From Muriicola soli (lineage in GTDB: Bacteria > Bacteroidota > Bacteroidia > Flavobacteriales > Flavobacteriaceae): a DNA stretch of 64,000 nucleotides. Under the pieces are notes generated by a model. It saw only the letters and a list, made by a program, of their open reading frames with translations, was not told the DNA's origin and ran no database searches. Within the stretch, counting starts at the first letter, position 1. Every line of letters begins with the position of its first letter. Below, one piece after another: positions 1 to 64,000 of the stretch. The translations under genes were made by a program, and so were the position numbers. The DNA is taken from contig NZ_CP035544.1 in the NCBI RefSeq assembly GCF_004139715.1, positions 2,421,501 to 2,485,500 of the forward strand, given 5' to 3'.

Positions 1-697
1 ATCTAAGATCCTGAGGAATGGGGAGGAATCCATTGAAGTGGTGATGAGTATCCTCTCTAATTACGTCCCCCAATGCCTGGTAAGAGCTGAGGTGAGCTGC
101 CCAATTGAGGACCTCGGTGCCGATTCGGGTATCAGTGCTATAGATTTTGCTGAAAAGATGGTTAGAGCGGTTGCTATTGCCAATGTGGAACCTCACAGAG
201 CCGTAACCCATAATAAAGGGATCATGAACGGGATCGATGCTGTTGTTCTGGCCACAGGAAACGACTTTAGAGCGGTTGAGGCGGGCATTCATGCATATGC
301 CGCCAGACAGGGGTCGTACCAGAGCCTAACACAAGCCCGAATAGAAAACGGCAATTTTCATTTTTGGATTGAAATACCCCTTGCTCTGGGCACTGTGGGT
401 GGACTAACCAGTTTGCACCCTCTTGTTAAACTCGCTCTCGAAATTTTACAGCACCCCAATGCCAAACAACTTATGGGTATAGTAGCCGTAGCCGGACTGG
501 CCCAAAATTTTGCAGCAGTACAATCACTGGTCACCACAGGAATACAGCAGGGACATATGAAAATGCACCTTTTGAACATCCTCAACCAGCTTAAGGCCTC
601 CGATATGGAGAAAAAGCAATTGGTTGAATATTTTAAAAAACACAGTGCTACGCATCATGCCGTAGTAGAAGCATTAGACCAACTCAGGGGATCTTAA
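1..697 (+). CDS. mvaA: Hydroxymethylglutaryl-CoA reductase, class II-like, C-terminal part
   Basis: C-terminal part of HMG-CoA reductase, which makes mevalonate from HMG-CoA for isoprenoid synthesis. The frame is open from base 2, so the start lies upstream of the window. Counting from the Met codon at 38, NKGIMNGID (about residues 59-67) carries the expected catalytic Lys and GNDFRAVEAG (about 74-83) the catalytic Asp. GTVGGLTSLHP (about 118-128) is the Gly-rich family signature and QGHMKMHL (about 171-178) holds the expected catalytic His. The stop is one base before the next gene, a GHMP kinase, so they are probably one mevalonate operon. The class II assignment is by motif resemblance only. 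Confidence 0.93.
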   Translation, partial: SKILRNGEESIEVVMSILSNYVPQCLVRAEVSCPIEDLGADSGISAIDFAEKMVRAVAIANVEPHRAVTHNKGIMNGIDAVVLATGNDFRAVEAGIHAYAARQGSYQSLTQARIENGNFHFWIEIPLALGTVGGLTSLHPLVKLALEILQHPNAKQLMGIVAVAGLAQNFAAVQSLVTTGIQQGHMKMHLLNILNQLKASDMEKKQLVEYFKKHSATHHAVVEALDQLRGS

Positions 698-698
698 A

Positions 699-1613
699 AT
701 GAAAGAGACATTCAGAAGCAATGGAAAACTACTGCTCACAGGAGAATACGCCGTTCTCGATGGAGCACTTGCCCTTGGATTACCAACCCTACTAGGACAG
801 GAATTATCGATTGAGTCCTGGAGTGAAAAAGGACTTCATTGGAAAAGTATTGATGTGGATCAAAATGTCTGGTTTGAAACAACTTTTACAGAAGCGGAAT
901 TAAAGCCGGACGCATCCTTTACCAGAGGGTCGGATATTCGCAACACCTTATGGACCCTACTCAGGGAAGCCGTGAGACTCAATCCCGAATTTTTGGAAAA
1001 AATAAAGTCATGCTCGGCTACATCCCGTCTTGAATTTTCGAGGAAGTGGGGTCTTGGCAGTTCCTCTACCCTGATCAACAACATTGCCCAATGGGCCGGG
1101 GTAGATGCCTTTACTTTGTTGTGGAATGGATTCTCAGGAAGTGGTTATGACATAGCTTGCGCTCAACATAACAAACCCCTGATCTACAAGCTTAAAAATA
1201 AGGTCCCGGAAATTGAACTTTTGGAATACGACCCCCCATTCAGGAAAAATTTGTTCTTTGTTCACCTCAACCGGAAGCAGAACAGCCGGGAGGCCATCTC
1301 ACATTACAGAAAAAATGTAGCTAACCAACAGGGGTTTTTAACGCAGATCTCCGAAATCACAAGGGCAGTCACTACTTGCAGTGAATTATCCGAATTTGAG
1401 ACCCTATTGCTGGAACACGAAGAACTCCTTTCCGATGCGCTTCAACTTCAAAGGATACAGGATCAATTGTTTCCCGATTTTAATGGTGTTGTAAAGAGCC
1501 TGGGAGCATGGGGCGGAGATTTCGTCCTGGCCACAGGGAACGAAAATATCCGATCGTATTTCAATAAGAAGGGATACCAGACCATCCTGGCCTACGATGA
1601 CCTTATTCCATAA
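699..1613 (+). CDS. GYDIA-type GHMP kinase, mevalonate pathway
   Basis: 304-residue GHMP-superfamily small-molecule kinase. The N-terminal strand LLLTGEYAVLDGALALG (about 11-27) matches the mevalonate/phosphomevalonate kinase start. The ATP loop is GLGSSSTLI (about 118-126), and GSGYDIACA (about 147-155) is the GYDIA signature of the Bacteroidota subfamily. GAWGGDFVLAT lies near the C terminus. The ATG is one base past the stop of HMG-CoA reductase. A separate canonical mevalonate kinase sits at 44.2-45.1 kb, so I infer that this one may phosphorylate phosphomevalonate. The substrate cannot be read from sequence. Confidence 0.85.
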   Translation: MKETFRSNGKLLLTGEYAVLDGALALGLPTLLGQELSIESWSEKGLHWKSIDVDQNVWFETTFTEAELKPDASFTRGSDIRNTLWTLLREAVRLNPEFLEKIKSCSATSRLEFSRKWGLGSSSTLINNIAQWAGVDAFTLLWNGFSGSGYDIACAQHNKPLIYKLKNKVPEIELLEYDPPFRKNLFFVHLNRKQNSREAISHYRKNVANQQGFLTQISEITRAVTTCSELSEFETLLLEHEELLSDALQLQRIQDQLFPDFNGVVKSLGAWGGDFVLATGNENIRSYFNKKGYQTILAYDDLIP

Positions 1614-1646
1614 AAAAAGCCCCGGAAATCCAGGGCTTCTTTTTTT
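1612..1646. terminator. Bidirectional intrinsic terminator
   Basis: Stem AAGCCC (1617-1622) pairs with GGGCTT (1633-1638) around a 10-base loop. An A-run precedes the stem and a T-run (1640-1646) follows it, so it can end transcription from both directions. It lies between the convergent GHMP kinase and PpiD-like genes. Confidence 0.8.
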
Positions 1647-1658
1647 ATTGTAAGTCGA

Positions 1659-3779
1659 TTAATAGAAAATAGATCGGTTATCTTCAATTTCTGCTTTCTC
1701 CTTTAAAGCCTCTACAAGGCTGTTAGCCACCCTAGCTGTATTGGAAGACTGAAGGTTATTGGCATAGGTAATATAATTGTCTAGTTCAGGAGCATCTTCC
1801 TTTTTGGTCACTTCAAACTTAAACACTCCTGACTCCCCTGAAATAAAGTTAGAGGTTTGTCCAACTTCCATAGAGAATGCCGTTCCCACTACTAATTGCT
1901 CTCTTCCCGCACCGGGAATTGTAGGCGTTTTAACGGTCAATGCTGATGCACTGGATACTGTGGTTTTGTATTCCGAAGCGATTTCCGCCATGGATTTACC
2001 TGCATTCTCTGCTTTTATTTTTTCGGCCTTCTTTTGCTTCCTAAGGATAGGTAGTACGGTAACAGAGGCATCTTCAACGTCCATTAGGCCTGCTTTATAG
2101 GTTGCAGTCAATTGCACTACCGCATAGCCGTTATTGACATCAAATCTTCTGATATCACCCAATTCGGTTTCCTCGTTAAAGGCCCATTGCACTATTCTTC
2201 TCTGAGCTCCCAACCCTGGAAGGTTTTCATCCATGGCATTTAGCCGGTTTACCGGTCTTACCACAAAATCATTTTCCTGTGCCACTTCACTGAGGCTTTT
2301 ATCGGAATCTACCGCTGTCATTTCAAATTTGGTAGCATCGGTAAACAAGGTATTAATTGTTTCCTCCGAGGCCTGAATATCTCTGGTGAGGGTAGCAAGC
2401 TGATATAGATCGCGTTTTTCATCAACCTTTACGATATGAAAGCCAAATTCCGTTTCAACAAGGCCAATGTGTCCTACAGGATTTCCAAAGGCGAAATCGT
2501 TGAATTTCGGCGTCATAATACCTTCCTGAAAAAATCCTAAATCACCTCCCCTGGGTCCGGATGGACCATCTGAATTGTCTCGTGCCAATTGGGCGAAGAC
2601 CGCGTTGGGTTTTAAGGCTTGTTCCAGCACTTCTTCGGCCTTTTCACGGGCTTCCTCCATTGTACGATTAACTTCCGGGTTTGCGCGTTCGGCACCCTCA
2701 TATGTGATCAAAATATGGCTGGCTTTAACGGAGCCGTTGGGCTTCTTCGCCATCATTCTGGATACTTTAAATATATCGCCGTCTCTGTATGGACCAAATA
2801 ACTCTCCAATCTCAAGTTCAACCAATGAGTCGGCAAATCTTGTTGGCAACTCGGCCTTCGCCTTAAAAATACTGTCGTATTTAGCGTCAGAATTCCGATC
2901 TAAAAATGCAACGACATCATCGGTATTCCTAAAGCCAGGAAGGGTCTCTGTGGTATCGCGATCCTCAAAGTATTCAACACTGTCATCCAACAGGCTTGAA
3001 ATAGCAGCCTCAGTGGCGGCAATATCTGCTTCTGATGGACCTTCTTCAAAATATACAAATTGAATATCCCGGGATCTTTCCTGAGTGTATTTTTTCTCGT
3101 TCTTTTTGATATATGCCTCAATTTCATTTTTGGTGACGGTAATGGTGCTATCCGGAATAGCTGCATAAGGAACACGAACATATCTAATATCTACCTTGTC
3201 ATTGGCCAATTTATAGTCGAGCTCCCCTTCTTTCAGCGTAGCGCCCATACCTGCCCTTACAAGATTAAAATACACTTGTTGCTTTGCATTTTCAATAATG
3301 GCCTGTTCATCCTGCAGCCAATCCTCGTATTGAGCGGGAGCGTTCATTTTAAGCTCCAGTATAAAGTCTCTGAACTTTCTTTCATCAAACTGTCCGTTTT
3401 CATCTACAAACTGAGGATTCTGTGCCAGACCGGGACTGCTCTTAATGACTTCGATAATCTGGTCCTGTTCGATATCGATCCCAAGCTCCTCAATCTGCTG
3501 ATCGAGCAAAGTGTTACGCTCTATCTGATTCCAGATATTATTGACCAATTGCATGGAGGATGCGGATTGCCCACTGGTTCTTGTGGCCCTTTCCAGTTTT
3601 TGTCTGAAGTCGTCTATGGATATTTCTTCCCCGTTGATCTCACCAACTGAAGAACCTACCTTACCTCCGGAAAATCCATCGCTGGTGAAGATTCCCGAAA
3701 TCACAAAGGCGAATAATGCCATACCAATGATCAGGATCAAAACCGTGGTTCGTTTCCGAATATTCTCTAAAATTGCCAT
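1659..3779 (-). CDS. PpiD/SurA-like peptidylprolyl isomerase, membrane anchored
   Basis: 706-residue periplasmic folding factor. The N terminus has a short basic stretch and one transmembrane helix (about 13-31, VLILIIGMALFAFVISGIF), giving the type II topology of PpiD. A SurA_N-like helical chaperone region follows (about 40-200). A parvulin/PPIC domain near residues 350-460 begins KASHILITYEG and contains GPRGGDLGFF and FGFHIVKV. The long C-terminal part is less conserved. It probably helps outer-membrane protein folding. It is the last gene of the minus-strand envelope operon, after a gap of about 90 bases. Confidence 0.9.
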   Translation of the reverse strand: MAILENIRKRTTVLILIIGMALFAFVISGIFTSDGFSGGKVGSSVGEINGEEISIDDFRQKLERATRTSGQSASSMQLVNNIWNQIERNTLLDQQIEELGIDIEQDQIIEVIKSSPGLAQNPQFVDENGQFDERKFRDFILELKMNAPAQYEDWLQDEQAIIENAKQQVYFNLVRAGMGATLKEGELDYKLANDKVDIRYVRVPYAAIPDSTITVTKNEIEAYIKKNEKKYTQERSRDIQFVYFEEGPSEADIAATEAAISSLLDDSVEYFEDRDTTETLPGFRNTDDVVAFLDRNSDAKYDSIFKAKAELPTRFADSLVELEIGELFGPYRDGDIFKVSRMMAKKPNGSVKASHILITYEGAERANPEVNRTMEEAREKAEEVLEQALKPNAVFAQLARDNSDGPSGPRGGDLGFFQEGIMTPKFNDFAFGNPVGHIGLVETEFGFHIVKVDEKRDLYQLATLTRDIQASEETINTLFTDATKFEMTAVDSDKSLSEVAQENDFVVRPVNRLNAMDENLPGLGAQRRIVQWAFNEETELGDIRRFDVNNGYAVVQLTATYKAGLMDVEDASVTVLPILRKQKKAEKIKAENAGKSMAEIASEYKTTVSSASALTVKTPTIPGAGREQLVVGTAFSMEVGQTSNFISGESGVFKFEVTKKEDAPELDNYITYANNLQSSNTARVANSLVEALKEKAEIEDNRSIFY

Positions 3780-3871
3780 TTATCTAGATTGTTTAAAATC
3801 AGTGGGCGAAATTACCATTTTCCCTTAAATAATAAAAGTTAATCTACAGCTATCTGATGCCGGCTTGAAGG

Positions 3872-5161
3872 CTAGTCGTTTTGAAGGACTTCGAGGGTAA
3901 CTAAATCGATCTTGGTGCTCGATACTTCGAGGATGGTAAAGAGGTAATCGCCTATCCTTATTTCGGTGTCTTTTTCCGGTATTTCGCCTGTTTCGTGAAC
4001 CAATAATCCACCCAGAGTCTCAAATTCTTCAGTATCCGGAAGCTCCAGTTTATAGGTTACGTTGATATAATCCACTTCCAGTCGGGCTGAAAATCTAAAG
4101 GTGTTTTCACTGGTTTGTTCTTCGAGAAGGTCAGTAGAATCGTGTTCATCTTCTATTTCACCAAATAGTTCTTCAACAATATCTTCCACGGTCATCACCC
4201 CTGATGTTCCGCCGTATTCATCTAATACAACGGCCATACTTTTTCGTTTCTTCGTCAGGATTTTTAGTATCTCATGAATCAACATGGTTTCGGGAACAAA
4301 CTCTACCGGCAGCAGGATACTTTTGATGGTTTTAGGTTTTTTAAACAGCTCGTACGAGTGAATATAACCTATGATATCATCGATGGTCTCTTTGTATACC
4401 AGGATCTTGGAATACCCTGTTTCAGTAAATAATTTTGCCAGTGACTTTGGAGTTTCGTGTAATTCAACTGCTGTGATTTCGGTTCTGGGAACCATTACTT
4501 CCCTTGCTTTTACTTCAGAGAATTCGAGGGCATTCTGAAAAATCTGAATTTCCGAATCCACGTCGTCTTCTTCTTCCACAGCTTCCATCTGTTCTGTGAT
4601 ATAATCCCCCAATTCCATTTTGCTGAAAGCGAGTTGCACCTGATCTCCATCCGTCTTAAAAAACGTACGCAGAATAAAATCGGACACCTTGATTATAAAG
4701 TCGGATACCGGGGAAAATATCGCATAGAACAAGTATGCCGGGATAGCGAGAATCTTTAATAGGGTGTTGGCATAAATCTGAAAAAATACTTTGGGCAGGA
4801 ATTCTGCTGTGATAAGGATAATTAGGGTAGAAATCAGCGTCTGGGTAAGGAGGCTAAAGTCGGTAAATGCAAGCTGTAAAAATCGATAATCAGAAGGGAG
4901 CATTTGTCTGAACCAGGCCATAAGCAGGTCTCCCATGTAAAACCCATAAACCACAAGGGCAATATTGTTACCGATGAGCATGGTAGCGATAAACTTTGAA
5001 GGTTTACGGGTTAGCAAGGCCAATACCCTGGCCAGGAATCCGGTTTGCTTCTTCTCAATTTCGATATGGATTTTATTGGCCGAGACAAAGGCGATCTCCA
5101 TTCCTGAAAAGAAAGCAGACAGCACCAGGCATATTACGATAATTACAATAGAACTATCCAA
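3872..5161 (-). CDS. CNNM/DUF21-CBS-CorC domain membrane protein (hemolysin family)
   Basis: 429 residues. The N-terminal DUF21/CNNM membrane domain has hydrophobic segments near residues 4-24, 58-80, 100-122 and 130-155. VMVPRTEI (about 222-229) opens the CBS-pair region, which continues through DEYGGTSGVMTVEDIVEE. The C terminus (about 345-425) is a CorC_HlyC domain. The family is linked to divalent-cation (Mg/Co) homeostasis. The Bacteroidota gliding protein GldE has the same architecture, and I cannot exclude a GldE-type role. Its start is two bases past the small gene upstream, within the LptC operon. Confidence 0.9.
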   Translation of the reverse strand: MDSSIVIIVICLVLSAFFSGMEIAFVSANKIHIEIEKKQTGFLARVLALLTRKPSKFIATMLIGNNIALVVYGFYMGDLLMAWFRQMLPSDYRFLQLAFTDFSLLTQTLISTLIILITAEFLPKVFFQIYANTLLKILAIPAYLFYAIFSPVSDFIIKVSDFILRTFFKTDGDQVQLAFSKMELGDYITEQMEAVEEEDDVDSEIQIFQNALEFSEVKAREVMVPRTEITAVELHETPKSLAKLFTETGYSKILVYKETIDDIIGYIHSYELFKKPKTIKSILLPVEFVPETMLIHEILKILTKKRKSMAVVLDEYGGTSGVMTVEDIVEELFGEIEDEHDSTDLLEEQTSENTFRFSARLEVDYINVTYKLELPDTEEFETLGGLLVHETGEIPEKDTEIRIGDYLFTILEVSSTKIDLVTLEVLQND

Positions 5162-5163
5162 GG

Positions 5164-5367
5164 CTATGAGTTGTTATCCCGCTTCCTTTTTTCGAATCGT
5201 CTGCGGTAATTTCTGCGAAATAGGAACATTGCCAGAGAAACTACGGCAAAAAAGATAAAGATATAGGTTCCCTGCCGGTCGGTTTCCCATAGCTCACCTA
5301 TTTTGTAAATAGAGATTAGGGCAACTATTAGATAAAGGTATTCTGTAAATCGCAAGATCTTGATCAT
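5164..5367 (-). CDS. Small membrane protein of the LptC operon, unknown function
   Basis: 67 residues with two hydrophobic stretches (about 8-25 and 35-50, the second IFIFFAVVSLAMFLF) and a strongly basic tail (RRNYRRRFEKRKR). Its start overlaps the stop of lptC by four bases in an ATGA arrangement, and its stop is two bases before the CNNM gene, so all three are probably translationally coupled. I do not recognise a family. The position suggests an envelope role. Confidence 0.7.
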   Translation of the reverse strand: MIKILRFTEYLYLIVALISIYKIGELWETDRQGTYIFIFFAVVSLAMFLFRRNYRRRFEKRKRDNNS

Positions 5368-5969
5368 GATTCTTCTTCGTTTATCGTCATTAGTCCATAG
5401 GTCTTATTGGCCTTAAAAAAACTAAAATCCCGGTCAAAGTCCATGCCTTCCCCATCCATGACGGTACCGTCCTGAGGATTGGTAAAGGTAAATTTTTCCT
5501 GGGTGAATATCCATTCTGCCTTACGGTCCCAGTAAAGTTGGGAAGTTTCAAGTTTTTTACCATCGTGGGTTTCAATGACCACCTGTCCTCTCAGATCTAT
5601 AATGCTGGTTTGGGAGTAGATAATGCCGTAATCAGCACTGATAGTACTTTTTTTATTGTCCTGATCGTAATATTCTACCTCAAGGCCTTCGGGAAATGTG
5701 CGGTATTTAAATAACATATTGTCAAAGTCCTCACTCACCGGGCTTTTTAGTATCGCAATTACCCTGGAAGATCCTTTGTCTTCGCTTTCCAGTTCTTCGG
5801 TGGTTTCGGTGTAGGTCAATTCAAAATTTTGTGCTATCCCCTGAGGATAAATTTCAATCTGCTTTTCATCGCCAACCCTCTTATAATTATCCTGACAGCC
5901 AAAAAAAAAGATTGCCACAGTACATACTATGGCAATCGGATATATTATTTGTTTACCCTTGGGTATCAT
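5364..5969 (-). CDS. lptC: LptC-like LPS export periplasmic lipoprotein
   Basis: 201-residue protein that would bridge LptB2FG and LptA in LPS transport. The start at 5969 (MIPKGKQ...) is chosen because a longer frame beginning at 6014 would overlap the upstream gene. The N terminus is a lipoprotein signal ending in a lipobox-like FFFGC near residue 26. The rest is beta-rich and typical of LptC/OstA-fold proteins, with motifs such as YYDQDNKKSTISADYG and GQVVIETHDGKKLET. It is followed by the four-base overlap with the 67-residue gene. Confidence 0.82.
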   Translation of the reverse strand: MIPKGKQIIYPIAIVCTVAIFFFGCQDNYKRVGDEKQIEIYPQGIAQNFELTYTETTEELESEDKGSSRVIAILKSPVSEDFDNMLFKYRTFPEGLEVEYYDQDNKKSTISADYGIIYSQTSIIDLRGQVVIETHDGKKLETSQLYWDRKAEWIFTQEKFTFTNPQDGTVMDGEGMDFDRDFSFFKANKTYGLMTINEEES

Positions 5970-5974
5970 CACAT

Positions 5975-7345
5975 TTATAAACTGGGCACTGTTATGCTCC
6001 CGCCAACCCAGCACTTAAAGCTGAGAGTCTTTCCGGCCATTCCGGAATTAAAGATATCTGTTTTTGAAGGAGCTTTGGCAGCGTAACTTGAAGCCGCCTG
6101 ACCAGCCCTACCACTCAATGACGGGTCTACACGCCCGGCCTTACGAGCCATATCAGCCGCTTTCCAGTAAACTGCACGTTTCTCAAATGGTGTTTCTCCA
6201 CATTCGTTGGCACTTGACGCATAAAGGTTTGCAATAAGTAAGTATGCATTACCGTTGGATGGGTTGGCATCGATTGCCTTCATTGCGTAATTTCTGGCCG
6301 TAGATTTACTACTTCTTCTGTAACTCGTCGCAATCTTATAGGCAATATTTGATTTTTTCTTAGGATTCGTTTCCAATTCCAATGCCTTGTTAAAATCAGC
6401 AATGGCCCCGCTATTGTCTCCCGATTTTTGCTTCAGTGTTCCTCCGTAGACATAAGCATCAGCAGATGGGTCTAGAGCTAATTGGGCTTCGAATAATTTT
6501 CGGAACATAGGGTCGTCTGTACACTCTTTACTAAACATTCTCCCTACGGCTCTTTTTACCCAGGTTACATCCCCTTTCTTGCTTTCAAAGTTTCTTTCAT
6601 AAAGAGGGATCAAGTTCTCACAATCGGCTAATGCTCCTAATTTAGAATCTACACTACCGGCAATTTTACCATAAGATTCTGAATTGGTAGTAGCCACTCT
6701 CAAACTTCTCTTTTCCTTTGATGTTAAGGTTCCTGCATCTTCTTTAGGAAGCAGTTTGGTGATAATATCTGTCAATTCCCCATTCTCTTCTTCAATCTTC
6801 TCAGTAACATCGTCATAGGTATTAAATACATCCTGCAGATCCTTTTTATTTGCTTCGTAAAGATCTACGAGACTGGAGAAATAAAGATATAAGGCCTTTG
6901 GATTCTTAAAGTGTTCTCTGTCTTCCTTAAAAGCCTTGTCTAACATATCGAAGATCTGCTCATTCGAGGCCATCTTGTTATCATACATCAGAAGGACTTT
7001 GTCAATAGCGACTCCACTAGGCGGGAAGCTCTTTGGATAGTATTTGTTACTATTGTCGTAGAGCGCCATAAGGTCTTGAATAAACCCGTCTTTTTCAGCT
7101 CCACTGCTATTTTCTACTTTGTACATAAGGATCCTTTCCCCGTAAGAGAAATTGGCCTTATTAATATCAGGACATGCTTCGTAAACCATTTTCCAGGGTC
7201 CGTAAGCAGCATCGTAATTCTTGACTTTTGCATGCTCAGCGTAAATGGAAAGATTGGTCATGCATTCAGGGTTTTGCGCCTGTCCTAAACTAATGCCTGT
7301 AAAGCCTACAACGGCAAACATCATTAAGTAAAGTTCCTTTTTCAT
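5975..7345 (-). CDS. Exported TPR-repeat protein
   Basis: 456 residues. The signal peptide (MKKELYLMMFAVVGFTGISLGQAQ) is followed by helical repeats. TPR-like units are visible around residues 30-70 (YDAAYGPWKMVYEACP) and 305-400 (SGAIADFNKALELETNP, ARNYAMKAIDANPSNG, RAVYWKAADMARKAGRVDP). The protein is periplasmic and no enzymatic motif is seen. It lies between the outer-membrane protein gene and lptC, six bases from the latter, so a scaffolding or envelope-assembly role is inferred. Confidence 0.8.
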   Translation of the reverse strand: MKKELYLMMFAVVGFTGISLGQAQNPECMTNLSIYAEHAKVKNYDAAYGPWKMVYEACPDINKANFSYGERILMYKVENSSGAEKDGFIQDLMALYDNSNKYYPKSFPPSGVAIDKVLLMYDNKMASNEQIFDMLDKAFKEDREHFKNPKALYLYFSSLVDLYEANKKDLQDVFNTYDDVTEKIEEENGELTDIITKLLPKEDAGTLTSKEKRSLRVATTNSESYGKIAGSVDSKLGALADCENLIPLYERNFESKKGDVTWVKRAVGRMFSKECTDDPMFRKLFEAQLALDPSADAYVYGGTLKQKSGDNSGAIADFNKALELETNPKKKSNIAYKIATSYRRSSKSTARNYAMKAIDANPSNGNAYLLIANLYASSANECGETPFEKRAVYWKAADMARKAGRVDPSLSGRAGQAASSYAAKAPSKTDIFNSGMAGKTLSFKCWVGGSITVPSL

Positions 7346-7384
7346 CGTGTTACGTTTTAAAGCGGTTAATGTACTAATTTTTTA

Positions 7385-8649
7385 TCAATTTATTTTCCTT
7401 TTTTGGAACCATCTATCATTAAATGAGAGACCTATGTTAATCCTGAAGTATTTTTCTTCAATCAGATCTGCGGCAGTTGTGCCTCTTTTACCCCATTCAA
7501 ATCCGAGATTTAGGTTGGAGAAACTTCCCCCCAACGGTAACCCAAGTCCAAAAGTTATGCCAAAGTTCTGAATTTCCTTTTCATTCACGATAACGCCGGT
7601 ATAATCGTATCTCAGACCGGCTCTGTATGTCACCCTTTTAAAGTAACTCCCAAAGGAGGTGTAATCCGGAATATAAAAAGCACCCAAGGCGTAGCTACTG
7701 GCATCGGTATACTCCTGATTCTGGATTTTAAGGAATCTATTTTCAAAACTACTTAATTGCTGAAAGCTGTACTCGGCACCCAGGAACCATTTCTTATCCT
7801 CCCCGTAGCCCAGGCCAAATGTGGCTATTGTAGGAATCTTCAATTCGGTATTTTTAAGTCCCTGTGATTGAAGGTTTACATCGAGCTCTTCAATGGTGGC
7901 TCCTGTCGCCTGAGAGAAGGAACCAATGGTTTGCGCATTTTCAGAGATCAGGTTTACCTGAGTATTGATGACCGCAGAAGTAAAAAGTGTATGCTTCTCT
8001 CCTATTTTTGGAGTAAATGTTAGGCCGTAGACAAAGTCGTAACCCCCTACCTCAGATGCTTGTGTTTCCCTGGTTCCAAATTGCAGGCCGTCTATCCGCT
8101 GTATTTTTTCATTTTCGAGGTTGCCAAAATTATAGTTGACAGATGCGCCGAGATTGAGGTTTTTAGCTACCTCAAAACCGAGGGAGAAAAAAACCTGATT
8201 GATACCTCCGGTCCCTGAATACAAATTGGTTACATCGTTGCCAGAGGGGTCTGTAGTTTCCTGCAGAACATCGTATCCAACAGAAGAGAATGGCCTTATG
8301 CCGAGTCCGGCAGAAATCTTAGGACTCAAAGGGAATCCTATTGCCAGATATTCCAAATTGGTCACGGACGACTTTTCCTGATCTGTAAAACTGTTGAGGG
8401 AAATTTCTTTATGACTTAAGCCTGCCGTATAAGTTGTTAAACGTAGTTTGCCAAAACCGGCGGGATTTTTTAGGGAAATGTGTATACTGTCTGTGTAAAG
8501 ACTCAACCCCCCATCATTTGATTCTCAATAGTACTGCCAGATCTGAGATCGCCTACGCCGAAATAAGAATAGGGAGAAACTGTACCATCTTGCGCGTACA
8601 GACTACTGGCTGCGAGGCAAATTAAGGCAAAACCTAGTTTTCTGATCAT
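7385..8649 (-). CDS. Outer-membrane beta-barrel protein, frameshifted in this sequence
   Basis: The start at 8649 directly follows the coaX stop and gives a signal peptide (MIRKLGFALICLAASSLYAQ), then DGTVSPYSYFGVGDLRSGST. The frame ends at a TGA just after MMGG. The rest of the barrel (about 373 residues, starting LSLYTDSIH) is open in another frame to 7385. One extra G in the G6 run (minus strand, bases 8507-8512) joins the two halves as MMGG-LSLYTDSIH. The body has alternating amphipathic strands and C-terminal RINIGLSFNDRW. It is likely an envelope barrel in the wider FadL/PorV-like range. Its cargo is unknown. Confidence 0.8.
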
Positions 8650-9378
8650 TTAACTTTTGTTGTATTCGAGCAAATAATTCAAGCCCTCCAGAAGAAAATT
8701 CGAGTTGGCAAATATGGTATTTTTTAGCCGATTGGACAAAAATTGACCGTCACCTCCTGTTAAAATAACTGTTAAATGTTGAAACCGACTTTGATATTGG
8801 GAAATTACGCCGTCAATCTCCCGTGCGATTCCATTAATTACCCCACTGTGGATACTGTTTTCAGTGGTATTGCCGATCAGTTCCACAAAGGGGCTGGGAT
8901 CGAGAAGCGGTAAGTTAGCGGTGTGTTCATGTAGCGCTTTATAGCGCATATATAAACCCGGAGATATTGCCCCTCCCAGATATTCCCCGTAATCATTAAC
9001 CATATCGTATGTGATACAGCTTCCAGCGTCAACGACCAGCGTATTGGTATTTGGATAGTTGAAGTATGCCGCTGTAGCAAGGGCAATTCGATCCACCCCA
9101 AGGGTTTGCGGACTCGCGTAGGAATTTTTAAAAGGGACAGCAGCTACAGAAGTCAGGAGCTGAACCTTACAGAAAATGGCCAGTACATCGAGCTCCCGCT
9201 TGGTGAGCGATCCTACTGAGGCTACCAAGGCATGGTCTATTTCCGGAAATTTAGAAAACACGTCCTTTACGGCCTTGTGAAAACCCGGCGTATCCGAGCT
9301 GGTGAGAAACAACAGGTCGTTCTTTCTGAACACAGCCAGCTTATTAGAGGTATTACCCGCATCTATTACAAGATTCAT
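8650..9378 (-). CDS. coaX: Type III pantothenate kinase
   Basis: 242 residues, normal for CoaX, which phosphorylates pantothenate in the first step of CoA synthesis. The ASKHA-fold motifs are present: DAGNTSNKLAVF (6-17) as phosphate loop 1, GVDRIALATAAYFNYP (about 93-108), VVDAGSCITYD (about 114-124) and ILTGGDGQFL (about 210-219). It is the first gene of the minus-strand envelope operon, and its stop abuts the ATG of the outer-membrane protein gene. Transcription probably starts in the 100 bases shared with the divergent tRNA-Phe gene. Confidence 0.95.
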   Translation of the reverse strand: MNLVIDAGNTSNKLAVFRKNDLLFLTSSDTPGFHKAVKDVFSKFPEIDHALVASVGSLTKRELDVLAIFCKVQLLTSVAAVPFKNSYASPQTLGVDRIALATAAYFNYPNTNTLVVDAGSCITYDMVNDYGEYLGGAISPGLYMRYKALHEHTANLPLLDPSPFVELIGNTTENSIHSGVINGIAREIDGVISQYQSRFQHLTVILTGGDGQFLSNRLKNTIFANSNFLLEGLNYLLEYNKS

Positions 9379-9430
9379 ATTACAAAGATTGTAAATTGGA
9401 AAAAAAGACAGGCCTTTTTTTCCTTTTTTA

Positions 9431-9461
9431 TTGGTAGTTCCTAAATTTGAAATTATATTTG
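9431..9461 (+). promoter_or_regulatory. Bacteroidota-type promoter of tRNA-Phe
   Basis: TTG at 9431-9433, a 20-base spacer, then TATATTTG at 9454-9461, matching the TTG/TAnnTTTG consensus. The tRNA begins 19 bases downstream of the -7 element, allowing a short 5' leader. Confidence 0.75.
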
Positions 9462-9480
9462 CCCCCGCTTAACTAGGCTT

Positions 9481-9553
<73 letters not shown>

Positions 9554-9564
9554 CTTAAAGCAAG

Positions 9565-9593
9565 AAAGGCTCATTCGCAAGAATGGGCTTTTT
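9565..9593 (+). terminator. Intrinsic terminator of tRNA-Phe
   Basis: The stem GGCTCATTC (9568-9576) pairs with GAATGGGCT (9581-9589), with G-T wobbles, around a GCAA tetraloop. A T-run and flanking A residues extend the stem. It starts 12 bases past the tRNA end. Confidence 0.8.
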
Positions 9594-9644
9594 CCGTTTA
9601 GAGCATCGCAGGAAGCTTGCTTTCGAAAGATACGAGAAACGGAA

Positions 9645-9696
9645 AAAGCATTGCCTCAAGGCAATGAGCTTTACATTATTTTCAGGAGCGGGACCA
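9645..9696 (+). repeat. 52-bp hairpin repeat, copy 1
   Basis: Begins AAAGCATTGCCTC and ends GGAGCGGGACCA. It contains the palindrome CATTGCC-TCAA-GGCAATG. Copy 2 lies 118 bases downstream and differs at two positions by eye. There is no coding sense. It lies in the 468-base gene-free stretch between tRNA-Phe and the M81 gene. Confidence 0.85.
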
Positions 9697-9762
9697 AAGG
9701 GAACAATGAGCAAAGCGAGTTAATCCTGCAACTATTACTTCCAAAGTATTAACCGATGAGAT

Positions 9763-9814
9763 AAAGCATTGCCTCAAGGCAATGAGCTTTGCATTATTTT
9801 CAGGAGCGGAACCA
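9763..9814 (+). repeat. 52-bp hairpin repeat, copy 2
   Basis: Same unit as 9645-9696, including the CATTGCC/GGCAATG hairpin. The flanks of both copies share a weaker pattern (an aatcctg followed by aact), suggesting that a longer unit of roughly 110-120 bases was duplicated and then diverged. Confidence 0.85.
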
Positions 9815-9820
9815 TAGGAA

Positions 9821-9850
9821 GCCCGAAGTAGTGCGGAGCTTACTTCGGGC
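9821..9850. repeat. Perfect 10-bp inverted repeat
   Basis: GCCCGAAGTA (9821-9830) is the exact reverse complement of TACTTCGGGC (9841-9850), with a 10-base loop. No T-run follows it, so it is not a typical terminator. It sits just after repeat copy 2 and may be part of the same element. Confidence 0.7.
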
Positions 9851-10021
9851 AATCCTGGAACTTGTTCTTGGTCAAATTCCACATTACATACAAAGACCGA
9901 AAAGTTTTGGAAAAGTAACTATAGCCAACCATTAACAAAGGATATACTACCTCAACAGACCGGACTGTATGCAAATGACTTATTTAGTTAGGTTATCTAA
10001 TCACTGATCCATCCTGAATAT

Positions 10022-11608
10022 TTATTGATCACTAGGCGGAACCAACCGAGCTGACAAATCAGGATCATTCATATCCTTATCCAGTGGAAACATAGGTCGT
10101 TTAATATGCTTATAGCCTAATCGATGAAGGTCCTGATCGACACCACCCGGTGTTAAGGCCATGATCCAATCTCCACGCATAATGTAAAGCTCAGGTACCA
10201 GGTAGCCAATTTTAACTACCACTATATCCGATTCTCTCGGATTTAGGCCTAAACGGGTAAAATCTGTTTCGTGATGGTAGGGTTTGCGCTTCTTGGTTAC
10301 TATAACCTGAACGCTACCCACTTTTACCACAACTTCGGTCTCCGCATCCTCATCGCCATGTTCTATTGCTTCAATGGTTCCACTTAATTCAATAGGTGGT
10401 GCATATCGCGCATCAACAGCAGCACCGGCTTTACGACTAATTTCAGCCCCTACTCCTGCTTCAACAGCTTTTTCAATAAACTCAGGGCCTGGAATGGAAG
10501 CATAGATCAAAGAAGGTCCATCATCATTTTTAAATTCAGGTCGGGCCAGGATCTGCTGTAAGGTCCAGGTTACATCGCCGGCACCACCAGCCGTTGGATT
10601 ATCCCCCATATCGCTTATAATAAATGGTTTTTTATCGCTTTCCAAAGCCATATCCAGGCTTTCTTCCAAGGTGGCTACCGGGGCTACAAATTCAAATTCC
10701 TTACGAACATTCCAGAAACTTTGGGCCAACTCTTCAGCAGCAGTAGTTACTTTTTCTTTGTCATCGCCGGTAACCATAACAACCGCGTGATTTCGAGGAG
10801 CATCTGCCCAGGCATAACCAATCCAAATGGCCGCATCAATAACCCCCACTTGATTAGCTAAAGGAGGTACTTTTGCATATAAACTTTTGGCAGGTTCAAT
10901 GCGAGTACTCGTTTTCTCTCCAGGTAAGAGAATAGGAACCGGAATCCAGGCTTTGTATTTTGGCTTGCCTTTTCCACTTTCAATTCTATCGAGTAAGTTA
11001 ACCAGGGCACGCTTTTTTGATTCTATGGCATCTTCGTGCGGAGCCATACGGTAACAGGTTATTAAATCGGTTTTTTGAGCCAGTTGCTCGGTTACATTGC
11101 CATGTAAATCCATAGATGTGGAAATCAACATATCTTTTCCCAATGTTTCGCGGATACGACTAATCATGTCTCCTTCGGGATCGTCCAGACCTACAACACT
11201 CATTGCTCCATGGATATCAAAAAACAATCCATCGTATGGGGCATTTTCCTCTAATCTTTCTATCATCTCACCTACTAACAACTCATAAGCTTCCTTGGTA
11301 ACGATTCCTCCCGGTAGGGCATGGCCACGTAATGCAGGAAACCATTCGGCTCGCTTTCGCGTTGTTGAATCCTGGTGCATAAAGGGATAATATGAAAATA
11401 CCTCATCACCTCTTCGTGCGTGAAAAGCATCCACCTGGGATTGTGCCGGAGAAAAGGTACTGGACTCAATGGCCAATCCTGCGATGGCAATACGGGGTAA
11501 TTCCTTGCCTGGTTTGTCTCCTCTTTGATTACAGGCTATTGTAATCAAAAGGCTAAATGCGATTAAAATATAATTGATATTTCTTAGTGACACTTTCATA
11601 GAGATCAT
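10022..11608 (-). CDS. M81-family (MlrC-like) metallopeptidase, lipoprotein
   Basis: 528 residues. The M81/MlrC family (DUF1485 plus C-terminal MlrC domain) includes the microcystin-degradation protein MlrC and other metallohydrolases. FFDIHGAM, SMDLHGNV and RMAPHEDAIE carry the conserved Asp/His residues likely to bind zinc, and DNPTAGGAGD is a family landmark. The N terminus is a lipoprotein signal with lipobox LLITIAC (Cys about residue 26). An internal start three codons in (MKVSLRN) is equally plausible. It is a single gene with no operon partner. The natural substrate is unknown. Confidence 0.87.
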   Translation of the reverse strand: MISMKVSLRNINYILIAFSLLITIACNQRGDKPGKELPRIAIAGLAIESSTFSPAQSQVDAFHARRGDEVFSYYPFMHQDSTTRKRAEWFPALRGHALPGGIVTKEAYELLVGEMIERLEENAPYDGLFFDIHGAMSVVGLDDPEGDMISRIRETLGKDMLISTSMDLHGNVTEQLAQKTDLITCYRMAPHEDAIESKKRALVNLLDRIESGKGKPKYKAWIPVPILLPGEKTSTRIEPAKSLYAKVPPLANQVGVIDAAIWIGYAWADAPRNHAVVMVTGDDKEKVTTAAEELAQSFWNVRKEFEFVAPVATLEESLDMALESDKKPFIISDMGDNPTAGGAGDVTWTLQQILARPEFKNDDGPSLIYASIPGPEFIEKAVEAGVGAEISRKAGAAVDARYAPPIELSGTIEAIEHGDEDAETEVVVKVGSVQVIVTKKRKPYHHETDFTRLGLNPRESDIVVVKIGYLVPELYIMRGDWIMALTPGGVDQDLHRLGYKHIKRPMFPLDKDMNDPDLSARLVPPSDQ

Positions 11609-11953
11609 GACAATTTATTAGTTTGTGTCTTATTCAAATATTTTAAAATATATCCTGAGACGTTTGTTTAACTTCTAGGAATTTTTCCATCCTCAGGAAT
11701 ACCTAGTTAAACAGGAGAAATAAAACAGTATTTATAAAGAGAAATAATAAAGTAGTGATAATATAGAACAAAAATCAGAGATTACTTAAAACTGACTATT
11801 TACTTTCTTTTCCTCCAAAAAATTCGAATACAGGATTTATAGTTACTATTTAAAATTGGACATCCCCGATTATAAGGATTCGGAGGTGACCTATACAGCT
11901 GTTTGCTGATGATGTACCCTTACCATAGCTAAGCTAATTCAAATACTGTTACG
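11609..11953. other. Gene-free AT-rich intergenic stretch
   Basis: 345 bases between divergent genes. I see no credible open frame, tRNA or strong terminator. A weak CTAGG...CCTAG pairing near 11680-11705 is the only symmetry noticed. The promoters of both flanking genes must lie here, but no convincing TTG/TAnnTTTG pair was found. Confidence 0.5.
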
Positions 11954-12190
11954 ATGACCTTCGCAGACTGGATCGGTTCTTTTGGTGTGTTTATGATTTT
12001 ACTGGCATTTGCCCTGAATATCACGGGTAAACTTTCCAGGCATCAGCTCTCCTACATCTTACTGAATTTAATCGGGGCTAGTCTGGCCTGTCTGGCATCC
12101 TTCCTCATAAATTACGTTCCCTTTATTATTCTCGAAGGAGTATGGGCCCTGGTTTCGGCTTTTGCCCTCTACAAACACTACAAATCGTAA
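11954..12190 (+). CDS. CBU_0592-like small integral membrane protein
   Basis: 78 residues with three hydrophobic segments (about 5-22, 31-51 and 54-72). The start FADWIGSFGVFMILLAF and the internal pattern LSYILLNLIGASLACLAS resemble the CBU_0592 family of small membrane proteins of unknown function. Its stop is two bases before the ATG of the XRE regulator, so the two are probably co-transcribed. Confidence 0.75.
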   Translation: MTFADWIGSFGVFMILLAFALNITGKLSRHQLSYILLNLIGASLACLASFLINYVPFIILEGVWALVSAFALYKHYKS

Positions 12191-12192
12191 TT

Positions 12193-12387
12193 ATGAAGAA
12201 TACTATCAAGCTACATAGGGTGACCCATGATATGACACAGGAAGATGTGGCACAACGCCTGGGTGTTTCCAGACAAACTATCAACGCCATCGAAAACAAT
12301 AAATATTTTCCTTCCCTTGAACTCGGACTTAAATTAGCAAGGATATTTAAATGCAGTGTTGAAGAATTGTTCAGTCTGGAGGAATAA
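12193..12387 (+). CDS. XRE-family helix-turn-helix regulator
   Basis: 64 residues, essentially one HTH_3 domain. MTQEDVAQRLGVSRQTINAI gives the helix-turn-helix, and the C terminus is ARIFKCSVEELFSLEE. The start at 12193 is chosen because an in-frame extension to 12142 would lie inside the preceding gene. Compact regulators of this type usually pair with a membrane protein gene, here 11954-12190 or the convergent 12393-12674. Confidence 0.9.
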   Translation: MKNTIKLHRVTHDMTQEDVAQRLGVSRQTINAIENNKYFPSLELGLKLARIFKCSVEELFSLEE

Positions 12388-12392
12388 GTGGC

Positions 12393-12674
12393 CTAGCTCC
12401 AGGGTTCTAAATTTTGTTCTTGTTTTCCAAGGGTAACGACTCCTATTAGCACAATTCCCAATACCAACTGTATGAATGCCAGCCATTTAAATTGAGCGTT
12501 TTCATAGATGGTTACTGTTCCCTGTATGATCAGAATGATACCGTAGAATACAAGTAAATACTTGCGGTATTTCCTCTTCTTTTCCTCCGGAACTTTGCTA
12601 AATATATTAAGTACCCATCCAATAATGGCTACGATGAGAAATACTACTAGCATTATCATTAAACCCTTACCCAT
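12393..12674 (-). CDS. Small membrane protein, unknown function
   Basis: 93 residues with three predicted membrane segments (about 5-25, 39-57 and 67-84) separated by a basic KKRKYRK loop. It converges on the XRE regulator with a five-base gap. I do not recognise the family and see no catalytic motif. Confidence 0.6.
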   Translation of the reverse strand: MGKGLMIMLVVFLIVAIIGWVLNIFSKVPEEKKRKYRKYLLVFYGIILIIQGTVTIYENAQFKWLAFIQLVLGIVLIGVVTLGKQEQNLEPWS

Positions 12675-12748
12675 GGCTCAAATTCTTCATATTGTCCACT
12701 AAAAGTAGCTATTGCCCCTTTTACTGGCAAGGTCCCCGTTATTTTTAA

Positions 12749-12756
12749 TATATTTG
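12749..12756 (+). promoter_or_regulatory. Candidate -7 element upstream of the coiled-coil pair
   Basis: TATATTTG matches TAnnTTTG and lies 69 bases before the ATG at 12826. No TTG is found at the expected distance upstream, so support is partial. Confidence 0.35.
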
Positions 12757-12825
12757 AGTCTCTTTCGGTTTATTGAACTTTTCATCTACTTGATTGCCCG
12801 TTAAACAAAATAAAACAAAAACCAT

Positions 12826-13188
12826 ATGACCAACAAGGAATTCTCAGCCGTGGGCGATAACAAAAGAAAAGATCTGGAAACAGCTTCTAAATTAGAGCTG
12901 ATAAAAAACCTCATCTTCGGGGAAAATATTCAGGCCTATGAATCCGAATTCGAACTTCTGAAAAAGGATATCCTTGGCAAAAAGAAACAACTGGAAGACC
13001 TTATTGAAGCCGTTAGGACAGATCTGCGTATGTCTATTGACGATGTGGCTACGGATATCAACATCAGAATAACAGAACTTGAAGACAAATTAGAGTCGCG
13101 CTTCGAAGATGTAGAAAAGGACCAAATCCAGAAAAAGGAATTGGGAAATTTACTCATTGAATTGGGAGAAAAGATACAGAAGAAATAA
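12826..13188 (+). CDS. Coiled-coil protein of a GTPase-associated module
   Basis: 120 residues, highly charged and almost entirely helical, with no signal peptide. Heptad-like patterns run about 40-115 (LKKDILGKKKQLEDLIEAV, ITELEDKLESRFEDVEKDQ). The segment KLELIKNLIFGEN (about 22-34) resembles the N terminus of the next protein, suggesting related oligomerisation regions. The gap to the next gene is nine bases. In other Bacteroidota, as I recall, similar pairs precede a Rab-like small GTPase, and a remnant of one is present at 14071. Specific function unknown. Confidence 0.7.
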   Translation: MTNKEFSAVGDNKRKDLETASKLELIKNLIFGENIQAYESEFELLKKDILGKKKQLEDLIEAVRTDLRMSIDDVATDINIRITELEDKLESRFEDVEKDQIQKKELGNLLIELGEKIQKK

Positions 13189-13197
13189 ACCTCCCAC

Positions 13198-14070
13198 ATG
13201 GTCACAAACATGGACGAGCAAGCCAAATTGGAAATCCTGAAGGATATCCTGTTTCCCGATGATCGGGGAGCGGTTCAGGATATCGCCAAAAGGATAGAAC
13301 TGGTAGAGCTTATCATCAATGACCAAAAAGAACTCGCGGCAAGGGTAAATCCTCTGGTAGATGAGAAGATCGACACCTTTACCAAAAGTATTCCTGATAC
13401 CCTCGGCCCAACCATCACTGCTACTCTTAAAAAAGAGATCAGGAACCACAAAGATGAGGTGGTGGAAGCCCTATATCCCGTATTAGGGAAAATGATTAAG
13501 AAGTACGTGGCTCAAAAAATTAAAATCTTTACCGAGAGAATCGGCAATCAGTTCGGCTTTATCAAACGCATAAAAAGAAAATTTCAATCCTGGTTTGGCG
13601 GACCTACAGAAGAACAACTGCTGATGCGTGAACTTTCATCGGCAACCATAGAGCAGGTCCTGCTTATTGAGCGCGATTCGGGTACTCTAAAAGCGAGTTA
13701 TTCAGTCACCAATACCATAGATGAAGAAATGATCTCCGGAATGCTCACCGCCATCAAGAGTTTTGTGGAAGATGCCTTTCAGAAAAAGAATCAGAACCTC
13801 GAACTCATTCCATATAAATTGTACAATATTCACCTGCAAAGCTTTGTAACCCATTACGTAGCCGTTGTAATCTCCGGGGAATACCACCTTACTTCCAAAA
13901 ATAAACTTCAGGATATCATTTTTAATTTCTACTACAATTTTATGGCCATGAACCTCGATCTTGTTTTTCATTCTAAGGATCAGAATAAAGAAGGTAAGGC
14001 CATTCGTACTATAGATAAAGAACTTTTAGTAAAAGAACTGGAAGCGAGTTTCGGCAATGTAAAAATTTAA
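13198..14070 (+). CDS. Coiled-coil plus longin/roadblock-like domain protein, GTPase partner
   Basis: 290 residues with no signal peptide. A start at MDEQ (13210) is also possible. The N terminus KLEILKDILFPDD echoes the previous protein and a helical region runs to about 120. A basic link KRIKRKFQSWFGG (about 123-135) follows, then an alpha/beta domain about 140-290 containing VLLIERDSGTLKASYS and MLTAIKSFVEDAF. That pattern resembles roadblock/longin-type domains that bind small GTPases. The family resemblance is from memory and the role is inferred. The stop is directly followed by a GTPase remnant. Confidence 0.68.
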   Translation: MVTNMDEQAKLEILKDILFPDDRGAVQDIAKRIELVELIINDQKELAARVNPLVDEKIDTFTKSIPDTLGPTITATLKKEIRNHKDEVVEALYPVLGKMIKKYVAQKIKIFTERIGNQFGFIKRIKRKFQSWFGGPTEEQLLMRELSSATIEQVLLIERDSGTLKASYSVTNTIDEEMISGMLTAIKSFVEDAFQKKNQNLELIPYKLYNIHLQSFVTHYVAVVISGEYHLTSKNKLQDIIFNFYYNFMAMNLDLVFHSKDQNKEGKAIRTIDKELLVKELEASFGNVKI

Positions 14071-14226
14071 AAAGTAGTAATCCCCGGTCGATTCGGTGTT
14101 GGCAAAACCTCCCTCATCCGCAGATTTGGTCCTACTCTGTTTTCGGATCAGTACTATGTAAACATAGGCGTGCACATCACCGAAAAAGTGTTAGAATTAT
14201 CAGGGTTCATGGGGCCCTTACTTTAG
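14071..14226 (+). pseudogene. Remnant of a Rab-like small GTPase
   Basis: Directly after the previous stop, and in the same frame, the translation gives KVVIPGRFGVGKTSLIRRFG with a perfect G1/P-loop (GRFGVGKTS). NIGVHITEKVLEL follows, matching the switch I and beta-2 region of Rab-like GTPases. The similarity then stops and the frame ends at 14226. There is no start codon, no WDxAG-type G3 motif and no NKxD motif downstream in any frame I checked. I read it as the first quarter of a deleted gene that once followed the two coiled-coil genes. Confidence 0.72.
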
Positions 14227-14394
14227 AGTTTTACAGTAGGCTTGAGATAGTTTGGTTACCCCATCGGACACTTTTAGGGTAATCCACCTTAACCTTTTTT
14301 TATTTCTCCACAATTCTCAAGAAGCCATTCTTCCTTCTTTATTTCAAAAAGCCTATTTTTAAATATTGATCGTACAACTAAAAATTTAAATCTC

Positions 14395-14937
14395 ATGGAT
14401 CCCGCTCTACAAACCATGATCTCCAATATGCCCGAAAAAACCGGTAAATCTCTGGAGGAATGGAAAAAAATACTCAACGCCAAATCCTTCTCGAAACACT
14501 CAGAGGCAGTATCCTATCTCAAAAAAGAACACGGTGTCACCCATGGATTTGCAAACACCATCGTGCACTTGTCAAAAGATGAAGGCACCTCCTCGGCGGA
14601 TCTCCTGTCAGCCCAATACAAAGGCAAGGAACATCTTCTTCCTGTGTACGAAAAGATCAGAGATATGGTTTCCTCCCTGGGAAATGATGTGACCATTACT
14701 CCAAAAAAGACTACGGTGAGTTTTATCAGGAAAAAACAATTCGCCCTTGTTAATCCGGCCAGCAAAACCAGACTCGACCTAGGGCTGAAGATCAAGGATA
14801 AGCCCACCACGGCTCGACTTGAAAATTCCGGACCTTTCGGCACCATGTGCACGCATAGGGTTCGTCTAGAGAAGCCAGAGGATGTAGATGACGAATTGAA
14901 GAGTTGGATCAAGGAAGCGTATGAAAATGCAGGATAG
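14395..14937 (+). CDS. DUF4287 and DUF5655 domain protein
   Basis: 180 residues. The N-terminal part (about 1-65) has the DUF4287 signature: EKTGKSLEEWKKIL, then LKKEHGVTHGFANTIVH. The C-terminal part (about 75-178) is DUF5655-like, with YEKIRDMVSSLG and a final KSWIKEAYENAG. Such proteins are small, cytoplasmic and uncharacterised, and often occur alone. No operon partner is evident. 168 bases separate it from the GTPase remnant. Confidence 0.85.
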   Translation: MDPALQTMISNMPEKTGKSLEEWKKILNAKSFSKHSEAVSYLKKEHGVTHGFANTIVHLSKDEGTSSADLLSAQYKGKEHLLPVYEKIRDMVSSLGNDVTITPKKTTVSFIRKKQFALVNPASKTRLDLGLKIKDKPTTARLENSGPFGTMCTHRVRLEKPEDVDDELKSWIKEAYENAG

Positions 14938-14968
14938 AATTACCTAATTAATCTTATACCTCGAAAAA

Positions 14969-15175
14969 TTGAAAGAAAAGACCGGCGCATCACCAAGAAT
15001 CATTAAAGGAAGAAAGCTGAAGTGTACAATTTGTGAAAATGATACCTTCTGGATGCGAAAAACATTGATGAACACCAAGGGAATGACCTTTTTTAAACTA
15101 GACTGGGCCAATAGGGAAGCAGAAAATTATATCTGTGATTCCTGTGGTTATGTACATTGGTTCCTTCCAACGTAA
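14969..15175 (+). CDS. Small zinc-ribbon protein
   Basis: 68 residues, with a TTG start inferred at 14969 because no ATG is available before the ribbon. CTIC (about 20-23) and CDSC (about 56-59) form a four-Cys zinc ribbon enclosing the conserved core TKGMTFFKLDWANREAENY. Small ribbons of this type occur in many Bacteroidota and are annotated as nucleic-acid-binding without proof. Its 3' end overlaps the hydrolase gene. Confidence 0.7.
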   Translation: MKEKTGASPRIIKGRKLKCTICENDTFWMRKTLMNTKGMTFFKLDWANREAENYICDSCGYVHWFLPT

Positions 15176-16058
15176 CCCTCTACCAATATCACTAAAAGTG
15201 AACAATCAGGCTGTAAAAATTCATCAAAAGGAGATCGCACTGGGAAGGTTGCGCTTCCACTGTCTGGTGGCGGGTGATGAACAAGATTCCCTGGTGGTAT
15301 TACTGCACGGGTTCCCGGAAACCTCCCATATGTGGAGACCTCTTATGAAGGACCTCGTCTCCGCAGGATATTACTGTCTTGCGCCTAATATGCGAGGTTA
15401 CAGCGAAAATGCCTGCCCAAAAGGAAAGAAAAATTATCGTATAGAATTATTAGTTCGGGATGTATTGGACCTGGCCGCTGCTGTTGGAAAAAGCAAGTTC
15501 CATTTAATCGCTCATGACTGGGGCGCAGTAATAGGCTGGTATCTGGCATATGATCATCCTGAAATTTTAGTTAGTTATACCTCTCTCTCAGTTCCCCATT
15601 TAAAGGGATTTTATAAAGCCATAGGAAAGGATAAGGATCAACAATACAGGAGCAGGTATATTAAAAAACTCCTTGTTCCATTTATCGCGGAATACGCGAT
15701 CAGAAAAAACGATTTTGAGGCGTTTCGTAAACTGTGGAAATTTAGTTCGAAGGAGGAACTTAAGAATTATCTCGAAGTTTTTCGAAAGAGAAAAATATTA
15801 ACAGCTGCTTTAAATTACTATCGTGCCAACCTGGGAAAATCGCAAAGGAAAGAAATTGGAGAGATCCGGGTACCCGTCCTTTTTATTTGGGGAAATAAGG
15901 ATATGGCAATAGGCCCTTATGGAGTCTCTGAAGGTCATCAGTATTGTAAAGGCGGCTATAAATTTCTCGAATTAAATGCAGGCCACTGGCTTATCCAAAC
16001 CATGTATGATGATATAAAGCAGGCTGTCTTAGATCATTTAGAACATCTTGGCCAATAG
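15150..16058 (+). CDS. Alpha/beta hydrolase, epoxide-hydrolase-like
   Basis: About 302 residues. Alpha/beta-hydrolase landmarks are LLHGFPETSHMWRPL (HGxP oxyanion motif), the nucleophile elbow AHDWGAVIGW with Asp as nucleophile, as in epoxide hydrolases and haloalkane dehalogenases, and the C-terminal NAGHWLIQ with the catalytic His. The ATG at 15150 overlaps the zinc-ribbon gene by 26 bases. A GTG at 15198 would avoid the overlap, so the start is uncertain. Substrate unknown. The following 189 bases show nothing recognisable. Confidence 0.88.
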   Translation: MYIGSFQRNPLPISLKVNNQAVKIHQKEIALGRLRFHCLVAGDEQDSLVVLLHGFPETSHMWRPLMKDLVSAGYYCLAPNMRGYSENACPKGKKNYRIELLVRDVLDLAAAVGKSKFHLIAHDWGAVIGWYLAYDHPEILVSYTSLSVPHLKGFYKAIGKDKDQQYRSRYIKKLLVPFIAEYAIRKNDFEAFRKLWKFSSKEELKNYLEVFRKRKILTAALNYYRANLGKSQRKEIGEIRVPVLFIWGNKDMAIGPYGVSEGHQYCKGGYKFLELNAGHWLIQTMYDDIKQAVLDHLEHLGQ

Positions 16059-16247
16059 AAACAATGGGTTAGTTCTACCTCTGAATCTGAATAAATATTT
16101 CCTCTGATAATTAAATAATTCTTATCTTACCTCCTCTTTTTCAATGTATTAGGCTTTTTTAAAAGGTATTTGCCCCTTTCAGAGCACGATCTTTCCTGAA
16201 GACACTTTTGCGTCAGTTCTTATGATATGACACAAATGAGTGCCTAA

Positions 16248-16583
16248 ATGAACCAACCGATTTACAATTTCCTTGTTCTACTAGTACTGCTATGCGCTGC
16301 TCCTACGAACCTATGTGCTCAGGAATTTCGATTTTTAAACCTTTCTCACCAGATGGTGGGATTCGATGTGGGCTATGGCAATCAAAGAATTGGCGGGCTA
16401 TAGATTGATTCGGAGCACGACTACGAGATCTTGTTATTTCAGGGGCGGTACAATTTTCAGTTATTATAAAGGAAAGGCAGGAGCAAAGATTTTCTACTCC
16501 TGCCTCAATTCAGTTTTTCAACATACAAACTCAATTCGCATGCCCTTAAAAACTATGGGCGTGAGTTCGATCTTATCTTTTAA
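16248..16583 (+). pseudogene. Decayed exported outer-membrane protein gene
   Basis: An ATG at 16248 opens a good signal peptide (FLVLLVLLCAAPTNLCAQ), then FRFLNLSHQMVGFDVGYG. The same frame is broken by TAG at 16401 and TAA at 16467 yet still reads sensibly between and after them (DYEILLFQGRYNFQLL, then KDFLLLPQFSFSTY and GREFDLIF) until 16583. The pattern is reminiscent of PagL/acyloxyacyl-hydrolase-type beta-barrels, but this is a weak guess. Two in-frame stops with no shift suggest genuine nonsense decay. A terminator follows. Confidence 0.55.
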
Positions 16584-16590
16584 AATATAA

Positions 16591-16616
16591 AACCCTCGTT
16601 ATAAGAGGGTTTTTTT
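16591..16616. terminator. Intrinsic terminator
   Basis: AACCCTC (16591-16597) pairs with GAGGGTT (16605-16611) around a 7-base loop, followed by a T-run to 16616. It lies between the decayed gene and the convergent exported protein gene, and also ends the latter. Confidence 0.75.
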
Positions 16617-16618
16617 AA

Positions 16619-17323
16619 TTACCATTGGCCAAGCATGACCCTTGTCCCGGATCTAACCAATTTTGCGCCCCCATTGGTTTCTCTAAAGGTATTCCAGGCC
16701 TTGTCCCTGGCCTTTTTCTCGGCTTCGGTTAAGACAGCGTTGGAGCCTCCCATGGCACTTTTGAAATCTTTGTGAGCGGTTATGGCCCAGTGCGAACCGC
16801 CATCAGGGCCCACACCTGTAGTAAATGTTCCGTACATATTCATCCATCCTTTACGCACCGCAGAAGACTGGTATTTATCGTAGGCCGATCTGAAGGCATC
16901 TGAGTTTTCAACCTCAACGATATAATAGTTTTGAATGGGATATTGAGTTTCCATATCACCCCAGCTGGCCAGTCGCCTGCCCATAGATGAACTAAAGCCA
17001 TCTTTGACATGCTGATTGATCCGGGTCATAAATAACATCCACTCTGCTCCTCCGTCATCGGAGTATTGATTTCCCATGGCATCCAAAGACCCGGAAAAGA
17101 CAATCATATGTGTAAAATTATTCCCCGAATCATTAAAATGATTTTCCCAGAGCGATACTGTTACTCCTTCGGTCTTGTGTGCCGTAAAATAATCTGATAT
17201 CAATTTTACCACAGTACTTTCCTGAGAGGGTTCAACGATAAAATTGTAAGAGGTGAAGTAGGCTTCTTGAGCATTGAGGTTGATAGCAAATAATAGAATT
17301 AAGAGTACGGATAACTTTTTCAT
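16619..17323 (-). CDS. Exported protein with duplicated alpha/beta domain, unknown function
   Basis: 234 residues with a clear signal peptide (MKKLSVLLILLFAINLNAQ). The mature part appears to contain two related halves. The first runs from YNFIVEPSQES to VFSGSLDAMG and the second from YYIVEVENSDA to AHKDFKSAMG. Each ends in a His-x-Ile/Thr strand followed by an S(L/A)-AMG segment. This is the look of tandem ferredoxin-like (dimeric alpha/beta-barrel) modules. No catalytic residues are evident. It is monocistronic, with a terminator immediately downstream. Confidence 0.75.
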   Translation of the reverse strand: MKKLSVLLILLFAINLNAQEAYFTSYNFIVEPSQESTVVKLISDYFTAHKTEGVTVSLWENHFNDSGNNFTHMIVFSGSLDAMGNQYSDDGGAEWMLFMTRINQHVKDGFSSSMGRRLASWGDMETQYPIQNYYIVEVENSDAFRSAYDKYQSSAVRKGWMNMYGTFTTGVGPDGGSHWAITAHKDFKSAMGGSNAVLTEAEKKARDKAWNTFRETNGGAKLVRSGTRVMLGQW

Positions 17324-17451
17324 TTGTAGTTTGTTTTTGGTTATAACCCTAATTTACTGAATTTAAGATAATTATTAAGCATGCGCTCGAATTATTTAAA
17401 TACTGACCTTCTTCCCTTGAATTCCTTTTCTTTTCTTTGTGAATTCAATTT

Positions 17452-18414
17452 ATGCCGATGGAATCCATATGGGGAAATATGAATGACTGGGGTAAGGAAG
17501 GCATCCCTTTTTTGTTTATTGTAGATTTTGAACAAAAGCATCCTTTAGCCTGGACGCTAGACACGCTTCCTCCTGATGTTTTGTACGACTTTAAAGGAAG
17601 ATCTAATGCCAACCGAGCCGGTTTTTCATCCTCAAAAACGTTTTCCTTTGAAAAAAATCCGATTTCAATTGAAGACTATGAGCAAAAGTTTTCAGCAGTT
17701 CAGAAAGAACTCAGGATGGGTAATAGTTATCTTCTGAACCTCACCATTCCTACTCCTGTTCAAACTAATATTGACCTGGAAACCGTATTTTACAAGTCGA
17801 GATCAAAATACGCCATCTACCTCAAAGATGAGTTTGTGAGCTTTAGTCCGGAGACTTTTATCAAGATTGATAATGGGTTTATCTACACCTACCCAATGAA
17901 AGGCACCATAAGTACAGAAATACCGAATGCCGAAGAACTTATCCTGGCCGATGCCAAAGAAGCCGCAGAACACGCAACCATAGTTGACCTGATGAGGAAT
18001 GATCTCAGCAAGGTGGCAAGGAGGGTTGAGGTTATCAAATACAGGTATTATGAAGTACTTAAATCGGAAGGAAAGGAGATAGGGCAGGTGAGTTCTGAAA
18101 TACGTGGTCAGCTCTTACCTGAATTCAGCGCTTCCATCGGCGATCTTCTGAAAGAGATGCTCCCTGCCGGCTCTGTTTCAGGTGCTCCAAAACCAAAAAC
18201 CTGTCAGCTAATTCATGAGATTGAAGGATTTCCAAGGGGTTATTATACGGGAGTAGCAGGGATCTTTGATGGTAAAGCTCTGGATAGTTGTGTTCTTATA
18301 CGTTATATAGATCAGAAGGGAATGTTTAAAAGTGGTGGGGGTATCACTGCGCAGAGCTCGTTGGAAAGTGAATATCAGGAAATGATAGATAAAGTGTATG
18401 TACCGGTTTATTGA
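17452..18414 (+). CDS. pabB: Aminodeoxychorismate synthase component I
   Basis: 320 residues of the chorismate-binding (anthranilate synthase I/PabB) family, shorter than typical because the N-terminal lobe is reduced. Core motifs are GNSYLLNLTIPTP, YPMKGTIS (about 162-169), VDLMRNDLSKVA (about 187-198), LPAGSVSGAPKP and the terminal KSGGGITAQSS. It makes 4-amino-4-deoxychorismate for folate. The last 17 bases overlap pabC, so coupling is expected. The glutaminase subunit PabA is not in the window. Confidence 0.93.
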   Translation: MPMESIWGNMNDWGKEGIPFLFIVDFEQKHPLAWTLDTLPPDVLYDFKGRSNANRAGFSSSKTFSFEKNPISIEDYEQKFSAVQKELRMGNSYLLNLTIPTPVQTNIDLETVFYKSRSKYAIYLKDEFVSFSPETFIKIDNGFIYTYPMKGTISTEIPNAEELILADAKEAAEHATIVDLMRNDLSKVARRVEVIKYRYYEVLKSEGKEIGQVSSEIRGQLLPEFSASIGDLLKEMLPAGSVSGAPKPKTCQLIHEIEGFPRGYYTGVAGIFDGKALDSCVLIRYIDQKGMFKSGGGITAQSSLESEYQEMIDKVYVPVY

Positions 18415-19003
18415 AACTATCCGTCTGGAAAATGGCGCATTCCCTTTGCTCGAAGAACATCAACTTCGTCTGAATAAAACTTTCTTTCATTTTGGCGATT
18501 CAGATCCCTTCTTGCTCGACGAAGTCATTACGGTACCCACTGAATATATGAAAGGCATTGTAAAATGCAGAGTTGCCTATGATTTGCAAGCTAATGTTTC
18601 AGTAGAATTTGAAAATTATAATATTAAAAAGTTGAACTCCTTTAGTCTTGTTGACATTGGGTCTTCCGGGTACTCCTATAAATTTGAGGACAGGCAATGG
18701 ATAATTGATCTGGTAGACAAATCAGACACTGATGAAATCATCATGTGCAGGAATGGAGAAATTACGGATTCTTCATATGCAAATTTGGTATTCTTTGATG
18801 GCCGTCACTGGATAACGCCGGAACTTCCCCTTTTACAAGGAACAAGAAGATCGCATTTGTTAAAGACCGGACTTATCAAAGAAGGCCTTATCAGGGAAAG
18901 TGAGATATTCAATTTCCATCAATTCAAATGCATCAATGCGATGATCAGTTGGGAAGAAGCTCCTGTATATCAAATTGGGCAAATCAAAAGGATCATTTCC
19001 TAA
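18398..19003 (+). CDS. pabC: Aminodeoxychorismate lyase, class IV aminotransferase fold
   Basis: 201 residues of the PLP-dependent fold type IV family. It starts FIETIRLENGAFPLLEEH, and the conserved block NGEITDSSYANLVFFDG (about 129-145) is followed by LPLLQGTRRSHLL. The Lys in CRVAY-type context near residue 60 (IVKCRVAYD) is the candidate PLP lysine. It releases p-aminobenzoate and pyruvate. It overlaps pabB by 17 bases. Its stop overlaps the convergent GH32 stop (19000-19003), leaving no room for a terminator. Confidence 0.9.
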   Translation: MYRFIETIRLENGAFPLLEEHQLRLNKTFFHFGDSDPFLLDEVITVPTEYMKGIVKCRVAYDLQANVSVEFENYNIKKLNSFSLVDIGSSGYSYKFEDRQWIIDLVDKSDTDEIIMCRNGEITDSSYANLVFFDGRHWITPELPLLQGTRRSHLLKTGLIKEGLIRESEIFNFHQFKCINAMISWEEAPVYQIGQIKRIIS

Positions 19004-20565
19004 TCAGTACTACTCCATATACTTTTTATACTAAACGTCCTTAAATCAGGAACTATTAATTCTTTGCTTCCTTCGTTCCTGATGATTAATTCGTCAAAAC
19101 TTTTTGTGGGAAAGATTTGGGAGGTCATTGCAAACTGTCCCTTGTTTACAAATACCTCTACTGAAGAAGCATCGAGGAAGATGTCAAATTCTAAATCGCC
19201 TTCCGGTAAATTATCAAGGGGCATCTGCTGGATTTTGGAAAACATCTCCTGAAAATCGACCAGGCCACTTTGTGAACGATCCAGCACAAGGAGTTCTTCC
19301 TCCCTGTTTAGCTCTATGACCAATTCTTCTCCAGAATCATTGGTCAGAGACAAACTGAAGCTGACTAAAGGACAAGTAAAATGAATGGAACTCTGATTAC
19401 CGCTCTCCATAGCAATGGCTTCATAGGAATTTGGAGCAATCTCCAGGTCTATGTCTATTTCTTTGTTCATCAAATCTGACATTCCCGATAAAGGATAATT
19501 TAATAAGGTGTAGTCATCATTGATTTTAGATAGACTCAAAGTCCTCGGTAAGGTCATCGCACTACGCCACACCTCTGTTGGTGTATCTCTGGCATAGGTC
19601 CAGTTACTCATCCATCCGATAAAAATACGCTCCCCTCCCGGCGCCTCGTTATACGTGACACCTGCGTAATTATCGGTTCCCCAGTCTAGCCATCTCGCTT
19701 CATTCTGATCGGAAGTAAAAGTGGTTCCGTCAAAATCACCTATAAAATACTGTGTGCCACTCCCACCGTTTGGCGCTCCCGGATTTATACTAATAAGCAG
19801 CACCCATTTAAACTCATCTGTTCCGGCAACAGGCAGCTTAAACAGATCGGGGCATTCCCAAACTCCGCCATGCGCACCCTTATCCGAGCCAAATCGACTC
19901 ATATAATCCCAGTCGGTTAAATTTTCCGAACTGTAAAGTCGAAGATGATCACCGGCTACCAAAGCCATTACCCATTTACCGGAATCTTCGTCCCAATACA
20001 CTTTGGGATCTCTAAAGTCTTTAAATTCGGTGTTGAGTAGTACCGGGTTTCCTTCGTACATTTTAAAACTCTCGCCATTATCCAGACTATACGCGATCCC
20101 CTGTGTTTGATAGTCAGTTCCTCCGGCCTTTTCCTTCTCCATATCGTGGTAGGTAAATACGGCAACAAGGGGTGCCTTGTCTGCAGTTCCCAAACCGGAA
20201 GTATTATTGTGATCTATTACGGCACTTCCCGAAAATATCAGTCCGTTTTCATCCGGATAGAGTGCAATGGGTTTGTTTTCCCATTGCAGCATATCCTCAC
20301 TGGTGGCATGTCCCCAGTGCATGGGTCCCCATACGATGTCATCGGGGTAATACTGATAAAACAAATGATAAATCCCCTGGTGATATACCAGTCCGTTGGG
20401 ATCATTCATCCATTTTTCAGGAGGGCTAAAGTGGTATTGAGGCCTGAAGGGTTCAGAATACAGAGGCACCTCTGCCATGTCATCTTTCTTTGTGTCACCA
20501 GCTTGTTTACACCCATAGATAAGGGATATAAAGACACACAGTATCAGAGAATGAAATCTCAACAT
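19000..20565 (-). CDS. Glycoside hydrolase family 32 lipoprotein (fructanase/levanase-like)
   Basis: 521 residues from the start at 20565, where a lipoprotein signal begins (MLRFHSLILCVFISLIYGC, lipobox LIYGC). A longer in-frame start at 20622 would add 19 non-signal residues. GH32 motifs are WMNDPNG with the nucleophile Asp, FRDPKVYW with the transition-state stabiliser, and WECPDLF with the acid/base Glu. A C-terminal beta-sandwich includes LDASSVEVFVN. It hydrolyses beta-fructosides at the cell surface or in the periplasm. No fructan transporter genes lie next to it. Confidence 0.92.
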   Translation of the reverse strand: MLRFHSLILCVFISLIYGCKQAGDTKKDDMAEVPLYSEPFRPQYHFSPPEKWMNDPNGLVYHQGIYHLFYQYYPDDIVWGPMHWGHATSEDMLQWENKPIALYPDENGLIFSGSAVIDHNNTSGLGTADKAPLVAVFTYHDMEKEKAGGTDYQTQGIAYSLDNGESFKMYEGNPVLLNTEFKDFRDPKVYWDEDSGKWVMALVAGDHLRLYSSENLTDWDYMSRFGSDKGAHGGVWECPDLFKLPVAGTDEFKWVLLISINPGAPNGGSGTQYFIGDFDGTTFTSDQNEARWLDWGTDNYAGVTYNEAPGGERIFIGWMSNWTYARDTPTEVWRSAMTLPRTLSLSKINDDYTLLNYPLSGMSDLMNKEIDIDLEIAPNSYEAIAMESGNQSSIHFTCPLVSFSLSLTNDSGEELVIELNREEELLVLDRSQSGLVDFQEMFSKIQQMPLDNLPEGDLEFDIFLDASSVEVFVNKGQFAMTSQIFPTKSFDELIIRNEGSKELIVPDLRTFSIKSIWSSTD

Positions 20566-20626
20566 AGCTTTATTATTTGAATTAAAATACAACAAATTTT
20601 TCGTTAAGAATAGGTAGCCCACATTT

Positions 20627-20654
20627 TTGAATCTTTCTCAATATCCTATCTTTG
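20627..20654 (+). promoter_or_regulatory. Promoter of the arsenosugar-type operon
   Basis: TTG at 20627-20629, a 17-base spacer, then TATCTTTG at 20647-20654, an exact TAnnTTTG. The ATG of the rhodanese gene lies only five bases after the -7 element, so the message may be nearly leaderless. Confidence 0.65.
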
Positions 20655-20659
20655 TCTTT

Positions 20660-21181
20660 ATGCAAAAAATAATCCTTTGCGCAGGAGTAATTCTGATGGC
20701 TAACACTTCTTTTAGTCAGCGAACTATGGAAAAGTTAATCGATAAACTCTCAAATAAAGACGTTCCCCTTGCATCGGTTACCGAGGTTTCGGTAAATCCT
20801 TCTTACATCCGCCTGGATGCCCGGGAAAGAGAAGAATATGAAGTAAGTCATTTGCCCGATGCTAAGTATATCGGGTATACTAATTTCGATATTGATCAAT
20901 TTACTTCCCTATTCCCAGACAAAGAGGCCACATACCTGGTGTACTGTTCCCTGGGTATACGCTCAGGAAAAATAGGAGAACGACTTATAGAACTGGGGTA
21001 TTCAGACGTAAAGAATATGTCTGGCGGAATCTTCAAATGGATGGAGGAGGATTTGCCGGTTGTGGACGCTGATGACAGAGAGACCAAAAGAGTTCATGCC
21101 TACAATAAATTCTGGGGATTACTCCTTACTAAAGGAGAAAAAGTTTACAGTCTTGAAAGTGAGGAGAAGGATGAAAGATGA
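20660..21181 (+). CDS. Exported rhodanese-domain protein of the arsenosugar cluster
   Basis: 173 residues from the ATG at 20660; an upstream TTG at 20627 is more likely part of the promoter. The N terminus looks like a signal peptide (IILCAGVILMANTSFSQ). A rhodanese fold (about 40-145) contains LDAREREEYEVSHLPDAKYI and active-site loop VYCSLGIRSG with Cys, followed by NMSGGIFKWMEE. The C-terminal HAYNKFWG segment is seen in cluster members. It is the first gene of the operon, overlapping the next gene by 11 bases. It would handle sulfur or arsenic thiol chemistry in the envelope; this role is inferred. Confidence 0.85.
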   Translation: MQKIILCAGVILMANTSFSQRTMEKLIDKLSNKDVPLASVTEVSVNPSYIRLDAREREEYEVSHLPDAKYIGYTNFDIDQFTSLFPDKEATYLVYCSLGIRSGKIGERLIELGYSDVKNMSGGIFKWMEEDLPVVDADDRETKRVHAYNKFWGLLLTKGEKVYSLESEEKDER

Positions 21182-21791
21182 GAACAACTGTCTCCTCCTG
21201 ATCTTTACCCGCAATCCGGAGTTAGGCAAATGCAAGACAAGGCTGGCTGCATCAGTGGGGGATAAAACTGCCCTCGCCATCTACACCTTTCTTTTGCAAC
21301 ATACCGTAGCGATTACTGCACCTCTCAAGGTGCAAAAGACGGTTTATTACTCTGATAAAATAGGCGTTAACGATCTATGGGATGAAAATGTATATCACAA
21401 AAAGCTTCAAGAGGGGGAAGATCTGGGGCAGCGTATGGCCAATGCCTTCAAAGTGGGATTTAAGGCCGGATATAAGCGTATCATTGTCATCGGAAGCGAT
21501 CTCTTTGACCTCAGCACCCATGACCTTATAGCGGCTTTTGACAAAATGCAGTCCAATGATTTCGTTCTCGGTCCCGCCGTCGATGGTGGCTATTATTTAC
21601 TCGGGATGACACGCTTTCTCCCGGAGGTATTTGAAGCAAAAAATTGGGGTACGGATAGTGTTCTTAAAGACACCCTTAAGAACCTAAAGCATGAAAATTA
21701 TACCCTGTTAACTTTAAAAAACGACGTGGATGTGCTTGAAGATATCGCAGATATCCCTGCCTTTAAGCCCTTTTTAAAAAATAAACTATGA
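21171..21791 (+). CDS. TIGR04282-type arsenosugar biosynthesis glycosyltransferase
   Basis: 206 residues. The start at 21171 has a purine-rich GAGGAGAAGG just upstream. The GT-A/nucleotidyltransferase-like fold begins CLLLIFTRNPELGKCKTRLA (a phosphate-binding RNPxxGKxKTRL motif). Then come EGEDLGQRMANAF, IVIGSDLFDLS (Asp cation site), GPAVDGGYYLLG and FEAKNWGTDSV. These are hallmarks of the DUF2064/TIGR04282 family found beside ArsM in arsenosugar clusters. Its stop overlaps the purine nucleoside phosphorylase start as ATGA. Confidence 0.88.
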   Translation: MKDENNCLLLIFTRNPELGKCKTRLAASVGDKTALAIYTFLLQHTVAITAPLKVQKTVYYSDKIGVNDLWDENVYHKKLQEGEDLGQRMANAFKVGFKAGYKRIIVIGSDLFDLSTHDLIAAFDKMQSNDFVLGPAVDGGYYLLGMTRFLPEVFEAKNWGTDSVLKDTLKNLKHENYTLLTLKNDVDVLEDIADIPAFKPFLKNKL

Positions 21792-22603
21792 CACAAAAGC
21801 AACTAAATGAATCTACAGAATACCTTCAAAGCAAGGGCTTCCACGAGCCTGAGATTGGCATCGTTCTCGGCACGGGCCTAGGCAAATTGGTAGATGAAAT
21901 TGAGGATTCCCTCGTGGCCCATTACCATAATATTCCCTTCTTTCCTCTGGCAACTGTTGAGTTTCATACCGGAAAACTAGTCTATGGAACCATGGGGGAG
22001 AAAAAAGTAGTGGTGATGCAGGGCAGGTTTCATCTCTACGAAGGATATGAATTCTTTGACGTCACCTACCCCATAAGGGTTATGCGACAGCTCGGCATTA
22101 AAAAATTGTTTATATCCAATGCTGCCGGAGCGGTAAATCTCGATTTTAAAAAAGGGGATATTATGCTTGTTGAAGATCATATCAATTTGCAAGGGGGGTC
22201 GCCTTTGGCTTTTAAGAATGTAGCCGAATTCGGGGATCGGTTTGTGGATATGAGTGAACCTTACGATCCGGAAATGAGAAAAAAAATCGAGACCATCTCA
22301 CAAAAACACAATATCTCATTGCGAAAAGGGGTGTATGCAGCAGTTGTGGGACCCCAGCTCGAAACCAAGGCAGAATACAGAATGCTGAAGACCCTTGGTG
22401 CAGACGCAGTAGGAATGAGTACAGTACCAGAAGTAATTATTGCCAATCATTTACGACTACCTGTAGTAGCAGTGTCTGTCTTGACAGACGAATGTGACCC
22501 GGATAATCTGGAGCCCGTCAATGTTGCGGAGATAATAGAGGTCGCCGGGAAAACGGAACCAAAAATGATTACTATATTCACCGAATTAATAAAAATGCTA
22601 TGA
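21788..22603 (+). CDS. Purine-nucleoside phosphorylase
   Basis: 271 residues, trimeric PNP type. Motifs are IVLGTGLGKLVDE (about 25-37), VVMQGRFHLYEGY (phosphate/ribose site, about 74-86), ISNAAGAVN, VGPQLETKAEYRML and GADAVGMSTVPE with the purine-binding region. It cleaves purine nucleosides with phosphate. In this context a likely job is release of adenine from an arseno-nucleoside intermediate, which is inferred from the cluster. It overlaps both neighbours by four bases. Confidence 0.93.
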   Translation: MTQKQLNESTEYLQSKGFHEPEIGIVLGTGLGKLVDEIEDSLVAHYHNIPFFPLATVEFHTGKLVYGTMGEKKVVVMQGRFHLYEGYEFFDVTYPIRVMRQLGIKKLFISNAAGAVNLDFKKGDIMLVEDHINLQGGSPLAFKNVAEFGDRFVDMSEPYDPEMRKKIETISQKHNISLRKGVYAAVVGPQLETKAEYRMLKTLGADAVGMSTVPEVIIANHLRLPVVAVSVLTDECDPDNLEPVNVAEIIEVAGKTEPKMITIFTELIKML

Positions 22604-23565
22604 GTTATTTAGAAGCGACCAATGACCTGTATAAACAAGCTGCTTTAACCCCGGATGTGGGCTTATGCTGTACCACCAACCCTGTATGGCAGCTCCCGGG
22701 CTTATCTATTCCCACCATTATGCAGGAAATGAACTACGGCTGTGGAAGCACTGTATCAGCTTCAGATCTGGTCAATAATCCAAAGGTTCTTTACGTAGGA
22801 GTTGGCGGCGGAATGGAATTGTTGCAGTTTGCTTATTTCTCAAGGCAAATCGGTGGAGTAACCGGAGTGGATGTTGTTGATGAAATGCTTTCTGCCAGCG
22901 AGAAAAATTTCAAAATTGCAGAAAAGGAGAACCCCTGGTTTAAAAGCGAATTTGTCAACCTCGTAAAAGGTGATGCCCTCAATTTGCCCATAGAAACTGA
23001 AAGTATGGACGTTGCGGCGCAAAATTGCCTCTTTAATATCTTTAAACTTGAAGACCTTAAAAAAGCGGTAGCGGAAATGTATCGGGTTCTGAAACCCCAT
23101 GGAAGGCTGGTGATGAGTGACCCCGTTTGTGAGCAACCCATGAATGAGACCTTGCGTAATGACGACCGGTTAAGAGCACTTTGCCTCAGCGGCAGTATTC
23201 CGATTAAGGACTATGTAAAGGTCCTGACCGATGCCGGCTTTGGAACCATAGAGATCAGAGCTCGTAAATCGTACAGAATCCTCTCACCCAATCATTATCC
23301 TACGGATGAATTAATCCATATTGAATCCATCGAAATCGCAGCTATCAAGGATCCGATGCCGGAAGATGGCCCATGTATTTTTACCGGGAAAACAGCGATC
23401 TACTACGGAAGTGAGCCTTACCTTGACGACAAAAAGGGACATGTGCTGATTCAAAATCAGCCTTTGGCAGTCTGTGATAAAACAGCTGCTGCCCTGGCCG
23501 GACTTCAGGAACAAATCCACATAAGTGAAAGCACCTGGCACTACGATGGTGGCGGTTGCTGTTAA
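22600..23565 (+). CDS. arsM: ArsM-type arsenite S-adenosylmethionine methyltransferase
   Basis: 321 residues. The SAM-binding fold starts at VLYVGVGGGMELLQFA (about 63-78), with GVDVVDEML (about 89-97) and MYRVLKPHGRLVMSDPV (about 160-176). Cys residues at 23, 24, 48, 143, 177 and 195 supply thiolates for As(III). The very C terminus is GGGCC. The closest type by motif is the arsenosugar-cluster ArsM, not the detoxification ArsM of ars operons. The gene is 10 bases before DUF547, a position where an ArsS radical SAM gene often sits in related clusters, but none is present. Confidence 0.88.
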   Translation: MSYLEATNDLYKQAALTPDVGLCCTTNPVWQLPGLSIPTIMQEMNYGCGSTVSASDLVNNPKVLYVGVGGGMELLQFAYFSRQIGGVTGVDVVDEMLSASEKNFKIAEKENPWFKSEFVNLVKGDALNLPIETESMDVAAQNCLFNIFKLEDLKKAVAEMYRVLKPHGRLVMSDPVCEQPMNETLRNDDRLRALCLSGSIPIKDYVKVLTDAGFGTIEIRARKSYRILSPNHYPTDELIHIESIEIAAIKDPMPEDGPCIFTGKTAIYYGSEPYLDDKKGHVLIQNQPLAVCDKTAAALAGLQEQIHISESTWHYDGGGCC

Positions 23566-23575
23566 AATTTACTGC

Positions 23576-24303
23576 ATGAAGACGACTCTATTTCTAATAT
23601 GGGCTAGCCTGTTTTTTGCAACGCCACAAAGCCAGAATTCTTTGCAGTCAAATGACGCATTGGACCACTCGGCCTGGACAAAATTGCTTCAGGAAAACGT
23701 CACTAAAGAAGGGTTTGTTGACTATCCCGGATTTATGAAAAAGAAAACTGAGCTAGAGGCCTATCTCGAATACCTCGGCGATAATGAACCCAGCGCCAGG
23801 CAATCAAAAAGTGAAAAACTGGCCTTTTACATCAACCTCTACAATGCCGCCACAGTTCATCTGATTCTGGAGAACTATCCCTTAAAGAGCATAAAGGATA
23901 TAGACAATCCCTGGGGCGAGAAACGTATTCGTCTCGGTAATGATCGTGTTTCTTTGAGTAAAATCGAATTCGGAATACTGCGCAAAATGAACGAGCCCCG
24001 CATACATTTTGCCATAAATTGTGCGTCCTATTCTTGTCCCAAACTAATGGATACTGCTTTTACGGCCAAAGGAATTGAATTGCAGTTACAGCAAGCGACT
24101 ATGGGCTTTATCAACGATAAGAGTAAAAACCGGATTTCAAAAGAAGAGGTTCAACTTTCTCCAATTTTCAAATGGTATAGGGGGATTTTACCCAATATGG
24201 CAGCCTGATCGATTACCTTCAACCCTTTACAAGAATTGACCTTCAGGAAAATACAAAGTTGTCTTATCTACCTTACGACTGGAGCCTGAATGAAAAAAAG
24301 TGA
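23576..24303 (+). CDS. Exported DUF547 protein, frameshifted near its 3' end
   Basis: The ATG at 23576 starts a signal peptide (TTLFLIWASLFFATPQSQ); an upstream in-frame start would overlap arsM. DUF547 motifs are WTKLLQENVTKEGFVDYPGF, AFYINLYNAATVHLI, NPWGEKRI and FAINCASYSCPKL. As given, the frame runs to 24208 and ends ...FKWYRGILPNMAA. Adding one G to the G5 run at 24180-24184 restores the family ending, WYRGDFTQYGSLIDYL through LSYLPYDWSLNEKK, stopping at 24303 and overlapping the next gene. Biochemical role unknown. The gene recurs in arsenosugar clusters. Confidence 0.85.
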
Positions 24304-25000
24304 TATCCAAGATATAAGCATCATTATCCCGGTGATCAATGAGGAAGCTAACCTGGGAAGGCTTATCCCCTATTTAAGAGCAGTAGCTGACACGCCTGAG
24401 AAACTCGAATTCATTGTTGTAGATGGTGGGAGTTCTGATAACTCTATGGAGGTAGCCATCGCACTGGGTGCTATCGCCTTATCTTCTCCAATAGGACGTG
24501 CTTCCCAAATGAATAGAGGAGCGAGATCGGCTAAAGGGAGTATTCTCTATTTCCTGCATGCAGACAGTTATCCTCCGCAGGCATATGATAGTTGTATTCG
24601 AGAAGCCATACTGCATAAAGATACAGCAGGATGTTTCCGTCTTCAATTTGACAGCCGTAGCCGATTTCTCAATCTATTTGCCTGGTTCTCGCGCTTTAAT
24701 TTTCAGATTTGCCGTGGGGGAGATCAGTCCCTGTTTATTACGAAAACACAATTCGATGCTCTTGGGGGCTTCGATGAGAGATACCGGATCTACGAGGACA
24801 ATGAATTTATCGGCAGGATTTATAACCACTCGCGTTTTACTGTATTACCCGAGAAACTTAAAACTTCTGCGCGAAAATACAGAAAGAACGGCTTGCTGAG
24901 ACTTCAATATCATTTTGCGAGAATTCACTTTTTGTACTACAAAGGGTCTCGTCCAGAAGTGCTTTACGCCTATTATGACAAGCACATTAAATCCAACTAA
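24290..25000 (+). CDS. TIGR04283-type arsenosugar biosynthesis glycosyltransferase
   Basis: 236 residues, GT2/GT-A fold. ISIIIPVINEEANLGRLIPY opens the domain and VDGGSSDNSMEVA binds the nucleotide. GRASQMNRGARSAKG is the signature of this subfamily, FLHADSYPP is the DxD-like element, and GGDQSLFITKTQFDALGGFDE marks the acceptor region. It probably adds a sugar or glycerol-like unit in arsenosugar formation. It overlaps the repaired DUF547 frame by 14 bases and is the last gene of the operon, meeting a convergent gene at 25024. Confidence 0.88.
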   Translation: MKKSDIQDISIIIPVINEEANLGRLIPYLRAVADTPEKLEFIVVDGGSSDNSMEVAIALGAIALSSPIGRASQMNRGARSAKGSILYFLHADSYPPQAYDSCIREAILHKDTAGCFRLQFDSRSRFLNLFAWFSRFNFQICRGGDQSLFITKTQFDALGGFDERYRIYEDNEFIGRIYNHSRFTVLPEKLKTSARKYRKNGLLRLQYHFARIHFLYYKGSRPEVLYAYYDKHIKSN

Positions 25001-25023
25001 CGGGAATTAAAAAGAGATTTTAA

Positions 25024-26031
25024 TTATTCATAAAGCTTGTAAAAGGTCTTAATGACTTCCTGTGCAGGCTTATTTTGAGGCGTAAATCGGTTATCCCCTG
25101 GTCCTCCCGATTTTTCATGGTTGATAAACCATTTCCAGATAAATCCTCCTGCAAACCAATCTTCTTCCCAAAAGGATTCAAAAATAGCCTTCTTGGCATT
25201 AGCCTGAGCTTCCAGGTTAACGGTTTCTTCATTGCGATCTACCAGCCATGGCTTCTTCGCCGTGTAGTCCATACTCCTGTAACCGAATTCAGTAAACAGC
25301 ACAGGTCGGTTTGCGGTCTTTGAAACCGATGAAATTTTATCTTTCCACGGTTGCCATCCCGATTTTAACTCTTCAACCGTTGGAGTTTTCGACTCTGATA
25401 AGGGGAAGTAGGCATCTATTCCTATGTAATCCAAATCGGCCCAAAAAGGCGTTTTTCCAAATTCATCCCAATTTGCGGCGTATGTCAATTTTCCTTTGTA
25501 CCGACCGCGTATTTTTGTGATCAGGCTCTCCCAAAATTCGGGACGCTGGCTGACGAACTGTTCGAGCTCCGTTCCTATGCAGAAAATCTCGGCTTTTGAT
25601 TCCTCTGCGAGACTGGCATAGGTGAGGATAAAATCTTCGTAAGACGCTTCGAGTTTCTGCCAGTCGGCTTCACTCTCCATCTTAAGTCCTCCGGTAAAAA
25701 CGCCACGCCATATCCAAATCTGCGGCTTTACCATTACCCTGATCTTGTTTTTATGCAGTTGTTCTATGTACTGTTTTGCGCCTATCCTTGTCTCTCCAAA
25801 CCATTGCCGCTCTGTATTGAATACAATATTCGGAGAATTCACCTCTCGTATAAAACCAAAAGGCATAACGGCGGCGTGATCTGCATAGATTTGTTTAACC
25901 GGAGTAATATTTTCCTGGGTGACCTTGTCCCGCGAAGCCACAAAACTCACCCCATTGATTTTACCAACAAACTGGCTGCTACAGGAAAACTGAAGCAGAC
26001 CCAGGAAGAGAAAACAAAGTCGCTTCATCAT
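25024..26031 (-). CDS. GH113-like TIM-barrel glycoside hydrolase, lipoprotein
   Basis: 335 residues. It begins with a lipoprotein signal, LCFLFLGLLQFSC (Cys about residue 17). The barrel contains KPQIWIWRGVFTGG, FCIGTELEQF with the likely acid/base Glu after strand 4, DYIGIDAYFPLS, and FTEFGYRSMDY with the likely nucleophile Glu after strand 7, a GH-A clan layout. Resemblance is to GH113 beta-mannanases, but the true substrate is open. It sits convergent to the arsenosugar-type operon and divergent from the flavoprotein gene. Confidence 0.82.
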   Translation of the reverse strand: MMKRLCFLFLGLLQFSCSSQFVGKINGVSFVASRDKVTQENITPVKQIYADHAAVMPFGFIREVNSPNIVFNTERQWFGETRIGAKQYIEQLHKNKIRVMVKPQIWIWRGVFTGGLKMESEADWQKLEASYEDFILTYASLAEESKAEIFCIGTELEQFVSQRPEFWESLITKIRGRYKGKLTYAANWDEFGKTPFWADLDYIGIDAYFPLSESKTPTVEELKSGWQPWKDKISSVSKTANRPVLFTEFGYRSMDYTAKKPWLVDRNEETVNLEAQANAKKAIFESFWEEDWFAGGFIWKWFINHEKSGGPGDNRFTPQNKPAQEVIKTFYKLYE

Positions 26032-26141
26032 AATCTGACCTATGAAACACTAAATTACAATTTTTTAGGCTCCGCAGAATCCGGCAAGGCTGTTAAGTTC
26101 TTATATTTAAACCGACTCAAGTGGTAAATTCAACCAAATAC

Positions 26142-27488
26142 ATGGAAACTGTAGTAATCATCGGGAATGGAATTGCAGGCGTCACCGCAGCAAGGCACAT
26201 CAGAAAGCTTTCAGACAAACGAATCATTATCATCTCTGCAGAAAGTGAATTCTTCTTTTCCAGAACGGCCTTGATGTATGTCTACATGGGACATATGAAG
26301 TTTGAGCATACCCAGCCCTATGAAAATTGGTTCTGGGAGAAAAACCGCATAGAATTGGTTCAGGGATATGTGAATGAGGTAGACCATGCTAACAAACAGT
26401 TGATTCTAGACGACAGAGGTCCTATTCGCTACGATAAACTGATCATTGCCACAGGCTCCAGACCCAATAGATTTGGATGGCCGGGCCAGGATTTGAAGGG
26501 CGTCCAGGGGTTGTATTCCAAGCAGGAACTGGAACAGCTCGAAATTGATGCCCCTGATAAAGAAAGTTGTCCTCGGGCAGTGATCGTTGGTGGTGGGCTC
26601 ATAGGCATTGAGCTGGCTGAGATGCTCAGAAGCAGGGATATACCCGTGACTTTCCTGGTTCGAGAAAGTAGCTTCTGGAACGGCGTTTTACCGGAAGGAG
26701 AATCCCAAATGATCAATGAACATATCAGGGACCACCATATTGACCTGCGTCTGAGTACCAACCTGGTTGAAATACTCTCAGATGAGGAAGGCAGGGCAAA
26801 GGCCGTAGTTACTGACAAGGGGGACACCATTTCCTGTAATCTCGTTGGACTTACGGCAGGAGTTACCCCTAATATTGCATTTTTAAAGAACTCCGGAATT
26901 GAGCTGGGAAAAGGAGTAAAAGTAAACCGATATCTCGAAACAAATATTGAAGATATATACGCCATCGGAGATTGTGCTGAACAAAATGAGGCCATAGGTA
27001 ATAGGCGCCCGGTAGAGGCTGTATGGTATACCGGCAGGATGATGGGCGAGACTGTGGCACACACCATATGCGGACAACGAAGGAAATACAATCCCGGGCA
27101 TTGGTTCAATTCGGCTAAATTCCTCGACATTGAATATCAGACCTATGGTTGGGTGTTTAGTGACCGTAATCGCAAAGCAAACGAAAAGCATTTTCATTGG
27201 AGACACCAGAAGGAATTGGTATGCATCACAATTGCCTACCACTCTTCCAACAGAAAATTCCTGGGTATCAACACTTTTGGGATCCGGATGAGGCATGAAA
27301 TCTTTGATCGTTGGCTTACCGAAAATCGCTCAGTCGATTATGTAATGGAATACCTTAAGGATGCCAACTTTGATCCGGAATTTTACGATCAATACGAAGG
27401 AGAAATTGTAAACAGCTATAACAAGGAGATGGGAACGAGTATCAAACCCAAAAAGAAAAGCTGGAAACGTATTTTTAAATCTGCCTAA
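26142..27488 (+). CDS. NAD(P)/FAD-dependent pyridine nucleotide-disulfide-type oxidoreductase
   Basis: 448 residues from the ATG at 26142. VVIIGNGIAGVTAARHI (about 4-20) is the FAD Rossmann motif, YDKLIIATGSRPN the second FAD contact, RAVIVGGGLIGIELAEML the NAD(P) site, and IYAIGDCAEQNEA the C-terminal FAD motif. The extra C-terminal region (about 330-448) is unusual and ends in basic residues. It is 12 bases before the iron-sulfur membrane protein gene, so the two probably form an electron-transfer unit. Confidence 0.88.
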   Translation: METVVIIGNGIAGVTAARHIRKLSDKRIIIISAESEFFFSRTALMYVYMGHMKFEHTQPYENWFWEKNRIELVQGYVNEVDHANKQLILDDRGPIRYDKLIIATGSRPNRFGWPGQDLKGVQGLYSKQELEQLEIDAPDKESCPRAVIVGGGLIGIELAEMLRSRDIPVTFLVRESSFWNGVLPEGESQMINEHIRDHHIDLRLSTNLVEILSDEEGRAKAVVTDKGDTISCNLVGLTAGVTPNIAFLKNSGIELGKGVKVNRYLETNIEDIYAIGDCAEQNEAIGNRRPVEAVWYTGRMMGETVAHTICGQRRKYNPGHWFNSAKFLDIEYQTYGWVFSDRNRKANEKHFHWRHQKELVCITIAYHSSNRKFLGINTFGIRMRHEIFDRWLTENRSVDYVMEYLKDANFDPEFYDQYEGEIVNSYNKEMGTSIKPKKKSWKRIFKSA

Positions 27489-27500
27489 AGAAGAATCAGG

Positions 27501-29081
27501 ATGAAAACTATAAAGCGAATTGGCCTGATTGTATTCCTTATCGGATTAGGCATTTTTACTTCACTCCCTTTTATTGGGACTTATTCTCTTACTTCTTCAG
27601 ATTTTACCAAATGGGTTGAAGAGAAAGGAATAAAAAGTGAATTATTCATAAAAGACATAGAGCAGGAGGTTGTGGGAAAAGATTTCTCAGGAATGCACAA
27701 TCTCACACCAATTATCGCAACGGCTCTCGATGAAGCCAATTCCACACATCGGAAAAACAAGGAGTACAAAAAGGTGATTTACACCAAGGCTCATGATATT
27801 TCGGCAGATTTGGGAAAACAGGCCGGTTCCGGATTCATCCCGGAAAACAAGGGCTTAATGTGGTTTATGACTTTCGGATTAGGCATTATTGGCGCTCTAA
27901 TGTATATCCTTCCGAACGTGGTTCTACTTGGTAAAAAAGGGATCAAAAACGACGGGATATATCACGCAAATTCAACCAATCGCGGATGGATAGCCTGGCT
28001 GGTTTTCTTTTATCTGATCGCTTTTTATCTATTACTTTATTTCAGGCCTCAGTTTGCTGTTAACTGGACCTATTTGGTAGATCCAACTAGTGAGGCCCTG
28101 AGCGGCAACCCGGCCGGGCACTGGTTTGTTTATGGGTTTATGTATTGCACCGTAATGACAGTTATGGGCGTCAGGATGTATATCAAGTACCGTCATAACC
28201 GTTATCAGATGATCAGAACTACTTCTGTACTGTTTTTTCAGATCGTTTTCGCCTTCCTGATTCCCGAGATCATGGTTCGCCTTCAGATGCCGTACTACGA
28301 TTTTAAAAATGCCTTCCCTCTGGATTACGATTTCTTTTTCCAATGGAATTTACGCTCCCTGATAAATAGTGGAGGAATAGGGATATTTATCCTGGTATGG
28401 GGAACGCTGCTCACCCTGGTCATTGTACCCGTAATGGTCTATTTTTTTGGAAAGCGATGGTACTGTTCCTGGGTATGTGGTTGTGGCGGACTTGCCGAAA
28501 CCCTGGGGGATCCTTACAGGCAGCATTCCAGTAAGACCTTGCTGTCCTGGAGAGTAGAGCGTTGGCTGATCCACGGCGTTCTTGTCTTTGCAGTGGGCAT
28601 GACCCTGATGACACTTTACAGTTTTTTCTCTGAAACAGGAACGGTATTAGGAATAAAGACCTCAAGTGTTCAAAACACCTACAGCCTGCTGATAGGCTCT
28701 ATTTTTGCAGGGGTAATCGGCACCGGTTTTTATCCCATTTTTGGCAATCGTGTTTGGTGCCGATTTGGTTGTCCCCTGGCCGCCTACCTGGGCTTTGTAC
28801 AACGCTTTAAATCCAGATTCAGGATCACCACCAATGGCGGTCAGTGCATTTCATGTGGCAATTGCTCTACCTATTGTGAACAGGGTATAGACGTAAGGGC
28901 TTATGCCCAGAAGGGAGAAAACATCATACGTTCCAGTTGTGTGGGTTGCGGTATTTGTTCAGCAGTTTGCCCCAGAGGGGTACTAAAGCTGGAAAACGGT
29001 CCCGAAAAAGGACGGATTAATCCTACTCAGGTATTGCTGGGAAATGATGTAGATTTAATGGAGCTGGTAAATGATAAGTAA
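27501..29081 (+). CDS. NapH/NosR-like polyferredoxin membrane protein
   Basis: 526 residues. The N-terminal helix (about 8-28) precedes a soluble loop, then four to five further helices lie between about 120 and 420. Cysteine motifs are RWYCSWVCGCGGLAE and VWCRFGCPLAAY, as in NapH/NosR-type membrane Fe-S proteins. A C-terminal pair of 4Fe-4S clusters follows: CISCGNCSTYCEQG and CVGCGICSAVCPRG. It would pass electrons across or along the inner membrane, probably from the preceding flavoprotein. The final acceptor is unknown. Confidence 0.9.
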   Translation: MKTIKRIGLIVFLIGLGIFTSLPFIGTYSLTSSDFTKWVEEKGIKSELFIKDIEQEVVGKDFSGMHNLTPIIATALDEANSTHRKNKEYKKVIYTKAHDISADLGKQAGSGFIPENKGLMWFMTFGLGIIGALMYILPNVVLLGKKGIKNDGIYHANSTNRGWIAWLVFFYLIAFYLLLYFRPQFAVNWTYLVDPTSEALSGNPAGHWFVYGFMYCTVMTVMGVRMYIKYRHNRYQMIRTTSVLFFQIVFAFLIPEIMVRLQMPYYDFKNAFPLDYDFFFQWNLRSLINSGGIGIFILVWGTLLTLVIVPVMVYFFGKRWYCSWVCGCGGLAETLGDPYRQHSSKTLLSWRVERWLIHGVLVFAVGMTLMTLYSFFSETGTVLGIKTSSVQNTYSLLIGSIFAGVIGTGFYPIFGNRVWCRFGCPLAAYLGFVQRFKSRFRITTNGGQCISCGNCSTYCEQGIDVRAYAQKGENIIRSSCVGCGICSAVCPRGVLKLENGPEKGRINPTQVLLGNDVDLMELVNDK

Positions 29082-29146
29082 ATGCATTCTGCTATTTTCG
29101 CGCACGATAAATCGTTTGTCCTTAACCCGATGTGGCGCATAAAAAA

Positions 29147-29836
29147 ATGAAGGAAATCGTCGTTATTATTCCCGCCTACAATGAAGGCCAATCTATTGCC
29201 GCCGTCATTTCCGAGATTCCTGAATTGGTTTCCGAGATCATCGTAGTGAACAATAATTCTACAGATAATACAGCCGTTGCAGCAGAGGCTGCCGGGGCTA
29301 CGGTGCTCTTCGAAGAGAATATGGGGTATGGCTTTGCCTGTCTCAAAGGAATTAAATATCTAAAGAAACGATCCAAACCCCCTGCCATTGTCGTATTTAT
29401 GGACGGAGATTATTCGGACTATCCCGAAGACCTCCACAAAGTAGTAAAGCCTATACTGGATGGAGATGTCGATTTTGTGATCGGTGCGCGGACAAAGGCT
29501 TTACGGGAAAAAGGATCTATGACCCCACAGCAAAGCTTTGGAAATGGATTGGCAACGTTCCTGATGAGAATGATTTACAGGTCAGACTTTACTGATCTCG
29601 GGCCGTTCAGAGCTATACGTTATGAACAGTTGATGGCCCTGGAAATGGAAGATAAGACCTATGGCTGGACGGTTGAAATGCAGTTAAAAGTATTAAAAAA
29701 AGGCATAGCATATACCGAAGTACCAGTGCGTTACAAAAAAAGAATTGGTATCTCAAAGGTATCCGGTACAGTAAAAGGTACTATATTTGCCGGCATAAAA
29801 ATCCTGGGTTGGATATTTAAATACAGTTTAAAATAA
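29147..29836 (+). CDS. Family 2 glycosyltransferase, DPM1-like
   Basis: 229 residues. The start at 29147 is preferred over a GTG five codons upstream. EIVVIIPAYNEGQSIAAVI opens the GT-A fold, NNNSTDNTAVAAE binds the nucleotide, and FMDGDYSDYPEDL contains the acid DxD-like element. FVIGARTKALREKGSM and LGPFRAIRYEQL are typical of polyprenyl-phosphate or lipid sugar transferases. There is no membrane domain. The next gene begins two bases later, and the two probably act together on a lipid-linked glycan. Confidence 0.88.
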   Translation: MKEIVVIIPAYNEGQSIAAVISEIPELVSEIIVVNNNSTDNTAVAAEAAGATVLFEENMGYGFACLKGIKYLKKRSKPPAIVVFMDGDYSDYPEDLHKVVKPILDGDVDFVIGARTKALREKGSMTPQQSFGNGLATFLMRMIYRSDFTDLGPFRAIRYEQLMALEMEDKTYGWTVEMQLKVLKKGIAYTEVPVRYKKRIGISKVSGTVKGTIFAGIKILGWIFKYSLK

Positions 29837-29837
29837 A

Positions 29838-31322
29838 ATGGGACTAACAATTGCTTACATCATCATCGGAATTTACAGCCTGGCGCTGCTACTGATTTTT
29901 TTCTACAGTCTAGCGCAGCTGAATTTGTTGCTGAACTATCTCGGGTATAAAAAAACGCAAAAGCTGGCTCCAAAATTCAACTTATTAGACCCTAAGGAAA
30001 TTCCTTCGGTAACTATTCAACTACCTATTTATAACGAGGAGTACGTCGTTGAGAGATTGTTGGATAACATTTCTAAAATTGCCTACCCCAAAAGCAAACT
30101 TGAAATTCAGGTACTTGATGATTCGACTGACGATTCCGTACATCAGACGGCTGAAAGGATCGCAGAATTGCAGGAAAAAGGTCTGGATATAAAGCATATA
30201 AGAAGAGAGAACAGGCAAGGATATAAAGCCGGAGCCCTAAAAGAAGGACTCAAAATCGCCAAAGGGGATTTCATCGCTATTTTCGATGCTGATTTTCTTC
30301 CTGATCCTGACTGGCTTAAAAAGACCGTCGTGTATTTTAAAGATGAAGAAATAGGTGTTGTACAGACCCGCTGGGGTCATATCAACCGAGACTATTCCAT
30401 CCTTACAAGGATACAGGCCTTTGCCCTTGACGCTCACTTTACCCTGGAACAGGTAGGGCGTAATGCTAAGGGGCATTTTATCAATTTTAATGGTACAGCA
30501 GGTATCTGGAGAAAAGAGTGTATCCTTGACGCCGGAAACTGGGAAGGCGATACCTTAACGGAGGATCTCGATCTTAGTTACAGGGCACAGCTGAAGAATT
30601 GGAAATTTAAGTACCTGGAAGACGTGGAAACTCCCGCCGAACTTCCTGTAGTCATTAGCGCAGCGCGCTCTCAGCAGTTTCGCTGGAACAAAGGAGGAGC
30701 TGAGAATTTCAGGAAAACCGTCCTCAATGTAATCTCGGCAAAAAACATCCCTTTTAAAACGAAGTTTCACGGGGTAATGCATCTGCTCAATAGTTCCATG
30801 TTCCTGTTTGTTTTTTTGGTCGCTATCTTGAGTATCCCCATGCTTTATATAAAAAATACCTACGGGCATTTAGACTGGATTTTTGAGGCCACCAGCTTCT
30901 TTATCGTATCCACCATTATCCTTTTTATCTGTTATTGGTTCACCTACAAGAGCATACAGGGAAGCAGCCTCGATCACTTTATTGACTACATCAAATTGTT
31001 CTTTACATTTTTCTCAGTAGCCCTCGGCTTCTCCCTGCACAATACTGTAGCTGTGCTCGAAGGTCATATGGGCAAGCGCAGTGAGTTTGTGAGAACGCCG
31101 AAATTCAACATCAACAACCTTACGGATAGCTGGAAAGGCAATAAATATCTCGCTACAAAGCTTTCTCCGAATATGATTCTGGAGTTTGCTCTGATGGTGT
31201 ACTTTTTATTTGGAATGTACAGCGCTATCCCCTTAAATGATTTTGGATTATTTCCGTTCCATTTTATGCTTTTCCTCGGCTTTGGCTTTGTATTCTTTAA
31301 GTCATTAACCTCCAAGGTATAG
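29838..31322 (+). CDS. Membrane family 2 glycosyltransferase (cellulose synthase-like fold)
   Basis: 494 residues. An N-terminal helix (about 4-28) is followed by a cytosolic GT2 domain: VTIQLPIYNEEYVVERLL, LDDSTDDSVHQTA, FDADFLPDPDWL (DxD), TLTEDLDLSYRAQ (TED) and QQFRWNKGGAENF (QxxRW). Four C-terminal helices span about 320-490. All processive/lipid beta-glycosyltransferase motifs are intact. It resembles bacterial glucosylceramide- or mannosyl-type lipid transferases more than true cellulose synthase. A strong terminator at 31366 ends the transcript. Confidence 0.9.
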   Translation: MGLTIAYIIIGIYSLALLLIFFYSLAQLNLLLNYLGYKKTQKLAPKFNLLDPKEIPSVTIQLPIYNEEYVVERLLDNISKIAYPKSKLEIQVLDDSTDDSVHQTAERIAELQEKGLDIKHIRRENRQGYKAGALKEGLKIAKGDFIAIFDADFLPDPDWLKKTVVYFKDEEIGVVQTRWGHINRDYSILTRIQAFALDAHFTLEQVGRNAKGHFINFNGTAGIWRKECILDAGNWEGDTLTEDLDLSYRAQLKNWKFKYLEDVETPAELPVVISAARSQQFRWNKGGAENFRKTVLNVISAKNIPFKTKFHGVMHLLNSSMFLFVFLVAILSIPMLYIKNTYGHLDWIFEATSFFIVSTIILFICYWFTYKSIQGSSLDHFIDYIKLFFTFFSVALGFSLHNTVAVLEGHMGKRSEFVRTPKFNINNLTDSWKGNKYLATKLSPNMILEFALMVYFLFGMYSAIPLNDFGLFPFHFMLFLGFGFVFFKSLTSKV

Positions 31323-31365
31323 CAGAACTAAAATTTTAAAATTAGCCACCAATTAATTATTATTG

Positions 31366-31403
31366 AGGAGCCTTCACAGCTTGATGAAGGCTCCTTATTT
31401 TTT
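31366..31403 (+). terminator. Strong intrinsic terminator
   Basis: A perfect 11-bp stem: AGGAGCCTTCA (31366-31376) with TGAAGGCTCCT (31385-31395), an 8-base loop, and a T-rich tail from 31396. It lies 44 bases after the membrane glycosyltransferase stop. Confidence 0.9.
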
Positions 31404-31459
31404 TGTCGAACTCCCCTTTTTTTTTCGGTTATTTGTAAAAACCATTAGCCTTTCCTCCC

Positions 31460-32824
31460 ATGCCCAACGCGGTTTTGACGTATTGGAAACTCCATAAAGT
31501 TCCCATTCTTATTTCTTTACTGTGCGGCCTGTTTTACTATACTTTTGCCTACCATCTTGAGCGTTCAGACTTTACCCGACTTTTGGGGTTGTATCTGGCG
31601 TTATTTTTCCTCTGTTACAAGCTTATACAATTCGAAAAGTGGAATTACAAATTCCTACTTTTTCTGGGTATCGCATTTCGATTAATTTTTCTTGTTACCT
31701 CGCCTAATCTATCCCAGGATTTTTACAGGTTTATTTGGGATGGACAACTCATCAATATGGGCGTAAATCCGTATTTATACCTTCCTGTTGATCTATTGGA
31801 GAGTGCGGAAATTGTCATCCCTCAAGCAAAGTATTTGATAGAGGGAATGGAATCGCTGAGTGCCTCCAATTTTAGTAATTATCCCCCGCTTAGTCAGATG
31901 CTGTTCGGACTATGCGCTTGGCTTGGAGGAGGAGAAATACTAGGAAGTTTAATTGCGATAAGAGTAGTCTTACTCCTAGCCGATCTGGGAATTTTTTACT
32001 TCGGTCGGAAGCTATTAAAATTTGTCAACAAATCTCCCCACCTTATCTTTTGGTACTTCCTGAATCCCCTTGTAATTACCGAGTTAGGAGGTAATCTTCA
32101 CTTCGAAGGTGTGATGTTGTTCTTTCTGCTTTTCGCTTTGCATCTCATCGCTAATAATAAATGGCTTCTGGCTACGGTGCCCATGGCACTGTCCATTTCA
32201 GTAAAACTTATCCCTCTGATGTTCTTACCGCTATTTTTTAAATCCCTCGGTTTTAAAAAAGGATTGGTGTTCAATACCTTGGTTATGCTGCTTGTCATCG
32301 CCACAATTATTCCCTTTTACGATCCGGAATTTTCTCAAAATTACATGGCTACCCTTTCTCTGTGGTTCTCAAATTTTGAATTCAATGCAAGTATCTACAA
32401 TGTAGTTAAAAACCTCGGGGCTCGTATTGATCTGAAGCCCTGGGAGCTTATTAAGAGCTATGGAAGACTAATTCCGGTAATTGTAATCCTCTGGGTATGC
32501 TTGCTGAGTTACTTTCGAAAAAACAACTCAATGCGCATTCTGATTCAGTCTATGCTCTTTATTCTGGCTGTTTACTTTTTCCTATCTCCCACCGTTCATC
32601 CGTGGTACGTAATTTCTCTGTTAGTACTTTGCCTTTTTACGGATTACCGATTCCCTTTGGTCTGGTCAGCAACCATTGTTTTAAGTTATTCTGCATACAG
32701 AGGCGCTGAGGTAGAAGAGTCAATGGGATTTCTCATTATTGAATATTTATCGGTTTATGGGTTTTTCATCTACGAATTGTTTAAGCATAGGAGTTTTAAA
32801 TCGCTAATTCCCAAAAATGTATAG
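31460..32824 (+). CDS. GT-C type polytopic glycosyltransferase
   Basis: 454 residues with about ten to twelve hydrophobic helices. The first loop after helix 3 holds NLSQDFYRFIWDG, the acidic catalytic-loop pattern of GT-C enzymes that use polyprenyl-phosphate sugars. NPYLYLP and NYPPLSQ are further conserved loop elements, and STHP-like SPTVHPWY occurs near the C terminus. It resembles mannosyltransferases of the GT87/PIG-M range. It may use the product of the DPM1-like gene at 29147. It is transcribed separately, after the terminator. Confidence 0.85.
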   Translation: MPNAVLTYWKLHKVPILISLLCGLFYYTFAYHLERSDFTRLLGLYLALFFLCYKLIQFEKWNYKFLLFLGIAFRLIFLVTSPNLSQDFYRFIWDGQLINMGVNPYLYLPVDLLESAEIVIPQAKYLIEGMESLSASNFSNYPPLSQMLFGLCAWLGGGEILGSLIAIRVVLLLADLGIFYFGRKLLKFVNKSPHLIFWYFLNPLVITELGGNLHFEGVMLFFLLFALHLIANNKWLLATVPMALSISVKLIPLMFLPLFFKSLGFKKGLVFNTLVMLLVIATIIPFYDPEFSQNYMATLSLWFSNFEFNASIYNVVKNLGARIDLKPWELIKSYGRLIPVIVILWVCLLSYFRKNNSMRILIQSMLFILAVYFFLSPTVHPWYVISLLVLCLFTDYRFPLVWSATIVLSYSAYRGAEVEESMGFLIIEYLSVYGFFIYELFKHRSFKSLIPKNV

Positions 32825-32852
32825 GACAAAGGGGATAATTCAATATAATTTG

Positions 32853-32860
32853 TACATTTG
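32853..32860 (+). promoter_or_regulatory. Candidate -7 element of the arginine operon
   Basis: TACATTTG matches TAnnTTTG. No clean TTG occurs at the usual distance upstream, so the assignment rests on the -7 box and position. The leader ATG follows six bases later, implying a very short or absent 5' leader. Confidence 0.5.
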
Positions 32861-32866
32861 ACTCTC

Positions 32867-32950
32867 ATGAAAGCGAAATTTCACATTAGTACTGTAATCT
32901 CCACGCCTGTTCAGGCCCGGTATTTTGTGCCCGCACGTCGCCGCCCGTAA
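32867..32950 (+). CDS. Putative arginine leader peptide (attenuator ORF)
   Basis: 27 codons, reading MKAKFHISTVISTPVQ then ARYFVPARRRP and a TAA at 32948. Four of 27 codons are Arg (CGG, then CGT CGC CGC in a row), with the Arg triplet two codons before the stop. It is 86 bases upstream of the first gene of a complete arginine operon. CCC (32944-32946) can pair with GGG (32951-32953) across the stop codon, and GCCT/AGGC pair inside the ORF. I infer ribosome stalling at Arg codons as a sensor of arginyl-tRNA. I see no classical U-tract terminator downstream. Confidence 0.6.
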   Translation: MKAKFHISTVISTPVQARYFVPARRRP

Positions 32951-32965
32951 GGGTGTACTACTCTC

Positions 32966-33025
32966 ATGGAAATAGGTGAGTCCATTTCCGCATCGATCAT
33001 TAAGCCATTTACACTATTCGATTAA
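32966..33025 (+). CDS. Second small leader ORF before the arginine operon
   Basis: 19 codons, MEIGESISASIIKPFTLFD, in the same frame as the Arg-rich leader and preceded by the same nine bases (actctcatg) that precede and include the first ATG, exactly 99 bases apart. It stops 11 bases before the GNAT gene. A hairpin GGAAAT/ATTTCC (32968-32973 with 32984-32989) covers its first codons. It could be a translational relay or simply non-coding leader. Confidence 0.35.
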   Translation: MEIGESISASIIKPFTLFD

Positions 33026-33036
33026 TTTTATCAGCA

Positions 33037-33654
33037 ATGGATATCTTAATTGCTAACGAATCTCATATAAAATACGCTACTGTCATCAGCGAAACCATTT
33101 CGGAATCCGCTAAGGTGAGGGGTACGGGCATCGCCAAAAGAACGCCTGAATATATCATTAAGAGATTGGTCAACGGCAACGCGGTAATCGCCTTAGACAA
33201 GGACAAGTTTGCCGGCTTTTGCTACATTGAAGTATGGGGTCATCAAAAATTTGTTGCAAACTCCGGACTCATCGTACATCCCGATTATCGCAATCAGGGA
33301 CTGGCAAAAAAAATCAAAAAAGCCATCTTTGAATTATCGCGGAAAAAATTTCCCGAGGCAAAGATTTTTGGAATTACAACCGGACTTGCGGTCATGAAGA
33401 TGAACTATGAACTGGGATATAAACCGGTAACCTTTTCGGAACTCACAGACGATCCGGATTTTTGGAAAGGATGCCAGACGTGTAAGAATTTTGATATCCT
33501 TACCCGAACAGAACAAAAAATGTGCCTCTGTACCGGGATGCTTTTTGATCCCTCCAAAACAAATAAATACGAAAGCAGGAAGGTGAACAATAAAACCTTC
33601 CAGCGACTTAAGAGTATTAAAGAGCAGCTATTACTTAAAAAGAAAAAAGGCTAA
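33037..33654 (+). CDS. GNAT N-acyltransferase, first gene of the arginine operon
   Basis: 205 residues. GNAT core: ISESAKVRGTGI, VIALDKDKFAGFCYIE, LIVHPDYRNQGLAKKIKKA (acyl-CoA loop RNQGLA, about 85-90) and AVMKMNYELGYKPV. The C terminus carries four cysteines as CQTC (146-149) and CLC (163-165), a possible zinc site unusual for GNATs. It is one base upstream of argG. It probably supplies the N-acyl-glutamate (acetyl or succinyl) that starts the pathway, replacing a classical ArgA or ArgJ; this is inferred from position. Confidence 0.85.
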   Translation: MDILIANESHIKYATVISETISESAKVRGTGIAKRTPEYIIKRLVNGNAVIALDKDKFAGFCYIEVWGHQKFVANSGLIVHPDYRNQGLAKKIKKAIFELSRKKFPEAKIFGITTGLAVMKMNYELGYKPVTFSELTDDPDFWKGCQTCKNFDILTRTEQKMCLCTGMLFDPSKTNKYESRKVNNKTFQRLKSIKEQLLLKKKKG

Positions 33655-33655
33655 G

Positions 33656-34867
33656 ATGAATACCAAAGAAATCAACTCAAAAAAATTGGTTCTCGCTTAT
33701 TCAGGCGGACTCGATACTTCGTATTGTGCCATGCACTTGTCCCAGGACCTGGGCTATGAGGTACACGCCGTTAGTGTGAATACCGGAGGATTTTCTCCGA
33801 AGGAAATAGAGGAGATCAGAAAAAAGGCCCTTGCCCTTGGCGCGAAGTCATATACTTCCATCGATGCCGTTCAAAGCTTCTATGAGAAAGTCGTAAAATA
33901 TCTGATATTTGGGAATGTGCTTCGCAACAATACCTATCCCCTAAGTGTAAGTTCAGAACGTATTGTCCAGGCCATAGAGATTGCACGCTATGCTAAGCAA
34001 AATGGCGCAGCAGCCATTGCACATGGGAGCACCGGAGCCGGTAATGATCAGGTTCGCTTCGACATGATCTTTCAAATAATCGCTCCGGAAATAGAAATTA
34101 TTACCCCTATCCGTGACCGGCAACTATCCAGGGAAGAAGAGATCAGCTACCTGAAAGAAAGGGGTGTGAATTATTCCTGGGAAAAAGCAAAGTATTCCAT
34201 TAACCAGGGATTGTGGGGGACTTCTGTTGGAGGTGCGGAAACCCTTACCTCAGATCAAGGCCTTCCATCGGAAGCCTTCCCAAGTCAATTGAAAAATGAA
34301 AAATCACAGGATATAACCCTGACTTTTACCAAAGGGGAATTAACGGCAATAGACGGAGTTACCCAAACACCGGTTAAGAATATTGAGCAGCTGGAAAAAA
34401 TCGCATCATCCTTTGCTATTGGACGTGATGTACATGTAGGAGATACCATAATTGGGATAAAAGGGCGAGTTGGTTTTGAGGCAGCAGCACCTCTGCTGAT
34501 CATTAAGGCACATCATCTTCTGGAGAAACACACCCTCAGCAAATGGCAGCAATTTCAAAAGGAACAATTAGGTAATTTTTACGGGATGCTATTACATGAA
34601 GGGAACTACCTCGATGAAGTGATGAGGAATATAGAAGCCTTTCTTCAAGATGCTCAGAAAAACGTCAGTGGCCATGTATTTATCACTTTGTATCCCTACC
34701 GTTTCGAATTAAAAGGCATCAAGTCTGAACACGATCTTATGGCAGCCAGGTTTGGAAGTTATGGAGAAATAAATAAGGCATGGTCTGCGGAGGACGCTAA
34801 AGGTTTTATTAAAATATTGTCAAATTCCGGCAAAATTGCCAGTCAGATAAATAAGCAAAATGATTAA
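33656..34867 (+). CDS. argG: Argininosuccinate synthase
   Basis: 403 residues. The P-loop-like pyrophosphatase motif is LAYSGGLDTSYC (about 13-24). NTYPLSVSSERIVQAIEIA, GAAAIAHGSTGAGNDQVRFD and TPIRDRQLSREEEISYLKE bind aspartate and citrulline. WGTSVGGAETL is also conserved. It joins citrulline and aspartate using ATP. It overlaps argC by eight bases and follows the GNAT gene by one base, so tight co-expression is expected. Confidence 0.96.
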   Translation: MNTKEINSKKLVLAYSGGLDTSYCAMHLSQDLGYEVHAVSVNTGGFSPKEIEEIRKKALALGAKSYTSIDAVQSFYEKVVKYLIFGNVLRNNTYPLSVSSERIVQAIEIARYAKQNGAAAIAHGSTGAGNDQVRFDMIFQIIAPEIEIITPIRDRQLSREEEISYLKERGVNYSWEKAKYSINQGLWGTSVGGAETLTSDQGLPSEAFPSQLKNEKSQDITLTFTKGELTAIDGVTQTPVKNIEQLEKIASSFAIGRDVHVGDTIIGIKGRVGFEAAAPLLIIKAHHLLEKHTLSKWQQFQKEQLGNFYGMLLHEGNYLDEVMRNIEAFLQDAQKNVSGHVFITLYPYRFELKGIKSEHDLMAARFGSYGEINKAWSAEDAKGFIKILSNSGKIASQINKQND

Positions 34868-35834
34868 AGCAGGTATCATAGGTGGTTCGGGATACACCGG
34901 AGGTGAACTTATCAGGTTATTACTTCATCATCCGTCAGCAACCCTTGATTTTGTTTTCAGTACCACAAGGGCAGGAACGTCTATTTCAGAAACACATACC
35001 GATCTTCTGGGCACTACAACATTGAAGTTCACAGATAAGGTAAACCCAGATGCAGATGTCATTTTTCTATGTCTGGGACACGGGAATTCAACTCAATTCC
35101 TGCAGGATCATTCTTTTTCTGAAAAGACCAGAATAATTGACCTCAGCAATGATTTCAGGCTTGGGAAACAAAATACACTTGATAAAAGGAGTTTTGTTTA
35201 CGGACTACCGGAACTTCGCAAAGAAGAAATCTGCAAAGCAAAGAACGTGGCCAATCCTGGATGTTTTGCAACGGCTATTCAACTGGCGCTACTTCCACTG
35301 GCAAAAGCACAAATGCTCAACCATGAAGTACATATTAATGCCACCACAGGAAGCACGGGTGCAGGGGTTAGCCTGTCAAACACCACCCATTATAGCTGGC
35401 GGGAGAATAATATGTCGCATTACAAAGCATTTATCCATCAGCATCTAGACGAGATCAATGAAAGCCTGGAGCACTTTCAGCCCCAAAAAGGTAAACTTAG
35501 GTTTATTCCCAACAGGGGTAATTTCACCAGGGGTATTTGGGCAACGGCCTACACCAGATTCGAAGGAAAACAGGAAGAAGCAGATGCATTATACAAGGAT
35601 TATTACAAAGATGAACCTTTCACTCATGTCTCTGAGAAGGCTATCTCTTTAAAGCCGGTTATCAATTCAAACAATTGCCATTTGAACCTACTGGTCCACG
35701 ATGGCGTTCTCCTCATTGCCTCTGCCATTGACAACCTTTTGAAGGGAGCCAGCGGACAGGCAGTACAAAACATGAATCTGATGTTCGGTCTCCCGGAAGG
35801 TGAAGGATTACATCTGAAGTCGAGCATTTTTTAA
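34860..35834 (+). CDS. argC: N-acyl-gamma-glutamyl-phosphate reductase
   Basis: 324 residues. The Rossmann start is AGIIGGSGYTGGELIRLLL (about 4-22). VANPGCFATAIQLALLPL holds the catalytic Cys at about 135, and RFIPNRGNFTRGIWAT and NLLKGASGQAVQNMN are C-terminal signatures. It reduces N-acyl-glutamyl phosphate to the semialdehyde with NADPH. It starts eight bases inside argG. A 22-base gap follows before proC. Confidence 0.96.
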   Translation: MIKAGIIGGSGYTGGELIRLLLHHPSATLDFVFSTTRAGTSISETHTDLLGTTTLKFTDKVNPDADVIFLCLGHGNSTQFLQDHSFSEKTRIIDLSNDFRLGKQNTLDKRSFVYGLPELRKEEICKAKNVANPGCFATAIQLALLPLAKAQMLNHEVHINATTGSTGAGVSLSNTTHYSWRENNMSHYKAFIHQHLDEINESLEHFQPQKGKLRFIPNRGNFTRGIWATAYTRFEGKQEEADALYKDYYKDEPFTHVSEKAISLKPVINSNNCHLNLLVHDGVLLIASAIDNLLKGASGQAVQNMNLMFGLPEGEGLHLKSSIF

Positions 35835-35856
35835 AAACCAAACCAGAAAAGAAACC

Positions 35857-36651
35857 ATGAAAATAGCAATAATTGGCGCAGGCAATCTAGGATTATCCAT
35901 AGCGAAAGGAATACTCCACACCAATGGTGCCACCACCATGTACCTTACCAAAAGACATATTGAAATCATTAAGGAATACGAAAAGTATGGAAACGTCACA
36001 GTTACCCAGGACAACAAGCTGGCCGTTAAGGAATCGGACGTACTCATCTTTGCAGTTCAGCCTGGGCATTTTGAGGGTATTCTCCAAGAAGTAAAGGAGT
36101 TCCTTACCGAAAAGCATGTGATCATTTCAACCATTACGGGATTCAGCTTAGAAAAAATCGAATCCATCATTGGTAAGGATGCATATATCATACGAAGCAT
36201 GCCTAATACAGCGATCTCCGTAGGGAAATCAATGACATGTCTTTGCAGTAATGAAGCCGGAGCCAAACGAATTGAGCTGGCCAAGGCAATATTTAACCGA
36301 ATGGGGCATTCCATGGAGATTCCGGAGTCACAAATGCAGGCGGCCACAGTGATTTGCGCCAGTGGGATTGCATTTTGGATGAGGCTGATCAGGGCCACTA
36401 CCCAGGGGGCTATCCAATTAGGATTTGATGCGAAAGAAGCCCAGGAACTTGCCATGCACACCTGTAATGGAGCAGCTTCCTTATTGATTGAATCGGGGAA
36501 TCATCCTGAGGAAGAGATAGACCGGGTAACAACACCTATGGGCTGCACTATTGAAGGTCTTAATGAAATGGAGCATCAGGGTCTGAGTTCCTCCTTAATT
36601 CGGGGAATTGTCGCATCCTTCGAAAAAATTAGTCAAATTAGAAAGGGGTAG
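35857..36651 (+). CDS. proC: Pyrroline-5-carboxylate reductase
   Basis: 264 residues. The NAD(P) motif is IAIIGAGNLGLSIAKGIL (about 3-20). IRSMPNTAISVGKSMT (about 112-127) and the C-terminal block TTPMGCTIEGLNEMEHQGL are P5C reductase signatures. It makes proline from P5C. Its place inside the arginine operon links proline formation to arginine supply, though a role on a pathway semialdehyde side product is also possible. Its stop is one base before argD. Confidence 0.93.
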   Translation: MKIAIIGAGNLGLSIAKGILHTNGATTMYLTKRHIEIIKEYEKYGNVTVTQDNKLAVKESDVLIFAVQPGHFEGILQEVKEFLTEKHVIISTITGFSLEKIESIIGKDAYIIRSMPNTAISVGKSMTCLCSNEAGAKRIELAKAIFNRMGHSMEIPESQMQAATVICASGIAFWMRLIRATTQGAIQLGFDAKEAQELAMHTCNGAASLLIESGNHPEEEIDRVTTPMGCTIEGLNEMEHQGLSSSLIRGIVASFEKISQIRKG

Positions 36652-36652
36652 T

Positions 36653-37780
36653 ATGGAATTGTTCGATGTATATCCTCTTTACAACATCACCCCGGCCTCG
36701 GCAAGGGGGGTCATTATAAAAGATGAGAGTGGCCAGGAATACCTCGATTTGTACGGAGGACACGCCGTAATTTCAATCGGCCATGGGCATCCTCATTATA
36801 TTAAAAGGATTAAGAATCAGATCGATAAGATTGGTTTTTACAGTAATGCCGTCCATAATCCCCTGCAACACGAACTTACCGAAAAACTTGGGAGAATATC
36901 GGGCTGTGACGACTACCATCTTTTTCTGTGTAATTCCGGGGCGGAAGCCAACGAAAATGCCTTAAAACTCGCGTCCTTTCATACAGGAAAAAGCAGAGTG
37001 ATCGCATTTAAGAACAGCTTCCACGGGCGTACCTCTGCCGCTGTGGCATCAACCGATAATCCTGCCATCAATGCCCCGATAAACAGGCAACAGCAGGTGA
37101 CATTCTTAACCTTTGAAGATATTGATGCGCTTAGAAAAGAAGTAGCAAAAGGTGATGTATGTGCCGTTATTCTGGAAACGATTCAAGGCGTAGGCGGGCT
37201 CGACGAACCCTCTTCATCTTTTTGCGCAGAAATCGCTGAACTTTGTAAAAAACACCAGGTGGTATTGATAGCAGACGAGGTTCAATCCGGTTTTGGGAGA
37301 AGTGGGAAGTTTTTCGCATTTCAGCATCATAACATAACACCTGACATTATTTCCATAGCCAAAGGAATGGGTAACGGCTTTCCCGTTGGAGGGATTTTGA
37401 TCCACCCGAAGATTGAAGCTAAATACGGTTTGTTGGGCACCACCTTCGGGGGTAACCATCTGGCCTGTGCTGCTACTCTGGCCGTCCTTGAAGTTCTCGA
37501 AGAAGAAAATCTGATGGCGAATGCCACGGAGATCGGAGCGTATTTTAAAGAATGTGCCAAACAAGTTCCACAAGTAAAAAGGATTAAAGGCAAGGGGCTC
37601 ATGCTGGGACTCGAATTCGGGTTTGAAGTAGCCGATCTGCGGAAAAACCTCATCCTTAATCAGCATATCTTTACAGGGAGTGCCAAGGATAAAAAAGTGC
37701 TGCGTGTTCTACCTGCATTGAATATTGAGAAAGTCCATATCGATACATTTTTTACCTCATTAAAACAGGAATTGGAATGA
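36653..37780 (+). CDS. argD: N-acylornithine aminotransferase
   Basis: 375 residues, class III PLP aminotransferase. The start at 36653 follows a purine-rich GAAAGGGG; an in-frame extension to 36608 would overlap proC. GGHAVISIGHGHPHYI, FLCNSGAEANENALKLA, KNSFHGRTSAAVA, IADEVQSGFGRSG and SIAKGMGNGFPVGG (PLP Lys) are all present. It transaminates N-acyl-glutamate semialdehyde to N-acyl-ornithine. Its stop overlaps the next start as ATGA. Confidence 0.95.
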   Translation: MELFDVYPLYNITPASARGVIIKDESGQEYLDLYGGHAVISIGHGHPHYIKRIKNQIDKIGFYSNAVHNPLQHELTEKLGRISGCDDYHLFLCNSGAEANENALKLASFHTGKSRVIAFKNSFHGRTSAAVASTDNPAINAPINRQQQVTFLTFEDIDALRKEVAKGDVCAVILETIQGVGGLDEPSSSFCAEIAELCKKHQVVLIADEVQSGFGRSGKFFAFQHHNITPDIISIAKGMGNGFPVGGILIHPKIEAKYGLLGTTFGGNHLACAATLAVLEVLEEENLMANATEIGAYFKECAKQVPQVKRIKGKGLMLGLEFGFEVADLRKNLILNQHIFTGSAKDKKVLRVLPALNIEKVHIDTFFTSLKQELE

Positions 37781-38718
37781 AACACTACCTCAGCATTGAT
37801 GATATCGATTCTATACCTTCATGGCTTTCACTGGCCGCAGAATGTAAAAAGGCGCCTCTTAAGTACAGGAAACTCGGAGAAGGAAAAGTCTTGGGGCTTT
37901 TGTTCTTTAACAATAGTCTAAGGACCCGACTGAGCACCCAAAAAGCTGCTTTCCATCTGGGGATGCATTGTATGACCATGAATTTTGGGAGCGAAGGTTG
38001 GGCTCTTGAATTTGAAGACGGGACTATTATGGATCAGGGAAAGGCAGAACATATCAAAGAGGCAGCACAAGTGGTTTCACAGTATTGCGATGTCTTAGGG
38101 GTACGTGCTTTTGCCTCCTTAACGGATAAGGAAAAAGATGAGGCCGAAATGGTGCTGAACGGTTTTAAAAAGTATGCATCCATCCCTATCTTAAATATGG
38201 AAAGTGCAACCGGACATCCCCTACAGGCCTTTGCAGACCTGATCACGATCTCAGAACACAGCCAGAAGAAGAACCCGAAAATAGTTCTATCATGGGCTCC
38301 TCATCCTAAAGCATTGCCTCATGCCGTGGCTAATTCGTTTATAAAGATGATGGGGCAGAATCCTCAATTTGAATTTAGCATAACACACCCCATGGGATAT
38401 GAACTTAATCAGGATCTTGTCCAGCACATTCCGGTGTCATACGATCAGAACAAAGCCCTTAAAGACGCCGATTTTGTCTACGTCAAAAACTGGAGTGCCT
38501 ATCAGCCCTACGGTGCCGTATTAAATAATGACCCACACTGGATGCTGACTCAGGATAAACTCGGGCAGGCAAAGTTTATGCACTGTCTGCCGGTAAGGCG
38601 AAATGTAGTGGTGGAAGACCGGGTTCTCGATGGAAATAATTCTCTGGTAATACAACAGGCCAACAACAGAACCTATGCCGCCCAGGTAGCCTTACTCAAA
38701 ATACTTGAATCCTTATGA
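37777..38718 (+). CDS. argF': N-acyl-L-ornithine carbamoyltransferase (ArgF')
   Basis: 313 residues. Carbamoyl-phosphate site FFNNSLRTRLSTQKA (about 43-57), GVRAFA, TGHPLQAFADLITI and HCLPVRRNVVVEDRVL define the Bacteroidota/Xanthomonas acyl-ornithine carbamoyltransferase branch, as opposed to classical ArgF. In the Bacteroides succinylornithine enzyme, as I recall, Pro90 sets acyl specificity, while the acetyl enzyme has Glu at the equivalent site. Here residue 90, in MDQGKAEH, is Ala by my count, so the acyl group is undetermined. It overlaps both neighbours by four bases. Confidence 0.92.
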   Translation: MKHYLSIDDIDSIPSWLSLAAECKKAPLKYRKLGEGKVLGLLFFNNSLRTRLSTQKAAFHLGMHCMTMNFGSEGWALEFEDGTIMDQGKAEHIKEAAQVVSQYCDVLGVRAFASLTDKEKDEAEMVLNGFKKYASIPILNMESATGHPLQAFADLITISEHSQKKNPKIVLSWAPHPKALPHAVANSFIKMMGQNPQFEFSITHPMGYELNQDLVQHIPVSYDQNKALKDADFVYVKNWSAYQPYGAVLNNDPHWMLTQDKLGQAKFMHCLPVRRNVVVEDRVLDGNNSLVIQQANNRTYAAQVALLKILESL

Positions 38719-39494
38719 AACCTGCCCTATCTGTTATTAAAATTGGAGGAAATATTATCGAAGATAGTACAGAGCTATCGCGATTCCTGTCCTCTTTTTC
38801 GCGAGTTCAGGGCCCTAAAATACTGGTTCACGGGGGCGGAAAAAAAGCTACTTCCCTGAGCGAAAAACTCGGCATCAAACCCTCCATGGTAAAAGGCAGG
38901 CGAATAACCGACGCTCAGGCTCTCGAAGTAGCCATTATGGTATACGCCGGACTGGTCAACAAAACTATCGTTAGCAAATTACAGGCCTTGCAATGTAATG
39001 CCCTGGGGCTAAGTGGAGCGGATGCAGCTGTGATCAAAGCAATAAAGAGACCGGTGAAATCTATCGATTACGGCTTCGCCGGAGACATCGTCTCCATACG
39101 AACAAAAACCTTGCTGAGTTTTTTGGAAACAGGATTGGTTCCGGTTTTTTGTGCCCTTACCGATGATGGACAGGGACAATTACTCAACACCAATGCCGAT
39201 ACGATCGCATCTGAACTTGCTATTGCCCTCAGTTCAGAATACAGAACCACACTTTACTACTGTTTCGAAAAACCAGGAGTGCTGGCAAACGTCTACGATG
39301 AGGCTTCCGTAATTTCACATATCAATAAACAGGCTTATTACAGCCTGCTGAGGGAGAAGCAAATAAGTGAGGGTATGCTTCCTAAATTGGAAAATTGCTT
39401 TCATGCGCTAGACCATTCAGTGCACAAGGTATGTATCGGAGATATCACTATGTTGCAAGCAAAATCATCAAATTTTACAACATTGACCTTATGA
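38715..39494 (+). CDS. argB: Acetylglutamate kinase (N-acyl-glutamate kinase)
   Basis: 259 residues of the amino-acid kinase family. KIGGNIIED (about 9-17) and VHGGGKKATSLSEKLG (about 37-52) bind ATP and the substrate. MVKGRRITDAQALE, NALGLSGADA and LLNTNADTIASELA follow, and MLPKLENC near the C terminus is typical. It phosphorylates the N-acyl-glutamate gamma-carboxylate and is the usual feedback point in the pathway. No N-terminal arginine-sensing helix is evident. Both ends overlap neighbours by four bases. Confidence 0.94.
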   Translation: MKPALSVIKIGGNIIEDSTELSRFLSSFSRVQGPKILVHGGGKKATSLSEKLGIKPSMVKGRRITDAQALEVAIMVYAGLVNKTIVSKLQALQCNALGLSGADAAVIKAIKRPVKSIDYGFAGDIVSIRTKTLLSFLETGLVPVFCALTDDGQGQLLNTNADTIASELAIALSSEYRTTLYYCFEKPGVLANVYDEASVISHINKQAYYSLLREKQISEGMLPKLENCFHALDHSVHKVCIGDITMLQAKSSNFTTLTL

Positions 39495-40561
39495 CTACGG
39501 AAATATCAACACTCTGCAATGAGGCTATTGCGCTTTTAAAGGACTTGATCGCCACTCCATCTTTTTCCTCAGAAGAAGATGGTACGGCACTCGTACTCGA
39601 ACAGTGGTTTAAGAATCATCAAATTCCATTTAAAAGAAAGAAAAACAATATATATGCTTTTAATAAGCACTACGATGAGAACAAACCCAATTTACTTCTC
39701 AATTCACATCACGATACAGTTAAGCCCAATACGGCTTATACCAGAGAGCCATTTCAGCCGGCAATAGAAGAGGGCAAACTCTATGGATTAGGTAGTAATG
39801 ATGCCGGAGGGGCGTTAGTCTCACTCATTGCAACATTTACTCATTTCTACGAAAAAGAGAATCTCTCGCATAATCTGATTATAGTCGCTTCTGCAGAAGA
39901 AGAAAGTTCAGGTCCGGATGGTTTAAATTCAATGTTAAAGATCCTTCCGAACATCGATGTGGCTATTGTAGGAGAGCCCACCCTGATGCAGCTGGCCATT
40001 GCTGAAAAAGGACTGGTCGTTTTTGATGGAAAGGTCAGTGGAACCCCTTCCCATGCCGCACATCCCAACGCCGATAATGCCATATACAATTGCATAGATG
40101 TACTCAGTTGGTTTAAAGATTTTCATTTTCCAAAGGTATCTGAAGTCTTAGGGGCAGTAAAATTAACAGTCACACAGATCAATGGAGGAAGTCAGCACAA
40201 TGTTGTGCCTGCGGAGGTTAATCTCGTTGTTGATGTAAGGGTCAACGATTGCTATACCAACCAAGAAATAGTAAGCATACTGGAAGATCAGGCTCCCTGT
40301 AAACTGATTCCGCGTTCTCTTCACCTGAATTCTTCGTCCATCCCAAAGGAGCATCCATTGGTTAAAAGTGGCCTGGCTTTAGGGAGAAGTACGTACGGCT
40401 CTCCAACTTTGTCTGATCAGGCTGCTCTGAGTTGTTCCTCCCTTAAACTTGGACCGGGAGACAGTACACGCTCTCACAGCGCAGACGAGTATATTTACGT
40501 GTCTGAAATTGAGGAGGGAATCGAATTATACATTAAATTATTAGATGGTTTCTTGCTTTGA
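39491..40561 (+). CDS. argE: M20-family deacylase (N-acyl-citrulline/ornithine deacylase)
   Basis: 356 residues. The start at 39491 overlaps the argB stop as ATGA. Metal-binding motifs of the M20 fold are LLNSHHDTVKPN (His and Asp), GLGSNDAGGALVS (bridging Asp), ASAEEESSGPDGL (Glu pair) and GPGDSTRSHSADEY (His). HVVPAE-type dimer residues appear as GSQHNVVPAEVNLVVDVR. In the acyl-ornithine carbamoyltransferase pathway it would remove the acyl group from acyl-citrulline. A 30-base gap precedes argH. Confidence 0.92.
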   Translation: MTTEISTLCNEAIALLKDLIATPSFSSEEDGTALVLEQWFKNHQIPFKRKKNNIYAFNKHYDENKPNLLLNSHHDTVKPNTAYTREPFQPAIEEGKLYGLGSNDAGGALVSLIATFTHFYEKENLSHNLIIVASAEEESSGPDGLNSMLKILPNIDVAIVGEPTLMQLAIAEKGLVVFDGKVSGTPSHAAHPNADNAIYNCIDVLSWFKDFHFPKVSEVLGAVKLTVTQINGGSQHNVVPAEVNLVVDVRVNDCYTNQEIVSILEDQAPCKLIPRSLHLNSSSIPKEHPLVKSGLALGRSTYGSPTLSDQAALSCSSLKLGPGDSTRSHSADEYIYVSEIEEGIELYIKLLDGFLL

Positions 40562-40591
40562 ACCACCTGCTGAACTACAAATTACAGAGAT

Positions 40592-41875
40592 ATGAAACTT
40601 TGGGATAAAGGAATGAAAACCGATGAGAAGATTGACAGATTTACTGTGGGCAACGACAGGGAGCTGGATCTCTTCCTGGCGGCTTATGACGTAAAGGCTT
40701 CCATGGCGCATTGTAAGATGTTACATGCTATTGGTTTGCTCAGCAATGAAGAAAATAATGCTTTGTTATCCGAATTGGATTCGATTGGAAAAACTGTTGA
40801 AAAAGGAGAGTTTACCATTGAGGAATCCTTTGAAGACATGCATTCCAAGATCGAGTTTCTGCTGATAGACCGACTAGGCGATACGGGAAAGAAAATTCAT
40901 ACCGCCCGGTCGAGAAATGACCAGGTACTGGTGGCCATCCAACTCTATGTCAAAGACGAATTAACGGAGCTGAGACAGCAAGTAACTGAGCTATTCGATT
41001 TATTGCTCCGTCTTGCCGATAAACATAGTAATGTTCTCCTCCCGGGTTATACCCATTTGCAGGTGGCAATGCCTTCTTCTTTCGGCCTTTGGTTCTCTGC
41101 CTATGCGGAGAGTCTTATTGACGATATGATTCTGATCAATGCTGCTTCTGATATTGCCGATCAGAATCCCTTGGGGAGTGCGGCCGGATACGGTAGTTCT
41201 TTCCCGATAGACCGGGCGATGACCACAGAGGAATTAGGATTCAAATCCCTGAAATACAATGTTGTTGCAGCTCAGATGGGAAGAGGAAAGGTAGAAAGAG
41301 TAACGGCTACAGCCTTAGCCAGCGTAGGGGCTACCTTGGCCAAAATGGCCATGGATATATGTCTGTATATGAGTCAGAATTTCGATTTTATATCCTTTCC
41401 TGACGAACTTACGACGGGCAGCAGCATTATGCCTCATAAAAAAAATCCCGATGTCTTTGAGTTGATCCGAGGCAAGTGTAACGTCATACAAGCCCTACCC
41501 AATGAATTGTCTATGATGCTTACCAATTTGCCAAGTGGCTACCACAGAGATCTTCAGGTAACAAAGAATAGTCTGATACCCGCATTTCAGGAATTAAAAG
41601 CTTGTCTCGATATGACCACCTTTAGCTTAAGGAAAATCAAAGTGCGCGAAAATATTTTAGACGATCCCAAATACAACCTGCTCTTTACCGTAGATGCAAT
41701 GAATGAACTGGTGCAGAAAGGTGTTCCTTTTCGTGACGCTTACCGTCAAATAGGAAATGAAGTAGAAGGTGGAAATTTTAAGTCAAGAAAAAATGCCCGA
41801 CATACTCATTTGGGCAGTATTGGAAATCTTTGTCTTGATGAGATCAGACAAAAAATGAAGAATTATTCAGAATAG
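40592..41875 (+). CDS. argH: Argininosuccinate lyase
   Basis: 427 residues of the fumarase/aspartase superfamily. TARSRNDQVLVAIQLYV (about 108-124), PGYTHLQVAMPSSFGLW with the catalytic-region His, NPLGSAAGYGSSFPIDR, and the signature loop GSSIMPHKKNPDVFELIRGK with the catalytic Ser. It completes arginine synthesis, releasing fumarate. It is the last pathway gene. It is followed by 66 bases containing TATATTTA-like sequence and then the BLUF gene. Confidence 0.96.
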   Translation: MKLWDKGMKTDEKIDRFTVGNDRELDLFLAAYDVKASMAHCKMLHAIGLLSNEENNALLSELDSIGKTVEKGEFTIEESFEDMHSKIEFLLIDRLGDTGKKIHTARSRNDQVLVAIQLYVKDELTELRQQVTELFDLLLRLADKHSNVLLPGYTHLQVAMPSSFGLWFSAYAESLIDDMILINAASDIADQNPLGSAAGYGSSFPIDRAMTTEELGFKSLKYNVVAAQMGRGKVERVTATALASVGATLAKMAMDICLYMSQNFDFISFPDELTTGSSIMPHKKNPDVFELIRGKCNVIQALPNELSMMLTNLPSGYHRDLQVTKNSLIPAFQELKACLDMTTFSLRKIKVRENILDDPKYNLLFTVDAMNELVQKGVPFRDAYRQIGNEVEGGNFKSRKNARHTHLGSIGNLCLDEIRQKMKNYSE

Positions 41876-41941
41876 TTCGAACAAAATTGCCTTGAGTTCT
41901 TATATTTAGGGACAACAACCTAAACCAAAATACAACAGGCT

Positions 41942-42385
41942 ATGTTCAGTTTAGTCTATCGGTCCGTTGCTAGGCCCGGATTTAATCTGGATCAGATCCA
42001 GGAAATGCTGAGAAAAGCACGGAATTTTAACCATCAGCAGGGCATTACAGGATGTCTGCTATACCATGAGGGAGAATTTATTCAGTATCTCGAAGGGAAC
42101 CAATACAAAGTCTTAACCCTGTTTGATAAAATCAAAGTCGATTCGCGACACATTGAGGTTGAATTGCTGAGTTATGCGGAAAGGGAAGGACGGGCTTTTG
42201 AAAAATGGGATATGGCCTACGAGAATTTTTTTGGCGAGAACCCACAGATCACTCATCTGAAACTGATGGTAGATGAATACTTGTCGAATAAATCAAACCA
42301 TACCGCTGAGAATCCTTCAAAAATAGTTTTCTGGGAACAGGTGGGCTCGGTACTCCACGGCACCCGAACCTCAGCGGGAAATTAG
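41942..42385 (+). CDS. BLUF-domain blue-light sensor protein
   Basis: 147 residues. The BLUF domain fills about residues 1-95: LVYRSVARPG holds the flavin-reactive Tyr region, ARNFNHQQGITGCLLYHEGE the Asn side-chain contact, and FIQYLEG the key Gln. The C-terminal 50 residues are helical with no output enzyme, so it is a short BLUF protein acting through protein contacts. Flavin binding and blue-light response follow from the family. It meets the convergent rluB with a one-base gap. Confidence 0.9.
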   Translation: MFSLVYRSVARPGFNLDQIQEMLRKARNFNHQQGITGCLLYHEGEFIQYLEGNQYKVLTLFDKIKVDSRHIEVELLSYAEREGRAFEKWDMAYENFFGENPQITHLKLMVDEYLSNKSNHTAENPSKIVFWEQVGSVLHGTRTSAGN

Positions 42386-42386
42386 A

Positions 42387-43229
42387 CTACTGCAGCATCC
42401 CTAAATTGATCACTTCTTGTTGGGTTAAATGACGCCAGTGACCTCTGGGTAAGTCTTTTTTGGTTAGTCCGGCAAAAATCACCCGATCTAGTTTCACCAC
42501 TGTGTAACCTAAGTGCTCAAAAATCCGCCTTACGATCCTGTTCTTCCCACTGTGAATCTCAATACCTACCTCCCTCTTTGGAGCGTTGTTAAGGTAGCTC
42601 AGGTCGTCTACCTTTATAAGGCCATCTTCAAGCATAATGCCTTCCTGAATTGTGCGAAAATCTTCTGCTTTCAGATTTTTATTAAGCTCTACATGATAGA
42701 TCTTTCGAATGCCATATTTGGGATGGGTTAATTTTTTTGCCAAGTCACCGTCATTCGTGAATAAGAGCAAACCTGTAGTATTTCGATCCAGACGCCCAAC
42801 CGGGACCAGCCTGGCCTTAGTTGCATTACTTATAAGCTCCATAACGGTTCTCCTCCCCTTTTCATCTCGGGTAGTAGTGATAAAATTCTTTGGCTTATTG
42901 AGGAGTACGTATTCCTTCTTCTCTGGATTTAACAAGCGACCATCAAACCTTACCTCATCGGTTCGATTAACCTTAAAACCCATCTCTGTAATGGTCTTCC
43001 CATTTACAGTTACATTTCCTGCTGCGATATAAGTATCTGCCTCCCTGCGGGAACAGACACCGGCATTGGCAACGTATTTGTTCAACCTGATGAGATTGGG
43101 ATCTGAGGCAGGGGTATTTTCTCTTTTTTTCTTGATAGGAGCGTTACCTCTTGCATAACTCTTCTTCCTGAAATTTCCTGCTCCTCTTCCCGAAGATTTC
43201 CCCTCATTCTTATAGTCGGATCTGCTCAT
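42387..43229 (-). CDS. rluB: RsuA/RluB-family pseudouridine synthase
   Basis: 280 residues. A basic, low-complexity N-terminal tail (about 1-45, rich in Lys/Arg/Gly) precedes an S4 RNA-binding domain (IRLNKYVANAGVCSRREAD, about 47-65). The RsuA-type catalytic domain contains GRLDRNTTGLLLFTNDG with the catalytic Asp and GKNRIVRRIFEHLGY. It modifies rRNA, most likely 23S. The extended basic tail is common in Bacteroidota homologues. It leads the minus-strand side of the region and is 49 bases downstream of the prenyltransferase gene. Confidence 0.92.
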   Translation of the reverse strand: MSRSDYKNEGKSSGRGAGNFRKKSYARGNAPIKKKRENTPASDPNLIRLNKYVANAGVCSRREADTYIAAGNVTVNGKTITEMGFKVNRTDEVRFDGRLLNPEKKEYVLLNKPKNFITTTRDEKGRRTVMELISNATKARLVPVGRLDRNTTGLLLFTNDGDLAKKLTHPKYGIRKIYHVELNKNLKAEDFRTIQEGIMLEDGLIKVDDLSYLNNAPKREVGIEIHSGKNRIVRRIFEHLGYTVVKLDRVIFAGLTKKDLPRGHWRHLTQQEVINLGMLQ

Positions 43230-43278
43230 GAATAAATTTTCCCCAAAGGTAGCAAATTGCCTTGGTCCGGAACGCTTT

Positions 43279-44184
43279 CTAGAGGATTCGGTTTAAAACC
43301 AGGTCAATATCAATAAGAAGAATACTAAATACACCCGCGATGATAATAAACTTCAGGATATTGTGAAGCCAGACGTAGTCTTTCTTGGTAGAAGCTTTCC
43401 AAAGCAGAAAAATGAAAATGATCAAAAGGATCATCGCGACTATAAAATAGAGGTACATCTCGCCCACATCGAAGATTTCAATTAAGAGAAAGGCAGGAAG
43501 TAGGGATAATCCCGCTAAAAGCGTTATAGCAATTTTGGAATACTTAGTCCCAAATAAGACAGGTATGGTCTTGTAATTAAGAGCCAGGTCCCCGGCAATA
43601 TTCTCCATGTCCTTAATAAACTCTCTAGACAAAATGAGCGAAAAAAGGAATATCGCATGTACAAAAATGACGGTTTCAAAATTCCTGTAATAAACAAATA
43701 CCGCAAAGAAAGGAGTAATCGCAAGAACGGCAGAAACTAAATTCCCAAAGAAGGGAATCCGTTTCAATTTGTGGGAATAAAGCCAGATTCCGAAAATATA
43801 TGAGGCAAAAAAAAGAACCGCCTTAAAGGAAACATAACTGGCCAGAAGAACAGACAGGAGATTTAAAATAAAATAAGTGCTCAGCTTGGTTCGCTGACTA
43901 ACCAGACGGTCGAGCATTGACTTTCGGGGCTTGTTGATCAGGTCCTTCTCAGAATCGTAAAAACTATTGATAATATATCCGGCAGCAATTACCAGGGCCG
44001 AGGCAAAAACGATTACAAAGAGGCTTAAGTCGAACACCACATCGCGCAAAGGCAGATCCGGGGCCATGATATAAATAGCCGCAAGGTATTGAGCCAGCAC
44101 TATCATGAGCACATTATAGCCTCTGACAATCGAAAACAAACTCAGCAGCTTTAAAAGCAGGAGTTTGTTCTTTCTACTAAGCAT
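43279..44184 (-). CDS. UbiA-family prenyltransferase
   Basis: 301 residues from the ATG at 44184, chosen because a longer frame would run into the mevalonate kinase gene. Seven to nine transmembrane helices. INSFYDSEKDLINKP (NDxxD-like prenyl-diphosphate site) and SREFIKDMENIAGDLALNYK (second Asp-rich motif) are UbiA signatures. Bacteroidota homologues are often called geranylgeranylglycerol-phosphate geranylgeranyltransferase, but the acceptor is unproven. It lies 10 bases after mevalonate kinase, so it is fed by the same isoprenoid operon. Confidence 0.88.
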   Translation of the reverse strand: MLSRKNKLLLLKLLSLFSIVRGYNVLMIVLAQYLAAIYIMAPDLPLRDVVFDLSLFVIVFASALVIAAGYIINSFYDSEKDLINKPRKSMLDRLVSQRTKLSTYFILNLLSVLLASYVSFKAVLFFASYIFGIWLYSHKLKRIPFFGNLVSAVLAITPFFAVFVYYRNFETVIFVHAIFLFSLILSREFIKDMENIAGDLALNYKTIPVLFGTKYSKIAITLLAGLSLLPAFLLIEIFDVGEMYLYFIVAMILLIIFIFLLWKASTKKDYVWLHNILKFIIIAGVFSILLIDIDLVLNRIL

Positions 44185-44194
44185 TAAAGTATTT

Positions 44195-45133
44195 TTAGAA
44201 GTTGTAAACCACTTCCAGTCGGTGTCCTTCCAGGGCTTTTTTTGCTTTATCGATATCCTGTGTAAATCCAAGGATGTATCCACCTCCGCCGGAACCGCAA
44301 AGCTTTAGATAGTAGTCATTAGATTCGATCCCCTTTTCCCATAGTTGATGGAATTGCTTTGGGATCATCGGCTTGAAGTGATCTAAAACCACATGAGACA
44401 ATTGTTTGAGATTTCCGAAAAGCGATTTTACATTCCCGGAAAGAAAGTCTTCCACACAGGCATCGGTATGCTTTATGAATTGATCTTTAAGAACTGTTCG
44501 AAAACCTTCATTCTTCATCTTCTCCATAAAGATCTGAACCATCGGGGCTGTTTCCCCGGTCATGCCACTATCCAGCAGGAATACGGCTCCCTTGCCGTTT
44601 AAATTCTGCGAGGGAATGCTGGTAGATTCGATATTGTCTTGCGAATTGATGAGGATAGGCAAGCTGAGATAGCTGTTGAGAGGGTCAAGGCCAGATGACT
44701 TTCCATGGAAAAAAGATTCCATCTTACCAAAAATAGCCTTCAGGTGCAGGAGCTTCTCACGTGTGAGATTCTCCAGAACAGTTATTTTTTCAAACGCGTA
44801 TTTATCATAAATGGCGGCCACCAGAGCTCCACTGCTCCCAATACCGTATCCCTGAGGAATAGAACTGTCAAAGTACATTCCCTTTTCCAAATCGCTTTTT
44901 AAAGTATCTGTGTCAAATTGTACCAGACCTGGATCTTCCGTTTGTAATTGCTCCAGATATTCTGCAAACTTCACCAAGCTTTGGTTCGATTTGACCGCCG
45001 CCTCAGGAAGGGGAAATTCCGTTTTCAATGCTCCTTTAAAAAAATTATAAGGGATTGAAAGGCCTTTGGAATCTTTAATGATACCGTATTCCCCAAACAG
45101 GAGTATCTTAGAATAAAAAAGTGGTCCTTTCAT
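44195..45133 (-). CDS. Mevalonate kinase (GHMP family)
   Basis: 312 residues. KILLFGEYGIIKDSKGLSIP starts the GHMP fold, PQGYGIGSSGALVAAIYDKY (about 94-113) is the ATP-binding loop, SGLDPLNSYL contains the catalytic Asp region, and LKLCGSGGGGYILGF (about 278-292) is the C-terminal GHMP motif. It phosphorylates mevalonate with ATP. It sits between mevalonate diphosphate decarboxylase (61 bases upstream) and the UbiA gene, and complements HMG-CoA reductase and the GYDIA kinase at the other end of the window. Confidence 0.88.
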   Translation of the reverse strand: MKGPLFYSKILLFGEYGIIKDSKGLSIPYNFFKGALKTEFPLPEAAVKSNQSLVKFAEYLEQLQTEDPGLVQFDTDTLKSDLEKGMYFDSSIPQGYGIGSSGALVAAIYDKYAFEKITVLENLTREKLLHLKAIFGKMESFFHGKSSGLDPLNSYLSLPILINSQDNIESTSIPSQNLNGKGAVFLLDSGMTGETAPMVQIFMEKMKNEGFRTVLKDQFIKHTDACVEDFLSGNVKSLFGNLKQLSHVVLDHFKPMIPKQFHQLWEKGIESNDYYLKLCGSGGGGYILGFTQDIDKAKKALEGHRLEVVYNF

Positions 45134-45194
45134 ATGGTATTAGCGAAACCGCTGCTTAAAGATAGTCTTAAATTGCAGATAGAAAACATCCCGG

Positions 45195-46277
45195 TTATAA
45201 TTTTTCAGCACCCGGGCCTATCACGTCGCAAATATACTGCCCCTTTTCACAATACACAACAAGCTCATTCTTAATAAATTGCAAAACTTTTTCGGCACTT
45301 TCACCGGGATAAAGCAAATGAACGTTGGCTCCTGCATCTAGTGTAAAGCACAGGGCCACGCCGGTTTTCTTCCTGAATTCCCATATTTTTTCGATGATTG
45401 CTACGGTATTTGGCTTCATAAGAAGATAGGATGGAGTACTACTCATCATCATGGCATGGAGGGTAAGAGCCTCGCCCTCTACCAGTTGAATAAACAAGTC
45501 CATATTCCCATTTGCCAGTACTTCAATCAGGGAGGACAGGTTCTTATTAGCCTGAGCAAACCTTTGGGTGGCAAAGGGGTGACCTTCCATTAATGCATGC
45601 CCCGCAGTACTGCTTACTGTCTTTGCTCCCTTATGGACTAACAGGATCGTATCACGAAAGTCATTAAAAATGTCGTGTACCGGCCCTGTGAATTCAGATC
45701 CGTATAAATCGGAACTCCCACTGAGCTGAGAGTGCATCCCCCAACTCACCAAAGGACCTTGTATACTCCTGCATGCACTTCCAGATCCCAAACGCGACAG
45801 AAAAGAAGCTTTGCGAAAGAACATTTCTTCGCTCATTTCCGGATTCATAGTATTTTCAAATTCCATGATACATAGGGAAAGTGCAGCCATACCACTGGCT
45901 GAAGATGCAATTCCACTACTATGAGGAAAGCTATTGGAGGTGCTGATATTGAGATGGTAATGTTTTGACCACGGTACATATGGCAGGATGCGATCTAAAA
46001 ATAATTTGATTTTAGGTTCAAAGGCTTTGTTGGGTTTTCCTTCAAACAGAAGATCAAACGAGGGTGATTTTTGAGCCGTCTTATGTTTTTTAAAATCGAC
46101 ATTAGTGGTTGTGGCAGAAGAAGAAAGTGTAAAACTGAGAGACGGATTTGCGGGCAACTGACCTGGATACTTCCCCCAATACTTTACGAGAGCGATATTG
46201 CTGGGTGCTCTCCAGGAAGTTCTTCCACTACTTGCCAAATTCTTTAAATCGGCCGGAATAAATTCCTGTTCATTCAT
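45195..46277 (-). CDS. mvaD: Diphosphomevalonate decarboxylase
   Basis: 360 residues. SNIALVKYWGKYPGQLPANP (about 23-42) is the hallmark N terminus, with Lys and Tyr for the substrate. SLSFTLSSSATTTNV, FPHSSGIASSASGMAALSL (ATP loop), SGSACRSIQGPLVSWG and FTLDAGANVHLLY follow. It converts mevalonate diphosphate to isopentenyl diphosphate. It is the first gene of the minus-strand block, divergent from tspO across a 93-base gap that should hold both promoters. Confidence 0.95.
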   Translation of the reverse strand: MNEQEFIPADLKNLASSGRTSWRAPSNIALVKYWGKYPGQLPANPSLSFTLSSSATTTNVDFKKHKTAQKSPSFDLLFEGKPNKAFEPKIKLFLDRILPYVPWSKHYHLNISTSNSFPHSSGIASSASGMAALSLCIMEFENTMNPEMSEEMFFRKASFLSRLGSGSACRSIQGPLVSWGMHSQLSGSSDLYGSEFTGPVHDIFNDFRDTILLVHKGAKTVSSTAGHALMEGHPFATQRFAQANKNLSSLIEVLANGNMDLFIQLVEGEALTLHAMMMSSTPSYLLMKPNTVAIIEKIWEFRKKTGVALCFTLDAGANVHLLYPGESAEKVLQFIKNELVVYCEKGQYICDVIGPGAEKL

Positions 46278-46370
46278 ATATCCAATTTTCTGACAAAGAT
46301 AATCCTTAGGACATTTATGGACGGTCTCAATTAAAATAAATTCCTATTTTAGGGTACTGAGTAAAATCGA

Positions 46371-46844
46371 ATGAAAAAGAAAATAGCATATATCAGTATT
46401 GCCGTTGTTATTTGCCTTCTCATTGGTTTTTTATCAGGCTTTGCTACCCAAAGCTCTGTGAGTACCTGGTATACCACACTTAACAAGCCTAGCTTTAATC
46501 CTCCCGACTGGATCTTTGCTCCGGTCTGGACCATTTTGTATATCATGATGGGGATCGCTGCCGGACTCGTATGGGCGAAAGGTTTTTATCACATCTGGGT
46601 AAAAACTGCCCTTTACTATTTTGGTTTTCAATTGCTTTTTAATGCGTTCTGGAGTATTGTCTTTTTTGGATTTCAACAGCCCCTCTGGGCCCTGGTGGTG
46701 ATTGTCATCCTCCTGATCCTTATCCTGGCTACTATGAGATGGTTTAAAATCGTGAGCAAACCAGCAGCCTATCTGCTAATTCCCTATTTCCTATGGGTTT
46801 GTTTTGCCACTGTCCTCAATTTCAACATTTGGAGACTTAATTAA
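46371..46844 (+). CDS. tspO: TspO/MBR family membrane protein
   Basis: 157 residues with five predicted helices. TspO signatures are STWYTTLNKPSFNPPDWIFAP-type text (WYxxLxKPxFxPP, about 33-47), WTILYIMMGIAAGLVW (about 58-73) and NAFWSIVFFGFQQPLWALV, ending in LNFNIWRLN. The family binds porphyrins and is rich in Trp; in bacteria it modulates tetrapyrrole or light responses. It is monocistronic, divergent from mvaD. Confidence 0.94.
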   Translation: MKKKIAYISIAVVICLLIGFLSGFATQSSVSTWYTTLNKPSFNPPDWIFAPVWTILYIMMGIAAGLVWAKGFYHIWVKTALYYFGFQLLFNAFWSIVFFGFQQPLWALVVIVILLILILATMRWFKIVSKPAAYLLIPYFLWVCFATVLNFNIWRLN

Positions 46845-46981
46845 ATTTAAAAGCTAATATAAGGGCAGGGTCAGTATAAACTTCCGCCCATTTTAAGGGA
46901 TTATGATTTTATGTCAAATAAATAATTTCTCTTACATTTAAAACTTTCGAATACAAAAATTGACTAAAACGGGCAACTGCA

Positions 46982-48478
46982 ATGGAACAATACATACTAG
47001 CACTCGATCAGGGAACCACAAGTTGCAGAGCCTTAGTATTCAATAAAAGCGGTGCCATAGTATCCTCTGCCCAAAAGGAATTTACACAACATTTTCCCAA
47101 ATCGGGTTGGGTAGAACACGATGCCAAAGAGATTTGGGAAACCCAGGCAGAGATGATGAAGGAGGCCCTGAAAAAAGAGAATATATCTGCCGATAGTATA
47201 GCCGGGATAGGGATTACTAACCAAAGAGAAACGGTAGTAATATGGGACAAGAATACCGGTGAACCCATTTACAACGCCATCGTATGGCAGGATAAACGGA
47301 CAGCAGCCTATTGTGATGAACTAAAAACGAAAGGACTTTCCCCTTTAATCCGAGAAAGAACAGGCCTCGTTATCGACGCATACTTCTCGGGGACCAAAGT
47401 AAAATGGATCCTGGATGAAGTAAAAGGTGCCAGGGAAAAGGCAGAGGCAGGTGATTTATTGATGGGGACTATTGATAGTTGGCTGATCTGGAACCTAACC
47501 GATGGTGACCTTCACATCACGGATGTAACAAACGCATCCCGAACCATGTTCTTCAATATTCATAAGTTGGAGTGGGACCGGGAATTACTGACCATGTTCA
47601 ATGTCCCTGATTCTATATTGCCCGAGGTTAAAGCATCGAGTGAGATATACGGAAATACAACAGGCCGGATACTGGGTAAGGAAATTCCAATCGCCGGGAT
47701 TGCAGGAGATCAACAGGCCGCACTTTTCGGTCAGATGTGTACTCAGCCGGGGATGGTAAAAAACACGTATGGCACTGGTTGCTTTATGCTGATGAATATC
47801 GGAGAAAAACCTATTATTTCACAGAATAACCTGCTTACTTCAATCGGTTGGCAGATCAACGGTAAGACCCATTATATCCTTGAAGGGAGTATTTTCATTG
47901 CCGGAGCAGTGGTACAGTGGTTGAGAGACAGTCTGAAAATCATCGATTCTTCCGGGGAAGTTGAAAAACTTGCCTGTTCAGTAGATCATTCCGACGGAGT
48001 TTATTTTGTTCCTGCTTTTGCAGGCCTTGGAGCTCCGCATTGGAATCAGCATGCCAAGGGTACCATATTTGGTTTAACCAGGGGCAGTACCTATGCGCAT
48101 ATTGCAAGGGCGGCCATAGAATCAATCGCTTACCAAACTATGGATGTACTAAAAGCGATGCAGGCTGATGCCGGTATCTCCATTAAAGAACTTAGGGTAG
48201 ATGGAGGGGCAACGGTCAATAACTTACTGATGCAATTCCAGGCTGATGTCCTAAACACGGTAGCGGTTCGCCCCAAGGTAATTGAGACAACGGTAATGGG
48301 GGCTGCATTCCTCGCCGGACTTGCAGTAGGGTTTTGGTCAGATATCAAGGAGATTGAGACGATCTGGGAAAGTGATCGACGCTTCGACCCCGTACAGGAC
48401 AGATCGACTGTTGAAGCAGGAATAAAAGGATGGTACAAAGCCATCGACGCTCTTGAATATTGGACGAGAGAAAACTAA
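46982..48478 (+). CDS. glpK: Glycerol kinase
   Basis: 498 residues of the FGGY family. [19 protein letters not shown] (about 6-24) binds phosphate, [20 protein letters not shown] contacts glycerol, [11 protein letters not shown] (about 240-250) contains the catalytic Asp, [13 protein letters not shown] is the FBP/phosphate region, and [17 protein letters not shown] is the C-terminal ATP site. It produces glycerol-3-phosphate. The aquaglyceroporin gene follows 10 bases later. Confidence 0.96.
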
Positions 48479-48488
48479 AGTACTTAAT

Positions 48489-49220
48489 ATGACTCCATTT
48501 GTTGCAGAATTGATCGGAACCGCTTTGCTCATTACACTAGGTTGTGGAGTGGTCGCTAATGTCGTACTTGAAAAAACCAAAGGAAATGGAGGCGGCTGGA
48601 TTGTCATTACAACCGCCTGGGCCTTTGCTGTATTTGTAGGTGTTGTGGTCGCCGGCCCGTATAGTGGTGCCCATATAAACCCTGCCGTAACCATCGGGCT
48701 GGCTCTGGCCGGACTTTTTGATTGGGCAAGTGTTCCGATGTATATTCTCGCACAGCTATTGGGCGCTATGATAGGTGCTGCCGTAGTATGGATTATGTAT
48801 ATAGATCATTTTAATGCTACAAAGGACAAAGTCCTGAAACTAGCGGTATTCTCCACAATACCGAATATTCGAAATTTCGGTTCCAATCTCGTCAGCGAGA
48901 TCGTGGGTACCTTCGTTCTGGTCTTTACCGTATTATTCTTTACAGATGCATCTATGTTGGCAACCGAAGAAGTGATTGGTCTGGGCTCTTTAGGGGCACT
49001 ACCGGTCGCATTATTGGTTTGGGTTATCGGTCTTAGTTTGGGCGGTACTACCGGGTATGCCATAAATCCTGCCCGTGATCTGGGGCCAAGGCTGGTTCAC
49101 GCTCTCTTTCCCATAAAAGAAAAAGGTGGTAGTGACTGGGCGTATTCCTGGGTACCCATCGTAGGTCCCGTTCTTGGAGCATCCGTGGCTGCAGGATTGT
49201 TTCTGCTCCTTTCTGTTTAG
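48489..49220 (+). CDS. glpF: Glycerol uptake facilitator (aquaglyceroporin)
   Basis: 243 residues, six helices and two NPA half-helices: GAHINPAVTIGLAL and GYAINPARDLGPRL. The Asp directly after the second NPAR is the marker of glycerol-conducting channels as opposed to water-only aquaporins. The start at 48489 is the ATG after glpK; an upstream in-frame start overlaps glpK. Its stop directly abuts the stop of the convergent flavoprotein gene with no gap. Confidence 0.95.
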   Translation: MTPFVAELIGTALLITLGCGVVANVVLEKTKGNGGGWIVITTAWAFAVFVGVVVAGPYSGAHINPAVTIGLALAGLFDWASVPMYILAQLLGAMIGAAVVWIMYIDHFNATKDKVLKLAVFSTIPNIRNFGSNLVSEIVGTFVLVFTVLFFTDASMLATEEVIGLGSLGALPVALLVWVIGLSLGGTTGYAINPARDLGPRLVHALFPIKEKGGSDWAYSWVPIVGPVLGASVAAGLFLLLSV

Positions 49221-50508
49221 TCAGATATTGTTTTCCGATATGGCCATGGCAGCAAGATAGGCACCTGACCATGCACTTTGAAAATTGTAACCCCCGGTGA
49301 GCGCATCAATATTTAAAACTTCCCCTGCAAAGTAAAGGCCTTCGTGAACCTTACTTCCAAAAGTCTTAAAATCTATCTCTTTCAGGTCAACACCCCCTGC
49401 GGTGACGAACTCTTCTTTAAAAGTGCTCTTTCCATCAACCAGGAATTCTGATGAAGTGAGTTGTGCTGAGAGTTCCTGTAACTGTTTTTTTGACAGGTCG
49501 GCCCATTTCTGATCCGGTGTTATTCCGGAGGCAATGACCAGTTTTCCCCAAAGTCGGCGTGGAATTTCAACCGGGCAGGTTCTGTAGGCCGTTTTCTTCG
49601 CATCTATGTTCTTAACCTCCATCAGAAAAGAAAACATGCCTTGCTGATGGTATTCCGGCATCCAGTTTACCCTTATTCTGAACCGGTAATGATACTCATT
49701 TAAAATACGGGCTCCCCGGGAAGATAGTTTTAAAATTGCTGGTCCGCTCATCCCCCAATGTGTTATCAACAAAGGCCCCTCAGTTACCAAATGTTCCGAC
49801 TTCCTGGAGCGGGTTTTAATTGTTCCTGATATTTCTTTACCAATCAGATCTCTTGAGAGTAATTCCACGCGGGCATTAAGGCTAACTCCGGGGATGCCTT
49901 CAATGCGGGGGTCTTTAATATTAAAAGTAAAAAGGGAAGGTACCGGGTCAATGATATTGTGACCCATACGTTTGAGGATGTTCCACATCTTAGTGCCACT
50001 TCCTGAGGCGATCAGAAGGTTTTTTGTACGGTATGATTGAAGCTTGGTCTTTACTTCCCAATATCCATTGTCTGTTGAATTACCATCCGGTGGATTGATG
50101 TCAATAACGCCTGAATTTCTCTTCAGTTCTATATCTGATGAAGCAACAGCCTCCATAAAACAATCGATAATGGTCTGTGAAGAATTGCTCACAGGGAACA
50201 TTCTGCCATCATCTTCCACTTTTAATTCTATTCCCCGATCATAAAAAAATTGACGGTATGCTGAGGGTGGTACGAATTAAAGGGACCCCTCAATTCTTTT
50301 TCTCCTCTGGGATAGGCCTGAACCAGCAATGATGGGTTAAACTGCGCATGGGTCACATTACATCGGCCTCCCCCGAAACCTTGACTTTTCCGAGAACTTG
50401 TTTTCCTTGTTCCAGAATCAGGACTTTCATATCGGGCCTGGCCTCTGCTACATGGATTGCCCCGTAAAATCCGGCAGCACCTCCCCCGATAACAATTAGA
50501 TCATACAT
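49221..50508 (-). CDS. BaiN/RdsA-like (HI0933) flavoprotein, two frameshifts in this sequence
   Basis: The start at 50508 gives MYDLIVIGGGAAGFYGAIH, an intact FAD motif, then KVLILEQGKQVLGKVKVSG. One G is missing in the G5 run (50370-50374): restoring it yields SGGGRCNVTHAQF, the signature of this family. One T is missing in the T7 run (50243-50249): restoring it yields VNFFYDRGIELKVEDDG and joins the long downstream frame to 49221. That frame shows LLIASGSGTKMWNI, LITHWGMSGPAIL and FAGEVLNIDALTGGYNFQ. Function unproven; NAD(P)H-dependent flavoprotein by family. The start overlaps the GDPD stop by one base (TGATG). Confidence 0.85.
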
Positions 50509-51257
50509 CAGTTTGCCCTTTCGGGAAAGTTGGTAAAGATCCCATCAACCCCGAGCTCGCTCATTTTATTGATGTCCGATTCTTCATTGACAGTCCAGAC
50601 ATACACTTTAAAGCCTTCATCCTGTATAGTTTTTACAACTTCAGGATTTGTGACATTTTTGAAATAAGGATTGATCGCCACAGCTCCAAGTTCTTTGGCG
50701 ACAGGTATGGCTTTCAACGGATCGTCTTCGGTGAGAACAGCAATAGAGATCTCAGGATTGATCGCTCGCATACTTTTAAGTTCTTCCCAGTTAAAACTTG
50801 AAATCAGGAAGTCTTCCAATTTCCATCCTTTTTCCCTTATGTAGTAATCTGTAATAAAGTTTACCCGTTCTGAGGTATTCGCCCCTTTGAGTTCAATGTT
50901 GAGCGGAACCTTGCCACCGATCAATTTCAATACATCCTGCAGGGTCGGGATCTTGTGATTTCCATTTAAGGTCACTTTTTTAAGGTCAAAAAAATCGTAA
51001 TCCTCAATCATTCCACCCGCATTACTGAGGCGTTCTAATCGCTCGTCGTGAAAGACCATAATCTCCCCACTTTTGATCCGGAAAACATCAATCTCTATCA
51101 TATCAACTCCCAGATCCATAGCCTTCTGTATGGAAGCCAGAGTGTTTTCAGTCTCGTGACCCATTGCTCCCCTATGCCCTATTACCTTCATTTTATGGCC
51201 CACTCCTTCACAACTTGAAATCAATAAAACTATAGATAAAATTATAATTCTCTTCAT
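50508..51257 (-). CDS. Glycerophosphodiester phosphodiesterase, lipoprotein
   Basis: 249 residues from the ATG at 51257, which opens a lipoprotein signal (IIILSIVLLISSC). GDPD core: VIGHRGAMGHETENTLASI (metal and phosphate His/Arg, Glu), MIEIDVFRIKSGEIMVFHDE (Glu-x-Asp metal ligands and His), PLNIELKG and VYVWTVNEESDINKM. It hydrolyses glycerophosphodiesters to glycerol-3-phosphate in the periplasm, which fits the nearby glpK-glpF. Its stop overlaps the flavoprotein start. Confidence 0.93.
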   Translation of the reverse strand: MKRIIILSIVLLISSCEGVGHKMKVIGHRGAMGHETENTLASIQKAMDLGVDMIEIDVFRIKSGEIMVFHDERLERLSNAGGMIEDYDFFDLKKVTLNGNHKIPTLQDVLKLIGGKVPLNIELKGANTSERVNFITDYYIREKGWKLEDFLISSFNWEELKSMRAINPEISIAVLTEDDPLKAIPVAKELGAVAINPYFKNVTNPEVVKTIQDEGFKVYVWTVNEESDINKMSELGVDGIFTNFPERAN

Positions 51258-51385
51258 CTCCGATTTTCTTTTGTACTCCAAAAATACAACTTGAGTAATA
51301 AAAATAGAGACCCATATAAATTAGCTTATGATTATTAATTTATTAAGTTTTTTATTACATATTTCATTTTTATTATCATAATATT

Positions 51386-51419
51386 TTGAATTATTCATAT
51401 TTATAATTTGATATCTTTG
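51386..51419 (+). promoter_or_regulatory. Bacteroidota-type promoter
   Basis: TTG at 51386-51388, 23-base spacer, TATCTTTG at 51412-51419. It leaves a leader of about 25-30 bases before the ATG at 51450. The surrounding 150 bases are very AT-rich. Confidence 0.7.
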
Positions 51420-51449
51420 ACAGTACAACAACCAATTAATTTCAAAACT

Positions 51450-51878
51450 ATGTTTTCAAAACAAAATCTTCTGGCAACAGTAGTAGCTACCGTTGCCATG
51501 TTTGTGCTGGGCTTCCTGATTTGGGGCGTGGCAACTGTTGATTTTTTTGAGGGGCACACCATTACCAACGCAATGAAAGACCCTCCGGATTTTCCAATCC
51601 TTATTCTTTCCAATCTGATTGCTGCTTTTGCTCTCAGTACCATCTATGGTAAATGGGCAAGAGGGTATCACAGTTTGGGAGGAGGATTTCAATTCGGAGT
51701 CTGGATCGGAATTTTTATGGGCTTAGGTATGGGCCTTCTTTGGTATGCCACCTCTGAAATTATGGATCTGACCGGCCACCTCGTGGAAGCCGTGTTAGAT
51801 ATCGTTTACTACGGAATTATAGGTGCAGTTATCGGCCTTATGTACAAGGCTACCGGCCCAAAGAGTGATGAAGCTTGA
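51450..51878 (+). CDS. Four-helix membrane protein, unknown function
   Basis: 142 residues from the ATG at 51450; an upstream TTG at 51408 falls in the promoter. Four hydrophobic segments at about 8-28, 48-65, 82-100 and 115-135. FLIWGVATVDFFEGHT and GGGFQFGVWIGIFMGLGMGL are the most distinctive stretches. It resembles uncharacterised Bacteroidota membrane proteins and shows no catalytic motif. It is monocistronic with its own strong-looking promoter. Confidence 0.7.
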   Translation: MFSKQNLLATVVATVAMFVLGFLIWGVATVDFFEGHTITNAMKDPPDFPILILSNLIAAFALSTIYGKWARGYHSLGGGFQFGVWIGIFMGLGMGLLWYATSEIMDLTGHLVEAVLDIVYYGIIGAVIGLMYKATGPKSDEA

Positions 51879-51910
51879 TAAGGGGTTTTAGGTGACCTTA
51901 ATAAATTACC

Positions 51911-53803
51911 TTAATTCTGTAATTTAAGAATATAGGACTGTAAGGGGGCAAGACTTATCTGAAAGAGTCCTTGCCCTTTTTCAATTTTTAACTGTACTTC
52001 AGTTTCATTGTACAGTAGGTCAGATAATACGTATTGAGATCCCTCTTCCAATCCCCAGGATTTGACAACCTCAGGGGAAATCTTCATCTCAAATTCATAA
52101 GACTCCGAAGCATCGAAATTCGTCAATACCAGCAAACGCTCGTTGTCTTTCCATCGCACAAAGGAGTAAACCCGGTAATTATATCCTTCTGTATTATCGC
52201 GGTTGTAATAGTGGATGTCTTCGTAGGCCCCCATCAGAGCTTTACTTTTGATCGTCAGATTTAGTAGCCGTTTATAAAAATCTCTGAGGTCCGCTTCTTC
52301 TTCAGACAGTTGCCCCCCGTCAAATTTCTTATCATTCACCCATCGCTGGTGATGCGGAACGCCGATATAATCAAAGATAGATGTCCTTGAAGGGCTACCA
52401 AATCCGGCATCTTCCGCCCCTGGTTCTCCCACCTCCTGACCAAAATATATCATAGTGGGCGAAGTACTCAAGGTTGCCGAGACCACCATGGCCGGTTTAC
52501 CCCTTAAGGCATCCCCGGCAAATTCGGGACTGGCAATGCGCTGTTCATCGTGATTTTCCAAAAAGTGAAGCATATGGTGTTCAATATCCATTAAGCCTTC
52601 CTGAACCACGGGAATATGATCCGTCCAGCCGTGGCCCTGCATAATATGTTTAAGACTATCGTAGAGTTCAACCTTGTCATAGAGGTAATCCATTTTTCCC
52701 CTGTGGATATAATCCCGGTAGAGTGACGGATTGTAAACTTCGGCCAGCAATAAGGCATCTGGATTTTTTTCTTTGATATGAGAATTGAGATAGCTCCAGA
52801 ATTCCACAGGCACCATTTCTGCCATATCGAAGCGAAAACCATCTACTCCTAATTCGAGCCAGTAAAGAGCGATGTCCCTGAATTTAATCCAGGAATCGGG
52901 TACTGATTTATCCTTCCATAATGCCAAATGTTCCCTATCCGACTTTGTTGCGTAGTCTGCGGGCAGTTGATCAAAGTCAAGAGTTCCATCAGGTCTTACC
53001 CCGTAATTGATTCTCACCGTTTCATACCAGTCGTTCATATCAGGCTGGGCAAGCCTCGAGCCGTTCCCTGTCCATTTTGCAGGATTTTCCTCAAATTGAC
53101 GATCTGCAAGGGGATGTGGGTTTCCTCCTAATGGCCTGTACCCATTTTTCCATTCGGGAACCTGAAATGCGGTCCCTGGGATATAGTAAAAATTATTGTC
53201 CCTTTTATATTCTACTGTAGTATCATCAGTTGCGCCAAAGGCCTCTTTCCCCTCAGGTGTTGAAGCACCTTCATAATGACGTGCAACGTGGTTGGGGACA
53301 ATGTCGATGATCACCTTCATTCCCGCCTGATGGGTTCGCTCTACCAGCTCCTTAAATTCCTCCAGTCTCTGATCTGGTTTGCTCGCAAGATCCGGGCTAA
53401 CGTTGTAATAGTCTTTTACCGCATAGGGTGATCCGGCCCTTCCCTTGATCACATCAGGATCATCCTTTGAAATCCCGTATTGGGAATAATCTGTTGCCAG
53501 GGCGTGATGTGGCACCCCGGTATACCAAATATGTGTGACTCCCAGCTCCCTGATTTCCTTCAATGCCTTTGGAGTAAAATCACCAAACTTTCCTACTCCA
53601 TTTTCTTCTATAGTACCCCAGGGCTTATTTGTCGTATTCGTATTCCCAAATAACCTGGTAAACACCTGGTAAATCACTTTCTTTCCTTGTTCTTCCATTT
53701 CAAATCTATCTTTTTCCACCCCGTCTTCACGCTTAATATCTTCACAGCATATCAGCAAAGACACAAGTACAAACGCAAGGACAAGTCTTTTAGTCATCAT
53801 CAA
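51911..53803 (-). CDS. GH13 alpha-amylase-family lipoprotein
   Basis: 630 residues. Lipoprotein signal RLVLAFVLVSLLICC. The GH13 barrel has DIVPNHVARH (region I), GFRFDMAEMVP (region II, nucleophile Asp), LLAEVYNPSLY (region III, acid/base Glu) and FLENHDEQRI (region IV, Asp stabiliser). A C-terminal beta domain follows. It is probably a surface or periplasmic alpha-glucan hydrolase of the maltose locus. Three Met codons start the protein, so the exact start is uncertain by two residues. It overlaps the next GH13 gene by 14 bases and ends the operon. Confidence 0.92.
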   Translation of the reverse strand: MMMTKRLVLAFVLVSLLICCEDIKREDGVEKDRFEMEEQGKKVIYQVFTRLFGNTNTTNKPWGTIEENGVGKFGDFTPKALKEIRELGVTHIWYTGVPHHALATDYSQYGISKDDPDVIKGRAGSPYAVKDYYNVSPDLASKPDQRLEEFKELVERTHQAGMKVIIDIVPNHVARHYEGASTPEGKEAFGATDDTTVEYKRDNNFYYIPGTAFQVPEWKNGYRPLGGNPHPLADRQFEENPAKWTGNGSRLAQPDMNDWYETVRINYGVRPDGTLDFDQLPADYATKSDREHLALWKDKSVPDSWIKFRDIALYWLELGVDGFRFDMAEMVPVEFWSYLNSHIKEKNPDALLLAEVYNPSLYRDYIHRGKMDYLYDKVELYDSLKHIMQGHGWTDHIPVVQEGLMDIEHHMLHFLENHDEQRIASPEFAGDALRGKPAMVVSATLSTSPTMIYFGQEVGEPGAEDAGFGSPSRTSIFDYIGVPHHQRWVNDKKFDGGQLSEEEADLRDFYKRLLNLTIKSKALMGAYEDIHYYNRDNTEGYNYRVYSFVRWKDNERLLVLTNFDASESYEFEMKISPEVVKSWGLEEGSQYVLSDLLYNETEVQLKIEKGQGLFQISLAPLQSYILKLQN

Positions 53804-55712
53804 CTTGATTTACAAATAACAGAGCGCCTCTTTCACTGATCTCCAATTGATCTTTTAATACAAGGGTATGCCCACTAAATAATTCCCGGAAGGATTTATT
53901 CTCAATCTTCATTTCACTGAACCTATCAAGGCTTAGCGATACTGCATTTTCATTTTTGTTTAGGACAAGCATGATCCTTTTATCTCCGAGGTAACGGAAT
54001 AAAACATAGACCCCTTTTTCCGGACTGAAGTGTTTGGTTTTACCTTCGTGTATTACTTTTTGCCCCTTCCTGAACCTCAACAGAGTCCTGACGAATTTTT
54101 GCATCTCAGCCGCCGCCATATGCAAACCCTCCCCTGTAAAGGCATTCACCACATCCCCTGGCCAACCTCCCGGAAAATCGGTCCTGATAAAGCCATGATC
54201 TCCGGGCTTATCACTATTCTCCATAAGGATTTCGGTACCGTAGTATAGCTGTGGGATTCTGGGGGCTACCATAATAAATGCCAAAGCCATTTTGGTCAGT
54301 ACGGCGTCTTCTCCCAATTGAGTGTGCAGCCGGTCCATATCGTGATTGTCCCCAAATAGCATCATATCCTGAGGAGAAGCGTAATAAAAGTCGTTCGCAA
54401 GACCTTCGTAAAGTTTTACCAGGCCTGTGTCCCAGTCTTCCTTTTCTGTAAGCGCTTCAACAAGGGTTCTTTGCAATGGAAAATCCATGGTGCATTTCAG
54501 ATATGATTCATATCCATCGCGGTTGTGAGCTCCCTGCTGCCAATAGCCAACCACCAAAGGATTGTAACTCCATTCTTCGCCCACTATCGAAAACAAGGGA
54601 TATTCCTTCATTATGCGCCTTGCCCATTCGGCCATAAAATCTTTTTCCGGATAAGGATAGGTGTCCTGTCTTATCCCACCCAACTGCAGTGTTTCGATCC
54701 ACCATAGACTATTCTGTATGATATACCGGGCCAAAAACGGATTGTTTTGATTCAGGTCGGGCATAGAAGGAACAAACCAGCCATTATCCATAAGATCCCT
54801 GTCCCAATCTGAGGCGTAAATGTCCTGGTTTACGGTGCGCCGGTGATTGGTAACCGTTATGTTTTCCCCATTTTCATAACCCTCCTGATAGTTTATCCAA
54901 TCGGAAAAGGGCAGGTCCTCCATCCACCAATGGCTCAAACCGCAATGATTATTAACCTGATCCATGATGAGCTTGATTCCCTTCGCCTTTGCTTTTTGGG
55001 ATAGCTCCTGATATTCTGCAAGATCTCCAAATCTGGGATCCACTTTGTAAAAATCGGTTATTGCGTATCCGTGGTAAGAACTCCGGGGCATATCATTAAT
55101 CAGTAGTGGGCTGGGCCAGATAGCAGTAAGACCCATGTCTTCCATATAATCTAGGTGGTTGATCATACCGCGAATATCGCCCCCGTGCCGGGCATAGTCG
55201 TCCTTGCGGTCAACCGACTGTTCTTTCAAACTGAGATCAATATCGTTGGACGGATCTCCGTTGGCAAACCGATCAGGTGTGATCAGATAAATAACATCTT
55301 TTGTTGAAAACCCAATAAATTCCTCCGGATTTTGAGTCCGGGCCTTTAATTCATATTTGTAAATGATCGCAGCTTGCCCTTTTCTGGTGAATTCCAGTTC
55401 CAATTCACCCGGCTTGGCATCTGAGGGGATCTGCAGGTCGAGAAATAAATAATTGGGGCTGTCGGCCTGGTGAATTTTACTAATGCTGAGGCCGCTTTGT
55501 TTGATCTTCACATCGTATTCCCCTATTCCCGGCCCCTTAACCAGCAACTGCAGAGATGGATCTTTAAATCCAATCCACCAATTCGGGGGTTCTACGCGTT
55601 CAATCTGGGCATTTGCCATGTTACTTATCATAGAGAAGATCAGAAGGAATAGGTATAAGAAGGAGTCGAAGGCAAAACCACCCTCAAATTTATTACTCCC
55701 CATTCCTATCAT
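53790..55712 (-). CDS. GH13 neopullulanase/SusA-like enzyme
   Basis: 640 residues from 55712 (the next ATG, at 55703, is also possible). Signal peptide FLYLFLLIFSMISNMANAQ without a lipobox Cys, so periplasmic. The N-terminal cyclomaltodextrinase-type Ig domain (IERVEPPNWWIGFKDPSLQL) precedes the barrel: MDQVNNHCG, GGIRQDTYPY (nucleophile Asp), FSIVGEEWSY (acid/base Glu) and FGDNHDMDR. It cuts maltooligosaccharides delivered through SusC/SusD. It is one base past the maltose phosphorylase stop. Confidence 0.92.
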   Translation of the reverse strand: MIGMGSNKFEGGFAFDSFLYLFLLIFSMISNMANAQIERVEPPNWWIGFKDPSLQLLVKGPGIGEYDVKIKQSGLSISKIHQADSPNYLFLDLQIPSDAKPGELELEFTRKGQAAIIYKYELKARTQNPEEFIGFSTKDVIYLITPDRFANGDPSNDIDLSLKEQSVDRKDDYARHGGDIRGMINHLDYMEDMGLTAIWPSPLLINDMPRSSYHGYAITDFYKVDPRFGDLAEYQELSQKAKAKGIKLIMDQVNNHCGLSHWWMEDLPFSDWINYQEGYENGENITVTNHRRTVNQDIYASDWDRDLMDNGWFVPSMPDLNQNNPFLARYIIQNSLWWIETLQLGGIRQDTYPYPEKDFMAEWARRIMKEYPLFSIVGEEWSYNPLVVGYWQQGAHNRDGYESYLKCTMDFPLQRTLVEALTEKEDWDTGLVKLYEGLANDFYYASPQDMMLFGDNHDMDRLHTQLGEDAVLTKMALAFIMVAPRIPQLYYGTEILMENSDKPGDHGFIRTDFPGGWPGDVVNAFTGEGLHMAAAEMQKFVRTLLRFRKGQKVIHEGKTKHFSPEKGVYVLFRYLGDKRIMLVLNKNENAVSLSLDRFSEMKIENKSFRELFSGHTLVLKDQLEISERGALLFVNQVDDD

Positions 55713-55713
55713 T

Positions 55714-58023
55714 TTACTGCACCGGATTTTTTGCAACAGGTTGTAAAACGAGCCTCTCCCCATTCAACCTAATCGACATCTCGTGGTCTCCTTCCAATTC
55801 GAAATGCGCGCCTGACTTATCCACAAGGATTTTCAGGATACGGTTTCTGAAATTGATCTTAAAGGAATAGGAATCCCATTCCTTTGGTATTCTTGGCGTA
55901 AAGGACAATTTGTCATTTTTGATCCGCATCCCGCCAAATCCTTCCACAATACTCATCCAGGTCCCGGCCATGGAAGTGATATGTAATCCTTCTTCCACTT
56001 CCTTGTTGTAATCGTCGAGATCTAGTCTGGAAGTACGGAGGTAAAACTGATAGGCCTGTTCCATCCTGTCGAGTTTTGCTGCCTGAATACTATGCACACA
56101 AGGGGAAAGAGATGATTCGTGCACGGTAAATGGCTCGTAAAAATCAAAGTGTTTTTCAAGGTCCTCCTCTGAGAAATGATCTTCAAAAAAATAGAATCCC
56201 TGAAGCACATCAGCCTGCTTGATATAGGGCGACCTCAGAATTCGATCCCAGCTCCACTTTTGGTTGATGGGCCTTTGTGATTTCGGCAGGTCTTCCACGG
56301 TGACCAGCTCCTTGTCCAGAAAACCATCTTGCTGCAGGTAAATCCCTAGTTGATCAGAGAAGGGGAAGTACATAGCATCAGCCACTTCCTTCCATTCGTC
56401 AGTCTCTGATTTGCTTAGTTTGGTATAGCCAATTATCCTGTCGTAATCCTCTTTGTATCCGGCTTTTACTTTGTCGAGTTGTTCAAGGGCATATTGGATA
56501 CACCAACGGGCCATATAATTTGTATACCAGTTATTGTTTACATTGTTCTCATACTCGTTGGGCCCGGTCACACCTAGAATAACATACTTGTTCTTTTGTT
56601 TGGAAAAGGTGGCTCTCTGATGCCAGAAACGGGCAATCCCAATTAAAACCTCCAATCCCATCTCAGGGATATAGGAATAGTCTCCCGTATAACGGAAATA
56701 GTTATAGATAGCAAAGGCAATTGCTCCGTTCCGGTGGATTTCTTCAAATGTAATTTCCCATTCATTATGACATTCTTCCCCGTTCATGGTCACCATGGGA
56801 TACAGGGCGGCGCCATTGGTAAAACCAAGCTTCTTGGCATTTGCGATCGCCTTTTCCAGGTGATTATACCTATACTTCAAAAGGTTCCTGGCTACGTGGT
56901 GATTCTTTGTGGCCATATAAAAAGGAATGCAATAGGCCTCTGTGTCCCAATAGGTGCTTCCCCCGTATTTTTCTCCGGTAAATCCTTTTGGCCCGATGTT
57001 CAACCTCGAATCTTTACCAAGATAGGTCTGGTTGAGTTGGAAAATATTAAATCGTATTCCCTGTTGTGCCTTGGTATCGCCTTCGATAGTGATATCGCTC
57101 ATTTCCCATATTCCTTCCCAGGCTTTTTTCTGTGCCTCGAGAAGAGCATCAAAACCTTGTTTTGTGGCCTTACCTAAAACTTCTTTGGCCGCCTCTACCA
57201 GATTAGCCCCTTTGTGGTTCCGAGATACGGTGTATCCTCCCAACTTATAAAAGGCAACTGTTGAGCCTTTTTCAATCTTCTGTTGGTAAGCGTGACCTAC
57301 CCATAGTTCCTTCTCTTCAGTTTCGTCGGGCTTGTTTTGGATTTTGCCTTTGTATTCCATTTGACAATCCATGAAGGTGCAGGTTTCAAAATTGGTCTTC
57401 ATGGTATGGGCTTCAATAAAGGCCTGGTTTCCCTGAGAGGAAATACTTGTAGTATTCCAAAATTTATCATCCCAATTGCTGTCTTCATTAGTGATTCCAC
57501 TATCGAGAAAGGGTGAAAAAGTCACCGTCAGGTCTTCCTTCACTGCTGTTATCTCATATCGTATAGCCCCAACTTCATCGAGATCTAGGCTCAGGAATCG
57601 GGTTACTTTTACGTCAACCTTTTTATCGTTCTTAAGGGTAGCAATGAAGCTTCTGTAGTAAACCCCTTCTTTCATATTTAATTCTCTTCTGAAATTATCC
57701 ACCCGGCTACAGGTGTTCAGATCAAGAGGTTCCCCGTCAACTAAAACGTTTATGCCGATCCAGCTTGGTGCATTAATAACTTTTGCAAAATATTCAGGAT
57801 AGCCGTTTTTCCACCATCCAACTCTTGTTTTATCAGGGTAATAGACGCCTCCGATATAACTTCCCTGAAAAGTAGGTCCGCTGTACTTTTCTTCAAAGTT
57901 AGCTCGCTGTCCCATAGCCCCGTTTCCCAGGCTAAATATACTTTCGGAAGATTTTACATTTTCTTTGTCGAATCCTTCTTCAATAATCGACCAATCGTTG
58001 AGTTTAATATAATCCTGATTCAT
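55714..58023 (-). CDS. GH65 maltose phosphorylase
   Basis: 769 residues, no signal peptide, so cytoplasmic. N-terminal beta-sandwich (about 1-280) with SLGNGAMGQRANFEE, then the (alpha/alpha)6 barrel. KGFTGEKYGGSTYWDTEAYC contacts the substrate, GVTGPNEYENNVNNNWY carries the general-acid Glu, and HESSLSPCVHS forms the phosphate site. It converts maltose and phosphate to glucose and beta-glucose-1-phosphate. Other GH65 specificities (kojibiose, trehalose) are possible, but two GH13 enzymes and pgmB in the operon favour maltose. Confidence 0.92.
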   Translation of the reverse strand: MNQDYIKLNDWSIIEEGFDKENVKSSESIFSLGNGAMGQRANFEEKYSGPTFQGSYIGGVYYPDKTRVGWWKNGYPEYFAKVINAPSWIGINVLVDGEPLDLNTCSRVDNFRRELNMKEGVYYRSFIATLKNDKKVDVKVTRFLSLDLDEVGAIRYEITAVKEDLTVTFSPFLDSGITNEDSNWDDKFWNTTSISSQGNQAFIEAHTMKTNFETCTFMDCQMEYKGKIQNKPDETEEKELWVGHAYQQKIEKGSTVAFYKLGGYTVSRNHKGANLVEAAKEVLGKATKQGFDALLEAQKKAWEGIWEMSDITIEGDTKAQQGIRFNIFQLNQTYLGKDSRLNIGPKGFTGEKYGGSTYWDTEAYCIPFYMATKNHHVARNLLKYRYNHLEKAIANAKKLGFTNGAALYPMVTMNGEECHNEWEITFEEIHRNGAIAFAIYNYFRYTGDYSYIPEMGLEVLIGIARFWHQRATFSKQKNKYVILGVTGPNEYENNVNNNWYTNYMARWCIQYALEQLDKVKAGYKEDYDRIIGYTKLSKSETDEWKEVADAMYFPFSDQLGIYLQQDGFLDKELVTVEDLPKSQRPINQKWSWDRILRSPYIKQADVLQGFYFFEDHFSEEDLEKHFDFYEPFTVHESSLSPCVHSIQAAKLDRMEQAYQFYLRTSRLDLDDYNKEVEEGLHITSMAGTWMSIVEGFGGMRIKNDKLSFTPRIPKEWDSYSFKINFRNRILKILVDKSGAHFELEGDHEMSIRLNGERLVLQPVAKNPVQ

Positions 58024-58026
58024 AAG

Positions 58027-58683
58027 TTATAATTCTGCTAGTTTCTTAATAAAGTTGAGATCGATCTCGGTAAAATTCTTAAAGATGTACTGAGCATTCG
58101 ATAATGTGTTCTTATTGCCGATGCCCACACTGGTCATTCCTGCCCTGTTTGCTGCTTCTATGCCAGCGATGGCATCCTCAAATACAACGCAGTTTTCGGG
58201 TTTAATACCCAGATTTGAAGCTGCAATCAAAAAGACTTCGGGATTTGGTTTTGCCTTCCTGACCTGTGTGCCGTCAACAATGCTGTTAAAATAAGGAATA
58301 AGTCCCACTTTTTTTAATATTGGCTGTGCATTTTTACTGGCCGATCCCAAAGCCATTGGAATGTTGTGTTCCCGAAGAAAATTGAGCACCTTGGTTACGT
58401 CCGGCAGAATCTCTTCCTCGGTCATGGTTTCAATATATTGCAGATAGTCCTCATTTTTCTCAGCTAACCATTGGTCAAATTGTTCCTGACTAACTTTAAT
58501 TTTACCCCAGTCAAGTAAAATTTCAAGGCATCGCTTCCGACTCACACCTTTAAATTGTTCATTTTGTTCTTTTGTAAACGGAATCCCGAGTTCGTCAGCG
58601 AGGTGTTTCCAGGCCAAATAATGGTACTTCGCAGTATCCACTATTACGCCATCCAGGTCGAATATAAAACCTTTGTTATGCAT
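58027..58683 (-). CDS. pgmB: Beta-phosphoglucomutase
   Basis: 218 residues, HAD superfamily with a C1 cap. FDLDGVIVDTAKYHYLAW (about 7-24) has the Asp nucleophile and acid/base Asp pair with the beta-PGM-specific DTAKYH. FKGVSRKRCLEILL lies in the cap, ALGSASKNAQPILKKVGL is motif II/III, KAKPNPEVFL and VVFEDAIAGIEAA motif IV. It converts beta-glucose-1-phosphate from the GH65 enzyme into glucose-6-phosphate. It is the first gene of the catabolic operon, three bases before the GH65 gene. Confidence 0.95.
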   Translation of the reverse strand: MHNKGFIFDLDGVIVDTAKYHYLAWKHLADELGIPFTKEQNEQFKGVSRKRCLEILLDWGKIKVSQEQFDQWLAEKNEDYLQYIETMTEEEILPDVTKVLNFLREHNIPMALGSASKNAQPILKKVGLIPYFNSIVDGTQVRKAKPNPEVFLIAASNLGIKPENCVVFEDAIAGIEAANRAGMTSVGIGNKNTLSNAQYIFKNFTEIDLNFIKKLAEL

Positions 58684-58817
58684 ATTTGGGTTGGTATGTG
58701 AGGTGATTTTGAATCGTTCAAGTGGGCTTGGATCGTTTTATCTAAAACAGCTGACAATATACAAAGTTGTAACAAGAAGAAGGCAGCCTTTCGAAGGTTT
58801 CATATTTGCTGTCCTAA

Positions 58818-59852
58818 TTATGAATTGGAAAGGGTTGACCCTCTTTCGATCAATGTTGCGGAGATGATCTTTGTTTCAAACTGTTCTTCATCATTTTCTC
58901 CGTGATCGCTTTCAATCTTATCGATGAGCATTTGAGCAGCAGTCTCACCCATTAGTTCCCCGTGTTGATCTACAGAGGTCAGTGAGGGTGTTGAATATTT
59001 TGATAAAATTCCGTCTGTAAAGCCGATACAGGCCATGTCCTGCGGAACGCGTTTATTGTATTTTCGGGCAAGGCCCATACATTTTACCGCAAATATTTCA
59101 TTGACGCAAAGTAAGGCATCGAATTTTTGATTCTTAAAGAAAGCTTCGCTCATACTTTCTTCTTCCATTTGGTAAGGCAACTGAAGTACAAGATTTTCAT
59201 CAAAGGAAATATTGTTGTCCTTTAATGCCCTTCGGTAACCTTCAGCCCTTTTTGCACTGACATTCAAATAATTTTCTGTGGTGACCAGGGCTATTTTTTT
59301 TCGTCCTAGCTCAATGAGATTCTCAACAGCCCGATAGGCCGCTTCTTCGTCATTGATAATTACTTTGTCGCACTGGATCTCATCGGTTACCCTATCAAAT
59401 AGAACCAAAGGAATACCTTGCTCCGTTACTTCCTTGAGATGATTGTAATCGTTTTTTAATTGTGTTTCCGCTGAAAGCGCCATGATAAATCCGTCGATAC
59501 TGCCATTGGCCAGCATTTCCATGTTGATCACTTCCTTGTCAAAAGATTCATCAGAAACACAGACGATAACATTGTACCCTCTGGCGTTTGCGTAATGTTC
59601 GATGCCTCTGAAAACTGTAGTAAAAAAGTGGTGTACGATATCTGGAATAATGACCCCAATATTCTTGGTCCTCTTATTCTTCAGACTGATAGCTATATTA
59701 TTGGGCCGGTAGTTATACAGCTTGGCAAAGGCCTGTATTTTATCCTTGGTATCCCGTCCGATTTCTTCGCTGTTTTTCAGAGCTTTTGAAACCGTGGATA
59801 TGGAGACATCCAATTCCCTGGCAATGTGCTTAAGAGTGATTTTGCGTTTCAA
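58818..59852 (-). CDS. LacI-family transcriptional regulator of the maltose locus
   Basis: 344 residues with the start taken as TTG at 59852, because homologues begin at KRKITLKHIARELD and the sequence upstream contains a hairpin. A formal ATG at 59930 would add 26 atypical residues. The LacI HTH is ITLKHIARELDVSISTVSKA with hinge YNYRPNNIAISLKNKRT. The periplasmic-binding-like effector domain is IGVIIPDIVHHFFTTVFRG through GETAAQMLIDKIES. It lies between the catabolic operon and SusC. It likely binds the palindrome at 60092-60107. Confidence 0.9.
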   Translation of the reverse strand: MKRKITLKHIARELDVSISTVSKALKNSEEIGRDTKDKIQAFAKLYNYRPNNIAISLKNKRTKNIGVIIPDIVHHFFTTVFRGIEHYANARGYNVIVCVSDESFDKEVINMEMLANGSIDGFIMALSAETQLKNDYNHLKEVTEQGIPLVLFDRVTDEIQCDKVIINDEEAAYRAVENLIELGRKKIALVTTENYLNVSAKRAEGYRRALKDNNISFDENLVLQLPYQMEEESMSEAFFKNQKFDALLCVNEIFAVKCMGLARKYNKRVPQDMACIGFTDGILSKYSTPSLTSVDQHGELMGETAAQMLIDKIESDHGENDEEQFETKIISATLIERGSTLSNS

Positions 59853-59899
59853 AAAGAGATACTTTACTTTTTCCCAAGGAATTAAAGGTACATAAAGAG

Positions 59900-59926
59900 A
59901 TGTTAAAAAAAACCTTTTTTTAACAT
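59900..59926. repeat. 12-bp perfect inverted repeat in the lacI leader
   Basis: ATGTTAAAAAAA (59900-59911) is the reverse complement of TTTTTTTAACAT (59915-59926), with a three-base loop. It lies 48 bases upstream of the lacI TTG start. A structured leader or protein-binding site is possible. Low GC makes it a weak terminator. Confidence 0.6.
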
Positions 59927-59988
59927 TCAAATTTTCAAAACTTCCTCTGGAAATTCAGATAAAATAGGGTATGGCAACGAATTTTTGC

Positions 59989-59996
59989 TATATTTG
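59989..59996 (+). promoter_or_regulatory. Candidate -7 element for susC
   Basis: TATATTTG fits TAnnTTTG. No TTG stands at the usual distance upstream. If used, it gives a leader of about 200 bases that includes the palindrome at 60092-60107, consistent with control by the LacI-family protein. Confidence 0.4.
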
Positions 59997-60091
59997 TTTC
60001 GAATTCAATAATAAAGTCATCCCATATTTAGAGATATATTGAAACCTACAAGGTTTAATTATTAAATTACCATGTTTTAAAAGTTATTAAC

Positions 60092-60107
60092 ACGAAACCG
60101 TTTTCGT
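60092..60107. promoter_or_regulatory. Candidate LacI-family operator
   Basis: ACGAAACCGTTTTCGT: perfect 6-bp arms ACGAAA and TTTCGT around CCGT, the size and central CG of LacI/GalR-family operators. It lies in the lacI-susC intergenic region, 95 bases before the susC ATG. Confidence 0.65.
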
Positions 60108-60201
60108 AAACATGCAAAACATTGGTTTTTTGAGAATTAACAATTATTTTATATATGTTTAACGCTTGAATTAAATTAACTAAACTTAAAATTAACTTTT
60201 T

Positions 60202-63200
60202 ATGAAGATTACACTACTAAAAAGTCTTATGCTGGTTGGAGCGATCTTGAGCTTCGGATTGGTTAAGGCGCAAGACGTATCAGGTACTGTTTCTGATGCT
60301 ACTGGACCACTACCCGGGGCCAGCGTTGTAGTACAAGGTACTACGAATGGTACCCAAACAGACTTTGATGGTAACTATAGTTTAAGTAATGTCAGCAGCG
60401 ATGCTGTACTTGTTGTAAGTTACATCGGCTACAAAACACAAGAAATTGCTGTTAATGGACGATCATCCATTAATGTAGTCCTGGAAGAAGATGCTCAGGC
60501 ATTAGACGAGGTAGTAATCATCGGGTATGGTTCTACAACAGTTAAAGATGCAACTGGAGCAGTAACAGCCGTATCATCTGAGGATTTTAACGGCGGGGTG
60601 ATTTCATCTCCTGAACAGTTAATACAAGGTAAAACCGCAGGGGTTAACATCCAGCAGACCAGTGGTGAACCGGGTGCCGGAATTTCTGTTAACATTAGGG
60701 GTTCAAACTCCGTTAGGGGTGATAACAACCCTCTCTTTGTTGTTGATGGTGTGCCACTTGCCGCCGGAAACACTTCTCCAGGCGGAGACACAGGAAGTGG
60801 TGGTAGTGCCGTAAGGAACCCATTGAACTTCTTAAACCCTTCCGATATTGAGAGTATCAGTATCCTTAAAGATGCCTCGGCAACCGCTATTTACGGTTCC
60901 AGAGGTGCAAACGGGGTTGTGATCATTACCACAAAAAGCGGAAAATCGAGTGCAGGAGGAAGAGTGGAATTCTCATCTTCCTTGAGTATTGCTACTCCAG
61001 CAAACCGATATGATCTGCTTAACAGAGAAGAATTTCTCGATGCAGTAACTCTTTACGGAGGTAATGCTTCAGCTGTTGACTTTGGCGGAAACACAGACTG
61101 GCAAGATTTTATTACCAGAACTGTTGCTTCTCAAAACCAGAATGTATCTTATTCCAATAACTATGGAAAAGGAAATATTCGTGCCACTTTTGGATACCAA
61201 AAGCAATTTGGTGTAATTGAGAAAAGTAGCTTAGAAAGAATTACAGGAAGATTAAACCTGACACATCGTTTCCTGGATGATAAATTAACCTTAGGAATAC
61301 AAGCTACACTTTCTCGTGTTAATGATGAGACTGCACCGCTTAGTGGTGGAGCCGGATTCCGTGGGGATATATTGGGTGCCAGTTATTCGGCAAACCCGAC
61401 CTGGGGTTCAACCCCATCCTTTACTGATGGAGGAACTCAAATTAAGCCGGCTAATTACTTAGCCTTCACTCAGAACGAAACTAATACCGACAGGATATTG
61501 CTTAATGGTTCTGTCGATTATAAGTTTACTCCTGAACTTACAGGTAAAATAAACGTCGGTTATGATAAATCTGAAGGTGAGAACACCTCAGTACTTTCGC
61601 GTGACCTGTTGAATTTTGACGGAATTTCCGGACTTGGATTAGGTTTTTATAACACTCTTTTCAGGGAGAACCACTTATTGGAAGCAACTTTGAATTTCAA
61701 GAAAGACTTTGGTAACTCCAATATTGATGCACTTGTAGGATATTCCTTCCAGGATTTCAATGTTAGTGGAAGAAATTCTCAAGGTCGAGGTTTTGGAACC
61801 AACGAACTTAATCAAATGGGTGCAGACCTTCGTGAAACTGTGAATAACGCAGGAAGGAGCATAGATGGAACATACCAACAGTACTATTACGGTGAAAACA
61901 CATCCGGTCTAATAGTAAACAGACTACAGCCTATCGTAGTTGCCGGTGAAGATGTTGGATTTGGGTTTAATAAATTGGTTAGGGCCATGACGGCAGACAC
62001 CTTTAATAACACAGATGAATTACAGTCGTTCTTCGCACGTGTTAATTACTCGTTGTCTAATAAGTACTTATTTACAGCTACTGTAAGAGCAGATGGTTCT
62101 TCAAGGTTCGGTCCTGAAAACCAATACGGATACTTCCCTTCCGGTGCATTTGCCTGGAAAATCAATGAAGAAGATTTTGTCGGAGACAATGTATCTACTT
62201 TAAAACTGCGTTTGAGTGGTGGTCTGGTAGGTAACCAGGAAGGTCTTGGGTACGGTAACTTTGTTGCCAGACAGCGATTTGGCGGAATAGGTACGCAAAC
62301 AAACCTTACTGTAAATCCTAGTGGTCTGGCCATTGTTGCAACAGATGTTCCTGATCTGAAATGGGAAGAAACATTAAACCTAAACGTTGGTTTCGACTTT
62401 GGATTCTCCAATGACAGACTTTCAGGTAGTATCGATGTTTACCGTAACGAAACTAACGACCTTTTACTGAGGACTCCTCCTGCAGCTCCTGCAGTGGATC
62501 CATTCCAGTTTGGTAACGTAGATGCCACTATCCTTAACCAGGGTATTGAATTCGCCTTAGCTTACGACTTTATTCAGTCTGAGAATACAACCTTCTCTGC
62601 TGCCTTTAATATTGCTTATAACGAGAATGAGGTTCAGGATTTTGCCAGTGCGATTAACACAGGTGAAATTAACGGACAGGGACTTTCAGGTGCTTTCGCT
62701 CAGCGATTTGAAGCCGGAAGATCATTATTCTCTTATTACATGGCTATTTTCGAAGGCTTTGACAGCAATGGATTCCCGATTTATCAGGATGTAGATGGTA
62801 ACGGAGTGGGAGATCCTATTGCCGACCAGACATTCGTTGGTGAGGATGCCCTACCGGATATTACTTCTGGACTATCATTGAACTTCTCAACCGGCAACTG
62901 GGATGCTTCGGCATATTTCTCAGGTCAGTTTGGCTTCTCTGTATACAATAACACAAGAAACGGTTTCTTTACAGGAGGTGCCATCAACAACGCACGTAAT
63001 GTTACTCAGGATGTAATCGCTTCCGGAGAGAACGGTGGTGCATCTGCAGATGTTTCTACAAGATTCCTTGAAAAAGGTGATTTTGTTCGTCTTCAGAACG
63101 CAACCCTTGGGTATAATGTGCCTCTAACTGGTGACGGCCTTTTCAAAACCCTAAGATTGTCATTAACCGGTCAGAATTTATTCCTTATTACTGATTACTC

Positions 63201-63327
63201 TGGTCTGGATCCTGAAGTTACTGTTCCTACTGGTGACCTCGGTTCCGGAGTTCCTACAAGAGGAATCGACTGGGCAGCGTTCCCAAATCCAAGGACAATA
63301 ACTTTTGGTCTTAATGCATCATTTTAA
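60202..63327 (+). CDS. susC: SusC/RagA TonB-linked outer-membrane transporter
   Basis: 1041 residues. Signal peptide SLMLVGAILSFGLVKA, then a carboxypeptidase-regulatory-like domain (about 25-100: VSGTVSDATGPLPGASVVV, TDFDGNYSLSNV), TonB box region DEVVIIGYGS (about 111-120), plug domain (NIRGSNSVRGDNNPLFVVDG) and a 22-strand-type beta-barrel ending ITFGLNASF. It imports oligosaccharides captured by SusD. By context the cargo is maltooligosaccharide. It is first in its operon, directly after the regulator and operator. Confidence 0.96.
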   Translation: MKITLLKSLMLVGAILSFGLVKAQDVSGTVSDATGPLPGASVVVQGTTNGTQTDFDGNYSLSNVSSDAVLVVSYIGYKTQEIAVNGRSSINVVLEEDAQALDEVVIIGYGSTTVKDATGAVTAVSSEDFNGGVISSPEQLIQGKTAGVNIQQTSGEPGAGISVNIRGSNSVRGDNNPLFVVDGVPLAAGNTSPGGDTGSGGSAVRNPLNFLNPSDIESISILKDASATAIYGSRGANGVVIITTKSGKSSAGGRVEFSSSLSIATPANRYDLLNREEFLDAVTLYGGNASAVDFGGNTDWQDFITRTVASQNQNVSYSNNYGKGNIRATFGYQKQFGVIEKSSLERITGRLNLTHRFLDDKLTLGIQATLSRVNDETAPLSGGAGFRGDILGASYSANPTWGSTPSFTDGGTQIKPANYLAFTQNETNTDRILLNGSVDYKFTPELTGKINVGYDKSEGENTSVLSRDLLNFDGISGLGLGFYNTLFRENHLLEATLNFKKDFGNSNIDALVGYSFQDFNVSGRNSQGRGFGTNELNQMGADLRETVNNAGRSIDGTYQQYYYGENTSGLIVNRLQPIVVAGEDVGFGFNKLVRAMTADTFNNTDELQSFFARVNYSLSNKYLFTATVRADGSSRFGPENQYGYFPSGAFAWKINEEDFVGDNVSTLKLRLSGGLVGNQEGLGYGNFVARQRFGGIGTQTNLTVNPSGLAIVATDVPDLKWEETLNLNVGFDFGFSNDRLSGSIDVYRNETNDLLLRTPPAAPAVDPFQFGNVDATILNQGIEFALAYDFIQSENTTFSAAFNIAYNENEVQDFASAINTGEINGQGLSGAFAQRFEAGRSLFSYYMAIFEGFDSNGFPIYQDVDGNGVGDPIADQTFVGEDALPDITSGLSLNFSTGNWDASAYFSGQFGFSVYNNTRNGFFTGGAINNARNVTQDVIASGENGGASADVSTRFLEKGDFVRLQNATLGYNVPLTGDGLFKTLRLSLTGQNLFLITDYSGLDPEVTVPTGDLGSGVPTRGIDWAAFPNPRTITFGLNASF

Positions 63328-63347
63328 TTAAAAAAAAGTTGAAAATC

Positions 63348-64000
63348 ATGAAAAGAATTCAAATCAAAATTTATTTACTCACACTAGCTTCTGTGGTAGG
63401 ACTAACAGCTTGTACCAATCTGGAGATCGAAGAAACTGATTCTATTATCAGTGAAGGATTTCAGGGACTTGCCGATCCTTCCTCTGCGATTGACGGACTC
63501 TACAGTAGCGTAGGTGGACAATATGGTGATCAGGCAAATTTCTTTGCCCTTCAGGAAGTAACCACCGATGCAGCCTTGGTTCCTACAAGAGGAACAGACT
63601 GGGGTGATAACGGTCTTTGGAGAGTATTGCACAACCATGCATGGAATTCAGAACACGCCTTTATAGGTACTGTATGGAATCAATTTAATGCTAACCAGCT
63701 ACAGGCTTCTCAGGTCCTGGACTCAAGGAGTAATCCTTCTGCCCAGAATATTGGAGATGCGAGTTTCCTTAGAGCTTGGAGTATGTGGGTTATTTTAGAC
63801 AATTACGGACAGGTGCCATTTAGGGATACATCACTTCCTTCTTCAACCTTGCCTGAAGTGTTGACCGGACAAGCTGCTGTCGATTTTATCCTGGCAGATC
63901 TTGATCAGGCAATAGCTAACTTGCCATCAACAGCGGCACTGAGTAGTGATCTAGGTAGAGGAAGCAAAGCAGCGGCGCGTTACTTAAAGGCTAAAGTGCT
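63348..64000 (+). CDS. susD: SusD/RagB glycan-binding lipoprotein, truncated by the window end
   Basis: The ATG at 63348 opens a frame still open at 64000 (217 codons visible). The N terminus is a lipoprotein signal with lipobox LTAC (Cys about residue 22). SusD features are DPSSAIDGLYSSVGG, FLRAWSMWVILDNYGQVPFR and GSKAAARYLKAKVL, the last being the first TPR-like helix pair. It is the surface glycan-binding partner of the preceding SusC, 20 bases away. The rest lies beyond the window. Confidence 0.93.
   Translation, partial: MKRIQIKIYLLTLASVVGLTACTNLEIEETDSIISEGFQGLADPSSAIDGLYSSVGGQYGDQANFFALQEVTTDAALVPTRGTDWGDNGLWRVLHNHAWNSEHAFIGTVWNQFNANQLQASQVLDSRSNPSAQNIGDASFLRAWSMWVILDNYGQVPFRDTSLPSSTLPEVLTGQAAVDFILADLDQAIANLPSTAALSSDLGRGSKAAARYLKAKV

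Follow-up and report, generated by a model that had tools for sequence, protein, structure and literature searches.

The arginine operon of Muriicola soli lies behind a short leader ORF whose terminal Arg codons run into a two-hairpin RNA, and we consider it likely that this region is a cis-acting arginine sensor, in which the leader would sense charged tRNA-Arg through ribosome stalling at the first hairpin (hp1). As judged by comparison with relatives, the frame of the leader bears the marks of translation, the conserved Arg codons that adjoin hp1 are nearly always CGY (CGU or CGC), and the RNA formed by hp1 and a second hairpin (hp2) is conserved 5′ of the GNAT-argG gene pair. The window, meaning the whole stretch of DNA that was analysed, comprises 64,000 nucleotides of contig NZ_CP035544.1 (positions 2,421,501 to 2,485,500), and its features are collected in Table 1.

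Table 1. Features of the arginine leader and operon, in positions of the window
Feature	Position	Strand	Basis or detail
Promoter box TACATTTG	32853..32860	+	sequence; matches the Bacteroidota -7 box TAnnTTTG
Leader ORF, 27 codons, peptide MKAKFHISTVISTPVQARYFVPARRRP-stop	32867..32950	+	ATG 32867, TAA 32948-32950
Hairpin hp0, GCCTG-TT-CAGGC, inside the leader ORF	32905..32916	+	sequence
Whole RNA element as modelled, 59 positions	32932..32990	+	covariance model, 80.4 bits
Control codons CGT CGC CGC, three Arg	32936..32944	+	leader codon counts
Hairpin hp1, CGCCC (32942-32946), GTAA (32947-32950), GGGTG (32951-32955)	32942..32955	+	comparative alignment
Hairpin hp2, GGAAAT-A-GG-TGAGT-CC-ATTTCC: six-pair outer stem (32968-32973 with 32984-32989), bulged A, inner GG:CC, loop TGAGT	32968..32989	+	comparative alignment
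GNAT-family acetyltransferase, first gene of the operon	33037..33654	+	Pfam Acetyltransf_1 and Acetyltransf_7 above cut-off
argG, argininosuccinate synthase	33656..34867	+	Pfam Arginosuc_synth above cut-off; NCBIfam argG models just below
argC	34860..35834	+	TIGR01850 above cut-off
proC	35857..36651	+	TIGR00112 above cut-off
argD-type aminotransferase	36668..37780	+	TIGR00707 best match, below cut-off; start chosen by hand
N-acetylornithine (or succinylornithine) carbamoyltransferase (argF′)	37777..38718	+	NF003384 best match, just below cut-off
argB	38715..39494	+	TIGR00761 above cut-off
argE/dapE-type deacylase	39488..40561	+	TIGR01910 best match, below cut-off; start chosen by hand
argH	40592..41875	+	TIGR00838 above cut-off

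The leader ORF and its promoter

An initial annotation, made from the letters of the window, had placed a 27-codon ORF with four Arg codons upstream of an arginine operon, and this description holds. The Arg codons are a single CGG and then a run of three, which the annotation had put just before the stop; the run is indeed consecutive, but one Pro codon (CCG) sits between it and the TAA. The stop lies 86 bases from the GNAT-argG-argC-proC-argD-argF′-argB-argE-argH operon. Of the 611 ATG ORFs of 15-45 codons in the whole window (both strands, nested starts counted), none but the leader carries RRR within its final six residues.

The -7 box of Flavobacterium psychrophilum is described as occupying -12 to -5 from the transcription start (PMC9723704). 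Placed in the same way, the box in front of the leader predicts a start at ~32865, two bases 5′ of the ATG, and this position of the box would make the leader nearly leaderless. Of 35 loci, 17 have such a box near the leader ATG (background 1.1%); the gap between box and ATG is 7 nt in 15 of the 17 and 6 nt in the window.

A protected frame with conserved Arg codons

Most counts below refer to 79 loci, taken from the best 80 of at least 585 relatives with the exclusion of locus L161 (n = 78 for some folding and pairing counts). Over the 12 codons before hp1, which amount to 948 codons per frame, the frame entering hp1 contained no stops and 228 Arg codons; the other two had 22 and 42 stops and 46 and 41 Arg codons, or 64 stops and 87 Arg codons in 1896 codons. 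The initial annotation had named the lack of a conserved ORF or of Arg codons in relatives as evidence against its reading, and neither lack was seen. Its expectation for an alignment of relatives was also borne out: Arg codons and pairings are conserved and the N-terminus drifts, as in the nine loci read from the window's genus, where the leader end FVPxRRRP-stop is constant and the N-terminal half is not. An ORF with the marks of translation and with codons for the end product is what the broad class of ribosome-mediated amino-acid leaders has, and both were found here.

The choice among Arg codons is strongly skewed. CGY accounts for 215 of the 228 leader Arg codons (94%; the others are CGA 5, AGA 2 and AGG 6), compared with 150 of 636 (24%) in the GNAT genes of the same 79 loci, where AGA is commonest (282 of 636). 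Since AGA would encode an identical peptide, we infer that a tRNA is the sensed thing, and the CGY preference could partly serve RNA pairing. The codon at position -1 before hp1 is Arg in 72 of the 79 loci, with its third base free (CGU 48, CGC 23, CGA 1), and the remaining seven have Pro (5), Ile (1) or Phe (1).

Two covarying hairpins at the leader stop

The annotation had pointed to two short pairings, CCC with GGG around the stop and GGAAAT with ATTTCC beyond it, which correspond to hp1 and hp2 and are both backed by comparative covariation. The 5′ arm of hp1 is made of the last Arg codon and the Pro codon, with the TAA inside the tetraloop, and 94.6% of hp1 cells are paired in a 98-sequence alignment. 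In hp2, changes on both sides were found at all six outer pairs and at one of the two inner pairs, the inner pair being changed in this way in four of 98 sequences, including the degenerate L200; the hp2 core is near-invariant (GGUGNGUCC in 90 of 99 rows). The second ORF that the annotation had seen beginning at the GGAAAT pairing (ATG 32966) is probably no gene, as its ATG is the foot of hp2 and is absent in relatives such as loci L007 and L012. Read-through of the leader stop and a second ORF in general were also rejected: the spacer between the feet of hp1 and hp2 varies from 11 to 14 nt (79/79 loci, model alignment), so the frame is not kept across the two hairpins.

For the element as a whole, 96.5% of cells are paired in 98 distinct sequences, compared with 87.3% when partners are shuffled, and the covariation score is 0.328, compared with 0.147 for shuffled and at most 0.078 for slid partners; the alignment behind the covariation, spacer and pair counts was fitted to the structure model. 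No shuffle out of 500 matched the observed cells paired, both-sided cell changes, pair types or covariation score, and two of 500 matched the number of pairs with a both-sided change, a shuffle count not being a probability. One hp1 pair is G-U in 87 of 98 sequences and would read A-C on the other strand, which places the structure on the plus strand. The hp1 loop is GUAA in 59 of 99 rows and UUU, UUA, CUAG or others elsewhere, so that hp1 keeps its shape with varying loops and the tetraloop itself appears unnecessary. Folded alone, the 181-nt leader of the window is unremarkable (z 0.44), and the support for the structure is thus comparative; the element alone exceeded its own shuffles in stability at most loci, with z < -1 in 68 of 79 and z < -2 in 36.

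A third hairpin, hp0, also covaries (z -5.9), as found in the helix covariation tests over 72 loci, from which seven with an unusual hp2-GNAT distance were excluded; within the 33 loci with a single leader, the class to which the window's type belongs, its z was -1.9. In folding models of 78 loci, mean pairing of hp2 was 0.53-0.56 when the upstream part was covered by a ribosome, as opposed to 0.37 in free RNA, a gain in hp2 formation that is modest and model-dependent.

Distribution among relatives

The GNAT gene was found in 34 of the 60 genomes near and including the window's own, 30 of which yielded loci. Both hairpins stand directly 5′ of GNAT in all 26 loci of the same family (Flavobacteriaceae), and hp1-hp2 was absent from the four GNAT loci of other families. 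Among the best 80 of at least 585 relatives, which include Zobellia, Maribacter, Cellulophaga, Polaribacter, Tenacibaculum, Winogradskyella, Leeuwenhoekiella and Formosa, 79 GNAT loci carry the element. The sole miss is Salinimicrobium sediminis (L161), with a degenerate hp2; L200 is degenerate as well, and in L205 the element lies ~300 nt upstream of the gene, unlike its usual place.

Genome scans used the covariance model of 59 positions, which was also run on 100 sources, namely these best 80 and 20 others chosen by hand. The genome of the window has a single significant copy, and reuse of the element elsewhere in it was rejected (next-best match E 2.39). One copy each was found in 180 of 299 family genomes, representing 148 of 236 genera. 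An order-wide scan of 246 genomes, their share from the family unspecified, gave 18 matches, 16 in the family and two weak ones outside it (E 0.02-0.03), and in one of these genomes (G044) the match is on a different contig from GNAT. In the 30 family genomes searched for both, element and GNAT always agree (19 with both, 11 with neither).

A regular expression, used for reading only, located the element in 112 of 123 loci; the 11 misses are chance matches (L032-L034), loci of other families (L027-L030) and four loci that do carry the element (L026, L115, L119, L120). The pattern AGGTGNGTCC alone is uninformative, since it occurs in 383 of 397 genomes.

The element also appears dispensable. 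The genus g147, putatively Flavobacterium, has GNAT-argG, and its 12 loci gave no good match to the model (best E 0.057), one of them (L215) including just 184 nt before argG. The g147 loci that were read have an Arg leader of different sequence before GNAT-argG. An apparently diverged form was seen, partly by eye, in L222 and L225, with the leader MKTTKLHTNFSTRKTLALTSRSERSTF-stop or similar and GGCC-GUAA-GGUC ending RP-stop followed by a hairpin whose loop is UCCGC, not UGNGU. Outside the family, Arg-rich short ORFs such as MKQVNIYTPSERPVLTIGIGRFSPLDRFRREPNRQ-stop precede GNAT with no hp1-hp2 in L028 and L029 (family f2) and in L027 (family f15), and these ORFs suggest that Arg leaders may predate the hp1-hp2 element.

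A second Arg leader upstream

About 35 loci among the best 80 of at least 585 relatives have a first Arg leader of ~17-24 codons 5′ of the leader described above (L183, L193, L187, L189 and L175 are among them; an example peptide is MKNLKNKIRRAIPSLPARRRRCF-stop). The division into 35 single and 44 double loci is rough, as at least L168, L181, L198, L208 and L210 of the "single" loci have a first leader. In the 44 loci, codons 13-32 of the second-leader frame contain 3 stops in 880 codons, compared with 149 in 1760 codons of the other frames. The initial 40 nt of the first leader pair with the 34 nt upstream of the second leader's start codon, where the start of the first leader meets a U-rich tract such as ACGUAAUUUUAAUUUUUUU. 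For the 36 of the 44 flagged double loci that were tested, at least one of which (L153) probably has a false first leader, this pairing scored -11.05 with its own partner and -7.45 (sd 0.35) with swapped partners, and none of 100 swaps was as low; the swaps keep composition and not kinship, so this is good evidence for the pairing and not final. The start codons of these 36 second leaders are UUG (20), GUG (10) and AUG (6). The window's genus has the second leader only, adjoining the promoter.

The arginine operon and the search for ArgR

The operon behind the leader looks complete by its domain matches, although some gene assignments are best matches under a curated cut-off. The GNAT protein is, from the position of its gene, a probable N-acetylglutamate synthase. 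ArgG scored 260.3 bits against a cut-off of 268.2 for TIGR00032 and may belong to a somewhat diverged branch.

The ArgR domain (PF01316) was found in none of 37 genomes near the window's own, 30 of them at least 90% complete, and the same search matched 9 of 14 control genomes, a Bacteroides among them. Taken along with the leader, this negative result for ArgR, the regulator that was searched for, suggests a shift of arginine control to the RNA, and the leader thus probably provides most of the arginine-specific control of the operon.

A proposed mechanism

We propose the following action of hp1 and hp2 on the operon, which we infer from their arrangement. As the predicted transcription start lies just 5′ of the ATG, a ribosome could load on the leader while the RNA emerges. 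When charged tRNA-Arg reading CGY is scarce, the ribosome would stall on the CGY run and cover the 5′ arm of hp1, leaving hp1 open. When arginine is plentiful, the ribosome would reach the stop in the hp1 loop and depart, and hp1 would form next to hp2, the two together making up the off state. Since stalling would open hp1 and release would form the off state, low arginine would switch the operon on. A spacing of 11-14 nt is expected between a pause hairpin and RNA polymerase, and the hp1-hp2 spacing would fit a polymerase at the foot of hp2, held by hp1 as a pause hairpin. The off signal would then not depend on an intrinsic terminator; candidates for its carrier are Rho, an RNase and a protein recognising the hp2 core. 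An excess of C over G between hp2 and GNAT (C 16.3%, G 5.8%) was considered as a mark of Rho sites and is undiagnostic, as 18 of 28 upstream stretches in the window, the operon's own included, are similar.

A more far-reaching reading is that the stalled ribosome is read through the stop-bearing hp1 and a fixed-core hp2 bound by a dedicated factor, with neither terminator nor competing helices; that many relatives stack two Arg sensors, with the start of the downstream one under control of the upstream one; and that the arrangement stands in for ArgR across much of the family. This is a tentative proposal, to which we give a little less than an even chance.

Alternative explanations

Translational control is the alternative that survives best, though we hold it to be unlikely. 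Here hp2 would be bound by a ribosome or a factor and so govern initiation at the GNAT start ~50 nt downstream, modulated by hp1 or the leader ribosome. The distance from hp2 to GNAT is tightly kept (41-55 nt in 71 of 79 loci), which leaves GNAT translation as a candidate output, and the 16S tail of the same genome, GGAACACCTCC, contains CACCU, the complement of the core AGGUG. However, three of the four sequences with a changed inner pair have GATG cores, which lose the 16S match but keep the pair (in one GATG core, L119, the other inner pair of hp2 is lost), and Bacteroidota ribosomes sequester their anti-SD sequence, which we also count against this explanation. Pairing between the 3′ arm of hp2 and the GNAT start was rejected because the two do not covary (-2.83 for own and -2.88 for swapped partners).

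The near-invariant core upon a covarying stem would also suit a riboswitch-like RNA that binds a protein or ligand, with the Arg codons incidental. The protected frame, the Arg excess and the CGY choice all reach upstream of the hairpins, and we find such an RNA distinctly improbable. Positions 32800-33100 gave no Rfam 15 match up to E 5 (at the gathering cut-off, the window as a whole gave one tRNA only), which counts against known families only.

The RRP-stop peptide itself could stall the ribosome in response to free arginine. TnaC is an example of such nascent-peptide arrest, and a Pro codon follows the hp1 Arg in 75 of 79 loci, with the stop directly next in 64. In the remaining loci, the stop is further downstream and the frame passes through hp1, as in Salegentibacter (L179, RRTFVRV-stop) and Gillisia (L162, RRLVRV-stop), where the Arg codons are kept and an extra CGU is present. 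The end of the peptide thus varies (RPLGV-stop is another form) but the CGY codons persist, a bias for CGY over AGA would be useless to a peptide, and the Pro codon doubles as an arm of hp1. No conserved arrest peptide independent of codon choice was found, and peptide arrest seems to us very doubtful.

Least probable by a further step, and hardly to be credited, is a classical trp/his-type attenuator, in which ribosome stalling allows pairing between regions 2 and 3 and thereby blocks an intrinsic terminator: a control-codon leader does adjoin a hairpin ahead of a biosynthetic operon, and the minimum-energy fold of the window pairs UCGCC, from the Arg codons, with GGUGA in the hp2 core, but six or more T in 8 nt follow hp1 in 5 and hp2 in 1 of 79 loci, and the constant 3′ arm of hp1 is not complementary to the variable arms of hp2. 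Nor did 18 duplex tests of the leader, spacer and hp1 3′ arm against the stretch from the end of hp2 to GNAT reveal a clear covarying helix (z -2.2 to 2.1), the value of -2.2, which came from the final 30 nt of single-class leaders, being taken as noise; the same test detects hp2 (z -14.5, positive control) and hp0. Pairing of the Arg codons with the hp2 core (CGCC:GGUG) was rejected as a general feature, with a mean probability of 0.18 and a median of 0 over 78 loci, and it is broken by GAUG cores; it joins two invariant stretches, which puts it beyond judgement by covariation, and may be transient. For the output step of hp1-hp2, no terminator was found in the 79 loci and no competing helix in the 18 tests. 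Of the ribosome-sensing layout claimed in the annotation, the translated-looking Arg leader is supported, and the usual attenuator, with its U-tract and covarying competing helix, is not.

Significance and relation to known systems

With the sensing leader that we favour, a large bacterial family with no ArgR detected gains a probable means of arginine control. The RNA of this leader is compact and conserved, with 59 positions and a single copy per genome in 148 of 236 sampled genera, so a partner could be fished for, and near-exclusive CGY beside an AGA-preferring gene makes the sensed tRNA testable. The concept of the ribosome-sensing leader would be broadened by one that operates with neither a terminator nor an antiterminator.

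Attenuators of the trp/his type have a leader ORF with control codons for the end product, as found here; unlike them, this leader has no terminator or detected antiterminator helix and carries a fixed-core second hairpin instead. The initial annotation had regarded arginine control by such a leader as little described in Flavobacteria. No report of an Arg leader in Flavobacteria was found in the literature searched, to which supplementary tables or motif surveys might add one, but attenuation before amino-acid operons has been reported: "strong clues" of leader-peptide attenuation are given for F. psychrophilum (PMC9723704), putatively a member of the same family, with the same proposed class of control. 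Its main text names no Arg leader and has "arginine" once, concerning cyanophycin.

Two motifs in the table of PMC2864571 are related at the level of their listing. Bacteroid-trp RNA (RF01692) is listed as a Bacteroidetes motif. The GUCCY-hairpin, which carries no Rfam number there and was compared by its listed name only, is listed for Bacteroidetes and Proteobacteria, and hp2 also contains GUCC, but mostly followed by A or G; the two may still be one motif.

In rbfL of Staphylococcus aureus, as described in PMC13009471, the Arg codons of a short leader ORF likewise sense arginine shortage, but the codons are AGA/AGG, and a stalled ribosome masks the site of the next one, which represses a biofilm regulator at the level of translation. 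The Salmonella speF leader with orf34, as described in PMC6386406, differs from ours in its target (ornithine decarboxylase, not an Arg operon), in its peptide and in a far longer leader, with the gene at nucleotide 516. It is similar in that its mRNA leader has a short ORF containing Arg codons in a row, a hairpin 3′ of the stop and no intrinsic terminator found in that work, and its output is reported to involve Rho, translation and RNase G (PMC6386406).
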